Positions 1-64,000 of a stretch of 64,000 bases of DNA are shown one piece after another. The number at the start of each line of letters is the position of its first letter. Position 1 is the first letter of the stretch. A program made the translations under genes and the position numbers. Location of the stretch: NCBI RefSeq assembly GCF_043290135.1, contig NC_134709.1:108740145-108804144 (forward strand), read 5' to 3'. The notes below the pieces were generated by a model, which was given only the letters and a program-made list of their open reading frames with translations, was not told the DNA's origin and did not search any database. The stretch comes from Rhipicephalus microplus (taxonomy: Eukaryota; Arthropoda; Arachnida; Ixodida; Ixodidae).

Positions 1-3000
1 TGTTTTTCTTTTTAGTTTTCTTCTTTTCCATTCGCCTCTTTTGTTGCATGTGCCGGTGAACTGCCTGCATCTTATTATATTACGTTAATAAACTGAAGCA
101 TTCTTTAGGCTCAACGCCTTTTCATTTTCGATGCCCTCGTTCGTGTTTCACTTTCACATGATATGCTTCAACTAAAACGAACGTGCAGAGAAGATAATTA
201 ATGACACGCGCGGCGCCGGTTTGACACTGAGACAAGATATGCTATCTCTTTAATCCGGGCACAGCGAGTCACGTACACTTCACTGTCACCGCGCCCCCGT
301 TGAACTGAGCGCGTCACGGAATGAAGAAAGTGACGCCTACCACGAAATGCTACATGTAACCACGGGTACGCTGCAAGAGAGTAAAAAGATATGACTGCGA
401 AATTGAAAAGACGCGCACGCGCACTCTCCACGTCAGACGGTGCGGCGACGCAGTTTTATCGAATTTCGGTCGTCGCTCGCACGGACGCCAGCAACACTTT
501 TTTAGGTGCGTATTGTATTTGTCATTGAAGACTTAACCTAACATTTCTGGCATTGTGCTGTTCGGCGCAGATATCCTTTTCGTGCTCCTCACTTCGCGTA
601 CTATTTTCGTGAATTGCTTCACACGAAATAAAACTGTTTGGAATGATTCGCAACACGTTTGGGGGAAAATTCTTTCTTGGCTGAAGAAATTGAGTCGCCG
701 CTCGCGTTGTTAGGTTTTCTTTGTGCCGCTACATGTATTCGAATTCACTGCATGAGTGAGATTTTGTGAAAAGTGCAGCTATGCTCAGTATTGTTATCTG
801 TGCCGTTCGCATAGTGTTTGAAGCTATAACGAGTGCAATAAGAGAGAAGCGTGGTGAATCTAGAAAAATTTTTGCTAGTTAAAGCTAGGACATAATCTAA
901 CGAGGCAGAAGTTAACACTCCTGCCTCGTTAACGACTTGACTTACATGACACCTAAAATTGCTTTGTTTTTGCTGCAGCAACTTCATGTTACTCTTTTTC
1001 ACGAAAGATCAATGTAAAGTGTGTAGGAGAAAATTAGTGCGAAGGTGAAAAAGAAAACGTAGCCAACATTTTTTTTTTTTGTTCATGTTAGAGTCAAGTG
1101 CTGAGGCAACTTACTGCCGTGTCGCGTTGTGCGCAGTATGTGTAGTTGTGCGCGTTTGTTGCAGTTTTTCTCTTCTGCGGTTATTTTTATATTGTAACCT
1201 ATATGCTTACTTCTTGTGTGTAATTTTATGAATAATATGACGGCTGTATTTTTGCGTATAGCAGTGCTATGAACCTCCCTTTTTGCCTGCGTTTATCAAA
1301 CATTAACCAAGTGGGCATGTGTTTACCAAGAACATCACTTGAAAATCAAAGCGCCTCAGTATGCCGACGGTGCCTACCACTGTTTACAAACATGAAATAG
1401 GTATATAATATGCATCAGCTACGGCATCTCAAAGTAATCGAGGTTATGCTACTTTTACATTATTAGGAATCAAGTTATGCTACTGACTCATACAAAGTGC
1501 CAGCCTCGCTGATCGAGTCGAATATTCCATGTACACCAGTGTAGTGTGTCATATATAGTTTTTCGTTATTTTTAACCTTTTTATCTTTAACTTGCCCTCC
1601 GCTCCTTTCTCGAGGAACACAGGACAGGCACGTTCACGTTTCCCCCTATGTCGCCGCACGTAGTATGTGCCACGACATTAGTCTAAAATGGCGTAGCAAC
1701 AAGCCCTCGTTACAACGCCACGTTCTTTCACGATGTATCGATACGCTCGTGATTATTTTTGTTGTCGAGGCATGAGTTAGGCGTCACACAACAAGCAACT
1801 CGAGGGCGTTTTCGAGGGTGGAGTGGCGATCGTCCCAGACGGGACCAGGAAGTGGCGTCGACTGCACGAGTCTGGCGCTAACCATTAAGGCGGCTGTCGC
1901 TTGATGAACTTCCTCCAAGACGACAACGACAACGTTTAGGTCAAGGCGACGCATTTAGATATATACCAAAGAACCACGTATATACGAAGACAAACATCGC
2001 GTCTGCAGGAGCAGCACGGGCTATATTAGCGTGAAAACCCCAGTTGTACATTTGTGGAAGCTGTGTACGGCTCGCTTCGCAGCAATTCCGGTGTCTGCGA
2101 CGGCGTCGTTGGCTACGAGCGAGGAATTGCCGTTCCGCGTGAGGGAAAATTTGAGCCGTGGTGCAAACAAATAAATAATACAGATATTCGGGCCGAGTGA
2201 GAACTGAACAAAGGCTCCCAGCGTGGCGAGCAAGTATTCTACCACGGAGCTACGTCAGAGCTTGAAACAGCTTTGTAAAAAAGAAAAGAATAAGAGACAA
2301 AACAAATTAAAAGAAGAAGAAGGCACTGTAAGAATGTTTGTCGCCATATAGAGCAGTCTCCTTAAGGTATTTAATATTACGTAGCAGAACAGTAGGATCG
2401 CACCAGGCGTCAAAACACCTTAACTGTGCAGCGAGTTGGTGGTTTAAAGCTGCCCATTTATCCCGAACTGCGCAGGTGCTCGTGACACCAGGCAGACGCG
2501 TATAGGCGGACAGGCATCCGGCATTTTGAATTCCTCAATAAATACTTGAAATGTAAATTATCTTATATTCGCTTTTTGGAAATTCTTGCACCAACTTTTA
2601 GTTCAGATGGACCTTGAAGCGCAAGATGCATAAGTTTAGCAGACGAAAACGCGGTTATAGCAGACGACAAACAAGCGTGTCCGTGACGTGGTGCGCGTTG
2701 TGGAAAAAGTGTGTCGGAGAGCACGCCAGTATTTTCTGTTGCGCGGCGCTGGCAGTACCGTCGGCTACTCGCTCACGTGTTCACTCTATAGCACTGCTCA
2801 CATCGATCATGCTGATCACTGTACATCTTGCAGCAGCAGCATTTCAGACAGAGTATTTCGACACCTGCCACTGGCTAGGCGAGGTAGACGATAGACGACG
2901 GAAAGTCAAGTCACTGGCAGATGTGCAATGTTTCGTCTCTGTTCCAGATTTTCCGGAAGGCATACGGCAACACCAAAATGACGTACATGAAACGCTTTCT

Positions 3001-3600
3001 CAGAACAAAGTGAAAAAAATGGACCGCCTCATCAACTTACCAGCCATCTCATACAGACGGAAGGTACCTGCACGAAAAGGCAGTTCCTAGAGTTTTTGAC
3101 ATATCCAAACGACACCTGAAAGTACTAGCCGTTCAGCTAAGAACCTGCAGAGTGTGTGGAAGAGAAAGGGGTAGAAAGAGCGGGTATCGATTTAGAGTAC
3201 TTGGTACTCTACTATGGGAGAGCTTAAAGCCGTCTCGAGGGTAGGCTGCAGCAACAGCTTCGCCACAGCACAGTTTATAAGTGATTAATGTCGTGTACAC
3301 AGGCAAAGCGGGCTTTGGCTTGAGTACGGGAATGCGGCCCTTAAAGGAGCGCCGGCCACTTGGCACTCGTGTGCGCAGTCTTCCGGGAAAATAATGCTTA
3401 CTGGATTTTGAGCTTGTCGGCGATCAGCCGCCTTTTAAACGGCAATTTCGGTCTTTTTGTTTAGGTCACTTGTCAGTTTACGTTTGCCACGTTTTAACAC
3501 CGCCTAGATATTGACGAAGGCATGAGAATCGTTGACGTCCAACTGAAGTGTTGCATTGTCAGTGCCAAACACGTGGACGGAGATCCCTTTCCCGGCATGG
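1..3600. other. Unassigned AT/CpG-mixed DNA, no supported gene
   Basis: I find no recognisable coding domain, SINE or long repeat here. The longest ORF (2614-3090, +, 158 codons) shows no known domain and has a composition typical of chance ORFs. A CpG-rich patch around 190-520 ends in a splice-donor-like AGGTGCGT near 506-513. It could be an untranslated first exon, but nothing else supports that. Confidence 0.4.
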
Positions 3601-3637
3601 AGAAAGTGAAACGGTTAGGTGGCAGTATTGCTCAATC

Positions 3638-3684
3638 GAAAGAAAGAAAGAAAGAAAGAAAGAAAGAGAGAAGCGCAGAAAGAG

Positions 3685-3722
<38 letters not shown>

Positions 3723-3829
3723 GAAGAAAGAGAAAGAAAGAAAGAAAAAAGAAAGAAATGAAGAAAAAAGAAAGAAAGAAAGAAAGAGAAAGAAAGGAAG
3801 AAAAAAAAGGATGAAACAAAGAAAGAAAT
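3638..3829. repeat. (GAAA)n microsatellite
   Basis: About 190 bp of imperfect GAAA tetranucleotides with GGAA, GAGA and AAAA interruptions. All the long lysine/arginine/glutamate or phenylalanine/leucine/serine ORFs over this segment are artefacts of the repeat. Confidence 0.95.
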
Positions 3830-5754
3830 ATACGTAAGGCACGAACGCACTATGAGTCGCAGTGGCACCATTTTTTTGACAAAACAAGTGATCACTTGAT
3901 TTTTTTTTTCTTTTGCGTATCCATAACTCATTATTATGCCCGTGACTGCGAGTTGTGCTATCATTACCCGTTCAGATTTCGTCTGTTATGTTTGCTGTGA
4001 AATTTGATGCTCTGTCGTTTCAGTACATCTTTCGTCAGTGCGAAATATTTGCAGATTAATATGTCCTGTTGCTTCCGGCGCACATTTTATAAATGAATCT
4101 TTGCTCACTTTCTCGTGAACGCGAAAGAGGATAAGGGCGTCAACGTGCTAGCTGCCGTTTGCAACCTTTTTTTTTTTTGTCCCCCCCCCCCCGCTCTGTA
4201 TTTCTTTTGCAGAAATAAACATTCGTTTGACCGACCACCCGACTAATTGATTGATCGAGCAATTTGTTGATTTGAAATTTTGATCCAATAATTGATTGTC
4301 GCTTTAAGGTAGACATTCCTGGCCTGTACACGCAGATCTTATTCTCAAGGGCTCCCTTGCAGGCACCTAAACGTCCATATTTAAATAGTTCTTTCACTTT
4401 AAAATGGCTCGCTTCTCTACTGCTTTGTTCAGAAAGACGAAAAATCAAATTTTTATGTGTGATATCACATCTCATTCTAAACTCCAAGGCCTACTGGAGT
4501 GGTAGCTTATATCTGATAGACGCACTTCAGCATGAATGTATGCGTACCAATGTCAACCCATCTGACGCAAGTGCGTGCCGGGTTATCCGTTAAAGATGCA
4601 CGAGCAGTCATATTTATCAGATAAAACGGATAACAAACGCTGTCCACGACCACCGAACAACGTGTTTGGCACCAAAATTCCGCTTCGCACCACGGGTGCA
4701 ATGCACTCGTGCAGTTCAGATATATTTCCAATTTGCTAGCGTGGTTGCGAAGCCCGGGGTTGGTGTTTGCGAGAAACGGCGACGGAAAGGTCGAAGGTCA
4801 AACAGAGAGAATCAAATAGAGTGAAACAGACAGAAAGAGGAAGCTAGTGAGAGATAAAACACGACGATGGAGAGACAATGAAATAGAAATCCCCCCACCC
4901 GAAAAAAAAGACAGGCAAGAAAGAAGAAAGGAAGGTACAAATAAAGAGAAAAAGAAGACCCCCTAATTCTTGTTCAATCCCCTTGAGTGGGCATGAGCCA
5001 TGGATGAGACATCATCACCATCAGCTGCGCACTCCCACTCTATAGTACGAAGTTGTCTTAAATCAACTATATCACATTTATTAAATTGAATATGATGCTT
5101 CCAAAAAGGTAGCAAGCCTGTCAAATCTTCACAGTAAAGCGGTTATTACATATTTCACATACTTTAATTAGGGCTCCCTGTTTTGGGGTAAACCCGATAA
5201 AGTCCGATAAGCACTCACCGGTAAAGTTTTTCACAATTCGGATTTATCCGATAAGCTACGATTTTAAACGGGCATTTTCAACATTAAAAGGGGCCTTTTT
5301 AGAGCTGACAATCATTAATTTAAAGGAGCGCGAATATATCGGCGGCAGCAACCTCGTAATGTGCGCTTGCGCCTATAACAACAAAGCTTAAGCTTGTAAT
5401 ACGAACAAGCGCTGGCGTTTTGTATACAGTCAAGATTCTGTGTTTGCATTTATATGTGTTTGCACGTTTGAACGTTGCAGATATCTGAAATGGACTTACC
5501 GGGTTCACATAATAAAAGCGTCAAAGAGCTAGATTTTGCAAAATTCCCAATGTCGGCGTCGTCAGTTGTGAGCAAAGTATCATCTTGTGAGTGAAAAATC
5601 GAGAATGATGCAAATAAAGTAAGTAATGAAAACTTACCAGTCCTAAAGTGAGGATCTAACTCGGCCCGTTTGCGTGTCAAGCACGTGTTCTGCCTCGCAG
5701 CCACGCGTCTGCTTAAAAATGCTGAGAAAACAACTTCCTCTGCTTGTAAATTAT
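3830..5754. other. Unassigned repeat-rich DNA
   Basis: It contains a T-run/C-run tract (about 4169-4192), purine-rich DNA at 4800-4970, and a short match near 4975-5015 to a motif shared with 31.1, 32.26, 38.7 and 56.6 kb (AGTGGGYATGMGCCA). Around 5169-5270 there are several CCCGATAA-type motifs resembling the subterminal sequence of the hAT element at 48.4 kb, but I could not find paired ends. No gene is supported. Confidence 0.35.
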
Positions 5755-6300
5755 GTGAAAATAACATTCATGCTTTACAAACACGCGTCCTGCATACAGG
5801 CTTCACAATACAACATGTAATATCACAGTAACAGGTCTAGTGGCTAAGATACTCGGCTGCTGACCTGCAGGTCGCGGGATCGAATCCCGGCTGCGGCGGC
5901 TGCATTTCCGATGGAGGCGGAGATTTTCTGGGTCCGTGTGCTCAGATTTAGGTGCACGTTAAAGAACCCCAGGTGGTCACAATTTCCGGAGCCCTCCACT
6001 ACGGCGTCTCTCATAATCAAATGGTGGTTTTGGGACGCTAAACCCCACATATAAATCAATATCGCAGTAATATTGCATGGCAGAAGCGTACACCGCCATT
6101 GGGCATCAGAACAAGTGATTATAAATATACCTCGTGGTTTAAAGCCAGCCACCCACCACAAAAGGCACACGCGTTGCGGTGCGTATTCCTTTAAGACCAC
6201 GTAGACGGTGCATATAGCAAGTTCGAAAGTATTGCACCAGTATATATTATTACCCGTGGTTTAAATCATGCTACCTATTACACAGAATGCAATATGGACA
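5755..6300 (+). repeat. Dispersed repeat copy interrupted by a Ruka SINE
   Basis: The flanks of the Ruka at 5832-6057 align, in opposite orientation, with 14590-14900. Shared segments include the part around ACAAACACGCGTCC and the part around CGTGGTTTAAA...GCTACC...ATTACAC. The 14.6-kb copy lacks the SINE and so acts as a paralogous empty site. The family identity is unknown. Confidence 0.6.
5832..6057 (+). mobile_element. Ruka-type tRNA-derived SINE, nearly complete
   Basis: It shows the tRNA-like head (GGTCTAGTGGCTAAG, then box B-like GGATCGAATCC), the body with the motifs CACGTTAAAGAACCCCAGGTGG and CCCTCCACTACGGCGTCTC, and the tail TAAACCCCACATATAAATCAAT. It is flanked by 13-bp direct repeats, AATATCACAGTAA (5819-5831) and AATATCGCAGTAA (6058-6070), one mismatch apart. 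Target duplications of this length are expected from LINE-driven target-primed reverse transcription. The first bases of the head are missing. Confidence 0.9.
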
Positions 6301-7107
6301 AAATACATTCAGGGTGTCACCTATTGTTAACGATCATTACGCACTCATGTCATGGCATACAGAACCTATACATTTCATGAAAGGACATGAAGTGAGCGAG
6401 CACATCATCATGCAAGTCATGCCGTACATGACATGTACTGTCAGCGACAAATGAAACCAGGGTTACCAGATGGCACAAACCTCAAGCAGCCAAATTTGAC
6501 TCCACCACAGCCCAAGCGTATTGCCAAATGCATAAATTTGAAGTAGACCGAAAATAGCCTAAATAACTTGTTTCTTGGAGAATTTTCTCTGCGCCTATGT
6601 AATCACTTTTCCGCAAAAATGTCTGTCTTTTAGTTGCTTGGTAATTAAAGTAAGGTGCTCATTAACTGGCAGCCCAAATGGTGAATTTGGTTTGTTTGTT
6701 TTTACCGTATAAGTGATTCAGTTGTATCCGTAATATATTTCATTTTCGCCACCCGAAGTGACAGTGTGGTGACTTTAGAATGTGTAAAATGTTTCTTGTC
6801 ACTTCACAACACAAAACCTTCCTAAAAAAACTGCAACTAGTAGCGAGATGTCAAAGGTTAATTGCAAGTACGCAGTAAGATATTAGCAGCTGTGTAGAAA
6901 AAGACAAAATTAACTATTGAACCAAAGAACATACATAAGATATGAAACTAGGCAAGAGCAAGAACTTGAGCAGAATCAGGCGATTTGGAAGCAGCTGCCC
7001 TTCCATATCGCTGAAGCGCCCACAGACCACAGGCGCAAGGTAGTTAGCAGTCAAAAGCACCCGTGGACTGCAAGAGCAGCAGTCAGGCCCAGCTTTACGA
7101 CTTGAGC
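6300..7107. other. Unassigned DNA
   Basis: 6320-6450 is rich in CATGA/TCATG motifs and resembles the satellite-like repeat seen at 44.1, 48.2 and 51.3 kb. The rest shows no recognisable feature. Confidence 0.35.
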
Positions 7108-7327
7108 CACCCGCCGTGGTGGTCTATAGCGGCTAAAGTACTCGGCTGCTGACCCGACCCGGCCGCGGCGGCCACATTTTCGATGGAGGCGAGAATGCTG
7201 TAGGCCCATGTACTTAGATTCAGGTGCACGTTATAGAGCCCCAAGTGGTCGAAATTTCCGGAGCCCTCCACTACGGCGTCTCTCATAATCATACGGTGGC
7301 TTCAGAAAGTTAAACCCCAAATATTAT
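7108..7327 (+). mobile_element. Ruka-type SINE, diverged
   Basis: The order is head (CCGCCGTGGTGGTCTA, GGCTAAAGTACTCGGCTGCTGACCC), body (CTCCACTACGGCGTCTCTCATAATCA) and tail (TTAAACCCCAAATATTATCATT). Part of the B-box region is deleted relative to the 28.1-kb copy, so transcription competence is doubtful. I did not find a convincing target duplication. Confidence 0.85.
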
Positions 7328-8860
7328 CATTACTAAGTACTTGAACGCTTCTAGTACACAATACCACAGCCCCTGCTGAGTGACTAGCGGAACAGTTCGT
7401 GGTGTTTGGATGTGTGTCTTGAGCAGTGGAGTCTAGGGTCCTGAACATGGGGCGGCAGTTTCACTTTGCAAGCTAGGCAAGCTAAGCTCCGCATCGCCCG
7501 AAGCGGACGAAGAGATGCAATCTGCACGTTCAAAATAACAGCGGCCCTCTACATCTTGTGCGCTTATGAAGCCTCACATTACAAATTTACGCATGAATGA
7601 AACATCCTTTAAGGGGGCATGAAATATCCGGCAATTGAAGTAAAATACCCCATAGTGAAACAATCGGTTCCGAGGATTGGTTCTTGCGTCCCAATAGTGT
7701 ATTTCACCCTCTGTCCATTCTGGAGCTCTTCTCAGGATGTAGGGCGTGGAAGTTAGGTTCGCGATTAATTTGAAGCAGTCTGCAATGCTCCGTTGTCCAC
7801 AAAGTGTTGCGCATGGCAATACCCTATACGCCCACGATTACGGCCAGTCTGGTAGCGTGTATGGTGAGCGGCTTGCCCATTGCGACAATGAAGAGACAGA
7901 AGCCGAACTTTAAATGCTTACTTCATGGCCAGCAGCGTTAGCACCTCTTGGTTGCGACAATAAGACACAGTTCCACAACTCTTTAAGCGCAAATAAGTAT
8001 CGTGATCTGAAACACCGCAGGTCGTGAAATGATCGTTAAAAGGGGCACAGTCAAGCAAAGCAGCAGTCTTGCCCCCTCGGCCCCCTACATTACGTGAAGA
8101 CAATTGTTTTTCCCGCACGCAAGCCATGTTCAACTGCTTCTGTTTCGGGGATGCTGGCGAGGTACCGGTACCTATGTAGTCCTTAGAAACTTGGGGAAGT
8201 GCTCAAAGACAAACGGTTCTTTTGCGCTTGCGGTCGCCTTCATGCAACCGCTTGAAATTTCCTGCTGAGTGGACAACAATGTAGACCTAAAAAAAAAAAT
8301 CTGCAGATCCCACGTACCTGGGAATCGACGTTCCAAGCATGCGGAGGGAACGTGACCGTGTTGCAATTTTGTTGTTGAGCGACATGTCATGAAATGACGC
8401 TAAATAAACGGATAAATGTTGCACGCACAGACAAATGTTGAAAAGTTGCAGATGTTTATATAACCAGTTGTTTGCGCTTGCGCAACGATGCCAACTGGAA
8501 CATGCGTATTAGCAACACCAGAAGCTGATATGAACCGCCGATGCTCGCGGGGATGTTTGCCCTGGACACTGCTACAGAAATCAACTTCACCACATGACAA
8601 CTAACCACAATTGACGTTAACCCGACGTGACGGCTGTATCAAAGAAGTACATATTGTCACGTCACTAATGTTTAAAAAATTCGTAAAATTCGTCGTAATG
8701 TTTATAAAATTGTGTTGGCAGCAGTGCAACCACTATTTACGTTTCACGAAGATTAGCATCTATTTGAAAAGTATAGTTCCGAGTAGACCTGTGGTAAAAT
8801 GCTTCATTGCCTCTCAGAATACTTGGGTTAGATTCCAGCTGAAACTCTGACATTTATTTT
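7328..8860. other. Unassigned DNA
   Basis: Short ORFs occur on both strands (for example 7574-7819, -). None shows a domain I recognise or splice signals that would link them, so I do not call genes here. Confidence 0.35.
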
Positions 8861-9166
8861 TTGCATTCATCGGATCGACGCTACCAATATCGGGTATTTC
8901 TTAATGCTCGCGCTGAAATTGCCCATGTGCGTTCTCGTAGTTCCTGGGTAGATACTAATTGTCCATCCCCTGTGGCACATAGACGCATACCAGTGCCACA
9001 TACCCCGCACTCTGGTGGGAAGTGTTTGACAACGTACGCGACGGAATTGCGACATTATCAATGACTTGGCCAGCGCGTCATATGCGTCTAACCATCTTAC
9101 CCTCCCATACTAATTTGGTTCACGCCAAGTTAAGGGGGTGACAACGAGAGCACCCAAACGTAAGCG

Positions 9167-9574
<408 letters not shown>

Positions 9575-9609
9575 CCCTCAAAGTCACCGAAGTTCACTAA
9601 GAAATGCTT

Positions 9610-10195
9610 CGCATTTAATGTAGTCGTATTTCACTCCATGTCGTTTTAGACAAAGAAGCCTCACTCTGCAGCGAACCACCCTGTGAGTGTAAATGAGGAA
9701 AGAAGGTTGCCGGTACTAGCTTCCTGGCAGGATGGGTATGTATACAGGGTCATACTTGAGGAGACCTCACCCGGGCCATTATCATCAGGAGCAGCCATGC
9801 CTCGAAGGGCGGCGCATTAATGATGTCGACGGTGTCGAAATGGCCGCTGACGTACGTCAGAGGAAGTTGCTACGCCGGAAGAGACAATTTGACTGCAAAA
9901 CCCTTCCTGCAGGGTTCAGGAAGTGAAGCGTCAAGAGCACCTAAAGAAACCGCCGCGTGATATTTCACTGCACTATTTGCATTCAACAGACTGCACCCGA
10001 CTACTCTCGCTAATGTGCGCAGAGACAATCACTCTCGATCGGGCGAGCTCAATTTGATGGAAGAAAAACATGCTAAACAAAAGAGTGATTCAGAAACCAC
10101 GGGGGAAGTGTACTTCAGACCTGCGATGCCGAGGAGTTCTGCGGAGACCCACAAGGTGGCGGAATGGTAAAGAAAGGGAAAATTAAACAAACACC
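9610..10195. other. Unassigned DNA
   Basis: No recognised gene or element. A 64-codon ORF at 9732-9926 (+) has no supporting features. Confidence 0.3.
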
Positions 10196-10196
10196 C

Positions 10197-10325
10197 GACG
10201 ACCTCGTTTCGGCAGCGCCATCGGGGAACACCCAGCCGCTGTCGCAATTTAGCGTGACCGAAATGAGGTAATCAAAGACCGTGCGACCCCCTTAGCCACC
10301 ACACCATCGAGTACTATAATGGTCA
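10197..10325 (+). repeat. Direct repeat, left copy
   Basis: It resembles 11010-11135 over about 125 bp. Shared blocks are TCGGGGAACACCC, CTGTCGCAATT, GACCGAAAT, GTGCGACCCCC and TACTATAATGG. The copies are clearly diverged. They could be decayed terminal repeats or a local duplication. Confidence 0.55.
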
Positions 10326-10399
10326 AGCAGCAAACGGCTGGTTGTCGATGTTTCCTCCCTTTCAGACTACCGCTGGCCTATATAGGCTGCCCGCCCATA

Positions 10400-10622
10400 T
10401 AGGACTCTCTCCTGATAAAGGCCTCCGGGTGCTGCCCGCGCGAAGGCCGCGGGTTCGATCCCAGCCGAGGCCTTTAGATGGAGAGAAAAGGGTAGAGGCC
10501 CTTGTATAGTTCGTTGTCGGTGCCGGTTAAAGAACACCAGAGAGAATAATTTCCGGAGTCCTCCACTACGGCGTAACGGCGTCTCGCATCGCGGTTTCGG
10601 GACGCTTAACTCCAACAATTAT
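10400..10622 (+). mobile_element. Diverged Ruka-like SINE
   Basis: A box B-like GGGTTCGATCCCAGCC (about 10450-10465) is followed by body motifs GTTAAAGAACACCAGAGAG, TTCCGGAGTCCTCCACTACGG and GGGACGCTTAACTCCAACA. The similarity to Ruka is clear but weaker than in the other copies, suggesting an older or different subfamily. Confidence 0.65.
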
Positions 10623-10862
10623 GTCACACTGTAATGCTTTGGAACCGGGATAAGGCGTTGATGCACGATGTTATATTTTTTTATTAACGTTGATCAATAA
10701 ATAAGCGCGGACTTCTGAGAATGAACTTTAGTTTGAACTTTACGTTCATCTTGTGTTCCTGTTGCCTCTTGTTTACCCGTCATTTGTGCCAATTGTACAA
10801 GTATGAATTCCTACAAACTAGGCGAAATTTCAGTTCTAGTAACCATTCTTCTATCGCGTAAT

Positions 10863-10868
10863 ATAATA

Positions 10869-10900
<32 letters not shown>

Positions 10901-10903
10901 AAA
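10863..10903. repeat. (AAAG)n microsatellite
   Basis: About ten AAAG units. It follows ATATAATAAAG, which resembles a retroposon poly(A)/microsatellite tail. Confidence 0.9.
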
Positions 10904-11009
10904 AAGGAAAGAACGAAGGTAAGAGAAGCATTCGTACTATACGCTTATCGAACTCTGCGTGCATATGTCTTCAAACTGTGCCTGAGAGTTAGTTATCGCT
11001 CGCCGACGA

Positions 11010-11135
11010 TCGCGTTTTGGCAGTGGTGTCGGGGAACACCCCGCAGCCTGTCGCAATTCAGTGCGACCGAAATCAGCTAATCAAGGACTGTGCGACCCCC
11101 TCGACGTCCTTACCACCGAATACTATAATGGGCGA
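11010..11135 (+). repeat. Direct repeat, right copy
   Basis: Partner of 10197-10325, in the same orientation, offset by about 810 bp. A diverged Ruka and an AAAG array lie between the two. Confidence 0.55.
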
Positions 11136-11940
11136 GCGTGCCATCTCTGCAGCAACCACCTCGCAGCCAGCCGCCTGTCCTTGGGCCTTCGATGTAGCCG
11201 TGTTCGCGAGGCACACGGCGGATTGGCGAAACGGAAAGACGCACGGACAACATTGCCGACGCTTCTGGGACGGCGCCTTTTGCGAGAAATTACTGGAGCT
11301 ATCTCAAAAACCGTGGCAATGATTTATCCTAAGGCAATAAGAACAATATAGAGCGACGCCATTTCTCACGTGTAAGTTTCCCTCTCACTGTGTTGTAAAA
11401 AGGAAACTTTCGTGGCCGCGCGTGCGAGCATCGCACGCGCGCCACGAAAGGGTGCTTGCGAAAACATACAACGCATAAAAAAATTACGCCATATTCCCGG
11501 AATGAATGATGATAAGTGGGCGAAGCCCGAGAGGAGGATATCATCGATAAATCGTAATTCTCCAGTGAAAAGTTGGCCTATCACCTCATTAAAAACACGT
11601 AAGACTGTGCGTATAAAATGCAAATCCACTTTCAATTCGTTTTTGTTCGTTTGTTGTTTCCTTTCTCCGTTTGTTGTTTCCACTTTTTTGTTGTCATGGC
11701 AGCTGTATTGCAAGGTCACTTCATTATTACGGCTTTATGGCCCGTGAAATGAAGCGAGAGAGGTTCTTCTACTGGCTGCACTGGGAAGTTTGCATATATA
11801 GGTCTGTGCACGTCCCTCGGATCGTGGTAGGTTGTACATGAATACATCTGAGTGTGTATTTGGAAAGCATGTGCGGAACGATGCAGTAATTGGCAATGAG
11901 GTCCATCCATCTATGCGTCCGTCCATCCATGCATCCGTCC

Positions 11941-12043
<103 letters not shown>

Positions 12044-12045
12044 AT

Positions 12046-12108
12046 AGAGTTACTGTAAATGCTACCTTTAGGTAGCATATACCTAAAGGTAGCATATATA
12101 GTAACTCT
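12046..12108. repeat. Near-perfect 29-bp-arm hairpin (MITE-like)
   Basis: The left arm 12046-12074 and right arm 12080-12108 are reverse complements except for about three mismatches, around a 5-base loop. The outermost sequence is AGAGTTACT / AGTAACTCT. A fold-back element or the end of a small MITE is likely. It abuts the CTGT array directly. Confidence 0.75.
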
Positions 12109-12119
12109 AGTCTGTCACT

Positions 12120-13280
12120 CGCACTAGCGCCACCTGCTGAGTCAGTCATACAACTAGGTGGTTAAGAACCGGTCACAAAAGACATGCATGAACAGACCCA
12201 CGGCTTTAGAAGATTCGCCCCTAAAAGAAAATGCCGGTGGCGACGCCGCCCTTGAGGTTTTTGCACCAACTTTTCATGACGTCAGAGAACTTAATGGCGC
12301 CTTCTAGCCTGCGGGGCCTACATAAATCTTCACCCGCGTAAAATAGGTACACTGTCCTCTTGGGCAACTAAATACGGAAGATGATGCAGATAAACTTTTA
12401 AGGGCTTCTTTTTTCGTGTTAGACACTACAAAAACAATTTAACAAAAGGCGAAGGAAAGCAAGAAGATGCTAATTATTTTCTTTAACTGTAATGTAATAT
12501 TTATGACGTAAACTGAAATAAATTAAAGTGAACGAAAACACGTAAAATGACCAAGCTTGCACTATATGTCGTGCAAGGCTTGAAACAGGGAAGCTTTGCG
12601 ATTGTGAAGTCTAATCTGGTTGCGTATAGTTTGTTGCTAGGGTTTAGTTAGGCTGTTTCCAGGTTCATTCTCAGCGCAGAGAGGTTCGAGTCGCGGGAAG
12701 TCACGGACGCTATGTACACAGGTGTACAAACTCCGGTGACAGAAGCTCGCGCCAAAAGCGAGCCTTCGCCCCTCTCACAGATGTACGGGCACATCTTCTT
12801 TACGTAGGGCTTCCATCGCTTAGGGGTCTTCTCGAAGCTGCTGTTGCCTTTCAGTTCTCATATTATATTCTTTTGTCGTATACGTACTCGGGTTACACGG
12901 AGCGTGCCTTCGCCGCCATTCATTGGGTCAACTGTCACGCTCTTTATTTTTGTTGCACCAGTGGCGAGGAGTGAGATGGGCCCATTATCTGTGGCACATA
13001 CCCGTCCGTGATGATGATGATGGTCTACTCGTTGTACCGAACATTTGACCACCGGCTATAAACAGCTTCGCGAAAACACCATTTCCCCTCGACGGTGGGC
13101 TCGGCGTATTTCAATGGTTCCGGGTTCGGTTCCCACAGCCACGGAAAGGGCGTTTTCAGTGGGCGTCATCACTGCTACACCAATGTTAAAGAAAACAATA
13201 ATTCCAACGTATGCTTTTCCCCGGCCTAACTGTCTGTTCGATTCCTTTGGTTGTGTTTAATTAAGGCATTGCATGGTTCA
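12120..13280. other. Unassigned DNA with a tRNA-like fragment
   Basis: 13109-13130 contains GGGTTCGGTTCCCACAGCC, a box B-like T-arm remnant, probably from a tRNA-derived SINE. Nothing else is recognised. Confidence 0.3.
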
Positions 13281-13282
13281 GG

Positions 13283-13317
13283 AAATTTTATCGTGCTAAT
13301 GTGGCACGATAAAATTT
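13283..13317. repeat. Perfect 14-bp inverted repeat
   Basis: AAATTTTATCGTGC (13283-13296) and its exact reverse complement (13304-13317) are separated by 7 bases. A stem-loop of unknown role. Confidence 0.7.
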
Positions 13318-13319
13318 GG

Positions 13320-14585
13320 AGGAGGCACGATCGAGTGCGTCTTTCTAGGTTACTTCGGAAACAGTCTTTCTTCCTGCAATGTTAATCAAACTTGTTCGAT
13401 TTATTTCACTAGATAATCTCCGTGATTGCTACTGTATTGACACCAATTAATTTCTATTGCCTTTTCGCCAACTGTAATACATTCGTTTCTTTCTTCGGAT
13501 TCTGTTAGTATTATTGCTTTTTATCAACCTTTCCTGCGCAATGTTTTGATGCTTTTGTTTTCCCACTCCTGCATGGGCCCAGTGGTCTGCAGTGTTTCTG
13601 TCAATAGTAATAATAAATAAATACTGTATGCTTTTTTTTAAAAAAGACACTAACAAGAAAGACGTCACAGCAATGCACACGAGCCGCCCCCCCCCTCCCT
13701 CGCCCCCCCCCCCTTAGGCTCGAAATACAAAAAGGAAACGGACTTCCATTTTATACATCAGTACGAAAGAACCTATGAAGGCGAAGTAGGGGTTGGCATT
13801 ATTGTCTCCTTTACGCAACACCCTGCTTTGTGTTTATTTCTTATTTTTTCCTTCTTTTTGTTTAAACATTATTTGATTAGTGCTTGTTTTTCATACTTCA
13901 GTTTCATAGTTAAAAAACAGCGCGGGAACAGCGCGTACGAGACAGGATTAGTGGTAGTCTGATTTCATCTGTCTGGTCCTTAATATTTTTATGCTGTGTG
14001 TGTGTGTGTGTGTTTTTTTTTTTTGGTTTTCACTATGAATGTATACCAACAAGATATACTTCTCACGTAATTCTTTATTTCCGTTCGCATGGCCTACTCG
14101 AGTGTGGTCGTCTCTCCAGTAGCAGCATTTTTGTTTCGCATTTCCTCTGTCGTTTGCTGCCTGATATATTCTAACTCAAAATGTTGCGGCATCTTAAAAA
14201 AAAAAGTGTACTTTGTATTTTCTTTTCTGAACTCATCTGAGTGAATGCACTGACAGAAGCCGCATGATGTTTCAACTTTATGTAAAAACTCTTCACATAA
14301 TGTTCTCACTGGAACCTGTTACGTGCGTGTATAAATAAATAAATAAATAAATATCCATTCCATATTCTTTCTACCCCCTTCACCAGCACAGAGTATAGAA
14401 CCAATCTAGAAACAGGCTAACCTATCCACCTTTGTGTGGGCGTTAGCGAGTTCCTTCTTTCATTCGTTAGAAGGCACAAAGTTCCTTCCCTTTTCTTTCT
14501 GTCTATCTTCCTTCCTTTCGAACGTGTAGCTTCAAATTGTTATTGACATGTTTTGTAAAAAAAAATGGGGACCCTTAAGCTTCCC
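13320..14585. other. Unassigned DNA with simple repeats
   Basis: It holds C-runs at 13683-13713, a TG run followed by a T run (13994-14023), and an AAAT array at 14331-14353. The minus ORF at 14094-14309 has no recognised domain. Confidence 0.35.
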
Positions 14586-14589
14586 CTTT

Positions 14590-14900
14590 AAGAGTTGAAC
14601 CCGATAACGATATCCCGTCCCCGGTGCAGTGTAATGGGTAGCGTGCTTTAAACCACGAATGACTGAGTGTGAAATGTGTTCGAGCTTGCTATGTGCCCTC
14701 TACATGGTCTTCAGGGGATACGAGCCGTAACGTGTGTGCCCTTTGTAGTGATCGAGTGGCCGGCTTCCAACCATGAAGTCGTTATGATAATCACATGTTC
14801 TAACGCACGATAGCAGTGCATGCTTGCAACACGCATTTTTTACGGCAATATTTCATGTTGCATTGTGAAGAAGCATGCATTTAGGACGCGTGTGTTTGTA
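14590..14900 (-). repeat. Dispersed repeat copy without SINE (empty site)
   Basis: Reverse-complement counterpart of 5755-6300 with the Ruka absent. The sequence matching the insertion point is near 14845-14858 (minus AATATTGCCGTAA). Confidence 0.55.
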
Positions 14901-14904
14901 TAGA

Positions 14905-16078
14905 ACATGATAGTTGCTTCCACTGCATGCATTTCCAGGCACAGGAAGTTCCTTTCTGCCTATTTCTCAGCGCACGTGGGGCTGTGTGGTAGAACATCTG
15001 CTCACCGCGCAAACGGGTTTGATGCTCACTCGGACCAGAAAATTTTTATTATTTATTATTTATACCCCTTTCTCTATTTTTCTGTCACGGACAAGATGAA
15101 TATTTTCCTCTCGCAACCCACCACGCTGAGGCCAGAATTCCAGCAAAACCAGTTCTTTAACGTTATCGCGTTAATAGCAGGATAATAAAGATTGAAAAAC
15201 TGAATGATGCACAAACCTTCGCTCAATTTCGCATGCGACTGTGTAGGGGCTCAGCGAGTTCCCCAAACAGCCTTAAAACACGCACATCACTTCGAAACGT
15301 ATCCATACAAAAGAAAAAAAACTATGACAGCGCAACGACTTTACGCAGGATGTGTGAGTTATGCAACACGGGAATTATGCCTTTTATTTTAACAAATAGA
15401 ATGGCTCAAAATGAGTAATCAGAAGTGCGCATAATAATACGACGTTGACGCTGCAGATGAGGCCATGGCGGGAAACCATGATTAGGTGCGTGCTAACCGA
15501 TTGAGTTCCGCGAGGCGAGGGGATGGGGGGAGGGAGACAGCCGCTTTGTGTACAGCCGCAAAGCGTGTTTACGTTGAGGTGCTGACGTACTGGACCATCC
15601 GGGTGATTTCACGCGTGTTGCCAGACGGTGTTGAATAAACACACCCGTAATAGGCAGTCTCTCCGTTCAGGTTCCGCGGGGCAGCGTGCTTGACTGTGCT
15701 GGTGCCGCAAGATATCGTGCTCGGAGCACGCGTATTTTCAAGATTTGATATTTTTTATATTTTCATGATTGCATTATGAAAAGTTCACCACTGTGTTGCA
15801 GCTTACAAATGAGTCCGTGATTATTACCTCATGCGCGCACATGCGCTGGTAGGGCGCTGACAAAACAAGCAGCAGACTTCGGAATATTTATTTATTTTTT
15901 ATTTATTTCCTAGTATATACAAAACATGCTGCTTTGCGTGAGTGACTCGTCGTTACTTAGAGGTAATGACTATATGACACTTTTGAAATTGTGTACATCG
16001 GGATTAAAGCACTGTTACTGCACAGAATTTCTGTGCGCCAATCGCTGCCCATATAGGCACATAGCAACCTACGCCGGC
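14905..16078. other. Unassigned DNA
   Basis: No recognised element. Short ORFs at 14907-15185 and 15204-15392 show no domains. Confidence 0.3.
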
Positions 16079-16091
16079 GGCCTTTCAAGTG

Positions 16092-16270
16092 ATCGATTGA
16101 TTGATATGTGGGGTTTAACGTCCCAAAACCACTATATGATTATGAGAGACGCCGTAGTGGAGGACTCCAGAAATTTAGACCACCTGGGGTTCTTTAACGT
16201 GCACCCAAATCTGAGCACACGGGCCTACAACATTTCCGCCTCCATCGGAAATGCAGCCGCCGCAGCCGGG
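16092..16270 (-). mobile_element. Ruka SINE lacking its tRNA head, with 13-bp TSD
   Basis: On the minus strand it runs from GGCTGCGGCGGCTGC through the body to the CAATCAATCGAT-type tail. The whole tRNA-like head with the A and B boxes is absent. Exact direct repeats GGCCTTTCAAGTG flank it (16079-16091 and 16271-16283), so it is a single 5'-truncated insertion and not a decayed full copy. Confidence 0.93.
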
Positions 16271-16419
16271 GGCCTTTCAAGTGCAACGCCCCTAAAATTA
16301 AATAAAAAGTACTGAAGCTTCAATGTCGCCGCAAGGGAGAACATTGGCGACTGGCTGTAACATACACGACACCCAAACAGTTCCCCAATAGCAGGAAGTG
16401 TACACGCTGTCTTGCAACG

Positions 16420-16640
16420 TCAAATGAAACCCGAACCACGGCAAGCATTCACATTGGCAATCAGTGTGTGCCGTTCAGTCATCAGTGATTTTGCAGCGCT
16501 GCTCTTGTACAAGATGATCACAGAATGGCACGCACTATGTGCACTACCACAGTCCCTTAATACCGTTCTGGTCACGAAACTTCTCCGTCACTCTATGGGA
16601 GAGCTTGATATGGTGCGAAGAGCGGCCGCTACGCGGCGCA
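16420..16640 (-). repeat. Promoter-like dispersed repeat, copy 1
   Basis: It shares AATGAAACCCGAA...CGGCAAGCATT and GTCC(C)TTAATACCGTTCTGGTCACGAAACT with 18830-18985, which lies in the opposite orientation. The two copies flank the THAP ORF and face each other. Confidence 0.5.
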
Positions 16641-16812
16641 AGCCGTCCTAGGGGGGCCATCGCCCCGCTGCGCCCGGCGGAACGCACTGGCCGCGGCGGC
16701 ATCCCGAAGGCGTTGTGTGGTGGCAGCTCGCGGTTTCTGCATCAGCGAAACGTGAACTTCATGTGCCAGTGCACCGTGCTCAAGGTGGACGGCATGAAAA
16801 TTCGAATGAACA

Positions 16813-17202
16813 ATGCCTAAGACGTGCTGTGTGACGGGTTGCAGCTCCGGATACCGAAGCAACAAAGAAAAGGCGTCGCTCTTCTGTTTCCCAAGTAGCG
16901 CCGAACTCCGAGAGGAATGGAAGCGAGCTAAACCGCGGTTGGAAGCTGGCGGTTTCAGCTTCGAAAGTAAGAACGTTCGGGTGTGCGAAAAGCATTTTGA
17001 TGCTAGCGACGTTGTGAGAACCGACGAGCACATCGTGAACGGGGTGGTCGTGTCGCTTCAGCGAGAGAGACCGAGGCTTCGCACGAACGCCGTTCCAAGA
17101 ATTTTTGACGGGCTCCCGGCGTACCTGACAAAGCCGAAACCGCGTTCATGGCCTGCGACTCAGAGGCAACCAGCGAAGAGGCGGCGCGAATTGTCACCGT
17201 AA
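16813..17202 (+). CDS. THAP-domain zinc-finger protein (129 aa), apparently single exon
   Basis: THAP domains are sequence-specific DNA-binding modules found in transcription regulators and in P-element-type transposases. The protein begins MPKTCCVTGC. The C2CH zinc ligands are Cys6 (or 5), Cys10, Cys58 and His61. Invariant-type residues Trp36 and Pro27 are present, and AVPRIF at 93-98 matches the AVPxxF box that closes the domain. A short basic tail (residues 105-129, rich in K/R/P) could act as a nuclear localisation signal. The start has a good context (AACAATGCC), and starting within four residues of the first cysteine is usual for the family. There is no transposase domain after it. An AATAAA lies at 17697-17702. 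It may be a small host gene, a first-exon remnant of a larger THAP gene, or a domesticated piece of a P-like transposon. Confidence 0.8.
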   Translation: MPKTCCVTGCSSGYRSNKEKASLFCFPSSAELREEWKRAKPRLEAGGFSFESKNVRVCEKHFDASDVVRTDEHIVNGVVVSLQRERPRLRTNAVPRIFDGLPAYLTKPKPRSWPATQRQPAKRRRELSP

Positions 17203-17715
17203 TGCGCAGCAGTGGAATGCCAAAATGTCAACACCGACTCGGCAGGAGAAGTGTCTGTTGCACTTTTTAGGGACAACAGCTGTGGTTGTACACTTTTTTT
17301 AGATGTAGATTACATTTCTTCACTCGAGAAAAAACAAAGCCTCGCGGGCAACTGTGCGCAGTTCATGCCCTGCAAGTGGTGGGCGGAAGCCACAGTGTTA
17401 AGCATAATGGCTGTGTATGTGAGCACGCCTTCCCATTTGTATATAGTGTTGTATATATTGTATACATTACACTGTAATATTTTCGTACTATTCATATTTA
17501 TCTGCATATAGTGTAAATAGTGTATATTCAAATACAGTTTATTTTAGGCAGTGAGCTAAGGCAGAGTGCAGCTGTTAATGAAACGAAACACACATTGTAC
17601 AGTAGAGTCACAGATTGTGTAACATTGCTCAGAACAGCTGCAATAGTTTCTAGTGCTTTTCTTCTCCAAAGTGTTGTTCTCAGTGTATTTTGTGTAAATA
17701 AATGTTTTCCAACTT
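17203..17715 (+). other. Likely 3' UTR of the THAP gene
   Basis: AT-rich, non-coding sequence downstream of the stop, ending in GTAAATAAATG with AATAAA at 17697-17702. Assignment to the THAP transcript is inferred from position only. Confidence 0.5.
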
Positions 17716-18825
17716 TCTCCCCATTACATGCCTCATATGTGAATCTCCCATTCATAAGTACACACCTGACTACTAGGCGGCGTATCATTAGCACCAAGTT
17801 TAAGATTTATTGCATGCCTGAAATCATAAACGCCCTTCCCCCCCTCCCACCCAAAAAATAAAAACAAATGTGTGATGAGGTACCTCGGTAGTGGCAGAGG
17901 CGGCTAAGCGACTAGCACTGGCATCAAAAGGAACTTCCAGATTAGGCTGCTGTACTTCCGTTCCCGGAGAAATCATGGGTTGTCGGCCGGTAAATAATAA
18001 TGCCCTAAACAGTAAACACAAGGAAACGTCAAGCGGCGGGTGTCCCGTGTAAACTGCGTGGAAAGAAGTGATCAATCAAATGTTGGGCACGTTTAGAGCG
18101 GTCGTGAAAGCCCTCGGCATCGAAAGTCCCCGCGTCAAAAAAGCGATCGGCGCTCACAAACGTGTGTCCAAAACAACTGCGCATTTGGGTATAAACTCAA
18201 TTGAAAGGTCTGGAATAAAACTTCTGGCTCAACCATTCAGTTCATTTGAATACTTGGGTAGTAGCGCGCGAGAGGCGAGCCGGATATAAACCAATGTGAT
18301 TGCTCCTGTACTACCCAGTAGTGTTTCATTTCTTTCACCTTCCTCCCCCTATTAGCCGCCCTACCAGAATATAAAGCTCACCTACCGCATAAGCATAATC
18401 GCCCTTTGACCGGGCGCAAATACAAACATGTTGTCGAGCAGATCAAGCAGTAGCTGCTCGCATCAAGAGCATGGAGCATAAGCATCGTCTTTCAACACTT
18501 GCGAGCTATAGCTCGCAAGTACCGCTTCGAGGCATCGTAAGTATGCATATAATTGGGCTATGAGACAATTATTGACACAATGCGTTATCGCGCGGTGTGA
18601 GAACACTTTTAATGCACTGCTGTTTATAAGGTGGGCCCGCACTTCCAAGTAAACTACGCGCGCGTTCCAAAGTAAACAGCTCTCATTCGTCGTCGACACT
18701 GGATCCCGTTTCAACTTATTTATCTGGTGGCATTGATGCGTTCAGAGACGTTTAAAAAAAGGTAACAGGAAGAACAGCACGCACATAATCGCTTCGAAAC
18801 GTCGGCCGCAGTGCGCATACAAGCC
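17716..18825. other. Unassigned DNA with a perfect 24-bp palindrome
   Basis: 18497-18520 reads ACTTGCGAGCTA followed by its exact reverse complement. A minus-strand ORF (17878-18075) ends at a donor-like GAG/GTACCT and a plus ORF occupies 18068-18289. Neither has a domain I recognise. Confidence 0.35.
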
Positions 18826-18829
18826 CAGC

Positions 18830-18985
18830 AGTGGCGGCGGCTTGTGGCCCCCATACGGCGGGTGGCGCCTCTAGCGACAGATTTTGTCCCTATATCAACC
18901 TTCGGGCGGAGTTTCGTGACCAGAAAAAAATTGAAGGACTCTGGCACTACTAATGCTTGCCGCCTTTCGGGTTTCATTCGACACC
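18830..18985 (+). repeat. Promoter-like dispersed repeat, copy 2
   Basis: Its reverse complement matches 16420-16640 in blocks (AATGAAACCCGAA, GGCAAGCATT, CTGGTCACGAAACT), with about 90 bp missing relative to copy 1. A weaker relative of the neighbouring sequence (TTTCATTYRACACCGATAGC) recurs at about 24980-25005. Confidence 0.5.
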
Positions 18986-19904
18986 GATAGCACTCGTACG
19001 CCGTCCAGCAGTCACGTACGCAACTTTCATTCCTTTGCGATCCCGTCACAAGCGTTTGTGTCACCCTTTTGGTACCGCAATCCGCACTTGACGAGCTGTC
19101 AAGCTTTTTCTTTGTGTTTTTGCGAAGCAACCGACTCATTTTATCGAGCCTTACTTAGCACAAGCTTAGAGGGAGCAGCGCTGCTGAAGCGCGGTTGAGA
19201 GCGGAGTCCACAAACTGACGTCACACGCGAGAGGGCGCCCCTCCAAGATCTCGAGGCCAATAGTGCGCGCCATTCATGCTTCACTATACTGACAGGCATG
19301 CACATCTGGTTTGGCAGCACTGCCGATCCCACTTTTGGTAGAGTTCTTGATTGTTCTCTTGTTCAGGCACGCTGATGGGTTGAAAATGGTTGTCGGCGTA
19401 GGTATTCCTTGGTCATTTCACTTTTACTTCCTTTCAGTTCTCTTTTATTTCACTCCAGTTGGAATATGATAACTAGAACAGAGACGACAAGTCGGGCTGT
19501 AAAGGGATCGCGCTGTGCTTCCAAACCACTGGATAGGCGCGCCTGTCAGGAGCCATGGCTCGACTGCGCTCCCTGTACCGTATCATTTTTTTATGAACAC
19601 GTGAGGAATACGTGAGCGCATGGCATGAGCACTCCAGCGTCTACTTGCAACGCGCTCAAGCGGGAGCGAGAGCAACCAGACTTTAAACTAATTTTATTTA
19701 TTTATTTATTTATCACATACTGCGGACCAAGTATGGTCCATGCAGGAGAGGGCAATACAGTACAAAATTCTTCTACATACATACACTTCCGCTGCAGTAT
19801 ACATTCACTGCAGAACAAAATTCATGTACATTAAAAACTCATGAAAAACAAAGGACAAATACAGGCAAAGAAGCAGACTTAAGCAACAAAAAAAGGGTAT
19901 AGTT

Positions 19905-22652
19905 TCATCTCGGCGTGTTGAGCATAGGGGAATCATGGGGCAGAGCATTCCAATCAGAGACAGTTCTCGGGAAAAATGAATACTTGTAAATGTTAGTGCG
20001 TGCAAATATAGGTGTAATGCTACGACTATGTTTATGACGTGAAGACCTGGTTGTGTCCTGTGTTATGTAATCTGGTGCGTGCAATCCTGATCTGGAAAAG
20101 TATAAAAGGCGGAAAAAGTTAAGCCGTGCAGTTTTCCTTCGATCGGCCAAAAGTTGGAGGTTCGCATCCTGCAACAGGGCTGACGGCGAATCGCGATATC
20201 TATACCGGTTGTATATAAATCGAGCAGCTAATCGTTGTATTTTTTCTATTTTCTGTATATTACCAGCTGTGTGGGGGTCCCACACAATGCTGGCATATTC
20301 AAGAGAAGGACGAACTATGACTTTATAGGCTCTAAGTTTTAGTGAACTAGAAGAACGACCCAATTTATATTTTAGAAAGCCTAATTTTCTCCTGGCAGCA
20401 GAACATATATCATCAATATGTGCTGTCCAGGTAAGCTTCGATGTAATCGTTACGCCCAAGTACTTGAATTCTTCTACTTGCCTGATAGCGTATCCACCTA
20501 CATTATAAGTAAACTCCAGTTTTCGGATTTTGTTACTCAGACATAAATATACAGTTTTCTCAAAATTAATTACCATTTCCCACTTTTTACACCATTCTTT
20601 TATGTAGATTAAGTTCTCACACAAGTCATGCTGGTCAGAGATAGAATTTATGGTATTAAAAATTATGCAATCGTCTGCAAATAACTTAACAGACACGCCA
20701 GGTCGGATGGCTTGAACTAAATCGTTAATATAAATATTAAATAGTATAGGCCCGAGAACTGACCCTTGCGGGACTCCAGATAACACCCCCAAATACCCAG
20801 AGGTGAAACCGTTTATATCTACGAACTGTTTTCTGTTCGTTAAGTATGCTATGACCCAGTTAATTATTTCCGGAGGAATGCCAATAACCTTCATCTTATC
20901 TATTAGCTTGATATGCGGGACCTTGTCGAAGGCCTTGGAAAAGTCCATAAAGATGACATCAACCTGTCCAGACTTGTCCAGAACTTTGGAGAACTCGTTA
21001 ACAGTTGCTAATAATTGTGTGGTGGTAGATAATCCCCGTCGGAAGCCATGTTGCGCGCTGTGAATTACTTTATTTTGTTCAAGAAAAGTATTTAAATATT
21101 TCGCTATAATATGTTCAAGTAATTTGCAACAAATACAGGTAAGGGAGATTGGTCGATAATTACTGACTAATAATCTGTTGCCTTTCTTAAATACCGGAAT
21201 TACACGTGCTAGCAGCCAATCGTCGGGCACTGAACTAGTTTTAATCGAAACATCAAATATTATTACTAGGAATCTAGCTATAATTTCAGCATACCTCTTT
21301 AGAAAAACAGCTGGGATACCGTCAGGGCCGGTCGATTTTTTTACGTCTAGCCGCAATAATAGTTCTGTCACCCCTTCCAAGGATATATTTATTAGGCTTG
21401 AAGGACCTGGCACCGTCATAATACTCAAGTTTTGTGGTCTTGAGAAAACGCTCTGAAAGTAGGAATTAAATGCGTTTGCTATTTCGTTTTTATTTGTGAC
21501 AGTGGTTTCTCCGTTCATTATTTCATCAGGGATACGGTTGTCTTTGTTTTGCAAGAACTGGTAAAATTTTCGTGGACTCTCTGCCGCAAAGCGGCCTAGT
21601 GTCTCGGTGTAATAATGTTCCCTAGCCTCCTTCAACTTGGATGCTAAAGTATCTCTTAGATCGTGCAGAACTACATCATTAGCTATTTTTTGCTTTCTAC
21701 GCCTTTTAATTTTGCGTTTTAGGTGAATTAGATCGCGCGTTATCCAGGGGTTTGTACGGCCAACTTTTTTAAGTTTATCTGGAACGAAATTGCGAATGCA
21801 GAAGTGGCAATAAAATTTGAATTGTGTCCATAGCGAGTTAACACTGCCGTCGCAAAATGATAGCAAAGCTTCTTCTAGGTAGTGAACAATCTGGAAATCG
21901 TCTGCAGCAGAATACTGTTTTACAACTACGGGCTCAGGTCTAGATGACCTTGTTCTACGTGGTAAAGAACAATTGAAATTGACCAATTTGTGATCAGAAA
22001 TGCCATCTAAAACTGTTGCCATACAGGATTCAAAACTTGAGGAACAGAAAACGAGATCTAGTATTGAAGAAGCTGAACTTGTCACGCGCGTAGGATCAAG
22101 AACTGTTTGCGTAAGGGAGTAAGCAAGCGACATGTCTAGTAATATTTCAGCACTCTGCACATCAATAGAACCACATTTCATCGATTCCCAATGTATGCCT
22201 GGCATATTAAAATCACCTGCAATAATAATGTTTTGATTTCGGTATTTTTCTAAGTGCTCGTACAGGTCTATCAAGAAAGCCGGTGGGGCGCCAGGGGGCC
22301 TATAGACTCCCGCAATAATAATAGGGTTACCAGCAATTACAGCTTTACAAAAAACACTTTCGTGGCAGCTATTAATATCAGGCAAGGAAACGGACGATAC
22401 CTCGCGTTTAACAAGGATAGCAACTCCGCCCCCTCTTGTTTGACGATCTTTCCGATAACATGTGTGTGAAGGAGGAAATATGCAATTATCTGGAATTCGA
22501 GGGTGCAACCATGTCTCCGATATTACTGCTACGTGTGGGTCGTAAGAAAGCAAAAGGTGCTCGAGTTGCTCTTGCTTGTTGCATACACTTTGTGCATTCA
22601 GGCACAGCAATCGGAAAGCCTTTTGCGCATGCTCAGTTTTATTTTGGGTTTG
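19905..22652 (-). CDS. Retrotransposon ORF2: APE-type endonuclease and reverse transcriptase
   Basis: This enzyme nicks the target and primes cDNA synthesis. Numbering is from the TTG at 22610, where LCLNAQSV begins. The endonuclease spans about 1-225 with SETWL (31-35), GGGVAI (60-65), VYRPP (102-106), GDFN (132-135), LDLVF (184-188) and the catalytic SDH (215-217). The RT follows with TGPDGIP, YRPISLT, MDFSKAFDKV (motif A), GVPQGSVLGP (motif B) and FADDC (motif C, codons at 20681-20670), and a thumb/C-terminal part ending near SFFPRTVSDWNALP. There is no in-frame ATG before the endonuclease core. From the ORF1 UGA at 22655-22653 the frame is open and starts QTQNKTEHAQ. Expression by UGA readthrough, reinitiation or a non-AUG start is therefore likely. 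Confidence 0.9.
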   Translation of the reverse strand, partial: QTQNKTEHAQKAFRLLCLNAQSVCNKQEQLEHLLLSYDPHVAVISETWLHPRIPDNCIFPPSHTCYRKDRQTRGGGVAILVKREVSSVSLPDINSCHESVFCKAVIAGNPIIIAGVYRPPGAPPAFLIDLYEHLEKYRNQNIIIAGDFNMPGIHWESMKCGSIDVQSAEILLDMSLAYSLTQTVLDPTRVTSSASSILDLVFCSSSFESCMATVLDGISDHKLVNFNCSLPRRTRSSRPEPVVVKQYSAADDFQIVHYLEEALLSFCDGSVNSLWTQFKFYCHFCIRNFVPDKLKKVGRTNPWITRDLIHLKRKIKRRRKQKIANDVVLHDLRDTLASKLKEAREHYYTETLGRFAAESPRKFYQFLQNKDNRIPDEIMNGETTVTNKNEIANAFNSYFQSVFSRPQNLSIMTVPGPSSLINISLEGVTELLLRLDVKKSTGPDGIPAVFLKRYAEIIARFLVIIFDVSIKTSSVPDDWLLARVIPVFKKGNRLLVSNYRPISLTCICCKLLEHIIAKYLNTFLEQNKVIHSAQHGFRRGLSTTTQLLATVNEFSKVLDKSGQVDVIFMDFSKAFDKVPHIKLIDKMKVIGIPPEIINWVIAYLTNRKQFVDINGFTSGYLGVLSGVPQGSVLGPILFNIYINDLVQAIRPGVSVKLFADDCIIFNTINSISDQHDLCENLIYIKEWCKKWEMVINFEKTVYLCLSNKIRKLEFTYNVGGYAIRQVEEFKYLGVTITSKLTWTAHIDDICSAARRKLGFLKYKLGRSSSSLKLRAYKVIVRPSLEYASIVWDPHTAGNIQKIEKIQRLAARFIYNRYRYRDSPSALLQDANLQLLADRRKTARLNFFRLLYFSRSGLHAPDYITQDTTRSSRHKHSRSITPIFARTNIYKYSFFPRTVSDWNALPHDSPMLNTPR

Positions 22653-22655
22653 TCA
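22653..22655 (-). promoter_or_regulatory. Single UGA (UGA-C context) between in-frame ORF1 and ORF2
   Basis: The minus strand reads GAA AAA TGA CAA ACC CAA AAT AAA. Both ORFs are in the same frame (24338 and 22610 differ by a multiple of 3), and this is the only stop between 24338 and 19905. UGA followed by C is the leakiest tetranucleotide for readthrough in eukaryotes. The downstream CAA ACC is not one of the best-known stimulatory contexts. A recent mutation creating the stop cannot be excluded. Confidence 0.7.
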
Positions 22656-24338
22656 TTTTTCCGCGCGGGAAGACTTACGTAGAAACACCCTGCGACCAGC
22701 TGTGTCGTCCCACCCATAAACGTTATCGTTTAGAAACAACTTGTCATGCACCAATTGCATCTTATCACCAGTACGCTTGTCCTGTAATCCAGATTGCCAC
22801 AACTTATTTCTTATGCGCTGTGTGGCTTGAGAATAATCGTGGGAGATTGACACTTCAGAACCTTTGAGCTTTGGGCAGTTCCTGAACAATTCCATTTTTT
22901 CGTTGTAGTCGTACAGCCGAAGGATAACTGGCCTGTGGCGGTCTTGTCGCAGCCTTCCTATTCGGTGAATTCGTTCTACAGACCTGACGGAAACACCAAG
23001 TGTTTCGCCGAAAACCTTACGCAAAACCTTATCCTCTAGATCCTGCCTAGTTTCTTTTGGTGCCTCAGGAATTCCGAAGACGACTACATTGTTTCTGCGT
23101 GAACGATTTTCATAATCATTCAGTCTCCGGTCCTGCTCAGCCAAAGCCTTCTCCAACCGCTGTACTGTTCCTTCCAGCTTCTGTATCTTTTCTTCATTTT
23201 CCTTCGATATTTTCAGAACCTCGTCTAGTTTTGACAGCTTCGCATTTACCTCAGAAAGTGTGGCATCGCGCTTTGTGTCCGCTTCCTTTAGCTCTTTTAA
23301 CTGAAGCATAATATCCTTCAACATTTGTTCTATCTCGGGACCAGGGTTACTTTCCACATCGCCACATAAAAGGAGCAGAAAAACAGACCAGCAATCTATG
23401 ACAACATGAATACATCTTTGAGGGCACGGCAGCACTATAACAGTGTATGAACTTGAACGAAATCCAGAAAGCGTGTTGTAAAAACTGACCTGCACAACAA
23501 GCCAAGCAGAATCAAACATGCTGCTCCGACGAGTGCCGCCGTGCCCTCTGAGAGGACAGGGCTCGACCGGAGACTTTATATCCTGTATGGTCGACGTCAC
23601 CGAGTTGTGCAGCCAATTCGGTGTCCCGTCCGCTGAGTCGATGAAAAGATGATCAGTCCGTGCAGGCGTTTTCCACTTGTGCGATAAATCGGCAGTCCAC
23701 AGCGCAGGCCCAGAATGAGCGGGTTGTTCGGCACATGGCAGCGGTCGGATCAAAAATACAACCTGCACAACAAGCCAAGCAGAATCAAACATGCTGCTCC
23801 GACGAGTGCCGCCGTGCCCTCTGAGAGGACAGGGCTCGACCGGAGACTTTATATCCTGTATGGTCGACGTCACCGAGTTGTGCAGCCAATTCGGTGTCCC
23901 GTCCGCTGAGTCGATGAAAAGATGATCAGTCCGTGCAGGCGTTTTCCACTTGTGCGATAAATCGGCAGTCCACAGCGCAGGCCCAGAATGAGCGGGTTGT
24001 TCGGCACATGGCAGCGGTCGGATCAAAAATACAACCTGCACAACAAGCCAAGCAGAATCAAACATGCTGCTCCGACGAGTGCCGCCGTGCCCTCTGAGAG
24101 GACAGGGCTCGACCGGAGACTTTATATCCTGTATGGTCGACGTCACCGAGTTGTGCAGCCAATTCGGTGTCCCGTCCGCTGAGTCGATGAAAAGATGATC
24201 AGTCCGTGCAGGCGTTTTCCACTTGTGCGATAAATCGGCAGTCCACAGCGCAGGCCCAGAATGAGCGGGTTGTTCGGCACATGGCAGCGGTCGGATCAAA
24301 AATACAACCTGCACAACAAGCCAAGCAGAATCAAACAT
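22653..24338 (-). CDS. Retrotransposon ORF1: 2A-like leader, coiled coil, RRM-like nucleic-acid-binding protein
   Basis: ORF1 proteins of this type bind element RNA and act as nucleic-acid chaperones. The longest frame is 561 codons. The first 273 residues are three copies of the 91-residue monomer translation, so the most likely natural start is the ATG at 23519, giving 288 residues. In that form residues 1-61 are a leader with a hydrophobic run (VIDCWSVFLLLLC) ending in the 2A motif DVESNPGP (codons at 23360-23337). Skipping would separate the leader from the rest between the last Gly and Pro. Then follow a heptad-rich coiled coil (long-form residues about 335-413) and an RRM-like segment starting RRNNVVVFGIPE (about 413-500), as in L1 ORF1p/Transposase_22-type proteins. 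It ends at a UGA followed by C, with ORF2 continuing in the same frame. Confidence 0.88.
   Translation of the reverse strand: MFDSAWLVVQVVFLIRPLPCAEQPAHSGPALWTADLSHKWKTPARTDHLFIDSADGTPNWLHNSVTSTIQDIKSPVEPCPLRGHGGTRRSSMFDSAWLVVQVVFLIRPLPCAEQPAHSGPALWTADLSHKWKTPARTDHLFIDSADGTPNWLHNSVTSTIQDIKSPVEPCPLRGHGGTRRSSMFDSAWLVVQVVFLIRPLPCAEQPAHSGPALWTADLSHKWKTPARTDHLFIDSADGTPNWLHNSVTSTIQDIKSPVEPCPLRGHGGTRRSSMFDSAWLVVQVSFYNTLSGFRSSSYTVIVLPCPQRCIHVVIDCWSVFLLLLCGDVESNPGPEIEQMLKDIMLQLKELKEADTKRDATLSEVNAKLSKLDEVLKISKENEEKIQKLEGTVQRLEKALAEQDRRLNDYENRSRRNNVVVFGIPEAPKETRQDLEDKVLRKVFGETLGVSVRSVERIHRIGRLRQDRHRPVILRLYDYNEKMELFRNCPKLKGSEVSISHDYSQATQRIRNKLWQSGLQDKRTGDKMQLVHDKLFLNDNVYGWDDTAGRRVFLRKSSRAEK
23337..23360 (-). 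promoter_or_regulatory. 2A-like translational recoding motif (DVESNPGP)
   Basis: Codons GAT GTG GAA AGT AAC CCT GGT CCC encode DVESNPGP, an exact match to the consensus D(V/I)ExNPGP. It is preceded by LLLLCG, the leucine-rich context usual for active 2A sequences. In known cases the ribosome fails to form the Gly-Pro bond and continues, releasing two proteins. Such motifs are described near the N-terminus of ORF1 in CR1/L2-type elements of several invertebrates. Activity here is inferred. Confidence 0.85.
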
Positions 24339-24367
24339 GCTGCTCCGACGAGTGCCGCCGTGCCCTC
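23488..24367 (-). repeat. 273-bp tandem monomers at the retrotransposon 5' end
   Basis: Complete units lie at 23488-23760, 23761-24033 and 24034-24306, with a partial unit at 24307-24367. Spacing is exactly 273 bp throughout and the units appear identical. 273 is 91 codons, and the ORF1 frame stays open through every unit. Each unit carries an in-frame ATG (MFDSAWLVVQV). By analogy with mouse L1 monomers, these are likely promoter/5' UTR units that happen to be translatable. Confidence 0.93.
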
Positions 24368-26473
24368 AGGTCTAGAGCCTCTTTTCGGGTCATCTATAGT
24401 GGCGAGCATAACAACCCGTCTTTGGTGATATGAAAACCGCGGCAAGGTTGCGACCTCCTTCAAGGCGATAATGCAAGAGGTCCGGCCCGGCCGCCGGTTA
24501 GATATCACCAATGACTGGTTCTTTAGCTCACCAGTGGGTGACGAGAAATAAAGCTATGGTTACTTTCGTTCCCGTTCGAACTCGTTGCAAGCAGCCATGT
24601 GCGCACGTGGCTGACACCTACCACATGGTAAGGTCATGTCAGCTCAACACTTCTTCACCCCCGAACCGAAATCCAACTAGAGGGTACTGGGAGCCGGCCC
24701 TGATTGGTTTGCCAGAGTCTTCTGGGCCTGACACGCCATGGTCTGGCGTGCCAGGACAGCGGCCACGACCAATGGTGTACCTGACTAGGGACTTCACCTT
24801 GTACTATAAGTGAGCTGACCCACTAGGGGCTTGTTTTTTTTTTGCAACCTCTCTCTTTTTAATAAGTGTTTACCACCACCGCCACCGGAGCGTGCAGGCC
24901 ACGCACTCACGTGTTCCCGTTCACAAAAATGAACTCTGTACCTTTGCCGATGACTCATCTACGCGCTCCGCTGTTCGTGTTTCATTTAACACCGATAGCG
25001 CCTGACTTGCTATTTTTCTTTCTTTCAACCGCATTGTGCAATGCTTCCTCCTCACGCTTTCCTTTCTCCATACCGCAAACTGGACCTTCATTCACGCGCT
25101 CATCAGAGCGATACGCTTCTGTACACCTTCAGGCAACGACAACGGCCGCGTCTGAAACAACTTGAAACGAAGAGCCCGCTCAATAAATGATAAGACTGCC
25201 ATAACGAAAAAATTGAAGGACGCGTGAGCGTCATCTCCAAGAGTGGAACGCGATAGCGTAATCGGCCCCGTGCGATCACCTTCTCAATCGCTCTAGCCTT
25301 AGCTTCGGTTCTCGGTGATTGTTCACGCAGTGCCTTAAGGAAACGAATGTCAGCGTACGTAACGTTGGTTGGCCGTTTAGAGCTATGCTAGCAAGTCTAC
25401 AACCGTTGCGCAGTGCCCACTGCACCGTATACCTCTTTATTTTCCGAGACAGCGAATGGCGCGTGCCAATACGCGTCCGTAAGACAACGTGCGAACGAAC
25501 GTAGTACCTAACTTTGCTGGCGCTTTTGCCGCTGTTAGTGATTAATGTGCCCGAGCGATTTGTAAGACACCCATCCTTGCGCAGTTGACATGTCTTGACG
25601 CCTGACGCGATTGTATGCTTCTGTCACGCAATATTAGATGAGTTACAGAGGCTCCTCCCGCAACATGACATTTACGTAGTTTTACACGCGAATGCATTTC
25701 TTAGTCGGGCTATGATCCGGCGTTGTCCGCGGCAGCGTCCACGTTCCGGCAGGTGTTATTTCCCATAGCAACAACGGCGGGGGCGCACGCTTATCTTCAC
25801 CTTTAAAGGGCAATTCCGACGCATTTTCACCCACACCGAGATAATGCTGTTTTCTGATAGTATTGACAGTCCTGAAAAATCTAGGGTGGTTCATTTCGCC
25901 CAGGCACTCGTCATTATTTTAGTTATGCAAGAAACGACGAGTCAAAACAGAAATCAAAACAGGGAGCAGCTCTGCCGTCAATGGTGGATATCTAATGACG
26001 TCACAAGATATCATTGCCGATGACGTCACGAGATCCACTACACCCCACCACGACTGGCCAAGGTGTAAATACAGCTCAGGTGCCTCGATTTTCTGATGCG
26101 CGAAAAGCAAGTTGGCGATGAAGCTGACAAAATTTAACTTTGCTCGCGTTGCCGTCACCTCGTTGAAGAAAGCGTGCGCTGCATCCGTCTGCTGGGAAAG
26201 GCAGGGTTTTCGAAAAAAAGAGTAGTCCCTGACGTCATATACATAGAGTGGCCCACATTTACAAGTGTGATTCCAAAATCAGCTACAAATTTTAAAATTT
26301 GTTTTCTGAAAAAGTAAATGATTTGTGGTTCTATATTTTGGCGCATATCACCACGGTACCAACGCGAACACACTTTCAAAGTTTAATTGAAATCGGTGAA
26401 TATATATTAAAAAAAACAACGCGGAGTTCTCCTTCACCACCCGGATTATGTGGTGTGAGAGAGCGTAGCAGAG
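24368..26473. other. Unassigned repeat-rich DNA
   Basis: No gene is supported. 24980-25005 resembles the repeat at 18985-19000. 25800-26420 has several TGACGTCA/ACGTCA motifs and looks like an old interspersed repeat, but I cannot assign its family. Confidence 0.3.
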
Positions 26474-26482
26474 GGTAGGACC

Positions 26483-26750
26483 AACGCCGACTAAATTTCA
26501 AGGCCGAAAGGCTGCCGCAGTGACGTTAGAGCTTGGGGGCCCAGTTGCCCAACTGAGCATGCTCAGTAAGACATTTTTTCCACATCTTTTATTCGGCCCA
26601 ATCAAGCCGCAGCAGCTGCGAGAGCGGGAGCGTTCGTTCTCCTAAAACGTGAACGAAACGCAGGCTTTCCGCCGCGTTCGCGGCGTAACTGGGCCCCCAC
26701 CCTCTGACGACACTGCGGCAGCCTTTCGGCCTTGAAATTTAGTCGGCGTT
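26483..26750. mobile_element. 268-bp MITE with perfect 40-bp TIRs and 9-bp TSD
   Basis: The left TIR 26483-26522 and right TIR 26711-26750 are exact reverse complements over 40 bp, beginning AACGCCGACTAAATTTCAAG. The similarity continues imperfectly inward through GGGGGCCCAGTT. Both ends are flanked by GGTAGGACC (26474-26482 and 26751-26759). A 9-bp duplication fits Mutator-like or Merlin-type transposases. No coding capacity is present, so mobilisation in trans is inferred. Confidence 0.92.
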
Positions 26751-26759
26751 GGTAGGACC

Positions 26760-28087
26760 AGTGCTTCGCCGCTCCTTCTCTCGCCATTCACTCTTTCTCC
26801 TCCCTGCACCCCACTATCCTGCGCCTAACTCTCGACCATTCGCTAGCTGGGTGCCTGTTAAAGAGCCACTCATCACCCCGCGTTTAAAGACGAGGGGGTG
26901 ATTTTCTCCTCTCCTTGATACACGCAATGCATCCTGTTTGCCCTTAATTCTTAAAAGCACGTGAACTATGTCGGCATCAAGCGATAGAGCCTATCAGGAC
27001 TTTCCGCTTTTTAAACGCACAAAATTAAGTTTTATCGGTTGATATTGCACGATATTCATGCGAGACAAAAAGAACGGATGGGCGGCTGCATGGCAAAGCA
27101 GGGTAGGAAACAGGTCATACGTGATATTTCGCGTATATGAACCAATCGAGAGCATGTACGCTATAGACGTCACGGGAACTACTGTCTGCGTCACATAAGT
27201 CCGCAAGAAGAACAAGACATACCATGACAGATTATTGCGCTGTTTTTTATATATATCTTCAGAGCCTGGTCAGTGGAACTTTTAAGAACATTCGAAAATG
27301 TCTACTCGATACGCCACTGCGAAGTGCCAACGCCGAGCACAGAACGCTGGCGCCCCAATCTCCCACCCGCTCGCTCCTCATTCTCACCCGTTCGCGCTGG
27401 CTGGGCGCCTCTCAAGGCGATGGCAGAAGTCAGGGAAGGCGAATGTTCGACGGCAACGGTACCCTCTCTCGCCGCGAGAAATTCATTCGCATTTCCTCAC
27501 GATTTCCTTGGGAGAGGTGGGGCTTTTTTTTTTAATTTTTTGTCCAAGGCGAACGTTGAAGGCGAACACCTGCTGGCCACGCAGAAGATCTGGGTTGGAT
27601 TCTGACTCGAACGAGATATTCATTGTTTTATTTGCATCTTCTTCCAATTTCGGTCACGGGTACAACGCTGATTTCTCGCTCCCGATCAACGACGTTGGCG
27701 CTCACAGCAACAACACAATTTTTTCGAAATGATGTTTTCTATCACTAGCGATAAAAAGGTAACTCATGTCAATGTTGTGCTAAAACGGCTGATCATAAAC
27801 AGGCCCACGAACTAAAGAGCATTGATCTCTGGAAAACGACGCGTACGAACACGCTTGTGATCGTCGCACCCCCGAGGAATTAATCTGCGTTACCGAGTAC
27901 TGGCATTACTATTGTAAGGTAATGCAGCATTACCGTATACACAGTACTGGTAACACGCATTATCGTTCACTCGCCGAAGCCGCATTTTTCGGCGAACTAT
28001 ACCGCCAGCGCCACCACCCTTATGCGTAACTACAAGAGCTTCGAATAAAAACACTTCAAGCTCACATAATTCCAGCTCGCTCCACGA
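26760..28087. other. Unassigned DNA
   Basis: Overlapping ORFs at 27224-27732 (+) have no recognised domain and are probably fortuitous. No SINE or LINE similarity noticed. Confidence 0.3.
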
Positions 28088-28099
28088 AGAGGCATGGGA

Positions 28100-28345
28100 A
28101 GCCCCGCCGCGGTGGTCTAGTGGCTAAGGTACTCGGCTGCTGACCCGCAGGTCGCGGGTTCGATTCCCGGCTGCGGCGGCTGCATTTCCGATGGAGGCGG
28201 AAATGTTGTAGGCCCGTGTGCTCAGATTTGGGCGCACGTTAAAGAACCCCAGGTGGTCGAAATTTCCGGAGCCCTCCACTACGGCGTCTCTCATAATCAT
28301 ATGGTGGTTTTGGGACGTTAAACCCCACAAATCAATCAATCAATC
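28100..28345 (+). mobile_element. Intact Ruka SINE with perfect 12-bp TSD
   Basis: This is the best copy in the window. The head starts GCCCCGCCGCGGTGGTCTAG, with an A-box-like TGGCTAAGGTA at 28121-28131 and a consensus B box GGTTCGATTCC at 28157-28167. The body and the TTAAACCCCACAAATCAATCAATCAATC tail follow. It is flanked by exact AGAGGCATGGGA repeats (28088-28099 and 28346-28357). The intact internal pol III promoter and perfect duplication imply recent insertion. Confidence 0.95.
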
Positions 28346-28544
28346 AGAGGCATGGGAGGCCTGGTTCAATCCTGTATCGGGCACGTGTGCTCATTGTATC
28401 GGCGCAAATGCGCGTCAGTGTTGCGCAGTCTGTTCAAGTGCGTTCGCCGGTGCCTTTATAAGGTGAGCCCGAACAAACACCGTCGTCCTGCTTGCACCGA
28501 CCATGCTGCTGTCGTCCATATGCTCGTGGCACTAGCCATACAGA

Positions 28545-28716
28545 TCCCAGCCGCGGCAATCACGTTTTGATGGAGGTAATATGGTAGAGTCCCGTGTCCT
28601 GTACAATGTCGGAGCACGTTAAAGAACACCAGATGGTCAAAACTTCCGGATCCCTCCACTACGAGGTCTCTCATAATTATATCATGGTCTGGGGAGGTAA
28701 CACCCCACATATTATT
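28545..28716 (+). mobile_element. Diverged, headless Ruka-like SINE
   Basis: Body motifs CACGTTAAAGAACACCAGATGGTC, TTCCGGATCCCTCCACTACGAGGTCTCTCATAATTAT and the tail GTAACACCCCACATATTATTA are recognisable but well diverged. The tRNA-like head is reduced to CCCAGCCGCGGC. Confidence 0.75.
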
Positions 28717-28719
28717 ACT

Positions 28720-29530
28720 GGACGCACCGGAAGCCATGAACTTTTCCATGAGCGCGGATATTTGTCTTTGCATGTGTGCAACCTGTTTAACTGCACAGCG
28801 CAAGACCGAATTAACGGAACAGAACAGACGCAGAACATTGTGTTGTTGTTTTTCTTATTGTGGCCCCGTACAAGCTGTCTAGGCTTTTGAAGGTCGCTTA
28901 TCCACCGACTGCGGAAGGGCAAGGTTGCATCAAGCAGCAGAAAAACTTGTTTTGGAAGTGCCTGTCAGATTCTTTTTTCATGTGGAAAATGCTACGTTCC
29001 ACAGCTGGAGCTTCATCTGGATGACCGAACGTGGAGAGCGAAACGTGAAAGGACTTGGCGCTTGGGTGAGCTCTCTGCATGTGAAATGAACGAATGGCAG
29101 GCCCGCCGCGAACAGGCACAACGACAGTACCACACGCTCGATCACTGAAGCTGCAAAAAAAAAAAAAACAAATCTCTGTGCGTAAGCAGCTGACCACGTA
29201 ACCTCATCCCCGTCAGGCAAAAAACTTACAAGACTAGAAGGTGCATCTTTTAACGCCCCACTCATTTCGCCATTGACGATGTACGATGTCTGGTGTGATT
29301 CCATGCTTGTGCCACGCAATATTAGAAGCCTGCCTAGGTTTTAAGCCCTTTGGGAGTCCGGGCTGTCGTATGATGTCGTATGCACTGTGGCCTATACAGT
29401 TGTCGTCGCTTTTCGGAACGCAGTAGAAAGCACATTATAGCATTACCAGTTTTAGCATCTCGGGCACGCGCTCGCGCCAGGGTGAAGGCCTTCTTCATCC
29501 TGTTCTTCAAACGCCTTGATGATGATGATA
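28720..29530. other. Unassigned DNA
   Basis: No gene or repeat recognised. The minus ORF at 28978-29319 has no domain. Confidence 0.3.
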
Positions 29531-29532
29531 AA

Positions 29533-30888
29533 CAGTCTAGAGCAGTTGCAGTGAATTCTGGAGTTCCCCAGGGGAGCGTGCTGGGTCCCCTTTTATTTTT
29601 GTTATATATAAATGACCTACCAAACCGCGTTACGGTCCCGATAAGGTTGTTTGCCGATGACTGTGTTGTTTATAGCAGAATCGAGACTGAACATGACCAA
29701 GTTAATCTAAACAACAATCTTCAAAGAATAAAGGATTGGTGCGAAGAATGGCAAATGAGTTTGAACACAGAAAAAACAGTCTTTATGACTATAACTAGAA
29801 AGAAAGCACCTCTAGATTACAACTACCAGATTGGCAATGCTTTCCTCAAGCGTGTACAAAACTATAAATATCTTGGGTTATGGTTCACGCCCGACCTCCG
29901 GTGGAACACTCATATTGATAATGTATGCTCCAGGGCTACCAAGGCACTGTATAGCCTTAGACGTAACCTTTATACCGCCCAATCTGATATAAAGTGTCTT
30001 GCTTACAAAACTCTTGTCAGACCTATTATCGAATATTCTAAAATTGTCTGGGACCCTTACACAAAGACAAACTGCAATAAAATAACAAAAATACAGCGAC
30101 TTGGTGCGAGATTTATTTTTAATAAATATCGCCGACATCATTCTCCTACTGAACTCTGTAAAAAAGCTGGACTGGATAGTCCTGAACTTAGGACGAGGAT
30201 TGAGCGTCTGAAATTCCTCTTCCAGTTAATTCATAATCATTTTAAACTAAACTATTCAGATTCAACGATTGTTTTCTGCTCAATTTTTATGTACCCACCC
30301 CTTATGTAATGCCCTGCAAGGGGTCTTTAAGGAAATAAAATGAAATGAAATGAAATGAAATTACTTCCAGGTCAACACACAAGAACACTCCAGACATCGC
30401 CATAATATGTATATACCACCCCTAGTCCCACGTAACGATTGCTTTAAGTTCAGTTACTTTCCACGTGCTATTGAAGATTGGAATATGCTGCCAGAGTCTA
30501 TAATTGGTTGTTCCTCGCTTACATCATTTGAACAGAATCTAAAACGTTTATTTTCCGAATAACAGTGACATATGTTTTTTTTTTTTTGCGTGTGTGTGTA
30601 CTTTTTGTTGGTTGCATGATTCTGCAGTAGTTGTCTTTCAAATCTTCAGCGCGGTGCAAAAGTGCCGCCTCAAATGCGTCATGTGCTGTTCTGCGCGTAT
30701 GTATTGCATCGCATGTGTGTTCCATTTATGTATGTTATGTATAACTTCGAGTTGCTGGTCACAATAATACCGAGAAATTATCTCGAGACCTGTACGGTAC
30801 TTCTTTTTTGCAAATAATTGTTTGTACTTCCACCCTGTAACGGCCCACTTCTGGGCTAACAGTATAAATAAATGAAATGAAATGAAAT
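29533..30888 (+). pseudogene. 5'-truncated CR1/L2-type LINE, 3' half of the reverse transcriptase
   Basis: The coding remnant starts just before motif B (GVPQGSVLGPLLF, from about 29558) and contains FADDC and a YLGLWF segment. The C-terminal block RFIFNKYRRHHSPTEL is also present. The frame continues to about 30275, is broken by a short inserted retroposon end, and resumes at about 30363 with FPRAIEDWNMLPESI to a TAA at 30560-30562. The 3' UTR ends in AATAAATGAAATGAAATGAAAT (about 30867-30888), a microsatellite tail typical of this group. Upstream of about 29533 the sequence is unrelated. The Met near 29380 is therefore not a real start. Confidence 0.85.
30278..30360 (+). mobile_element. Very short retroposon 3' end nested in the LINE
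   Basis: A piece of about 80 bp ending AAATAAAATGAAATGAAATGAAATGAAA splits the RT C-terminus. It contains CCCTGCAAGGGG-type stem sequence, and its GAAAT tail resembles that of the host LINE. It is probably a severely 5'-truncated copy of a related LINE. The boundaries are approximate. Confidence 0.6.
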
Positions 30889-30889
30889 A

Positions 30890-33120
30890 TTGAGGGTGGT
30901 GCCCCTTAGCGGCCCGGGTTAACGAAGGCAAATATACTTATGCAAACTGAAAATAAAAAGGAAGCCTGCAGGCATTAGATAAGAAGAAAGGGGAAAGATA
31001 AGAAGTAAAATAAAAGTAAAGAAAGGAAAATGCAGTAAAAATGATAAAGAGAGCAAGGAAGAAAGGAGGAATGTTTTCATTATATAACCACCATTACCGT
31101 AAACCCCACAAGATTTTATTAGACCACTCAATTCTTGGCCGATCCCCCTATGCTTGCATGAGCCACAAGAGAAGGTCAACAACAAGAAGAGAAAACCGAA
31201 GAGAAGCAATGGGTGCCCTATTCAGACAGTGTCCAATTCTGGACACTGTTTTATTCCGCCATAATGTCAAATTTCGTAATAACGGCATTTTAAGCCGCCA
31301 ATCAGAAAGGTCGTAGCAGCTCACTTGGCCAATTAGCATCGATCAGTGGTGGAATCTGACAACATGGTGGAATTCGACAATATCCAGAATAGCAGGACTA
31401 CCCAGCATTTCCGGGCAGAGCTGCGTTAAAGCGAAGCTGCGTTTCTTTTTCTTTTTTTTTTTTTGTCTAAGTGTTTTCAAGCGCTGGTGCGTGGCTTCGT
31501 GGTAGAAAACTTGACTGCCAAGCAGAATGCCTGGGTTCTAATCCGAGTCGTAGTCCTGGTTGCAATGCTTGAATCGAAAGTATACGGGGCGGTGTCAACG
31601 CTGACGATTCATAGTAGCTTCCGCGGTACGGATCGATAAAGCAGATTGGTATGTAAGCTCACGATGAATAGTGAGCGCAAAAAAAAAAAAAAAAACTTCC
31701 TGATCGATGCTATACAAGCGTCGACGTTCGTTAGAATAATTACTCAGCTACAAGCGAGTGCTTGTCCCGCGTCGTCCATCGATTCGCCGTGTCTATTTCT
31801 GCGTCTTGTACATTATTCATCGATTGAAGAGCCTCCCCTTACGGTAAGTCTCGCTTGTGTAAAAGCGCGATTTGCATGCGAGGGATAGGAACACTTTGGC
31901 TTCTATCATCAGCGTAGTTATGGGTTTCGCATAAATTGCCCCGAGTATAAGATCGGCTATAGTATTGCTGCTGGCAGGCTTGTATGTCCCGCGGTTGGAA
32001 CGATGATGAGGAAGAGCACGCGACAAAGACGAGAAAGAATCTGTATTATTATACTAACGTGTCTACAAGACGTAACGTTGTACAAGACTACATACGTATA
32101 AAAATCAGAGTATTGCTCAAATTTAGAAATAAGTTCATTTCTTTATTTAAATAATTATATGCACTAGATGAAGCACTGTAATTTCTCAGGTCATCCGTAA
32201 TCTTTCTATTATCTAATCTCCATTATTCTAAAACTACACAATACTTTATAAAACCACTCAATTCTTGGCCAATCTCCCCCAGTGGTTATGCGCCACGGAC
32301 AATAGGTGAACATGAACATGAACACAATGTTGCCCGTGATCGGACCAGCCTGACGTTCTGTTGCACTGGTGGTTACAGGTTTCCGTTGCGACATATGAGG
32401 TTATACATTACTGGTGGAGATGCTGGGAAAACGTTGTCAACTCCAATTCTTCCTGTTAAAATCAACCGGGACTGTATTGAACACACCGCTCTTTTCCTGC
32501 CTCTTAAAGGCACACTCTAAAGTGAAACTATTACTTTTTTCAGATTGATCATTCGAGTGTCATCAGTCGAGAGGAAAACTCAAGGTCAAAGTCCCGTTTT
32601 TTAGTTTTGCGCCGAAATCCGCACACGTGAAGTCACGGATGTCAAACTGCATTTATCGTCCTTGTGGATTCATGGCCCAACAAAATTTAGTGCAACTTCG
32701 TATATTTTAAGGTTTATGGATCCTCTGAGGACAATGTATTTCATCTTTATTGATTAGGACCTATTTGGACCCTACCATACACCGTTAATATTTATGACAT
32801 CACAGCATTTTGTGCATAAGTTCGAAGAGTGTGTCGTCACCTGCATTTACTTCGCGCACGTTTCTGATCTTGGAATTGTGAAACAGTGATATACTGATTG
32901 GCGTTTCCATGTGGGAGGTAGTGGCCAAATATTGCACCAGGGTGGCCAATCCTTCTTTGACGAGGAAGTGCTTTACCGGCGGTGGTCACCACGGTGAGGC
33001 CACACCCCAGGCCTCTTTATGCAATTTCATCATTACGCAGAGAACTTTTTTTAATCCAGTGAGTAATTGCGCGGCACCAGGATTCGAACCACAAGCCTCT
33101 TGCACTTGAGACTGTTACCC
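30890..33120. other. Unassigned DNA with dispersed-repeat fragments
   Basis: 31226-31249 is a hairpin with 10-bp arms (ACAGTGTCCA/TGGACACTGT). 31090-31180 and 32230-32310 share CCACTCAATTCTTGGCC, part of a repeat also glimpsed at 38.7 and 56.6 kb. 31488-31560 is tRNA-like (GTGGCTTCGTGGTAGAA, GGGTTCTAATCC). 32500-32900 resembles 53545-53970, an interspersed repeat starting near AAGGGACACTAAA in the second copy. No gene is supported. Confidence 0.4.
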
Positions 33121-33126
33121 TAACTA

Positions 33127-33317
<191 letters not shown>

Positions 33318-33319
33318 TG

Positions 33320-34305
33320 AAGAAGAAGAAATGGACATGGCCGGGGACGTAGCGCGTAGGCTGGAAACTGGAAACCACTGGTTATGAAGGGTAACTGACT
33401 GAATTCCTAGAGAAGGTGAGTGGATGAGGGGGAGACAGAAAGTTAGAGGGGCAGATGAGATTAGGAAGTTCGCGGGTGTAAAGTAACAGCAGCCAGCACA
33501 GGACCGACTGGCGGGACATGGGAGAGGCCTTTGTCTTGAGGCGTAATGAGGATGATGATGATGATGTTTTAGTGATTATGATGATTATGATGATATACTG
33601 ATACTGCAAAAACCGTTTATCTCTTTAGTGTTCCTTTAAGGACGCGCCCGTTATTTTACAGGGGAGCAGCAAACGGCACAGGCTATTCGATATTGAGATG
33701 TCCGGCGTCCGTCAGCGTACAAAACGCACCCACGTGACCAGCTCCGATCGAGCAGTGACGTCAGATAACGAAGTCATTATGACGGCACAGATCAAGTAAC
33801 CTTGTGCCACACGTGTGACGTCACGCGATGATGTCATGAATTGGCATCGTGGATCGCTGAAGCATTGGCGTGCGCACGCGGGTAGGGCCCCCCCGTCACC
33901 TAAGAAGGGGCGGAAGGCCTGTGCTCCATACAGTGATTTCACAGAGGGGGGGGGGGGGGCGATGATCCTGTCCCCTCTGAAGGAGAAGCGTGCGCACGCT
34001 TATATGCGGTCAAGGGCGGACCATGCCCGGAAGCCGCCAGACAGCACGTACGTGTGGCGCAGGAAGCTTTGGCGGAGCAGAGCGCGGTTGGTATACGTAT
34101 TTCGCCACGTCAATCATGCGCAAGCATGTGTGGACTGTTCATCGCGAGAGAGCCCGAAGACCAGCGCGCTCACTGAGAACGCCGACGAAAGCAGATAGAA
34201 AAGGGCGCCTGTCAGCAATGCAGTGACCCACCTTCGTGAAGGGGAACGACTCAAACTTATTTGTTAAGCATAGCCTGGCATATTACACCAAGGCATAGAG
34301 TTTCC
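33320..34305. other. Unassigned DNA
   Basis: It includes a GA/TGA-rich part (33540-33600) and a G-run at 33947-33959. ORFs 33815-34198 and 33990-34226 overlap in different frames and lack domains. Confidence 0.3.
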
Positions 34306-34310
34306 TACTA

Positions 34311-34725
34311 TACACTAGAGGGAACTATGGCGCTAGTGTCTATGGGAGCTGCAACGCACGGCGCTTCAGCGAGAATGGGTATGATGCGTAGTACACACAT
34401 TTGTCTAACATCCGTACTTCTGGCCTGCTTTTGGCTCCGTGTGTGTTCGTGTGGCTTGGTGCTGTTTTCTTACGAAACAACTATTAGCAAATTTTCAGCG
34501 TTTGCGCTTCACAACCTTATTCTTTCAGGCTTATCATTTTAAATCGAGTCACCAAGTTCAAAAGGGTTTGTTCTTTCCTTCAAAACAAAACCGTAACCAG
34601 CAATAAACGAAGCCGCAAGTACGATTCGCCACCCGCAAGTACGAAGACTAGGCAAATGTGTGTACTACCCATCATTCCCATGGTCGCTGAATGATCGCAG
34701 CGCCAGAGTGCCGTCTAGTGTTGGG
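34311..34725. mobile_element. MITE candidate with about 100-bp imperfect TIRs
   Basis: The left end (34311-34430) and the reverse complement of the right end (34625-34725) share CACTAGAGGGAAC/CACTAGACGGCAC, TGGCGCT, ATTCAGCG/CTTCAGCG, GGGTATGATG/GGAATGATGGG and TAGTACACACATTTG. The core of about 190 bp is non-coding. I could not settle a target duplication, so the exact ends are approximate. Confidence 0.6.
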
Positions 34726-34729
34726 AATG

Positions 34730-35515
34730 GGAAGTAAGAGGGCAGAGAGTGAAGCATATAACAGCCCTGTATAGTATAACATAGTAGGCTGTATATGGTT
34801 ACGCGAAAAGAAAAGCCGTCTGCTACGAATTTCAGTAATGGTCTCCATTGTTAACTCCGCTGTGAGTTACTTCGCTCTCTACAACACACCCAAGCGCACG
34901 TGCCATTGGCAGTGTTATAGTGCCCATATATACTGGTATATTTTAGGCACTACAGGAATGCCTTTAGAGACGCCATTTTCTGAGTTCTACCTAAGGTCGC
35001 GTGCCATTGGCTGCGCCGTCAGTGACGGCGTTCATCTTTTCGAAGCCGTGCCGCCGAGTACGCACGCAGCAGTTTCAACTTACAACTTCCGCACGGGGAG
35101 GGCGAGGATCGTACAAAAGCCCGAAAATAAGACAACTTTCCAAGTACAGCACCGATAGGTGATCCGTGGAAAAACTCCTGTTCGCCGGACAGCACTCCGG
35201 GCACGAGAACATTCCTGGGTAACGAAGCGCGAGCAGCAACTGCAGGCAACTGCGCACCGAGAATCCGGCAGCCTTCATAGCCGAACGCAAGGGACAACGA
35301 TGAGCCGGGAAAGCGGCGTTGAAGGCAATGGCGGGATGCGGCATCGAATGGCGGGAACGCATTCGTCTGGTCCACCAACCTTCGAACACCGAACTTTCTC
35401 CAGAAAGGAACAATGTATTTTCAGATAGGGGCCTTGGTACAACGCGCGCTTTCAGCGTGAGTTTTCGGCGTGACACTTTGGCTTCGGAGAGAAAAATAAA
35501 GAAAGAAGATTGAAG
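34730..35515. other. Unassigned DNA
   Basis: Overlapping ORFs on both strands (34838-35158, 35019-35476) have no recognised domain. Confidence 0.3.
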
Positions 35516-35520
35516 GTGAG

Positions 35521-37440
35521 AGAGAGAGTAAATGCACTGTCGATCCCATCAGGGATCATTACAGAAATGGCATATTTGACTTGTCACGATATAAAATGCA
35601 AGTAGAGACATTCAAACACATGGAAAGAAGATAACGGCAGTTAACAAGGTAAATAAGGAAACTTAATATTACTTCATAATACATCCTAATACAGAAAAAT
35701 AAAAAAAGTTGTAAGAGGCATGCAAAAAATGCAATACTGAAGTAGGAATACAATGATATAAAAGTGAAAATAAAATGAAGTGCCAAAGTAAATAAAATGG
35801 TATGATGTATGCGACGGATAAAAGGAATTGTAGGTACAGTATAAAAACAGAAGTTATACAAAAGTATGGCGATACAAGTACATCATCACTGGACAGCATG
35901 TAGTTGATTTTAAAACAATCATAAAAAGGAGGATAACATAGCGCTTGTTGTTACATTAGGATCCAGCCTGTTCCATTCTCGTGTCAACAAAAGAGAAAAA
36001 ATGAACCTTCATGAGTTTCCGTATGAATGACGTGTTCAAGTAATGATAATGCGTGTTTGTGCCACGTTTGTCGTGTTTGTTTTCAACATAAGTATTTGGA
36101 AGTGTGAATCATGTCTTTGTGAATTAACTTATAGATAATTTTTAATCGCGCAAGCTGGACTCGGTATTGTGAGGATACCAGCCTGTTTTAGCAATGCTGT
36201 GGGTGAATATTTGAGCCTATATTTATTGTAAATGCACCTCAGTGCGTTTCTTTGAACTGCTTTGAGTTTGTAAATGAGTTCCTATAGTGCAAGGAAGCCT
36301 AACAACGTTAGCGTATTCTAAAGTTGATTGGACAAAGGTTTGGTATTGTAATAGTTTTGTGATAGAGAGTGGTAGTCCCAGGCGTCTATTAAAATAACAA
36401 TTTTTTAAAGCAGTTGCGTTGACGTTGTTCACAAAGCATTCCCATCTTAAGTCATGGGTTAGTGTTAGGCCAAGGTATTGTGTTTATTAACTGCGTTGAG
36501 AGTGGCGCGACCAATGGTGTAGTTAAAATCGTATGTGTGTTTCTTTCTCGTTATTAATTAAACAGCAGATTTTTTAATGTTCAGTGTCATTTGCCATTCT
36601 TTGCACCATTTGGATACCAAAAATAAAGAGTTGTTTAATGCAAGATGGTTCAATATAAGAATCAATTACATGGTATAAGACGCAGTCATCAGTGAAAAGT
36701 TTGACGCTGACAGAAATATTACAAGGTAGATGAGAAATGGGATTAGAGCCAGAACACTTTCTTGTGGAACTCCGAGTCTTGCGTTGGATTTATAGAAATG
36801 CTGCCGGTTGACATCTACGAAGTAGGTGCGGTCACTAAGATGACATTTCATCCAGGTGACGATGGGCCCATTCCTCAAAGTTGGTTCGAGTTTATGAATC
36901 AGTTTGTGATGCGACACATGGTCGAAAGACTTCGAGAAGTCTAAAAAAATAAGATCGATTCGTTTCTGTTGGTCTACACTTAGTGATACATCGTGCACAA
37001 GATCAATTTGTTGCGTGACTGTGGCGACACCTTTTCGCAATTCGTGCTGACAGGGTGTTAGTATTTTTTTTCCTTTTCGAGATGTTTGGTTATCTGCTTT
37101 AAAACGATTTGTTCCAAAGTTTTGCAGGCTGTGCATGTCAGTGAGATGGGTCTGTAGTTGGAAGGTTCGGTTTTACTTCCTGAATTTAGGAATGGAAGTT
37201 ATTTTAGCTGTTTTCCAGTCATTTGGAAGGGTCCCTGAGGACGCTGATTTGTCAAAGATAATGAATAAGTACTTCGCCATCCACTCAGCGTATCTGCGAA
37301 GGAATGCATTTGATATGTTGTAAGGTCATAATGAATTTTTAGAGTCTAGTTTGAGAGCAAGTCAAGTATGCTGTTTTGGTTATTGAACGTACATCAAAAG
37401 GTTTTAACTTAGAAGGACGTGCCTGTGGAAGTGTGCAATC
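35521..37440 (-). pseudogene. Decayed LINE (CR1/L2-type reverse transcriptase)
   Basis: On the minus strand 37136-36666 retains motif A (FLDFSKSFDHVSH) and a damaged motif B (GVPQESVLALIPF). The C-terminal block TREWNRLDP can be read around 35985-35960 only after frame changes. Several stops and frameshifts lie between, so no complete protein is encoded. The 3' end lies near the (GA)n tract at 35518-35529. The 5' part (endonuclease) is not seen. Confidence 0.75.
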
Positions 37441-37477
37441 ACCATACATCAAAATAGAGTAGAAGTAGTCATTAAGT

Positions 37478-37506
37478 ATTGGGACGTTAAACCCCACATA
37501 TCAATC
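37478..37506 (+). mobile_element. 29-bp Ruka tail with perfect 14-bp TSD
   Basis: Only the last 29 bp of the SINE (ending GGGACGTTAAACCCCACATA plus TCAATC) are present. They are flanked by exact AGTAGTCATTAAGT repeats (37464-37477 and 37507-37520). This is an extreme 5' truncation of a genuine retrotransposition event. Confidence 0.92.
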
Positions 37507-37805
37507 AGTAGTCATTAAGTCATATGCAAGAGAAAGAGAAAGTCATATTCAAGAGAAAGAGAAAAATAGAGATAAAAAATATCAAATGCGAGAAAACGCA
37601 TACAGATATGAGAGAGAAAGAGGAATTAAAAAAAAGAAAATAAATGAAAAAAGCTAAAAAGAAAACCACCAGACCTGCGTGCAACGCGCAGCATTTTCAC
37701 AACCAAATCTGGAAAAGTTGCCTTTCAGAGCCTTTTTTTAGCACTCTTTGGGCAGCTGCTGCAAGCACACACTACGCCATTAATAATTGTGTAGTAGGGA
37801 GGCGT

Positions 37806-38578
37806 GACGATGATATGTAGGGTTTAACGACCTAAAACCACCACACGAGGTGGCGCACAGGGAGGCACGTGGATTAGTGTGCCGTGAAATCCCTGAGGTG
37901 GCTGGATCTCCTGCTCCGGAGTTTAGGGACCAGCTGTTGACGTACAACGATATAACCAAACATTATTACTTAAAGCGCAGGGAATTTCCCTTGCCACATT
38001 CTAGACTTAACAGACGACAGGCGGTTATATGAAGACTTCTGCAGACAGGGACGTACCCCAACCCGGTCGTCATGAATAAAAATTAACCCAGACTGCGGGG
38101 TTTCAACTTATTGTAGTAAGTGTTGGGGCTTGCTCGATTCCGAACACATGCTCTGGCGCTGCTCGGCATTGGTCGGCGCGGCTTCTCACGGTGAACAGTG
38201 GTGGCAGCTAATGCTGCATTGTGACGCCCTGGCGGACCATCTCAGGGCTGTACAGAGGGCCCGTGTGGCGGCAGATGGGCTTGGCCTCTCTGTCCCGACG
38301 TAGGAGCAGCCAGCATCAGTCCTAGACTGATCCTCAGGACGTCAATAAAGTTCTCCATAACATGTCATATACTACATGATTATGAGAAACGCCATAGTGA
38401 AGAGCTCCGGGAATTTCAACCAACATGGGGTTCTTAAACGTGCACCCAAATCTGAGCGCACGGGCCTACACCATTTCCGCCTTCATCGGAGATGCAGCCG
38501 CCGCAGCTGGGATTCAATCCCGCGACCTTTGTGTCAGAAGCCAAGTATCTTAGCCACTAGACCACCGCGACGGGGCGG
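37806..38578 (-). mobile_element. Ruka SINE split by a LINE fragment
   Basis: The tail half (37806-37846: ATATGTAGGGTTTAACGACCTAAAACCACCA) and the body plus head (38368-38578, ending GACCACCGCGACGGGG) are the two parts of one minus-strand Ruka. The break falls inside the sequence normally reading AAAACCACCATATGATTATGAG, and an I-clade LINE fragment fills it. Confidence 0.8.
37847..38367 (+). pseudogene. 3' fragment of an I-clade LINE (RNase H end and C-terminal CCHC-like region)
   Basis: The translation begins VAHREARGL, the end of an RNase H domain as in I-type elements. It continues HYYLKRREFPLPHSRLNRRQAV, then RLLQTGTYPNP. After stops and frame changes comes EHMLWRC, matching the C-terminal CxxC...H...C motif of I/Jockey-group ORF2. 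It ends AATAAAGTTCTCC. It is 5'-truncated, with in-frame stops, and sits inside a Ruka copy. Confidence 0.75.
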
Positions 38579-39312
38579 CATTCACTATGCCATCCTTCGT
38601 CATTCTTCGGAGAAGTGTGATACCCTGAAGCACACTTGCTAGGTGCTTTGTGCATTATTTTTTTTGTGCTGCAGCTGATGACGATGAAAAATTATGCCAG
38701 AAGTTTTTTCTGCAATCCCCACAGCCCCCCAGAGTGGGTATGCGCCAGACTTGATAGGTGAACAAGGTTGCGCTTCTGTAAAGGTTTGGAGCATTCGACG
38801 ACCCCCTCGTTGCGCCATTCGTGACACGCTGTTTATTTGCTGTTCTAAAATGCTGGATTACTTATATGAAAGTGATTCCTTAACCGATATCAAGCCTGCC
38901 TAAGGCCAGTTTGCAGAGGAGTTCCAAGCACCGGCGTGGCTCAGTGGTAGAATACTAGGCTGACACGCAGCGGACCCAGGTTCGGATCCCATTGTGCCTT
39001 TAATGTCTGTCTTCTTATTTCGTGCGATAGCAGTTACGAACACCGGAGGCGGTGGCGGACAACTACGGCGCACGTGACCCTTGTTGCGATCTCACTACAG
39101 CTTTCGCTGTAATAGAAGTTGAGAGAACGTGTGCAGATATGAGACACAAAAATACAGAAAGCAAGCGGGCAAATTTTGTCTCGTGATAAAACGACTAGAG
39201 GAGCCAGTTGGTTGTACTTAGTGCAAACTTTTTGCGCGCTATATAATGATAGAAAATCTATCAACAAAAAATGGCAGCATATCCACTGAGTGAATAATGG
39301 AGAGTGCACGTG

Positions 39313-40026
39313 GGGCGAAGCATCCGCCCGTCCATTCGTTCTTGCTTCCGTCCATGCATGCCTGCGTCTGTGTGGCCGCCCATGCGTTCATCCGCCCATC
39401 CGTGCGTGCGTCTGTTCGTGCGCCCACACAATCATCTGTGCGCCCGTCCCTGCTTTCGTCCATGCATCCGCTCCTGCGTCCATCCGTCCATGCATCTGTC
39501 TGTGTGCCCATTCGTCCACCTATTCAACACTCCAAGTACCACCATCTCGCATCTTTTCATCATATATTCCTCATATAGAAGCACCGCCATCCAGCGGACA
39601 TTCTAAGGACTGAACGAGAGGAGGCACATGCACACATTCTAGCGGCTTGCGCTTCGTGTCTACTTCCCACCTTTAACCACCTTGATATGATATATACTAG
39701 TTCACTGTATTCATGACACTGTGGCTCAACGCTCGCTAAACCTTTCTAAAACCAAGGAGGTTACGCCCAGCGAGCATAACGTAGCGAACTTTTCCTGTAA
39801 GATAGTGCTCAATGTACATGCCAATGGTTGCTATTGGGGAATGAGAGACAGGGGAATTCGACTTTTAGTTAACGCGCACGCTGCGATTTTTTTATTGTTC
39901 AACAACGCACAGAAGAAATATCTCACTGGCACCACCTTGGAGGTCAAAAATGTAATAGACTGGTTACACACTACGACTACGACTACTACGAGGGACGAAT
40001 GGGTGCCGCTTTAAGGAGCTTCGCCC
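39313..40026. repeat. Element with degenerate CRTCC minisatellite and short inverted ends
   Basis: 39320-39525 is a degenerate (CGTCCATC)n-like array. GGGCGAAGC at 39313-39321 is inverted as GCTTCGCCC at 40018-40026. The same degenerate array type occurs at 11903-11940. I infer one repeat unit of about 0.7 kb containing its own minisatellite. Confidence 0.4.
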
Positions 40027-40107
40027 TTAAAAATGGACAAGCGCACCAGCGCGTTTCGCACAATGCGTTGGTTCATCACGCGTCTGCAGAATCTCGTTCC
40101 CCGACGC

Positions 40108-40180
40108 CATCACATGATTGCTCAGAGAGAGTGTATGGGTGCACATATGCCCCATATACTCTCTCAGTAATCATGTGATG
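40108..40180. repeat. Fold-back element, about 31-bp arms
   Basis: 40108-40139 and 40150-40180 are reverse complements with a few mismatches (CATCACATGATT...GAGAGAGT.TATGGG) around a loop of about 10 bases. It is a small hairpin MITE or a decayed one. Confidence 0.75.
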
Positions 40181-40925
40181 ATCATGTGCCTATAGGCCAC
40201 AGTGTCTTACCCAGCCCCTTACACAGGCCGGAGCACGCTAGGGCGTGAGCGCGCTCTGGCACTTCTTGAGCCACCTTTGGTGCATGCGTGTGCACCTTTT
40301 GGTTACCTTGTGTGCATGGTGGCCACACACGTCGGATCGAACTTTGCCATAAACTGCTTCGCATCTAAAAAATGGAAAAAGACAATGTGAGAGAACGAGT
40401 ACAGATCGTCAAGTGGTGTGTAATGTATATAAAGGACTTGCCATTAACAATTTTGATACCGTAGGCTCTGTGGCCTATAGAGGTGAGCACTATGCACCGG
40501 GAATCACGAGGTAACTGGTACGATGTCCCGCTACAGTGCCTTTCCTTCTCGTTTTTTTTTTCTTGGCAGTCTCTTCATATATATTTCACAACGTCACATC
40601 CGGGACAGAAATGCGTCCGCTGGGGCCGAGGTGGCCCCCGGAATAAAAGACTTTCGTGCTAAATTAGCCGCATACACCAACTGTTTCAATCAAACCGAGC
40701 GACATTCATTAAACCAGCACTGCGCCAACAATCGTGACCAAAACAACTAACTTCGTCTCACCCAAAATGTTTCATTTGTGTGCTAGTTGCTTTGTTATCG
40801 TATTTACATTTCAAAATTAGGTTTTTGTAGGGCGAAGTGGCAGTTGCTGAAGCAGATCATGCCTAATGACTGACTTTTCTACTTATTTTTGCCTCTTCGT
40901 GATTCTTTTCAAGTTAGCGCTACAG
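40181..40925. other. Unassigned DNA
   Basis: No recognised gene or element. The plus ORF at 40523-40750 lacks a domain. Confidence 0.3.
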
Positions 40926-40929
40926 TATC

Positions 40930-42200
40930 ACGCCATCCGTTTGCTGCAACATGGTATATCTGAAATAAAAAGTCACAGCTTTCCCGTAAAAGCGAAGCAA
41001 TGAACGCGATAGCGAGAAATTGGAAGGTCACGCGCAAAATATAAAGCAGATTGAAACGTGTCCCACGTTTCTCGCGCACAAATGACGCACAAAACGTACC
41101 AACAGGTACAAATGCACGCAAATAATCGTCGCAATTGTTACTTCGCTGTGTCTGCAAAGCGCACGCTTTTCGCGAACAGAGACTGGAATGATAGCAGTGA
41201 CCTCTGTGCGCCCGGTAACTGCAACATAATCGCTCCAGGTAAAGCCCTAGACCACCAAACACGCACAATCCTTCCCTCTTCCCCACCGCGAGATAAGGGC
41301 GTACGAGAGAGCACAACACCGACTAAATTGGAGAGCATCGCATCCCTCCTCTAAGAGGGCGAAATACGCGCGGGAGATTGGAGCGCGCGCCACCGCACGA
41401 TGTGGCGACGCGCGCTCACTGCGCCATCTTGCTGGTAATGCTGAAAAGATGATTCCCCCAGAGATGCCGGTCAGCGGCGGCAAGTGATATATATGAATAG
41501 CTTGCTGTTTGGACGTTGAAGGACGTGCTTCTCGGTGGCTGAGAGGTTAATGTTTCACACTCACGATTCACAGGACCCAAGTTCTACTACGCGCGCCAGA
41601 GTCTGTTGCTGGTCTTTTTTTTTCCTTTCTTGCACTTTCATATATATATCCGAACCTCACCATAACAAACTTGCATCTTACATGGAACAAAGGTTGCTAT
41701 ATGCAAAATTTCGTTATTAGTGTTTATTCTTAATGATAAATTCATTGCTAAACTATCTTTATTTACTTCGTTATAACCAATATTTCGTTACATCCGGATT
41801 CATTATATCAAGGTTTGAATATACGGTCAGTGACGGCGACGCCGGCAGAAAAATCCACCCAAGAGTGTCCATACAAATCGCAATAAAAAAACAAGTTGAG
41901 AGAACGGATACATATACGACAGAGAAAGCGAGAGATAGAGAAAAAAACAAAAAAGAGCAAGAAAGATAAAGGTGAGACAACGAGTGCAGATGTATGAGAG
42001 AGAAATAGAGAAAAATGGCAGACACAGAGAGAGAAAAGTACAAAACGAACCCCAAAAAGAAATAAGAAAGGGTGAGAGCAAGCATACCCATTTATAGTAC
42101 GTACAATATGAAAAATTGGGAAAGGGAAGCACTGGTGAGAACGAAAGAAAGACGCAGGTAAAACACAGCATAGTCTTATACAGTATAGTACAACAAGGGG
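40930..42200 (+). repeat. Large composite repeat, copy i
   Basis: 40940-41470 matches 47490-47960 in reverse. Landmarks are GTCACAGCTTT, GCAATGAACGCGATAGC, CACAAATGACGCAC, CCACCGCGAGATAAGGGCG and GATGTGGCGACGCGC. 41460-41900 matches 60150-60580. It includes a tRNA-like module at 41530-41605 (CGGTGGCTGAGAGGTTAATG, ACCCAAGTTCTACTACGCGCGCC) and a following TAACAAACTTGCAT...TACATCCGGATTCATTA segment. Confidence 0.7.
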
Positions 42201-42204
42201 TGTA

Positions 42205-43700
42205 GAAAGTCATGGCGTGGAGTAGGGAATACTAGCACGTAGCTGCCCAAACTTTTTTTCAAACATTTTTATTCATTCACTCCATTCCTTTGCAAACGAA
42301 CGCTCAAAACGTAATGTGAATTACTACCCAAAAGATCTGCGTGGTACATTTCTTACCTGGTAAATTTATTAATTCATTCGACATCTCCGCATAATTTAGA
42401 GTACACACCTTGTCACTTTTTTTTCTTCCACACACATACACACGTCCAGCAGGGGTCCATTGTCGTTTAAAGTGAACGCTTGGTTCATGAAAGCTTCTTC
42501 GAATAGCACCAGACCGCTGCGCAGGTTATCGACAGTTGATATTATCGTGCGGTAGCGGTGAAAACCCGGAGTCGTCTTCACGCGCAGCCCCGGGAAATCC
42601 GATGCGCGCGAGGCAGCATTGCGGTGTCATGCGATGCGCTTGCGAAGAGACACCGACAGTGCGCATCCGCCGAATTTACTACTGCGTCAAAGATTGTCAC
42701 CACGCTATTGTAACGCTTGCATACAACTTTAAGTCAGCGAAACGAACTGCAAAGCAATCTCTGCCGAAGAGCACGCAGCCCGCAAAAAGCGTGCGCGCGC
42801 ACGCGTATGAATGGATATCAGAACCCGCAATGGGGCACATACGTCACTACTCACCCCACAGACGTTCGGACCCCCGGTGCGACCAAGTATCTAGGACAAC
42901 AGCCATGGTGATGACTTTGCAGTAGGCCGGCCGGCTTAAGTGTTGGGGGGCGTCGGTGTTTCCCAAGTGTATCTACGGGATTGCCGCGTGCAAGGTCTGC
43001 GATCGCTTGCGCCAGCGTGTGCGAACAGCGCGCGCACCGCAAACAACGCCCCTTACGACTGCCGCGTTCCCTTGCGTACAAAGCTGGAAACGTTGTTCCA
43101 CTTTGTCTTCTTAAGCGCTACAAGGCGGCGCTAAACGTTGCATGGCCTCAGAGTTATATGTGATAAAGTCTGCAAAGCTCTAGTCTGAAAAATGGTTGCC
43201 TCAAGATGATTGTGTGTAGGTATTTCTCATGTGCTTTTTGCTACTTCCAGTGTCTTTCATGCACGGTTGAAGAAAACTGGTGTTAGTTTGCAGGAAGAAA
43301 CCGTCAATAATCAATGAGATTATCCTAATAAAAGCATCCTCTCCCTCCCCCTCCTCCTCCTCTCTCTCGTTGCATGTCTATATAGCTTCGATATATCTAT
43401 TTTATGATTTCACTACAACAAATGTATTCGAGAAAAAAATTGCTCACAAGGTCCTCATACATATATCGGCTCACATTGATCCCCTTGGAACCCATGTTGT
43501 CGAATTAAATGTTCTCATTATTGAGATCTATCTGACAATCGTATGCGCCAAGGAATGTATAGTGGATGTTAGTAGAAGTAATTACAATGTAAACGCATTT
43601 ACATTGCAATTGCTCCAAATTACGTCCCCAAGACATTCCTTGGCACGATCGCCCAGCTGTTAGATCTCATTAATATTGTGTTAAAAACAAAGAAAGCGAG
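42205..43700. other. Unassigned DNA
   Basis: ORFs at 42536-42925 and 43280-43663 (+) have no domain, no homology I recognise and no convincing splice sites. Confidence 0.3.
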
Positions 43701-43709
43701 CCCTTAAAG

Positions 43710-44480
43710 GTACACTTCTTGCCTTCGAATGTTTTCATGACCCATTCATACCCTGGAACTTGTGCCAGTTGCAATGACCTTCCCCATGACTTCGCTGACA
43801 TAAGACTGGTGTTTGTGAAGCTGGTGAAACGGCCGCGAGCGCATCATGAGCATGGCTTAATTTGTAGTCATGGTCTTACATGACGCGCATGTCCCGCCAC
43901 GGTGGTCTAGTGACTAAGGTAACCGGCTGTTGACCCGCAGGTTATTGGGATCGAATCCCGGCTGCGGCGGTTGCATTTTCAATGGAGGCGAAATGGCTGT
44001 AGGCCCGTGCGACCAGATTTGGGTGTTCGTCAAAGAAACCCAGGTGGTCGAAATTGCTCGAGCCCTCCACTATGGCGCCTCTTGTAATCATATGGTGGTT
44101 TTGGAACGTTAAACCCCACATATCATTTACATGACACGCACCTCATGATTATCATGTTTGCACCAGTCATACCTTCGTAATCCAGTGACGTCACGTAACA
44201 CCAAATTCGGAATATGCGAAGCTAGGGAACGACTGCGAGCGTGGCATGTAGTGATGCCATGCATGTCATGATTTGCACGTTAGGGTCTGTCACTTACGTT
44301 CGCCATGCAGTCATGTCATGTCATACCAGCAACATCATAAAATGCAATCATGACATACAATATGTCATGATTTTCATGTTATGAATAGTCACATTAAGCT
44401 CGTCGTACACTAATGTTACGTCATACCAATTTTGGTATTGATACCATAAACGAAACGGTCAGGAGAATTGAAAGTCGTAG
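43710..44480 (-). repeat. About 150-bp CATGA-rich tandem repeats (composite element, copy ii)
   Basis: Reverse-complement units contain GCTCATGATGCGCTCGCGGCCGTTTC, ACCAAATTCGG and GGTGCAAACATGATAATCATG. They are related to 48100-48443 and 51315-52440. The GATA array follows immediately on the right. A Ruka (43890-44126) is inserted in it. Confidence 0.7.
43890..44126 (+). mobile_element. Ruka SINE, full length, diverged
   Basis: Head CCCGCCACGGTGGTCTAGTG, B-box-like GGATCGAATCC, body and tail TTAAACCCCACATATCA. It is flanked by TTACATGACGCGCA (43876-43889) and TTACATGACACGCA (44127-44140), 13 of 14 identical. It is inserted in the satellite-like repeat. Confidence 0.92.
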
Positions 44481-44485
44481 GCGGC

Positions 44486-45011
<526 letters not shown>

Positions 45012-45254
45012 CGCTCAATGTCGCCACAGATCGCTAAGAAATGTTTCGGACTTAAAATCAGTTGCTCATGTAGAATAAGTCGACTTATTGACCACACGCG
45101 CTGAGCATGTTCTGAGCGCGTGCGGTAAGCACGAAAAAGTAATTCTGGCAAACATTAAATATCTGAGCCAGGCAGTGAGCAAGTTGGCTGTTTGATGTTC
45201 GGAAGAATCAGAAAGCAAACTCACGAGTTGAAATTGACCGCTGCTGAAAGTTTG

Positions 45255-45471
45255 GTATGTGGGGATTGACGTCCCATTATGAATACGCCGTAGCGGAGGG
45301 CTCCGGAAACTCCGACCACCTGGGGTTCTTTAACGTGCACCCAAATCTAAACACACGGGCCTACAGCATTTACACTTCCATCGAAAATGCAGCCGTCGTA
45401 GCCGGGATTCGATCCTGAAACCTGCGGGACAGCAGCCGAGTACCTTCGCCACTAGACCACCGCAGCAGAGA
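45255..45471 (-). mobile_element. Ruka SINE, nearly full length, with perfect 15-bp TSD
   Basis: It runs from GCTGCGGTGGTCTAGTGGCG (minus) to the CCCCACATACC-type tail, with a small internal deletion near the tail. Exact GCTGCTGAAAGTTTG repeats flank it at 45240-45254 and 45472-45486. Confidence 0.93.
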
Positions 45472-45489
45472 GCTGCTGAAAGTTTGAAG

Positions 45490-45780
45490 GAGCCCGTGAT
45501 CATCTGACAGCACAACCAAAGCTGCTACGAAACGTAGAAATTGTGTCCCCTTGTGACATCCGTGTAAAAGGTGGACCTGGGAGCCCAGCCCGTTCCTCCA
45601 CTGGAGCATGTTCTAGTTAAATATAATGGCTACAGCCCACGTGCTCAGGATGTGGATTGCATTGCCATGGACTGCTGTATTCACAGTTGATTGGCATCCC
45701 CGCCTAATTTGCACACTCCAAAATATACTTTCCAGCTGAAAAGAATTACTAGTCGCGTATTCTGTGTCCCTTGCCTTGAC
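45490..45780. other. Unassigned DNA
   Basis: Nothing recognised between the Ruka and the composite repeat. Confidence 0.3.
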
Positions 45781-45998
45781 GACGAATAAAAACAATGTCG
45801 CAAGAAGTGAACCGTTATTCAAAATCTTCATACGATAGCAGTGATAAACACTAGGCGCCACCGTCACTTGTATACGAATCTATACATATGAAAACGCAAG
45901 GAAGAAAAATAATCCAGAAAAAAGTCAGCTGCACGGAATCGAACTTAAGACCTTTACAACGTGAGTGCGCAGCATTAACCACTAAGCCATGCAGTAGC

Positions 45999-47424
45999 TT
46001 TTTTTTTCTTTCTTTATTGCCTGTGTACATACATCATTCACAAATATACATCAAACAAAGGAGAAACATGAAACAAAGAAAAGAGGTAAAAAGCGTCATA
46101 CTTAACAGGCTTTTTGAAATTCCTTCATCTGTAGAAGGCTTTCTAATCGATGAAGCCATTCGGGCACCTCTTGTTGAACCTTTTGTGATTCCACGAACAA
46201 ACAGACAGATTAAAAGAAGTATTGCCTAACCGGACGTGCATTAACATCAGCATGGCGCACCGCCATTCTAGATTGCCATATACCGTGCAGGCCCTGTAAC
46301 ATAATTAGGTCAAAAGGTATTCCTTCTTCATTTGATACTGGTAGAAATCTGATGCCATAGGCATCGAGAGGCAGATCCTTTTTTCAAAGTCCTTTGAAGA
46401 ACATCCCAGAAAAAGACTGCATCTCAGCAGTCCAGGAAAACATGTTCGATTGTTTCCGGCTTTTTGCAGAGAAGGCAATGAATAAGCCTTTTTCTTGCAT
46501 CCATGTTTTCGCGGGCAAGGTCCCAGTGTGCAATTTAAAGAAAAAGGATTTCGCTCCAGGTGATACCTCCATTTTTTTTTACACGGCTTAAGACATTTTA
46601 GCGTGGGCCTACACGGTATAATGTTCTATATAGGGGAACAGGAAGAACTGTTTCTACTAAATTTTTTGTATAACTTTTTACGCGAAACCGTACTGAGGTA
46701 TTCCAATGAAAAACGCGTTTTTAGAAAACGACATGAATCAACAACTTCTTTTAGGAAACCTCTAATGCTTGCTTTCATGTTACCAGATGCTACCACAAAT
46801 TCTGGCAACCGTCTTCCAAGCCTAAGCTGTATAACAGTACATATGAATGGGTCTCGATTATTTCAGAAAAAGATAAACCGATTAACTAACTGACGAATAC
46901 AAATGACACAGACCAAGTCAACCAGAGCGAACCCGTCTGAATAAGTTAGTTCTACTTGTTTGCTCCCAAGAAGAACCCCACAAGAAAACAGCAAATATTC
47001 GATGAAGCTTCTGTAGATTCACACGTGAACAATCCAATACCTGAAGGACATACCAGAGCTTACTGACCAAAAATACGTTACAAAAGGTCGCTCTGGCGAA
47101 AATTGATAGCTGTAAACCATTGAGTTGTTCAGCTTTTTCTCGTAGTTCCACGGCCTAACGCCGCCAGTACGGTTCACTGTCACAATAATATTCTAATGGC
47201 ACACCTAGGTATCGTACCGGAGTAGTAGTCCATGAAATACCCGCCACAAATTGTGGGATCACACTCCATTCGCCGTACCAGTAACCCACGCACTTGATCC
47301 AGTTTACCAAACTACCACTTGCATTACAATAAAGGTTCACAATTTTTATGGTTTCAGCGATACTATCATAATCTTTACAAAACACAGCTATATCATCTGC
47401 GTATGCCAGCCACGCAGAAGCACG
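45999..47424 (-). pseudogene. 5'-truncated L1/Tx1-like LINE, 3' part of reverse transcriptase
   Basis: It starts right at the RT active site (AYADDIAVFC, YADD codons near 47403-47392). It continues with YLGVPLEYY and SKLWYVLQVL, then RIFAVFLWGSSWEQTSRTNL and FFFKLHTGTLPAKTW. The end reads WQSRMAVRHADVNARPVRQYF and stops after QMKEFQKAC near 46105. Frameshifts and stops interrupt it. The 3' end has AATAAA (46018-46013) and a poly(A) stretch (about 46010-45999). It is inserted at the start of the composite's tRNA-like module; GCGTGGCT and GCATGGCT at the two ends may be target-duplication remnants. The zf-RVT-like C-terminus suggests the L1/Tx1 group. Confidence 0.8.
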
Positions 47425-47992
47425 TGGTTGAGCGTTGAAATGGCAAGCTATTTACATCTACCACTTTCCGCAAGCGACAAGTATCTCGGGGAAGAACTAT
47501 CGTGTTTCCAGCATTACCAGCAGGATGGCGCAATGAGTGCGCGTCGCCACATCGTCACGCGCTCTCATCTCGCACGCTTACTTTGCCCCGCGGAGAGGAA
47601 GGGGTGGACGCTCGCTGACGCGCCCTTATCTCGCGGTGGCGAGGATCGTACGTCTTGGCTACCTTGAGTTTTCACTGAAACGATTCTGTTGTAGTTACTG
47701 GACGCACAAAGGTCCCTGCAATCGTTGCAGTGTCTCCATTTGTGAAAAGAGATAGCGCGCTTTTCAGACAGAGCCAAGGAACAACTGAGATGCTTATTCG
47801 CGTTCAGGTGTACCTGTGAGTACGTTTCGTGCGTCATTTGTGCATGAACAACGCGGGGCACATTTTAATCTGCTTGCCATTCTGCGCGTGACCTGCAATT
47901 TGTTGCTATCGTGTTCATTGCTTACATTAGCGGCAAAGCTGTGACTGTTTAAATGCGAAACATTTCTTAGCGAACTTAGACGACTTTGAGCG

Positions 47993-48098
<106 letters not shown>

Positions 48099-48443
48099 GC
48101 CACTACGTTTTCTTGTTTTCCTGGCCATTTCGATAATTGTATCGATACCAAACTTGGTATGGCATAGCATGACTGTATGAAGAACATATTTTACTAGTCA
48201 TAACATGAAAATCATGACATGTATGTCATGAATATCATTATTTACATTTCATGGCTCTGCAGCTCTTGCGGTGGTTTCGTTCACATGGCATGTCGCAAAA
48301 CTGGTATTGTATGACATGATTGCATGGCGAACACAAGCGACAGACCCTAACATGAAAATGATGGTATGCGTGCCATGTAACAACATGACTACATGCCACG
48401 CTCATGATGCGCTCGCGGCTGTTACGCTAGCGTCACATATACC

Positions 48444-51314
48444 TAGGGTTGTTCGTTTTCGGGTAAAACCCGATTTTACCCGATTCTTGCACCCCGAACA
48501 AGTTTCAGGAGAATCGGGTTAAACCCGATTTCTCCCCAAATAAACCTCCTTGTAGCGATCTGCACAATCGTGAGTTGCTGCTAACTCGTGTTGATGCTCT
48601 TCCCCTTCTCTTCTCACCACTACCTGTCTCCTTGGTCACCCCTTTCTCCTCTCTAATCTTTACATCCCCTCTCTCCTCTGCACGCACATGCGTGAAAGCG
48701 TACATGCACCCCCCCCCCCCCTAAAAAATGCTTGCAGAAGAAAGTGGGAAACACGTTTGAGGCCGGTCACGCTTCGAGTACATTGTGAACAAATTTAGGG
48801 TGAAAGAAAAGGAAAGAGATCTGCCCCTTTGCCCACTGCAGATTAGTCTCGGGTATGTGCACCTGCTTCCAAGAATTTCACGCGGAAGGGACGGGTGACC
48901 AGTCGGTGGGGGAGAGATTGAGCGACGAAGAAGCCAGCCATACCCTCCCCCAGCGTCCAACAGAGGGTGTTGGTCCAACCCCGCGCGAACGCCCCTCACT
49001 CTCTCGCGCGACACGAGACGAGACGCATATCGCCATCCTCACTTAGCATTACCAGGCGCGTCTTGTGAGCGCAAAGCCACCGTCGCGGACATAAGGCGGC
49101 ACCGGAAACTTCAGCGTGGAGATGGGAAGAAAACGAAAGACACTGGATGACAGGTGTAAAGAACATGAAGATCTCCAGATCGCAACGAAAGACAGTGAAG
49201 GCACCCGCACTTTAGTGTGCAAATATTGCAACACCGAGATGGTCACCGATACAGCGAAGAAGCCCTACGACCGAGTTCGTGAGCATCTAATGTCATCTCG
49301 TCATAAGAAGTTCAAGACGGCTTCCAAGGAAGCTGAGACTGCGGGAACGTCTCAGCAGACGCTTTTTGATATGTCCTGTAGACAGCGTGCGAAAGAAACT
49401 GAAGCGGACGGCGTTATTTATGACTTTGTTCGTGCCCTAGCGTACAGCGGAATAAGCATGCACCAGGCGGACGGACCGCTGGGAGACTTCGCACGCAAAT
49501 ACTGCAAGGCCGCGAAGACCATGCCAACAGGACAAAGACTTCGGCTGAAATACCTGAAAGAAGCTTTTGACAAGGACATGGAGAAAATCCGCGATGATAT
49601 GCGAGATGTGAAAGTGAGCGTCATCGTCGATGAATCCCCAGACATCACTGGTGTGCCTACCATCAACACTCTCCTGTGCTACTATAGCCAGAAAAACGTG
49701 AAGAAGCACGTTGTTCTGGTCGACGTCGACAGGGTAACTGCATCGAACAGTTACACGGTGGCAAGCGCAGTTAGCAAGGCACTCCTGACGGTTGGCAAGA
49801 CGTGGAAAGACGTTGTGGCAGTAGCCACAGACTTAGCGGAGTACATGCGAAAGATGGTTCGAGAAATCTGTCAGGCTGAAGGGATCCAAATCTTGCATGT
49901 GAAAGATATAGCACACCTTATTCATGTGAGTGTTGACCATGCCATTTCTTTACCATGCATGTCTGATGTTCGATCCGTAGTGATCAAGTTTGGAGCGTTA
50001 TTTAAGCACGCTAACAAGCTTTACCAAAAGTACACTAAAATTTGTTCTTCTAATGGCCTCTTTGGGCCTGACATTAAGAAGCCACCTTCTGTTGTCCCGA
50101 ATTGATGGCAAAGCTTCTACAAGGCACTTGTGGTAGTCGTAGAAATGTGGAGTTCGTTAACAGAACTTGCTGAAAGCTCGCATGATAGCAGCAAAGCTGA
50201 AGCTATTCGAGGGATACTTTCTGAAAAAGAAGTTGTTTATGCGAAGGCAATCTTGATGAGAGATGCACTCGGCCCACTTTTGGAAGCCCAGAAAACGCTT
50301 GAAAGTGGGAAGCTTTTGATGCCCAGCTTTGATCACCTGGTAAACGTGAAGCTGCAGCAGATTGTCGGGGAGCTTTCGGCGATGATCGGTAAAACCGATC
50401 AGGCCAAAGCTGTTTTGTCTATGTTACCCAAGCGCAGCGCTAATTTAGTAAAAACATGTTCTGAAGAGTTCTGCACGAAACTCGCCACAAAATGGTGCTG
50501 CACTCTTGGACGGAACGTCTCAGAAAAAGAGGAAAACCAGCTAACTTTGTGGAAGTTGGGAGCCGTCCTTGATCCGTTTCAGAAGCGTCTGCTGGGGCAG
50601 TCATTTGAGGACTACCGACCTCTGTTCATGTCCGTAACTGACAATGTAGATTCCCTTAATGACGAGTTCAACCAGTATTTGCTGGAAGCGAGCCCCACAA
50701 ACCCAGCTGTCGAACTAATCGAGTATTGGCATGAATCTACTTCTCGCTACCCAAGACTTGCAAAAGCTGCACTGACATTGTTGTGCCTAGCTAATGGTAG
50801 CTGTGACGTGGAGAGAACTTTCTCCCAGCTGAGATATGTTCAACGACCGGACAGATCTCGAATTGAGACTGACATGTTGCGCATGCAGATGATAATGTAT
50901 GTCAACAAGGACGTGTGAAAAATCGATGACTAGATTTTCGAGAATAAAATGTATAATTTCTAAGAGTCAATGTTTACTGATTCATTCATTTTCAAACACC
51001 ACTGATTCATTTTCAAACAAACACAAAATTTCGGGTAGTATACTGTATTTGCTGTAATACTCGGGTGTCTGTCCCAATTACCAGCTTGAAACACCAAATT
51101 CAACGTGTTATACTTAAAAAGCCCGTGATACGTTATGATAAGCTCAGTGTAAGTTCTGATAAGTACAACCGTATATTTAACCCGAAAAAACCCGAAGTAA
51201 GGAATGGTTTCGCAAAAAAACCGATTTTTCCCCGAATATCAGTTTGAAAAATACCGCCCGATTTTTACCCCCCGAATTTGAAAAAAATATAAAACCCGAA
51301 AACGAACAACCCTG
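48444..51314 (+). mobile_element. hAT DNA transposon, near-intact, with TIRs and target duplication
   Basis: Exact 20-bp terminal inverted repeats (AGGGTTGTTCGTTTTCGGGT at 48445-48464, its reverse complement at 51294-51313) carry an outer T/G. They are flanked by ATATACC on both sides (48437-48443 and 51315-51321), compatible with the 8-bp hAT duplication with one base changed. Subterminal AACCCGATTT/ACCCGAA motifs repeat at both ends. Removing the element rejoins the host repeat as GCTAGCGTCACATATACCAAATTCGG (two halves). The transposase gene lies inside at 49116-50918. Confidence 0.93.
49116..50918 (+). pseudogene. hAT transposase (BED zinc finger, about 600 aa) with one in-frame TGA
   Basis: A cut-and-paste transposase. 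Residues 33-61 form a BED-type zinc finger (Cys33, Cys36, His55, His61), with a preceding segment reminiscent of CGGBP1-like proteins, which are hAT-derived. The catalytic core has VIVDESPDI (first Asp), VAVATDLAEYM (probable second Asp) and HLIHV. The C-terminal dimerisation region is present as YPRLAKAAL and CDVERTFSQL. The frame is interrupted once, by TGA at 50103-50105 after SVVPN. The following codons (WQSFYKAL) continue in the same frame to the stop at 50916-50918. No frameshift was seen. The single TGA suggests recent inactivation; a short intron spanning it or readthrough cannot be excluded. Confidence 0.88.
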
Positions 51315-52440
51315 ATATACCAAATTCGGTATTACGGTACGTTCATGGATGACGAAGGTATGTGACTGGTGCAAACATGATATGCGTGTCATGTAATAAC
51401 GCGGCTACATTCCACGCTCATGATGCATTCGCGGCCGTTTCGCTAGGTATGTACCAAACTTGGAATTACACGACGCAAACGGACGACATCGGTAAATGAC
51501 ACATCCAAACATGATAATGACGACATGCGTGTGATGTAAGAACATGACTACATGCCATGCACACTCATGATGCGCTCGCGGCCGTTTCGCTAGCTTCACA
51601 TATGCCAAATTTGGTGTTACGTGATGTCAATGAATGACGAAGGTATGTGACTGGTGCAAACATGATAATCATGAGATGCGTGTCATGTGAGAACATGGCT
51701 ACATGCCACAGTCAAGGTGCCAATACATTTCTACGTGACGCGATGCACGTGCGTGCTCGCCGGCGTTCATTTCGTCGCGTGACGCCGACGTTGCCACGCC
51801 AGGCGTCGGTCCTGCCATAAACTCGCAGGCGCGCGCCATGCTGCGTTGCTTAGATGCATGCGCCTTTTAGCGCGTCCGGCATCCCTCTGTCAAGAAAAGG
51901 GGGAGACGCAGAGTTGTCTGGGTAATGCATCGGCGCGAAATGAAGCATGCTTAATTTTGCGCTGGTTGCCATCGGACCACGCCGATAGACGCTGGTCGCG
52001 CCGGTCTCACCTGGCGTCAGACTTTAGTGTGCTCGCATTTTGCTAACGTAGCACCGCTGTGCCCAGCGTGCGCGCGCGTCAACGCTACATTGGAGTATAT
52101 TGGGTCCTTCATGATGCACTCGCGGCTGTTTTACGAGCTTCACATATACCTAATTCGGTGTTACGTGACATCAATGGATGACGAAATATATGACTGATGC
52201 AAAGTTAATCCTGACAGGCATGACATCTGAGAACATGACAGCATACCACGCTCATAACGTGCTCACGGCCGTTTCGCTAGCTACACATATACTAAATTAG
52301 GTATCACGTAACGTGAATAAATGACGAAGGTTACGACACATCCAAACCTGATAAGCATGCCACGGAAGTCATGTACGGCATCATTTACTTTCACTTCATA
52401 ACGTTCTGCTGACTTTAAAGTGACATATAAACATTTCTCA
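51315..52440 (+). repeat. About 150-bp CATGA-rich tandem repeats, continuing the array left of the hAT
   Basis: Unit starts near 51315, 51450, 51599, 52147 and 52267 share ACATATACCAAATTCGGTRTTACG, GACGAAGGTATGTGACTGGTGCAAACATGAT and CTCATGATGCGCTCGCGGCCGTTTCGCTAG (each in parts). The units are diverged, not homogenised. Confidence 0.75.
51713..52110. mobile_element. MITE-like insertion within the tandem repeats
   Basis: About 395 bp that breaks the unit pattern. It has similar inverted ends: left AAGGTGCCAATACATTTCTACGTGACGCG and the reverse complement of the right, GAAGGACCCAATATACTCCAATGTAGCG. The interior is GC-rich and non-coding. The ends are not precise. Confidence 0.45.
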
Positions 52441-53080
52441 TGCGTGCTTCGCATATCGTCGATTACCACTGTACGTGGGATCTGCCATTTTTGTTTCCCC
52501 TCAACAAGTGCATGCGTGTTTGTGTTTTATTTGGACTCCAAGGCTTGGAGCACGATAGATGTTCTCAAATGCCTGCAATGAAAGCTGGGGGTAACGTTTA
52601 AAGAGCTGACATTTGAAAAATATGATAGCAAAAAGGAATCTGTCAGGTCGGGACGGCTACCTTGATTGCATAGATGAATCACAAATACCAGCGTGTAAAC
52701 TTCGTTAACGCACTCTTTTAAAAATATGACGCTAAAAAGTAATCGCAGATATAAGAACACCACCTCAAGAAACTGAAATGAGAAATTTAGCAGAAGTTAC
52801 CCAATGCTGCCTATGAAACGGGAGGAACCAACAATAAGTGCGCAGCTGAGGACATTTGCCAATGCATCGTCAGAAATATAGAAAGAGCAATATAATAACA
52901 ATAATGCATGACACAACCCGGCAAACCTCAGCCTATGGGAGTTCTAGCCTAAACAGAAGGCTTTCAAGGCAAGCCGAAATCATGGCCAAGACAAACATGC
53001 CCAAATTTATCTATACATGAGTAATGTTGTGGTTCGAAAGTAAGATATGCTGTCTGATACAACACATATCTAAATAGTTC
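52441..53080. other. Unassigned AT-rich DNA
   Basis: It may contain upstream parts of the Penelope-like remnant that follows, but I could not read an RT motif. Confidence 0.3.
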
Positions 53081-53084
53081 ATGC

Positions 53085-53480
53085 AACAATATGGAAGCTA
53101 GGAAATGCTATAGCCAATGTGAAAGAAATTGCTGAGCGGAAAATTCTCCGGTATTGATCGCGCCATATGCTCCCACCATTGTGACAACCAGTGCAACGGT
53201 AAAACTGGCGATTTCAAGAACAGTTAAAACAACATGAACATGATGTCACGAAACGACACGTGGACTCGAATGCCCTTGCTGAACACGTGGAACCGGCCAT
53301 TAAGCCATCAAATTGATTGATTGATTGATTTGTGGGGTTTAACGTCCCAAAACCACCATTTCCATCAAATTGACTGGTCAAGCGCACATGTTTTGGAAAA
53401 AAAAGAAAAGAAGAAAGAAAACAAATGACGCTATGCCTGCACGTGGAATCCCTGCACATGCAGACAACTGCCCATGTGCT
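53085..53480 (+). pseudogene. Penelope-like element remnant: GIY-YIG endonuclease C-terminus
   Basis: The reading GKTGDFKN, then LKQHEHDVTKRHVDSNALAEHV, then DWSSAHVLEKK matches the C-terminal half of the GIY-YIG domain of Penelope-like retroelements (G-E-T-G...L..H..D......ALAEH....H.IDW). It needs frame changes and is incomplete, so it is a dead fragment. A 45-bp Ruka tail is inserted just before DWSSAH. Confidence 0.7.
53317..53361 (-). mobile_element. 45-bp Ruka tail with perfect 12-bp TSD
   Basis: Only the 3' end of the SINE is present (minus: AAATGGTGGTTTTGGGACGTTAAACCCC in parts, then the CAAATCAATCAATCAA tail). Exact CCATCAAATTGA repeats flank it at 53305-53316 and 53362-53373. Confidence 0.93.
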
Positions 53481-53544
53481 GAACAGGAGTGATGGGACGC
53501 TTCCAACGATGTATTCTAGGGGCGTATGTCACCTACTTAGGCGT

Positions 53545-53970
53545 ACTTAAAGGGACACTAAATAGAAACAATGACTTGGTTTAGATTGACAAACTGAGAA
53601 CTCTAATGTCTTGTTTCTTCCTATCATAAGAAGAAAATAAAGGCTGAGGTTTCATTTTAGTTTCGGGCTGAAATCTCCGCACGTGCCGAGATGCTTCAAA
53701 ATTGTTTTATTTTGTATTTTCGCGAGATTGGCTTGAGGCAATTGTCTGGAACTTCGTATGCTAGATCTATGGCATTTACAAATTACAATGTACCATTTTT
53801 ATCGAGTAGAAGTTATGTAGGACCCAATAGCCGCCTTCAAAATTTATGACGTCATTGAGTTTGGTGCAGTAATCTGAAAATGGCGTCTTCACCCACAGTT
53901 TTTTTTTTTTTTTGCGCGCTTTCTCACTTACCAAACGTCGTGTCGGGGTAACAAAGGTGTTTTAGGGATT
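53545..53970 (+). repeat. Interspersed repeat related to 32500-32900
   Basis: Shared blocks in order are a CACTAAA-like start, AAATC(T)CCGCACGTG, AACTTCGTAT, ATTTATGACRTCA and GGRATTGTGAAA. The family is unknown. A T-run lies at 53899-53914. Confidence 0.5.
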
Positions 53971-54388
53971 GTGAAATTGTACTTCACTTATACGGGAAAA
54001 ACTGTTTTGCTCTTTAACGTTACATTAAATACGCTGTGCCTTTCTTATGGCTTTTATTGCGAACAAGGCTCCCGCATGAGGTGCCGAAATGTCAGTAAAC
54101 TTTGTGTTTTTTTTTTTTTGGTAGGTGTGTCCTTTTGCTTTTGCACTGTGAAGCAACAGTTATGCATTGCCTTTTTCCCCCCCTCTTCTAGCTGTTCACC
54201 GTATGCTGAAGGAGCGACGTTATAAGCTTTGATCAATGGTAATGCTCATTTTTGTGATGGGCGCACAGACTGCCACCAATTTCTATGGTATGGCTAGCTT
54301 TTTCAGAAATTCCCCAACTTTTCCCCGATTTTTCTAGGTTTTCCAGGTTGGCAAACACCCTGAAGGCTGAATTTCTCCCCTTTTGCAG

Positions 54389-54574
54389 AAGAAAGTCCTT
54401 TCTCAAATCAATACTGCTCTGAACAAAATTTTCTCTATAGGAACAAAAAAGAAGTCAAGTTCTAACACTCACATTCACAGCGAAAGAGGCAATATTACTC
54501 ACTGTATTGAAAAGCGGGCTCATGATCAGCATAAATTTCTTATGCTTTCTGATAATGGTGATGCAGAATCTTAA
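54389..54574 (+). CDS. Possible terminal coding exon, unrecognised protein
   Basis: A good 3' splice site (TTTCTCCCCTTTTGCAG, AG at 54387-54388) precedes a phase-0 open frame of 61 codons. It starts KKVLSQINTALNKIF and stops at 54572-54574. An AATAAA follows at 54748-54753. The product is basic and matches nothing I recognise. No upstream exon was found, so this could be fortuitous. Confidence 0.25.
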   Translation, partial: KKVLSQINTALNKIFSIGTKKKSSSNTHIHSERGNITHCIEKRAHDQHKFLMLSDNGDAES

Positions 54575-54984
54575 AGCATTGCTGTTTTTATGGTCCTATT
54601 TTCACTAGGATGTCTTTCACTTCTCCGTCAATTGATACTAATTATTTATATTTCGTATTTTCTGATTGAAGGCTTATGTTGTTGAAATTTATGCTTTCAG
54701 ACTCCATTGTGTGTTGAAGCATCATGTCCACTGTGTGTTCATGCTCGAATAAACAAGAACTAATATTGGACACGTGCTACGTGCTGTTTGGACACAAAGA
54801 AAGACACACGAAAACCACAGGTAGAACACATCATTTGTGCTCGTGTTGTGTTTTACTTGTGGTTTTCGAGTCTTCTTTCGTGCCCAAAGAGCGCATTGCA
54901 AGTTTCAACTATGTACAGCGAACCGAACCCTACTCCAGCTTTTCTAACTGTCAAGATTTAATATACAAGTGCTAAAACTCCATT

Positions 54985-55598
54985 TTCGTAGTGTTACTTG
55001 TAAACAGGGTGCAGTTGCTTGCAGGCTTGTTCATCACCAATGAAAAGCAGTTATATGAGAACGTCTTTACTAAATACTAACCCAACTCGTTTTACGCAGC
55101 ATAATAACTTCATTCTGCCCAAAGCACGAACTAATTATGGCAAACACATAGTTAACTTTGCGGCCATTTTTTTATTATGGAACACAGTGCCATTTCTAAT
55201 AAGAATTAAAAAGCCACATAAATTTTGCCATGAATTGCAAAAATTTTTGTTATGCGACACTTACTCTTCTGCCTAACCGATTCCTCCCTCTCCATGTCAT
55301 TCTCTTTTCAGTCTCTCGTTTTTTTTTGTCATGCTATCTATGTAGAAGTATATAAACATATTTTATAATTTATATTTCCGACTGCATTTAGTTGACGAGA
55401 GCATCGTCGTTTATATGTATCTATAATTCATTTTTTAAACCCTGTATTCTCTTAGTTTCGCACTGTTGTTGCTAACCAAATACTTGTGTTTACATTTAAT
55501 AGGAGGTCCCATTTCAGTGTATACTGCGGGACCTCCTTCTGTATATTCTTTTTTGTACATCTTATTATGAAATAATAAAACTTGATTTGGTTTGATTT
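54985..55598 (+). pseudogene. 5'-truncated L2/CR1-like LINE tail
   Basis: The open C-terminus reads SSYMRTSLLNTNPTRFTQHN, then ARTNYGKHIVNF and FLLWNTVPFLIR, to a stop near 55276. This is the RT C-terminal signature (RTxYGxxSxxxxxxxLWNxLP) of the CR1/L2 group. The 3' UTR has a 9-bp perfect stem, GGAGGTCCC (55502-55510) with GGGACCTCC (55528-55536), and ends AATAATAAAACTTGATTTGGTTTGATTTTG. Confidence 0.75.
55502..55536 (+). other. LINE 3'-UTR stem-loop
   Basis: Perfect 9-bp stem with a 17-base loop, about 50 bp from the LINE 3' end. 3' stem-loops of CR1/L2-type LINEs are known recognition sites for the element's RT. That role is inferred here. Confidence 0.6.
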
Positions 55599-55599
55599 T

Positions 55600-56375
55600 G
55601 ACGTGCCACCAGAGGAGTGCCCACAGCCACTATGACATGTTGATACGGACTTGTACACACTTTGCCCTACATAAAAAAGTGTTTATTACCCCAGATACTT
55701 CGTAGGCTCCATATACAATGCATAATGATGTACTGATATGGCCAAAAAAAATGTGATAAAAAGTAATGGCACTGTACACAATGATCACAATATCATTAAT
55801 ATAAACAAGACAGGCAACGACATGCTTGATAAAAGTGAAAGAAAATTCACCAACTAAAACAGCAGAACATTTCCTCTAAAAATATTTAGCAGGAAACAGA
55901 AGAACAATGCACACACAATTCTTGGATGTACCCAATGTACACACCCTCTGCAAAAATGCAAAAAATCAGGAAAAAAGCACAAGAAAAACTGGAATGCCAT
56001 TTTCAAAACAAATATATAAAACTGGAGGCAGGGGTGGAAGCTGGAGCCCCTCAGGGAGCAGGAATAATGCTGTTTTTGGAGCAGGTGTGAAGCATCAAAA
56101 AGCGTGTTTCAGAACAGTTTAGGCTTATCAAAGGGAGTGTTTGGGAGCAATGCAAATTAGTTTCGGAATATATTTAAGAGTCCAGATACCAGTAATTTTA
56201 ACTGCATTTATTTCTGGGAAGCTCGAGGTTCCAGTGGTTTTGAAGATGTCAGTCTTTTTTGGGATACTTGAATGCAGAAATTTGTCACACGATTCAGCCA
56301 CCCGGCCGAATTTTAAGCACTTGCTGATCACCCAGCCATGTTGAACTGGTGGCTGCAAATGCCAGGCCTGCGGGG
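55600..56375. other. Unassigned AT-rich DNA
   Basis: No supported gene or repeat. Confidence 0.3.
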
Positions 56376-56379
56376 AAGG

Positions 56380-57000
56380 CGGCGCACAATCACAGTGAAA
56401 GCTAGAAGAACGGCCATTCAGAGCCTTTTCTAAACATTCATTGGATAACTGCTGCAAACACACTTGCCTGATGCCTACTACGGCATTAATAATAAAAATT
56501 TCAGGGTAGTAGGCCGGCATTCCCTATGCTATTTTTGTTACGCTATTTAACAATTACAAGAAATTTTGTGCCAATTGTTCATGGAATTATGCCTGAAGTG
56601 GGTATGCGCCACAGTTACAAAAACAAGGTTTTGCAATTGGTTATAACATAAGACGACCCAGTCGTTACGCTATTCGCATTGTGTGACGACTGCCTGCTTT
56701 TTCCCTGTCTTAAAACACTTTATAAGTCGCAGTAACACGATTGCTTTTCCCACATCAAGCCTGACTAAGGCAAGTTTGCCAGCAAGTCCCAAGCAACGGC
56801 GGGGCTCAGTGGTAGAATACTGGGCTGCCACTGAGAGGACCCGGATTCGAGCCCCGCTGTGTCATTGGTACTGCAAGGTTTCTTTTTTTTTTCTGATTTC
56901 ATGCGACGTGGTTACGGACATTGGCGGCGGCAGACAACTACAGGGCGGCGCGAGACCAGAGTTGTGATCTCGTAACAGTTTAAATTTCACTGTAAAAGCA
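56380..57000 (+). repeat. Composite interspersed repeat with tRNA-Gly-like module, copy 2 (uninterrupted)
   Basis: Partner of 37690-39120 without the nested insertions. The tRNA-like module is 56795-56865 (GGGCTCAGTGGTAGAATACTGGGCTG, GGATTCGAGCCCCGC). Its cloverleaf pairing is degraded, so it is a SINE head and not a tRNA gene. Confidence 0.7.
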
Positions 57001-58403
57001 AACATTATGCATATCTGAGGCACAAAATCATTACTTTAGTACTAGGTAGTGTGCTCCTTTACTAAATATACATAAACACGTAATTCTAAAGACCGTGGCA
57101 TTCTTGAGGCTGCGCTGAAAATGCAATGCTATGCAGAAAAGAAGGCCTTTCGACGACATTTACAGCAAAGTACGCAGATAGGTGAACAATTTTTTAGTAA
57201 ATATTTAAAAACATTGAATGCTGATAAAGCAAGCACATATAGCAATACCGGTTTTATCAATATATAAGTTATACTAATGAGAAGCTGCAGCACTATCAAC
57301 TTTTGTATGTTTTTCACAAGTAAAATTACCCACTTAGAGCAATGCTGCATTATCGGTAACAACAATAAATACTGGCTGTTGGGTGCTTGCACTGAAAGAT
57401 AATGGAAAAAAAAAAACCAGAATTTCAAGCTACTGAACTCCTGCCCACAACCTCAATGTCCCTTTCGATTTGCAGCATGCTTTGCTGCACTAAACTACAG
57501 AATTGCGGGAAAACTGACTTTAAAAATGCGCTAGGGGGCGAGGGTGGCGGTGGCTTTAATTACTGCATTTTCGAACACATAACTTGAATAAAATGTTTAA
57601 ACTTGTCAGTGTTTCGACGACCACAACTTTAGATGTCCCACGTTAGTTCTATAAGGCTTGTGGCAGTTCCTGAAAGCATCCAAATTGTCAAGCTTGTGCA
57701 TAGAAGCGCTCGTGAAGATTGCGGCCGAGGCAGAGATAAAATGAGCCGGCCATTTCCATTGCATTAAAGGCGCATACGGTAACGTCACCCATGTGCAAGG
57801 CATGCTGTTGATGGCCCCTCAGGCAGGGAGCAGAAGACTCGCCTGTCTATCGTCGGGCGAAGAAGTGTGGGCGGAGACTGTGTCGTTCGAATCGCAAATT
57901 GGAACTCCGCTCATAAGGGACCGGCCGCTGTCGCTAAGGCGCGTGCTATTTCGGTAGACATAAGCAAAGGGCCCACTTACTGCGCTTTGAAATTAGAAAG
58001 CGCGAGAATTGATTCGCTCCACGGAGTCGCCGTAATAACGCACACACACAGCGTTTTTCAGAGTTAAGCGAGATTGGGTCAAAAAGAGTTCACTGATAGC
58101 CTCACTTCGTATAACATTCCGGTTCGCTGCTATAGCATTGACTGCTTCGTCTTTGCGGCGTAACTGCGAGTGTCTCGAGCCTACGCCACCGTTTTTGTGT
58201 GCACGTCGGTGACAATAATGGGAGCTGGCTTGATCCCGAATGACGGCACATGAAGGCATCAAACACAGCGTGGGAAAAGCATCGGCGAAATGATAAGTTT
58301 CGGAGCAGAATGGCGTGGCAGAAGCGGTTTAGCGCGGCGTGGCGTAATTGGTACAGCACTTACACGCCTGACTGGAAGAAACGAAACACTAGGGCAACTC
58401 ATT
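57001..58403. other. Unassigned DNA downstream of the zinc-finger gene
   Basis: No coding feature. 58330-58370 (GGCGTGGCGTAATTGGTACAGC) is A-box-like and probably a SINE-head fragment. 57700-58350 is relatively CpG-rich. Confidence 0.35.
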
Positions 58404-58907
58404 TTTATTAAACTGAAGAAAATGCATGTTAATACAAGAAGTCAGAGTTTTGCATGATTGTTAATTGTTGTGATGCTTTAAAACAGTTATTCCTTCTGAA
58501 CTGCACAGGGCAACTAGTTTTCTCAATCCAGTCCCCACCACTATAGTCGAACATAACATGACAGTAAGCCAAGACGATGTATTCATAGTAAAATACAAGA
58601 TACAACCAGTGGGCAAACATTTGATGAAACACAGAGATCTGAGCAATACAAATGCTGATAAACACTATTAACTGATACGGTGCACCGCAGTGAAAAAGAA
58701 GGTAGACAGAAATGCACATCTGCGCTTGCCAAAGCAATGAACAGTTGTCGCTCTTGCCTGGGCGTGCACAGACAAGAATTTGTACCTGCTTTTTTTTTCT
58801 CTTTGCTAGTTCACGCTTTTTCTGTTAGCACTTGTGTTGTCCCAACTTTCTCTCGTGTCCAATGCTTGCACGCCCACTGCCTCTTACGATAGTCGAATGC
58901 ACTTTCT
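58404..58907 (-). other. Likely 3' UTR of the C2H2 zinc-finger gene
   Basis: Non-coding sequence after the stop. The first clear minus-strand AATAAA is at 58409-58404. Assignment is by position. Confidence 0.5.
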
Positions 58908-59449
58908 TCACTCCACAAAAAAGACATTCACATCGAGATGTTCGATCTTGTGTCTCTCCAGATAGTACTCCATGAGCGTCGTGTACGGGCACTGGTCGCA
59001 CTTGAAGGGTTTCTTGCCAGTGTGGCTACTACACATGTGCTTCTGCAGCATACGCTGCGTTGCAAATGTCTTCGGGCAAAGGTCGCACTTCACTTTCTTC
59101 CACGTGTGGGATTCCTCGTGATCCTTCAGCGTACTCGGGTAACGCGTCGCAAAAGGGCACAAACTGCAAAGCAGGAGAGGGTTTTCTTCGCGGCTGGGTA
59201 GTTCGAGTCTCTGGACAGGCAACTCCATGGCGGGCCCTTCCTTCAGCTCCACCTGCATGAAGTCCTCGATGGATGCTTCCAAGTCTACTCCATCGTTCTT
59301 GACAGGCACATTGGGTTCTTGCTGCTCCTCGGTGCAAAAGTGTTCGCTTCGCCCTGCATCTTGCAACGCGTCCGTGCTCTGGTTGCACTCAGCTGGCAGC
59401 GACTTTGAATATGCGCACATCTCGGAGTCGTCAGGAATCAGGAACTCAT
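58908..59449 (-). CDS. C2H2 zinc-finger protein, last coding exon (three fingers)
   Basis: A probable nuclear DNA-binding transcription regulator. The exon starts after a strong acceptor (minus CTTGCTCTGCAG, AG at 59451-59450) in phase 1 and reads (D)EFLIPDDSEMC. The Met at 59420 is thus internal, not the start. Numbering from that Met, fingers are Cys85/Cys88...His101/His105, Cys112/Cys115...His128/His133 and Cys141/Cys144...His157/His161. They are joined by TWKKV and TGKKPF linkers; the second is close to the TGEKPF consensus. An acidic Glu/Asp-rich stretch (about 30-80) precedes them. The protein ends HLDVNVFFVE. Earlier exons must lie upstream in the intron or beyond the window. Confidence 0.82.
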
Positions 59450-59455
59450 CTGCAG
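59450..59455 (-). promoter_or_regulatory. 3' splice acceptor of the zinc-finger last exon
   Basis: The minus strand reads TTGCTTGCTCTGCAG/ATGAGTTCC. The pyrimidine-rich tract and phase-1 junction are usual for zinc-finger gene introns. Confidence 0.7.
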
Positions 59456-59689
59456 AGCAAGCAAGAGTGTGTTAATAGACACTTTCCTTTCGACAGAGTA
59501 AAAAATTACACCCAGCAACATGAGATCTCAATTCAGGAAAAGGTATCCCACCAAAACCAACTTCAGCTCGGAAGTCACACAAGAACAATTATGCATTAAA
59601 ATTTTAGAAAAAGAAAGTATTGATGCAACCCACAATACATCGAGACAAATACCTGCACACAAAACATTATAAACATGTAATTGATAGAA

Positions 59690-60620
59690 TAACAAAAAAG
59701 TCACAGTTCTCCTGCAAGGGCAAAAGTAATGAATGCTATAGCAACAATTCAGAATGTTACACAAAGAATTGCAAGCAGATTGAAATGTCCAGCACGCTGC
59801 TCACGCACAAAGGATGCACGAAAACAACACACACAGAATGAGAGTGAACTAACGACATTCATGAACCATACTCATAGGTATAAATGAGCGCGAAAAGTGT
59901 CACAGCTGCAATGAAAAGCGAGCTCGTTTCACAAACTGCAGCCTGCAAAGTGACATTTGTATGCCCTGAATTTAGAAAGCAATCACTTTCGGTGAAAACC
60001 TAAAACATACGATTCTCCCCCACTGCGAGATAAGCACGCGTTGAGAGAACGAGTACATATATGAGAGAGAAAGCGAGAGATAAAGAAAAAAAGAGAAAGA
60101 AAGATAAATAGTGAGAGAACGAGTGCAGATATGAGAGAGAAATATAGGAAAGAGATGCCCGTGAGCAGTGGTAAGTGGTATATATAAATAGCTTGCTGTT
60201 TCAACGGCTCCTCGGTGGCACAGTGGTAAACGTTTCGCACTTGCGATTGAGAGGACCCAAGTTTGATTCCGTGCGCCGGAGTCTTTGTTTTTTTTTTTTT
60301 CCTTGTATTGTCATATACATGTATATAGATATGTACACATATACACTGGAACCGCATTATAACAAACTTGCATTCTACATAAAAATAAGTTCTCTTTATC
60401 AGAACATTCATTATAAAGGTTTATTCTTAACATTAAATGTATTGTGAGACTATTTTTCATTTACTTCATTATAACCTATATTTTGTTATATCCGGATTCA
60501 TTACATCGAGGTTCGAGTGTACGGTGAGTGATGGCAACAATGACACCAGCAGCGAAATCCAGCTGAGAGTGTCCATATAATTGCTATCGCAATAAAATGA
60601 GCATAGTAACAGAACACTAC
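59690..60620 (+). repeat. Large composite repeat, copy iv
   Basis: 59695-59825 matches 40970-41090 (AAAGTCACAG, GCAAGCAGATTGAAA, CACGCACAAA). 60150-60580 matches 41460-41880, including the tRNA-like module 60208-60282 (CTCGGTGGCACAGTGGTAAACG, AAGTTTGATTCCGTGCGCC). It lies in the intron of the zinc-finger gene and has no GATA array. Confidence 0.65.
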
Positions 60621-60784
60621 ATTTACCTAAGTAGCTACATGTATTAAAAAATGTTCATTAATAAAACATGTTGCACTTATACATGATCGTCATTGAATGC
60701 AAAGATGTAGAAGAGGTAAGTAAATTGCTGCAGAATGGCTTACGATAACACCTGAAGAGTTCAACCCCACCCTGCCCGTAACAG

Positions 60785-61025
60785 TTAAACGCGCCTTCAC
60801 TCAACGTAAACAATGTTCGATTCGACGTGCTCCAACAGGTGCCTCTCGGAGAAATACTCCATCATTTATTATGTGCATTTATCACACTGAAAGTCTTCTT
60901 GCAGTGCCAGTGTGGACCCACATGTGATAATTTAAATTTAATTTTTTTCAGAAGTGTCTCTGGACTCTGGCCATACTTAAATTTTTGGCAGTGGGTGCCC
61001 CCACGTCTGAACATCAATCAGGCTT
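60785..61025 (-). pseudogene. Decayed paralogous C2H2 zinc-finger exon
   Basis: The minus strand retains NYHMWVHTG (end of a finger), then after a frameshift FQCDKCT, two TAA stops, and MMEYFSERHLLEHVESN. The last part aligns with LMEYYLERHKIEHLDVN of the exon at 58908-59449. It therefore derives from a duplicate of the same final exon or gene, inactivated by stops and a frameshift. A still weaker trace of the same motif may exist at 61265-61305. Confidence 0.75.
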
Positions 61026-61059
61026 AGGGCCTTCTGTGGTGTAAGGGCAAAGATGGCAG

Positions 61060-61255
61060 TGTACAAGAAAAAGGCAGTCTCAAAACTAGGCTGAACAGGA
61101 AGGTCTTTTTTTTTTTTTTGTGACAGCGTTTCTTGACGGTTGACTGAATGTCACATTCATGCTCGAGTTCCGAGCAAGCAAAACCCTGAATCTCTATACT
61201 AACAATTTGTAAAGCTCCTTATGACATAATAAAATCATTTCTGATTCTGATTCAA
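61060..61255 (+). repeat. Probable LINE 3' end
   Basis: It ends CATAATAAAATCATTTCTGATTCTGATTC, a short-repeat tail of the type seen on CR1-like LINEs. No coding part is present. Confidence 0.4.
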
Positions 61256-62290
61256 CGCTTCTTTAAGTACTCCATCCTTGACAGGTGCTCTATGACGGTC
61301 TACTATGCATAATTATTTTTCGTGCGTAACTGTGAACATGTTCCGTGTTGAGGACTCATTCAGTTGGTATCGACTGATAATCCAGACATGCCATAGACAT
61401 CAGGAATCTGCAACACCACTGGAGCGAGAAATATTGTGCATTAATAGATACATTCCTTTGAAGAGATTGAAAATTTATACTAAGGCCCACAGGGCTCTTA
61501 TTTCAGACACTGGCACATCCTATAAATATGTATGAATACTGCACATGCTTTCTACAGAATTCTGCAAGGTTGTGAAATGAACCAGAAAGGAACCCTGACA
61601 ACCACCTATTTGCAGCACAAAGCCACAAGGAAATCTGAAGAGATTTCTCCCGATAAAAGCTTATTAGTTGCCCTAAGATCCGTCCTAGTCAAAGAATTGA
61701 CCCGGGGACCTGCGCCTTTGGGGTGCTTGCCCTTACTGATTGAGCCAGGAAGCTCAATCAGTAAGCCAGGAAGATTGTAAGTGCGAGGGCAAATCAATCA
61801 ACAACTCCAAGCACATGAATACAGGATAGTACTAATCAGTTTTGCAGGATCACACAAACTGGCAGAAAGGTTGAGATTTCTCAAAAAGCTTCTCAGCTGG
61901 AAAATTCGTCCTGGTCCCTAGATTGAACACGGGACTAGCTGAATTAGTAGAGGAACCATCCTGGAAAGGAATTAGCCCCAAGTTTGAACCTCCGACCAGG
62001 AGAAATTTTCAGGCAACTAGGATGATTTGTTTTAGAGAAATCGATAGATAAATTTTGTTATAGCTCTGTGCTACAAAGGTGTGGTTGCCAATTTGCCTTT
62101 CCAATAAACATGAACTTGAATCAACATTCTGCAGAAAAACAAAATACACAATACTTTATAAAAATGACCAACGCAATGTGCAAGACATCAGGACAATTAT
62201 AGGCACATTCACACCCTAAATATTGTGAATTAGCCATACATCCAAAAGACACAGCATACTTCCAAACTAACATAGTCATCTCTTATACAA
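61256..62290. other. Unassigned intronic or intergenic DNA
   Basis: A small inverted repeat (TGAGCCAGGAAGCTCA and neighbours) lies at 61739-61775. Another LINE-tail-like end (CCAATAAACATGAACTTGAA) is at 62100-62120. No gene is supported. Confidence 0.3.
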
Positions 62291-62307
62291 TGAATGTCTC
62301 AATTTAT

Positions 62308-62486
62308 TGATTGATTGATATGTGGGGTTTAACGTCCCAAAACCACTATATGATTATGAGAGACGCCGTAGTGGAGGACTCCGGAAATTTTGACCACCTG
62401 GGGTTCTTTAACGTCCACCCAAATCTGAGCACACGGGCCTACAACATTTCCGCCTCCATCGGAAATGCAGCCGCCGCAGCCGGGAT
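62308..62486 (-). mobile_element. Ruka SINE lacking its tRNA head, with 13-bp TSD
   Basis: Same structure as 16092-16270: body and tail only, stopping in the T-arm/B-box region at CAGCCGGGATT (plus strand). Exact TGTCTCAATTTAT repeats flank it (62295-62307 and 62487-62499). Confidence 0.93.
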
Positions 62487-62499
62487 TGTCTCAATTTAT

Positions 62500-64000
62500 G
62501 GGCAATAAACTTTCCAAATAAAGAACTTCACAATTAAAAAGATTGCAGTACTTTAACAGCAACTTATGGGTATTACCATGAAATCCCAAGAAAGTAGCCA
62601 CATACATTTTCCTGTAGCCTTTAAACATGTCTCTTCCCACAATTTTCACTGCTTCATTTGCCCAACGAGAATTAGTGAGAACAGCATAAATGCATGCATA
62701 TTCAACGAAGCATTTGATTCGAAGCTTACGTGTGCATTTTTTATTCTTAGAGGCCTTTCTATGTCATCATGAATTTTGATCCTGATGTGCGACCAAGCAA
62801 CTATTGTTTGATCTACGTTTACTCTAAAGGGGGGGGGGGGGTCTTCCTCAAGATTTTATGGTAGACATTATACCACAACAAATATCTCAAGCTTATTAGG
62901 TATAGCATGAAGTGCAATCTCACCAATCAAATGCCCTTTAAATAAAAAAAGAAGTGACTAATAAAACTGCCCTGCAACAGACCCACAACATCAACAAATA
63001 TTAGTATTACAGTGCTAATGAAACTGTATCATGTACACATTTCTCCGATGCCCACATGGAAGCAACAAGCAGCCCAGTCCACAACTGCATATTCAAGCCA
63101 TTTGCCACTTTAATAAAACCACTCATTAGTAGCTTTGTATTCAATGAGTCTCAGCCGGCTTGTTACCAGCCAATGCTTGCGAGACTTTTTTCTTTTTGCA
63201 TGCAATGTGTCGCCTCATAAAACTCCTTCAGCGCTGTCACCACCAATCTGTTGCACAGACCTAGCCGTGCAGCGTTGACGCCAACTTATATATAACTGCC
63301 CCTGTATTTTTCCCCATGATTATATTAGCGATGTTCCTCGATTCATGAAATTTCAAAGCAAAGCTTCCCATGTAAACCCTGGTGTATTTTTACAAGGATG
63401 GCTACTCTTGCCGATTCTGCCCTGTTTGATTCAGACAAAGACTGCAGTGCACCAAATAAAGTTTTTTCATTCCATTCAACTGTAGTGCATCATTGATCTC
63501 AACCATTTCAACAGGAAATTGATTGTGCTGAATTAGTCACTGTCTGGTCCTTCGACCAATTCACGAATTCATACTGACCGCCATGTCCGCCGTTGAGTCT
63601 GATCTTGGTCTACACCAAAATTTACTATAGCTTAGAAGAAAAAATGAAGTTGCAGTGCTGTTGTATACATAAAATGGTCAAAGGTTAAAGGCATATACCG
63701 ACCAAACACAAAAAGGACCTTAATATAAATAATATTTCAGCTCGTATAAAGGGGCCTTGTTCACAATAAAGTGACAGAAGGTGCGGTGATTTAAATATGT
63801 GCAAATAGATGTGTCAAATAGTGAGCAAAGGCCGAAGGAAGGGCACTTAGTTGGTGCATTCCATTTGCCCTCGAACATAAGCATTCCCGACCAGATGAGA
63901 TTGTCAAACTGGTGTTTACATTTATGCACATAAATACAGGGATCCATCCATTCCGATTGGTACCATTTATGACAAACCCCCACACTTCAGAGACTGACCT
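62500..64000. other. Unassigned DNA to the window end
   Basis: It includes a G-run at 62829-62840 and a retroposon-like end AATAAAGTTTTTTCATTCCATTC at about 63457-63479. The minus ORFs near 63720-63985 have no recognised domain. Confidence 0.3.

Follow-up and report, generated by a model that had tools for sequence, protein, structure and literature searches.

A tick non-LTR retrotransposon with tandem promoter monomers, a 2A motif, ORF1 and ORF2 in one reading frame, a candidate for ribosome skipping and stop readthrough

The minus strand of a 64,000-nucleotide stretch of the Rhipicephalus microplus genome (hereafter the window) carries a non-LTR retrotransposon in which promoter monomers, a leader, a 2A motif, ORF1, one stop codon and ORF2 follow one another in a single reading frame. 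Judging from comparison of copies and homologues, we consider it likely that this one-frame element uses StopGo at the 2A motif together with readthrough of the stop. Transcription would start at the initiator of one tandem promoter monomer, and the first AUG, about 30 nt 3' of the start, would fall in the ORF1 frame whatever the monomer number, a layout that is shown in the sequence. The 2A/StopGo motif, by its sequence, context and conservation, would split a variable hydrophobic leader from a constant ORF1 protein (ORF1p) starting with Pro. A minority of ribosomes would pass the UGA-C or UAG-C stop, and the resulting ORF1-ORF2 fusion would supply the endonuclease and reverse transcriptase. 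A wider proposal, which we find evenly poised between right and wrong, is that the tick group consists of single-frame polyprotein elements with two recodings, where tandem promoters would have been selected for in-frame translation, the 2A motif would hide promoter copy number from ORF1p, and a CAG boundary suggests that new units were spliced to a short segment, segment A.

Element layout and the 2A motif

An earlier note, made from the letters of the window, had described a 2A motif in an RNA-binding-type ORF1 of a tick retrotransposon. The tick retrotransposon was borne out: the element is of the APE-type non-LTR class, and every named protein among the 39 homologues returned by the first ORF1 search is from a tick. 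Its features, from 5' to 3' along the element, are as follows.

19695..24367, minus strand, whole non-LTR element (21-copy comparison; 3' end set at 19695, inside an (AATA)n-type tail)
24095..24367, minus strand, promoter monomer 1 (273 bp), with the first ATG at 24338-24336 (repeat and 5'-end comparison)
23822..24094, minus strand, promoter monomer 2, identical (repeat comparison)
23549..23821, minus strand, promoter monomer 3, identical (repeat comparison)
23592..23599, minus strand, TGACGTCG, which we take to be a CRE-like element, of the last promoter (sequence)
23574..23580, minus strand, TATAAAG, at -31 from the initiator (sequence)
23546..23551, minus strand, initiator-like TCAGAG with predicted +1 at 23549 (5' ends of 13 of 21 copies)
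23490..23519, minus strand, segment A, an ATG and hydrophobic codons ending in CAG (MFDSAWLVVQ), present in every monomer (sequence)
23484..23492, minus strand, splice-donor-like CAG/GTCAGT at the end of segment A, cut after CAG (leaders and families compared)
23361..23489, minus strand, conserved leader (QVS...VLPCP..C...DCWSVFLLLLCG; ORF1 homologue alignment)
23337..23360, minus strand, 2A/StopGo octapeptide DVESNPGP (motif search, homologues, family copies and published classes)
22656..23339, minus strand, ORF1p after the 2A motif, with coiled coil, RRM and C-terminal domain (AlphaFold2 model, PDB match)
22650..22655, minus strand, UGA-CAA, the stop between ORF1 and ORF2 and candidate readthrough site (junction comparison)
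22602..22652, minus strand, 17-codon AUG-free linker in the ORF1/ORF2 frame (junction comparison)
19905..about 22601-22610, minus strand, ORF2, APE-type endonuclease and reverse transcriptase (Pfam)

ORF2 matches PF03372, PF14529 and PF00078 (Exo_endo_phos, Exo_endo_phos_2 and RVT_1), and the Pfam search reported no RNase H domain in it. For ORF1 the same database gave weak matches only. An AlphaFold2 model of ORF1p built from 40 sequences has a mean pLDDT of 86.5, the top nine Foldseek matches in the PDB each being a chain of the human LINE-1 ORF1p trimer (best match 2yko, E 1.3e-9, with 18% identity over the aligned part). By this model ORF1p shares the fold of human LINE-1 ORF1p, which supports the RNA-binding type assigned to it earlier.

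From its sequence the element is full-length and probably recently active. The lack of any difference between its three 273-bp monomers suggests that the copy is young, and the 3' tail is reached by 18 of the 21 copy alignments. Possible marks of target-primed insertion among the copies are AATTCA on both sides of one copy (L039), AATA-type tails and the 5' truncation of some copies; at the window copy no target duplication is evident. Inverted repeats of 38 nt, 79% complementary, flank the element at 19641-19678 and 24557-24594, and it may have been inserted into an older terminal-repeat element.

Several other features were seen in the window. Decayed reverse-transcriptase fragments related to ORF2 lie at 29515-30493 (plus strand, 45% identity in the best stretch) and 37367-35996 (minus strand, 32%). 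Fragments of a hAT-type transposase occupy 49116-50918 (plus strand), with a match to the C-terminal dimerisation domain and a DUF659 match below the cut-off. A C2H2 zinc-finger exon or gene fragment is found at 58908-59420 (minus strand), and long tetranucleotide-type arrays at 9120-9597 and 44459-45151 (minus strand) contain open frames that read as YLSI repeats.

The octapeptide DVESNPGP is present exactly as previously described, with its strand corrected to minus (23360-23337); the translated plus strand of 23337-23519 has no D[VI]ExNPGP. The minus-strand frame around the motif reads ...SVFLLLLCGDVESNPGPEIEQML and ends at UGA 22655-22653, and the skip is predicted between Gly 23342-23340 and Pro 23339-23337. 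This final Pro is residue 61 counted from the ATG at 23519, in agreement with the position first given. That ATG is the last of four equivalent ATGs, and the frame stays open 5' to the ATG at 24338 through the three identical 273-bp tandem units (561 codons). The leucine-rich hydrophobic segment said to come before the motif is also found, as LLLLCG preceding D. Compared by eye with section 10 of a 2026 StopGo survey (PMC12846837), this hexapeptide, combined with a D at p12 and an S at p15, agrees with the leucine-rich StopGo motifs 2/6; an example of leucine-rich class 6 is active according to that section. DVESNPGP is the only match to D[VI]ExNPGP across the six frames of the window, where 4e-5 would be expected by an estimate from residue composition. 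A chance motif is ruled out by this single match and by conservation in copies and homologues.

Conservation in related copies, by which the earlier note proposed that its claim be judged, is seen in both sets compared, with D[VI]ExNPGP kept in 36/42 tick-named ORF1 homologues and in 19/21 copies of the family. Six tick-named proteins do not match: the motif is absent, replaced or uncovered in P0032, P0062 and P0106, P0011 has DFESNPGP, P0021 ends NPGL, and P0003 starts inside the motif. The last is an R. microplus protein with 94% identity over 62% of ORF1. A profile search gave 108 ORF1 homologues among the best 7996 candidates, reaching a soft tick, gastropods and Hydra, and the gastropod homologues also have the 2A motif. 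In the 121 proteins from both searches, D[VI]ExNPGP occurs in 85 and NPGP in 90, the misses including proteins that start after the site. One ORF1 homologue, P0037, has two 2A motifs 55 residues apart. Two endonuclease-reverse transcriptase proteins, P0203 and P0224, have the 2A-like N-termini GDVQLKPGP and NDIQPNPGP, so that 2A-like motifs also precede ORF2-type proteins. Searches for related loci elsewhere, with the ORF1 alignment against viral and other genome contig collections and with ORF2 against genome contigs, found none.

Within the genome, the family comparison took in the window copy and, of the 22 matches next to it in rank, all except L019 and L020 (20 copies). The motif is DVESNPGP exactly in 18 of these 21 copies, and NPGP is present in all 21. 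One copy (L048) differs at the free position, and the two copies outside the pattern read DMESNPGP (L046) and DVGSNPGP (L047). A further copy (L042) has a stop directly before GDVESNPGP. The loci were grouped by stop context and linker into eight families (F1, F2, F2b, F3a, F3b, F3c, F4a and F4b); ORF1 of the window, which belongs to F1, is 59-60% identical to that of family F2.

Promoter monomers and the leader

Every monomer has TGACGTCG, TATAAAG at -31, the initiator TCAGAG and an ATG at +31. The 5' ends of 13 of the 21 copies fall within one 4-nt phase window of the 273-bp unit (binomial p = 2.6e-19). These 13 initiator-start copies carry 1 to 5 monomers, and the other 8 copies begin elsewhere. 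The copy ends show indirectly that transcription starts at the initiator of one among several tandem monomers. In all 12 initiator-start copies that were scored (L044 was left out), the first ATG is in frame with the 2A motif and ORF1; the ORF1 core is reached without a stop in 10 of the 12, and in L042 and L045 an in-frame stop lies ahead of it.

The monomer period is 273 bp (91 codons) in F1 and F2, 270 bp in F2b, 240 bp in F3a, 237 bp in F3c, 234 bp in F4a and 240 bp in F4b, and is divisible by three in the seven families measured; the F3b copy has no monomer. The top-scoring period in F4b is 463, made up of 223 + 240, and the 223-bp unit is not a multiple of three. An ATG lies at +28 or +31, in frame, in 8/8 families, and a TATA-like site (TATAAA, TATAAG, CATAAA or TTAAAA) at -30 to -32 in 7/8, F3c having none. 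With periods divisible by three and a first AUG that shares the ORF1 frame, the leader could vary in length and the 2A motif would still release the same ORF1p. In-frame monomers also occur in homologous proteins from several tick genera, as recorded in protein databases that are biased to open frames; the window and 17 homologous proteins have in-frame monomer peptides of 78-107 residues. We found no coding promoter monomers in the open-licence papers searched.

The short leader originally proposed holds if transcription begins in the last monomer; it does not hold for full-length transcripts, in which the first AUG is at least one 91-codon monomer upstream, in frame. By the substitution ratios the leader is under purifying selection (dN/dS between the window and F2 copies of 0.36 for L025 and 0.44 for L028). 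ORF1p gives a pN/pS of 0.29-0.30 between F1 and F2, with synonymous sites saturated. The hydrophobicity peak is the N-terminal 12-residue window in 18/18 monomer peptides, which are not independent since they share a related start, and the leader may act as a signal-like peptide. An enrichment of N-glycosylation sequons in the monomer peptides was considered and is not supported (12 seen, 9.4 expected).

The end of segment A resembles a splice donor. A search for GTYRGT found it after CAG in 7/8 families and after TAG in the F3c copy. In 31/31 pattern-matched leaders, of 37 that are long enough, Q-V (in one case Q-I) is followed by S, G, R or C, residues that can all be encoded with a middle G. 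The site looks like a conserved splice donor. The boundary was compared in the window and copies L025 and L072-L078: segment A is followed by GTYRGT at the leader junction and by other sequence at the junction with the monomer body. The segment A match ends exactly at CAG in F3a, F4a and F4b, and 1-3 bases from it in F1, F2, F2b and F3c, where the next bases agree by chance. From this boundary, promoter units could have been captured by splicing.

The ORF1-ORF2 junction and rival explanations

In the window ORF2 shares the frame of ORF1, and the first Met after the stop is residue 150, which we judge from the sequence to lie beyond the first endonuclease motifs. Three F2b copies have a Met inside the endonuclease motif LNMRS. 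ORF2 follows in the ORF1 frame after UGA-C or UAG-C in 8/8 families. The linkers are 17 codons long in F1 and F2, 16 in F2b, 5 in F3a, F3b and F3c, and 11 in F4a and F4b, and none contains an AUG. The first 70 residues of ORF2 are 40-76% identical among family representatives. As the families are related they are not independent, and the shared frame is partly inherited, yet their linker lengths differ by whole codons only. C after the stop is a leaky stop context. One stop taken for contrast, that of the window's own ORF2, reads UGA-A.

The last stop before ORF2 is UGA-CAA in 15 of the 19 F1 loci tabulated, the window included (L044 and L045 were left out). Of the exceptions, L041 and L046 have an extra UGA in the linker, the decayed L047 has UGA-AAA, and L042 gave no reading. 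Among the F2 loci L024-L030, UGA-CAU was found in 5/5 scored, L024 and L030 having no core match. Twenty more junctions (L051-L070) all have ORF2 in the ORF1 frame and a C directly after the last stop, the contexts being UGA-CUU, UAG-CUA, UGA-CAA, UGA-CAG and UGA-CAU. Exactly one in-frame stop per 420 nt occurs at 14 of these 20 junctions, and also in the window and the F2 representative, and extra in-frame stops occur at the other six (L052, L059, L062, L066, L067 and L069). Summed over the 20 stretches of 420 nt, the ORF1 frame has 27 stops versus 188 and 221 in the other two frames. F3c is represented by a single, decayed copy that has a TAG in segment A and, 18 codons upstream of its UAG, an additional TAA.

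We regard programmed stop readthrough as the best reading of this junction, which makes the stop a candidate readthrough site. Folding of eight representatives, without pseudoknots, gave no stable RNA structure 3' of the stop (z -1.2 to 0.9), and structure-assisted readthrough is not supported by these scores. The N-termini of ORF2 homologues (120 listed of 1467) were uninformative as a guide to the start codon, some first residues being M where relatives differ, as if alternative starts had been so written. No stop readthrough in a LINE was found in the open-licence papers searched.

The main rival, which we nevertheless think unlikely, accepts that the 2A motif works and has ORF2 translated by reinitiation or from a non-AUG start immediately downstream of ORF1, in the manner of SART1 or LINE-1. 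A passage of PMC5972666 describes coupled termination-reinitiation in SART1 and gives it as a proposal for LINE-1, AUG-independent initiation of LINE-1 ORF2 is considered likely in section 13 of PMC5009743, and the absence of RNA structure after the stop in the eight representatives fits this route as well. Reinitiation, however, needs neither the same frame nor the stop-C, and both are found in 8/8 families across four linker lengths; nor do the linkers of any family offer an AUG. Production of ORF2 from a spliced RNA, joining the segment A donor (CAG then GTYRGT) to an acceptor near ORF2, is a weak rival and in our view very improbable. The donor-like site is conserved, and in F1 an AG at 22620/22619 would join in phase; this AG, however, has no preceding pyrimidine tract, and splicing would not require ORF1 and ORF2 to share a frame.

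Two further rivals concern the upstream part of the element. It might be that the open monomer frame is accidental and that translation of ORF1p normally begins at the last ATG alone, which we rate as rather improbable. A dinucleotide-shuffled monomer is open in the given frame in 324/5000 trials, so one family alone proves little and it is agreement across families that carries the argument. The stop in 2 of the 12 scored copies and the 223-bp unit of F4b are also consistent with an accidental frame; against it stand the monomer periods divisible by three in seven families and the in-frame monomers in homologues of other tick genera. Least probable of all, we think, is that the 2A motif is a fossil without function in the tick host. 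The changed motifs in some copies (DMESNPGP in L046, DVGSNPGP in L047) would suit such a fossil, but the motif is retained between tick genera whose ORF1s are about 40% identical, and between F1 (window) and F2 the octamer has changed at synonymous sites only (pS 0.56, pN 0). StopGo combined with readthrough in a one-frame element is the reading that we prefer.

Comparison with known systems

In murine leukaemia virus, gag-pol is made by UAG readthrough with a stimulatory pseudoknot, according to part of PMC5009743. The tick element resembles the virus, as described there, in that the enzyme frame is in phase after the stop, and differs in being a LINE and in having no structure after the stop by folding. 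The N-terminal 2A leader of a sea urchin NLR comprises a signal sequence and a recoding site, both of which were measured, as given in part of Roulston et al. 2016 (PMC4981915). The likeness to the account in that part is a hydrophobic N-terminal leader ending in a 2A motif, the tick leader being known from sequence alone. ORF1p has the coiled coil, RRM and C-terminal domain in common with human LINE-1 ORF1p (2yko), and unlike the human protein is preceded by a leader and a 2A motif. L1Tc, an element of Trypanosoma cruzi, is the subject of Heras et al. 2006. L1Tc elements have one ORF, with no stop between ORF1 and ORF2, whereas the tick element has such a stop. Mouse L1 has tandem 5' promoter monomers. 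The tick element shares tandem 5' promoter units with it, but the tick units are multiples of three, open, and have an AUG in the ORF1 frame.

How the ratio of ORF1p to ORF2p is controlled in non-LTR elements is an open question, and a group in which the two proteins share a frame that is divided by a skip site and a stop-C would, if true, make it testable by ordinary reporters. The same layout would, if true, give a reason for a retrotransposon 2A motif, namely that ORF1p stays constant while the promoter repeat number varies freely between copies. It would be unusual for an element of this type to be expressed from one frame that holds promoters, leader and both proteins, and we find these surroundings of the 2A motif less usual than the motif itself.

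Odon et al., a 2013 study cited in PMC12846837 and PMC11512398, reportedly found 2A-like sequences in APE-type non-LTR retrotransposons. We found no tick 2A element in the open-licence papers searched. A 2A motif near the N-terminus is already known in APE-type non-LTR elements, and a 2A motif is common to the elements of Odon et al. and the tick element. In the tick element the DNA of many copies also shows promoter monomers that keep the frame, and an ORF2 that follows a stop-C in the frame of ORF1.
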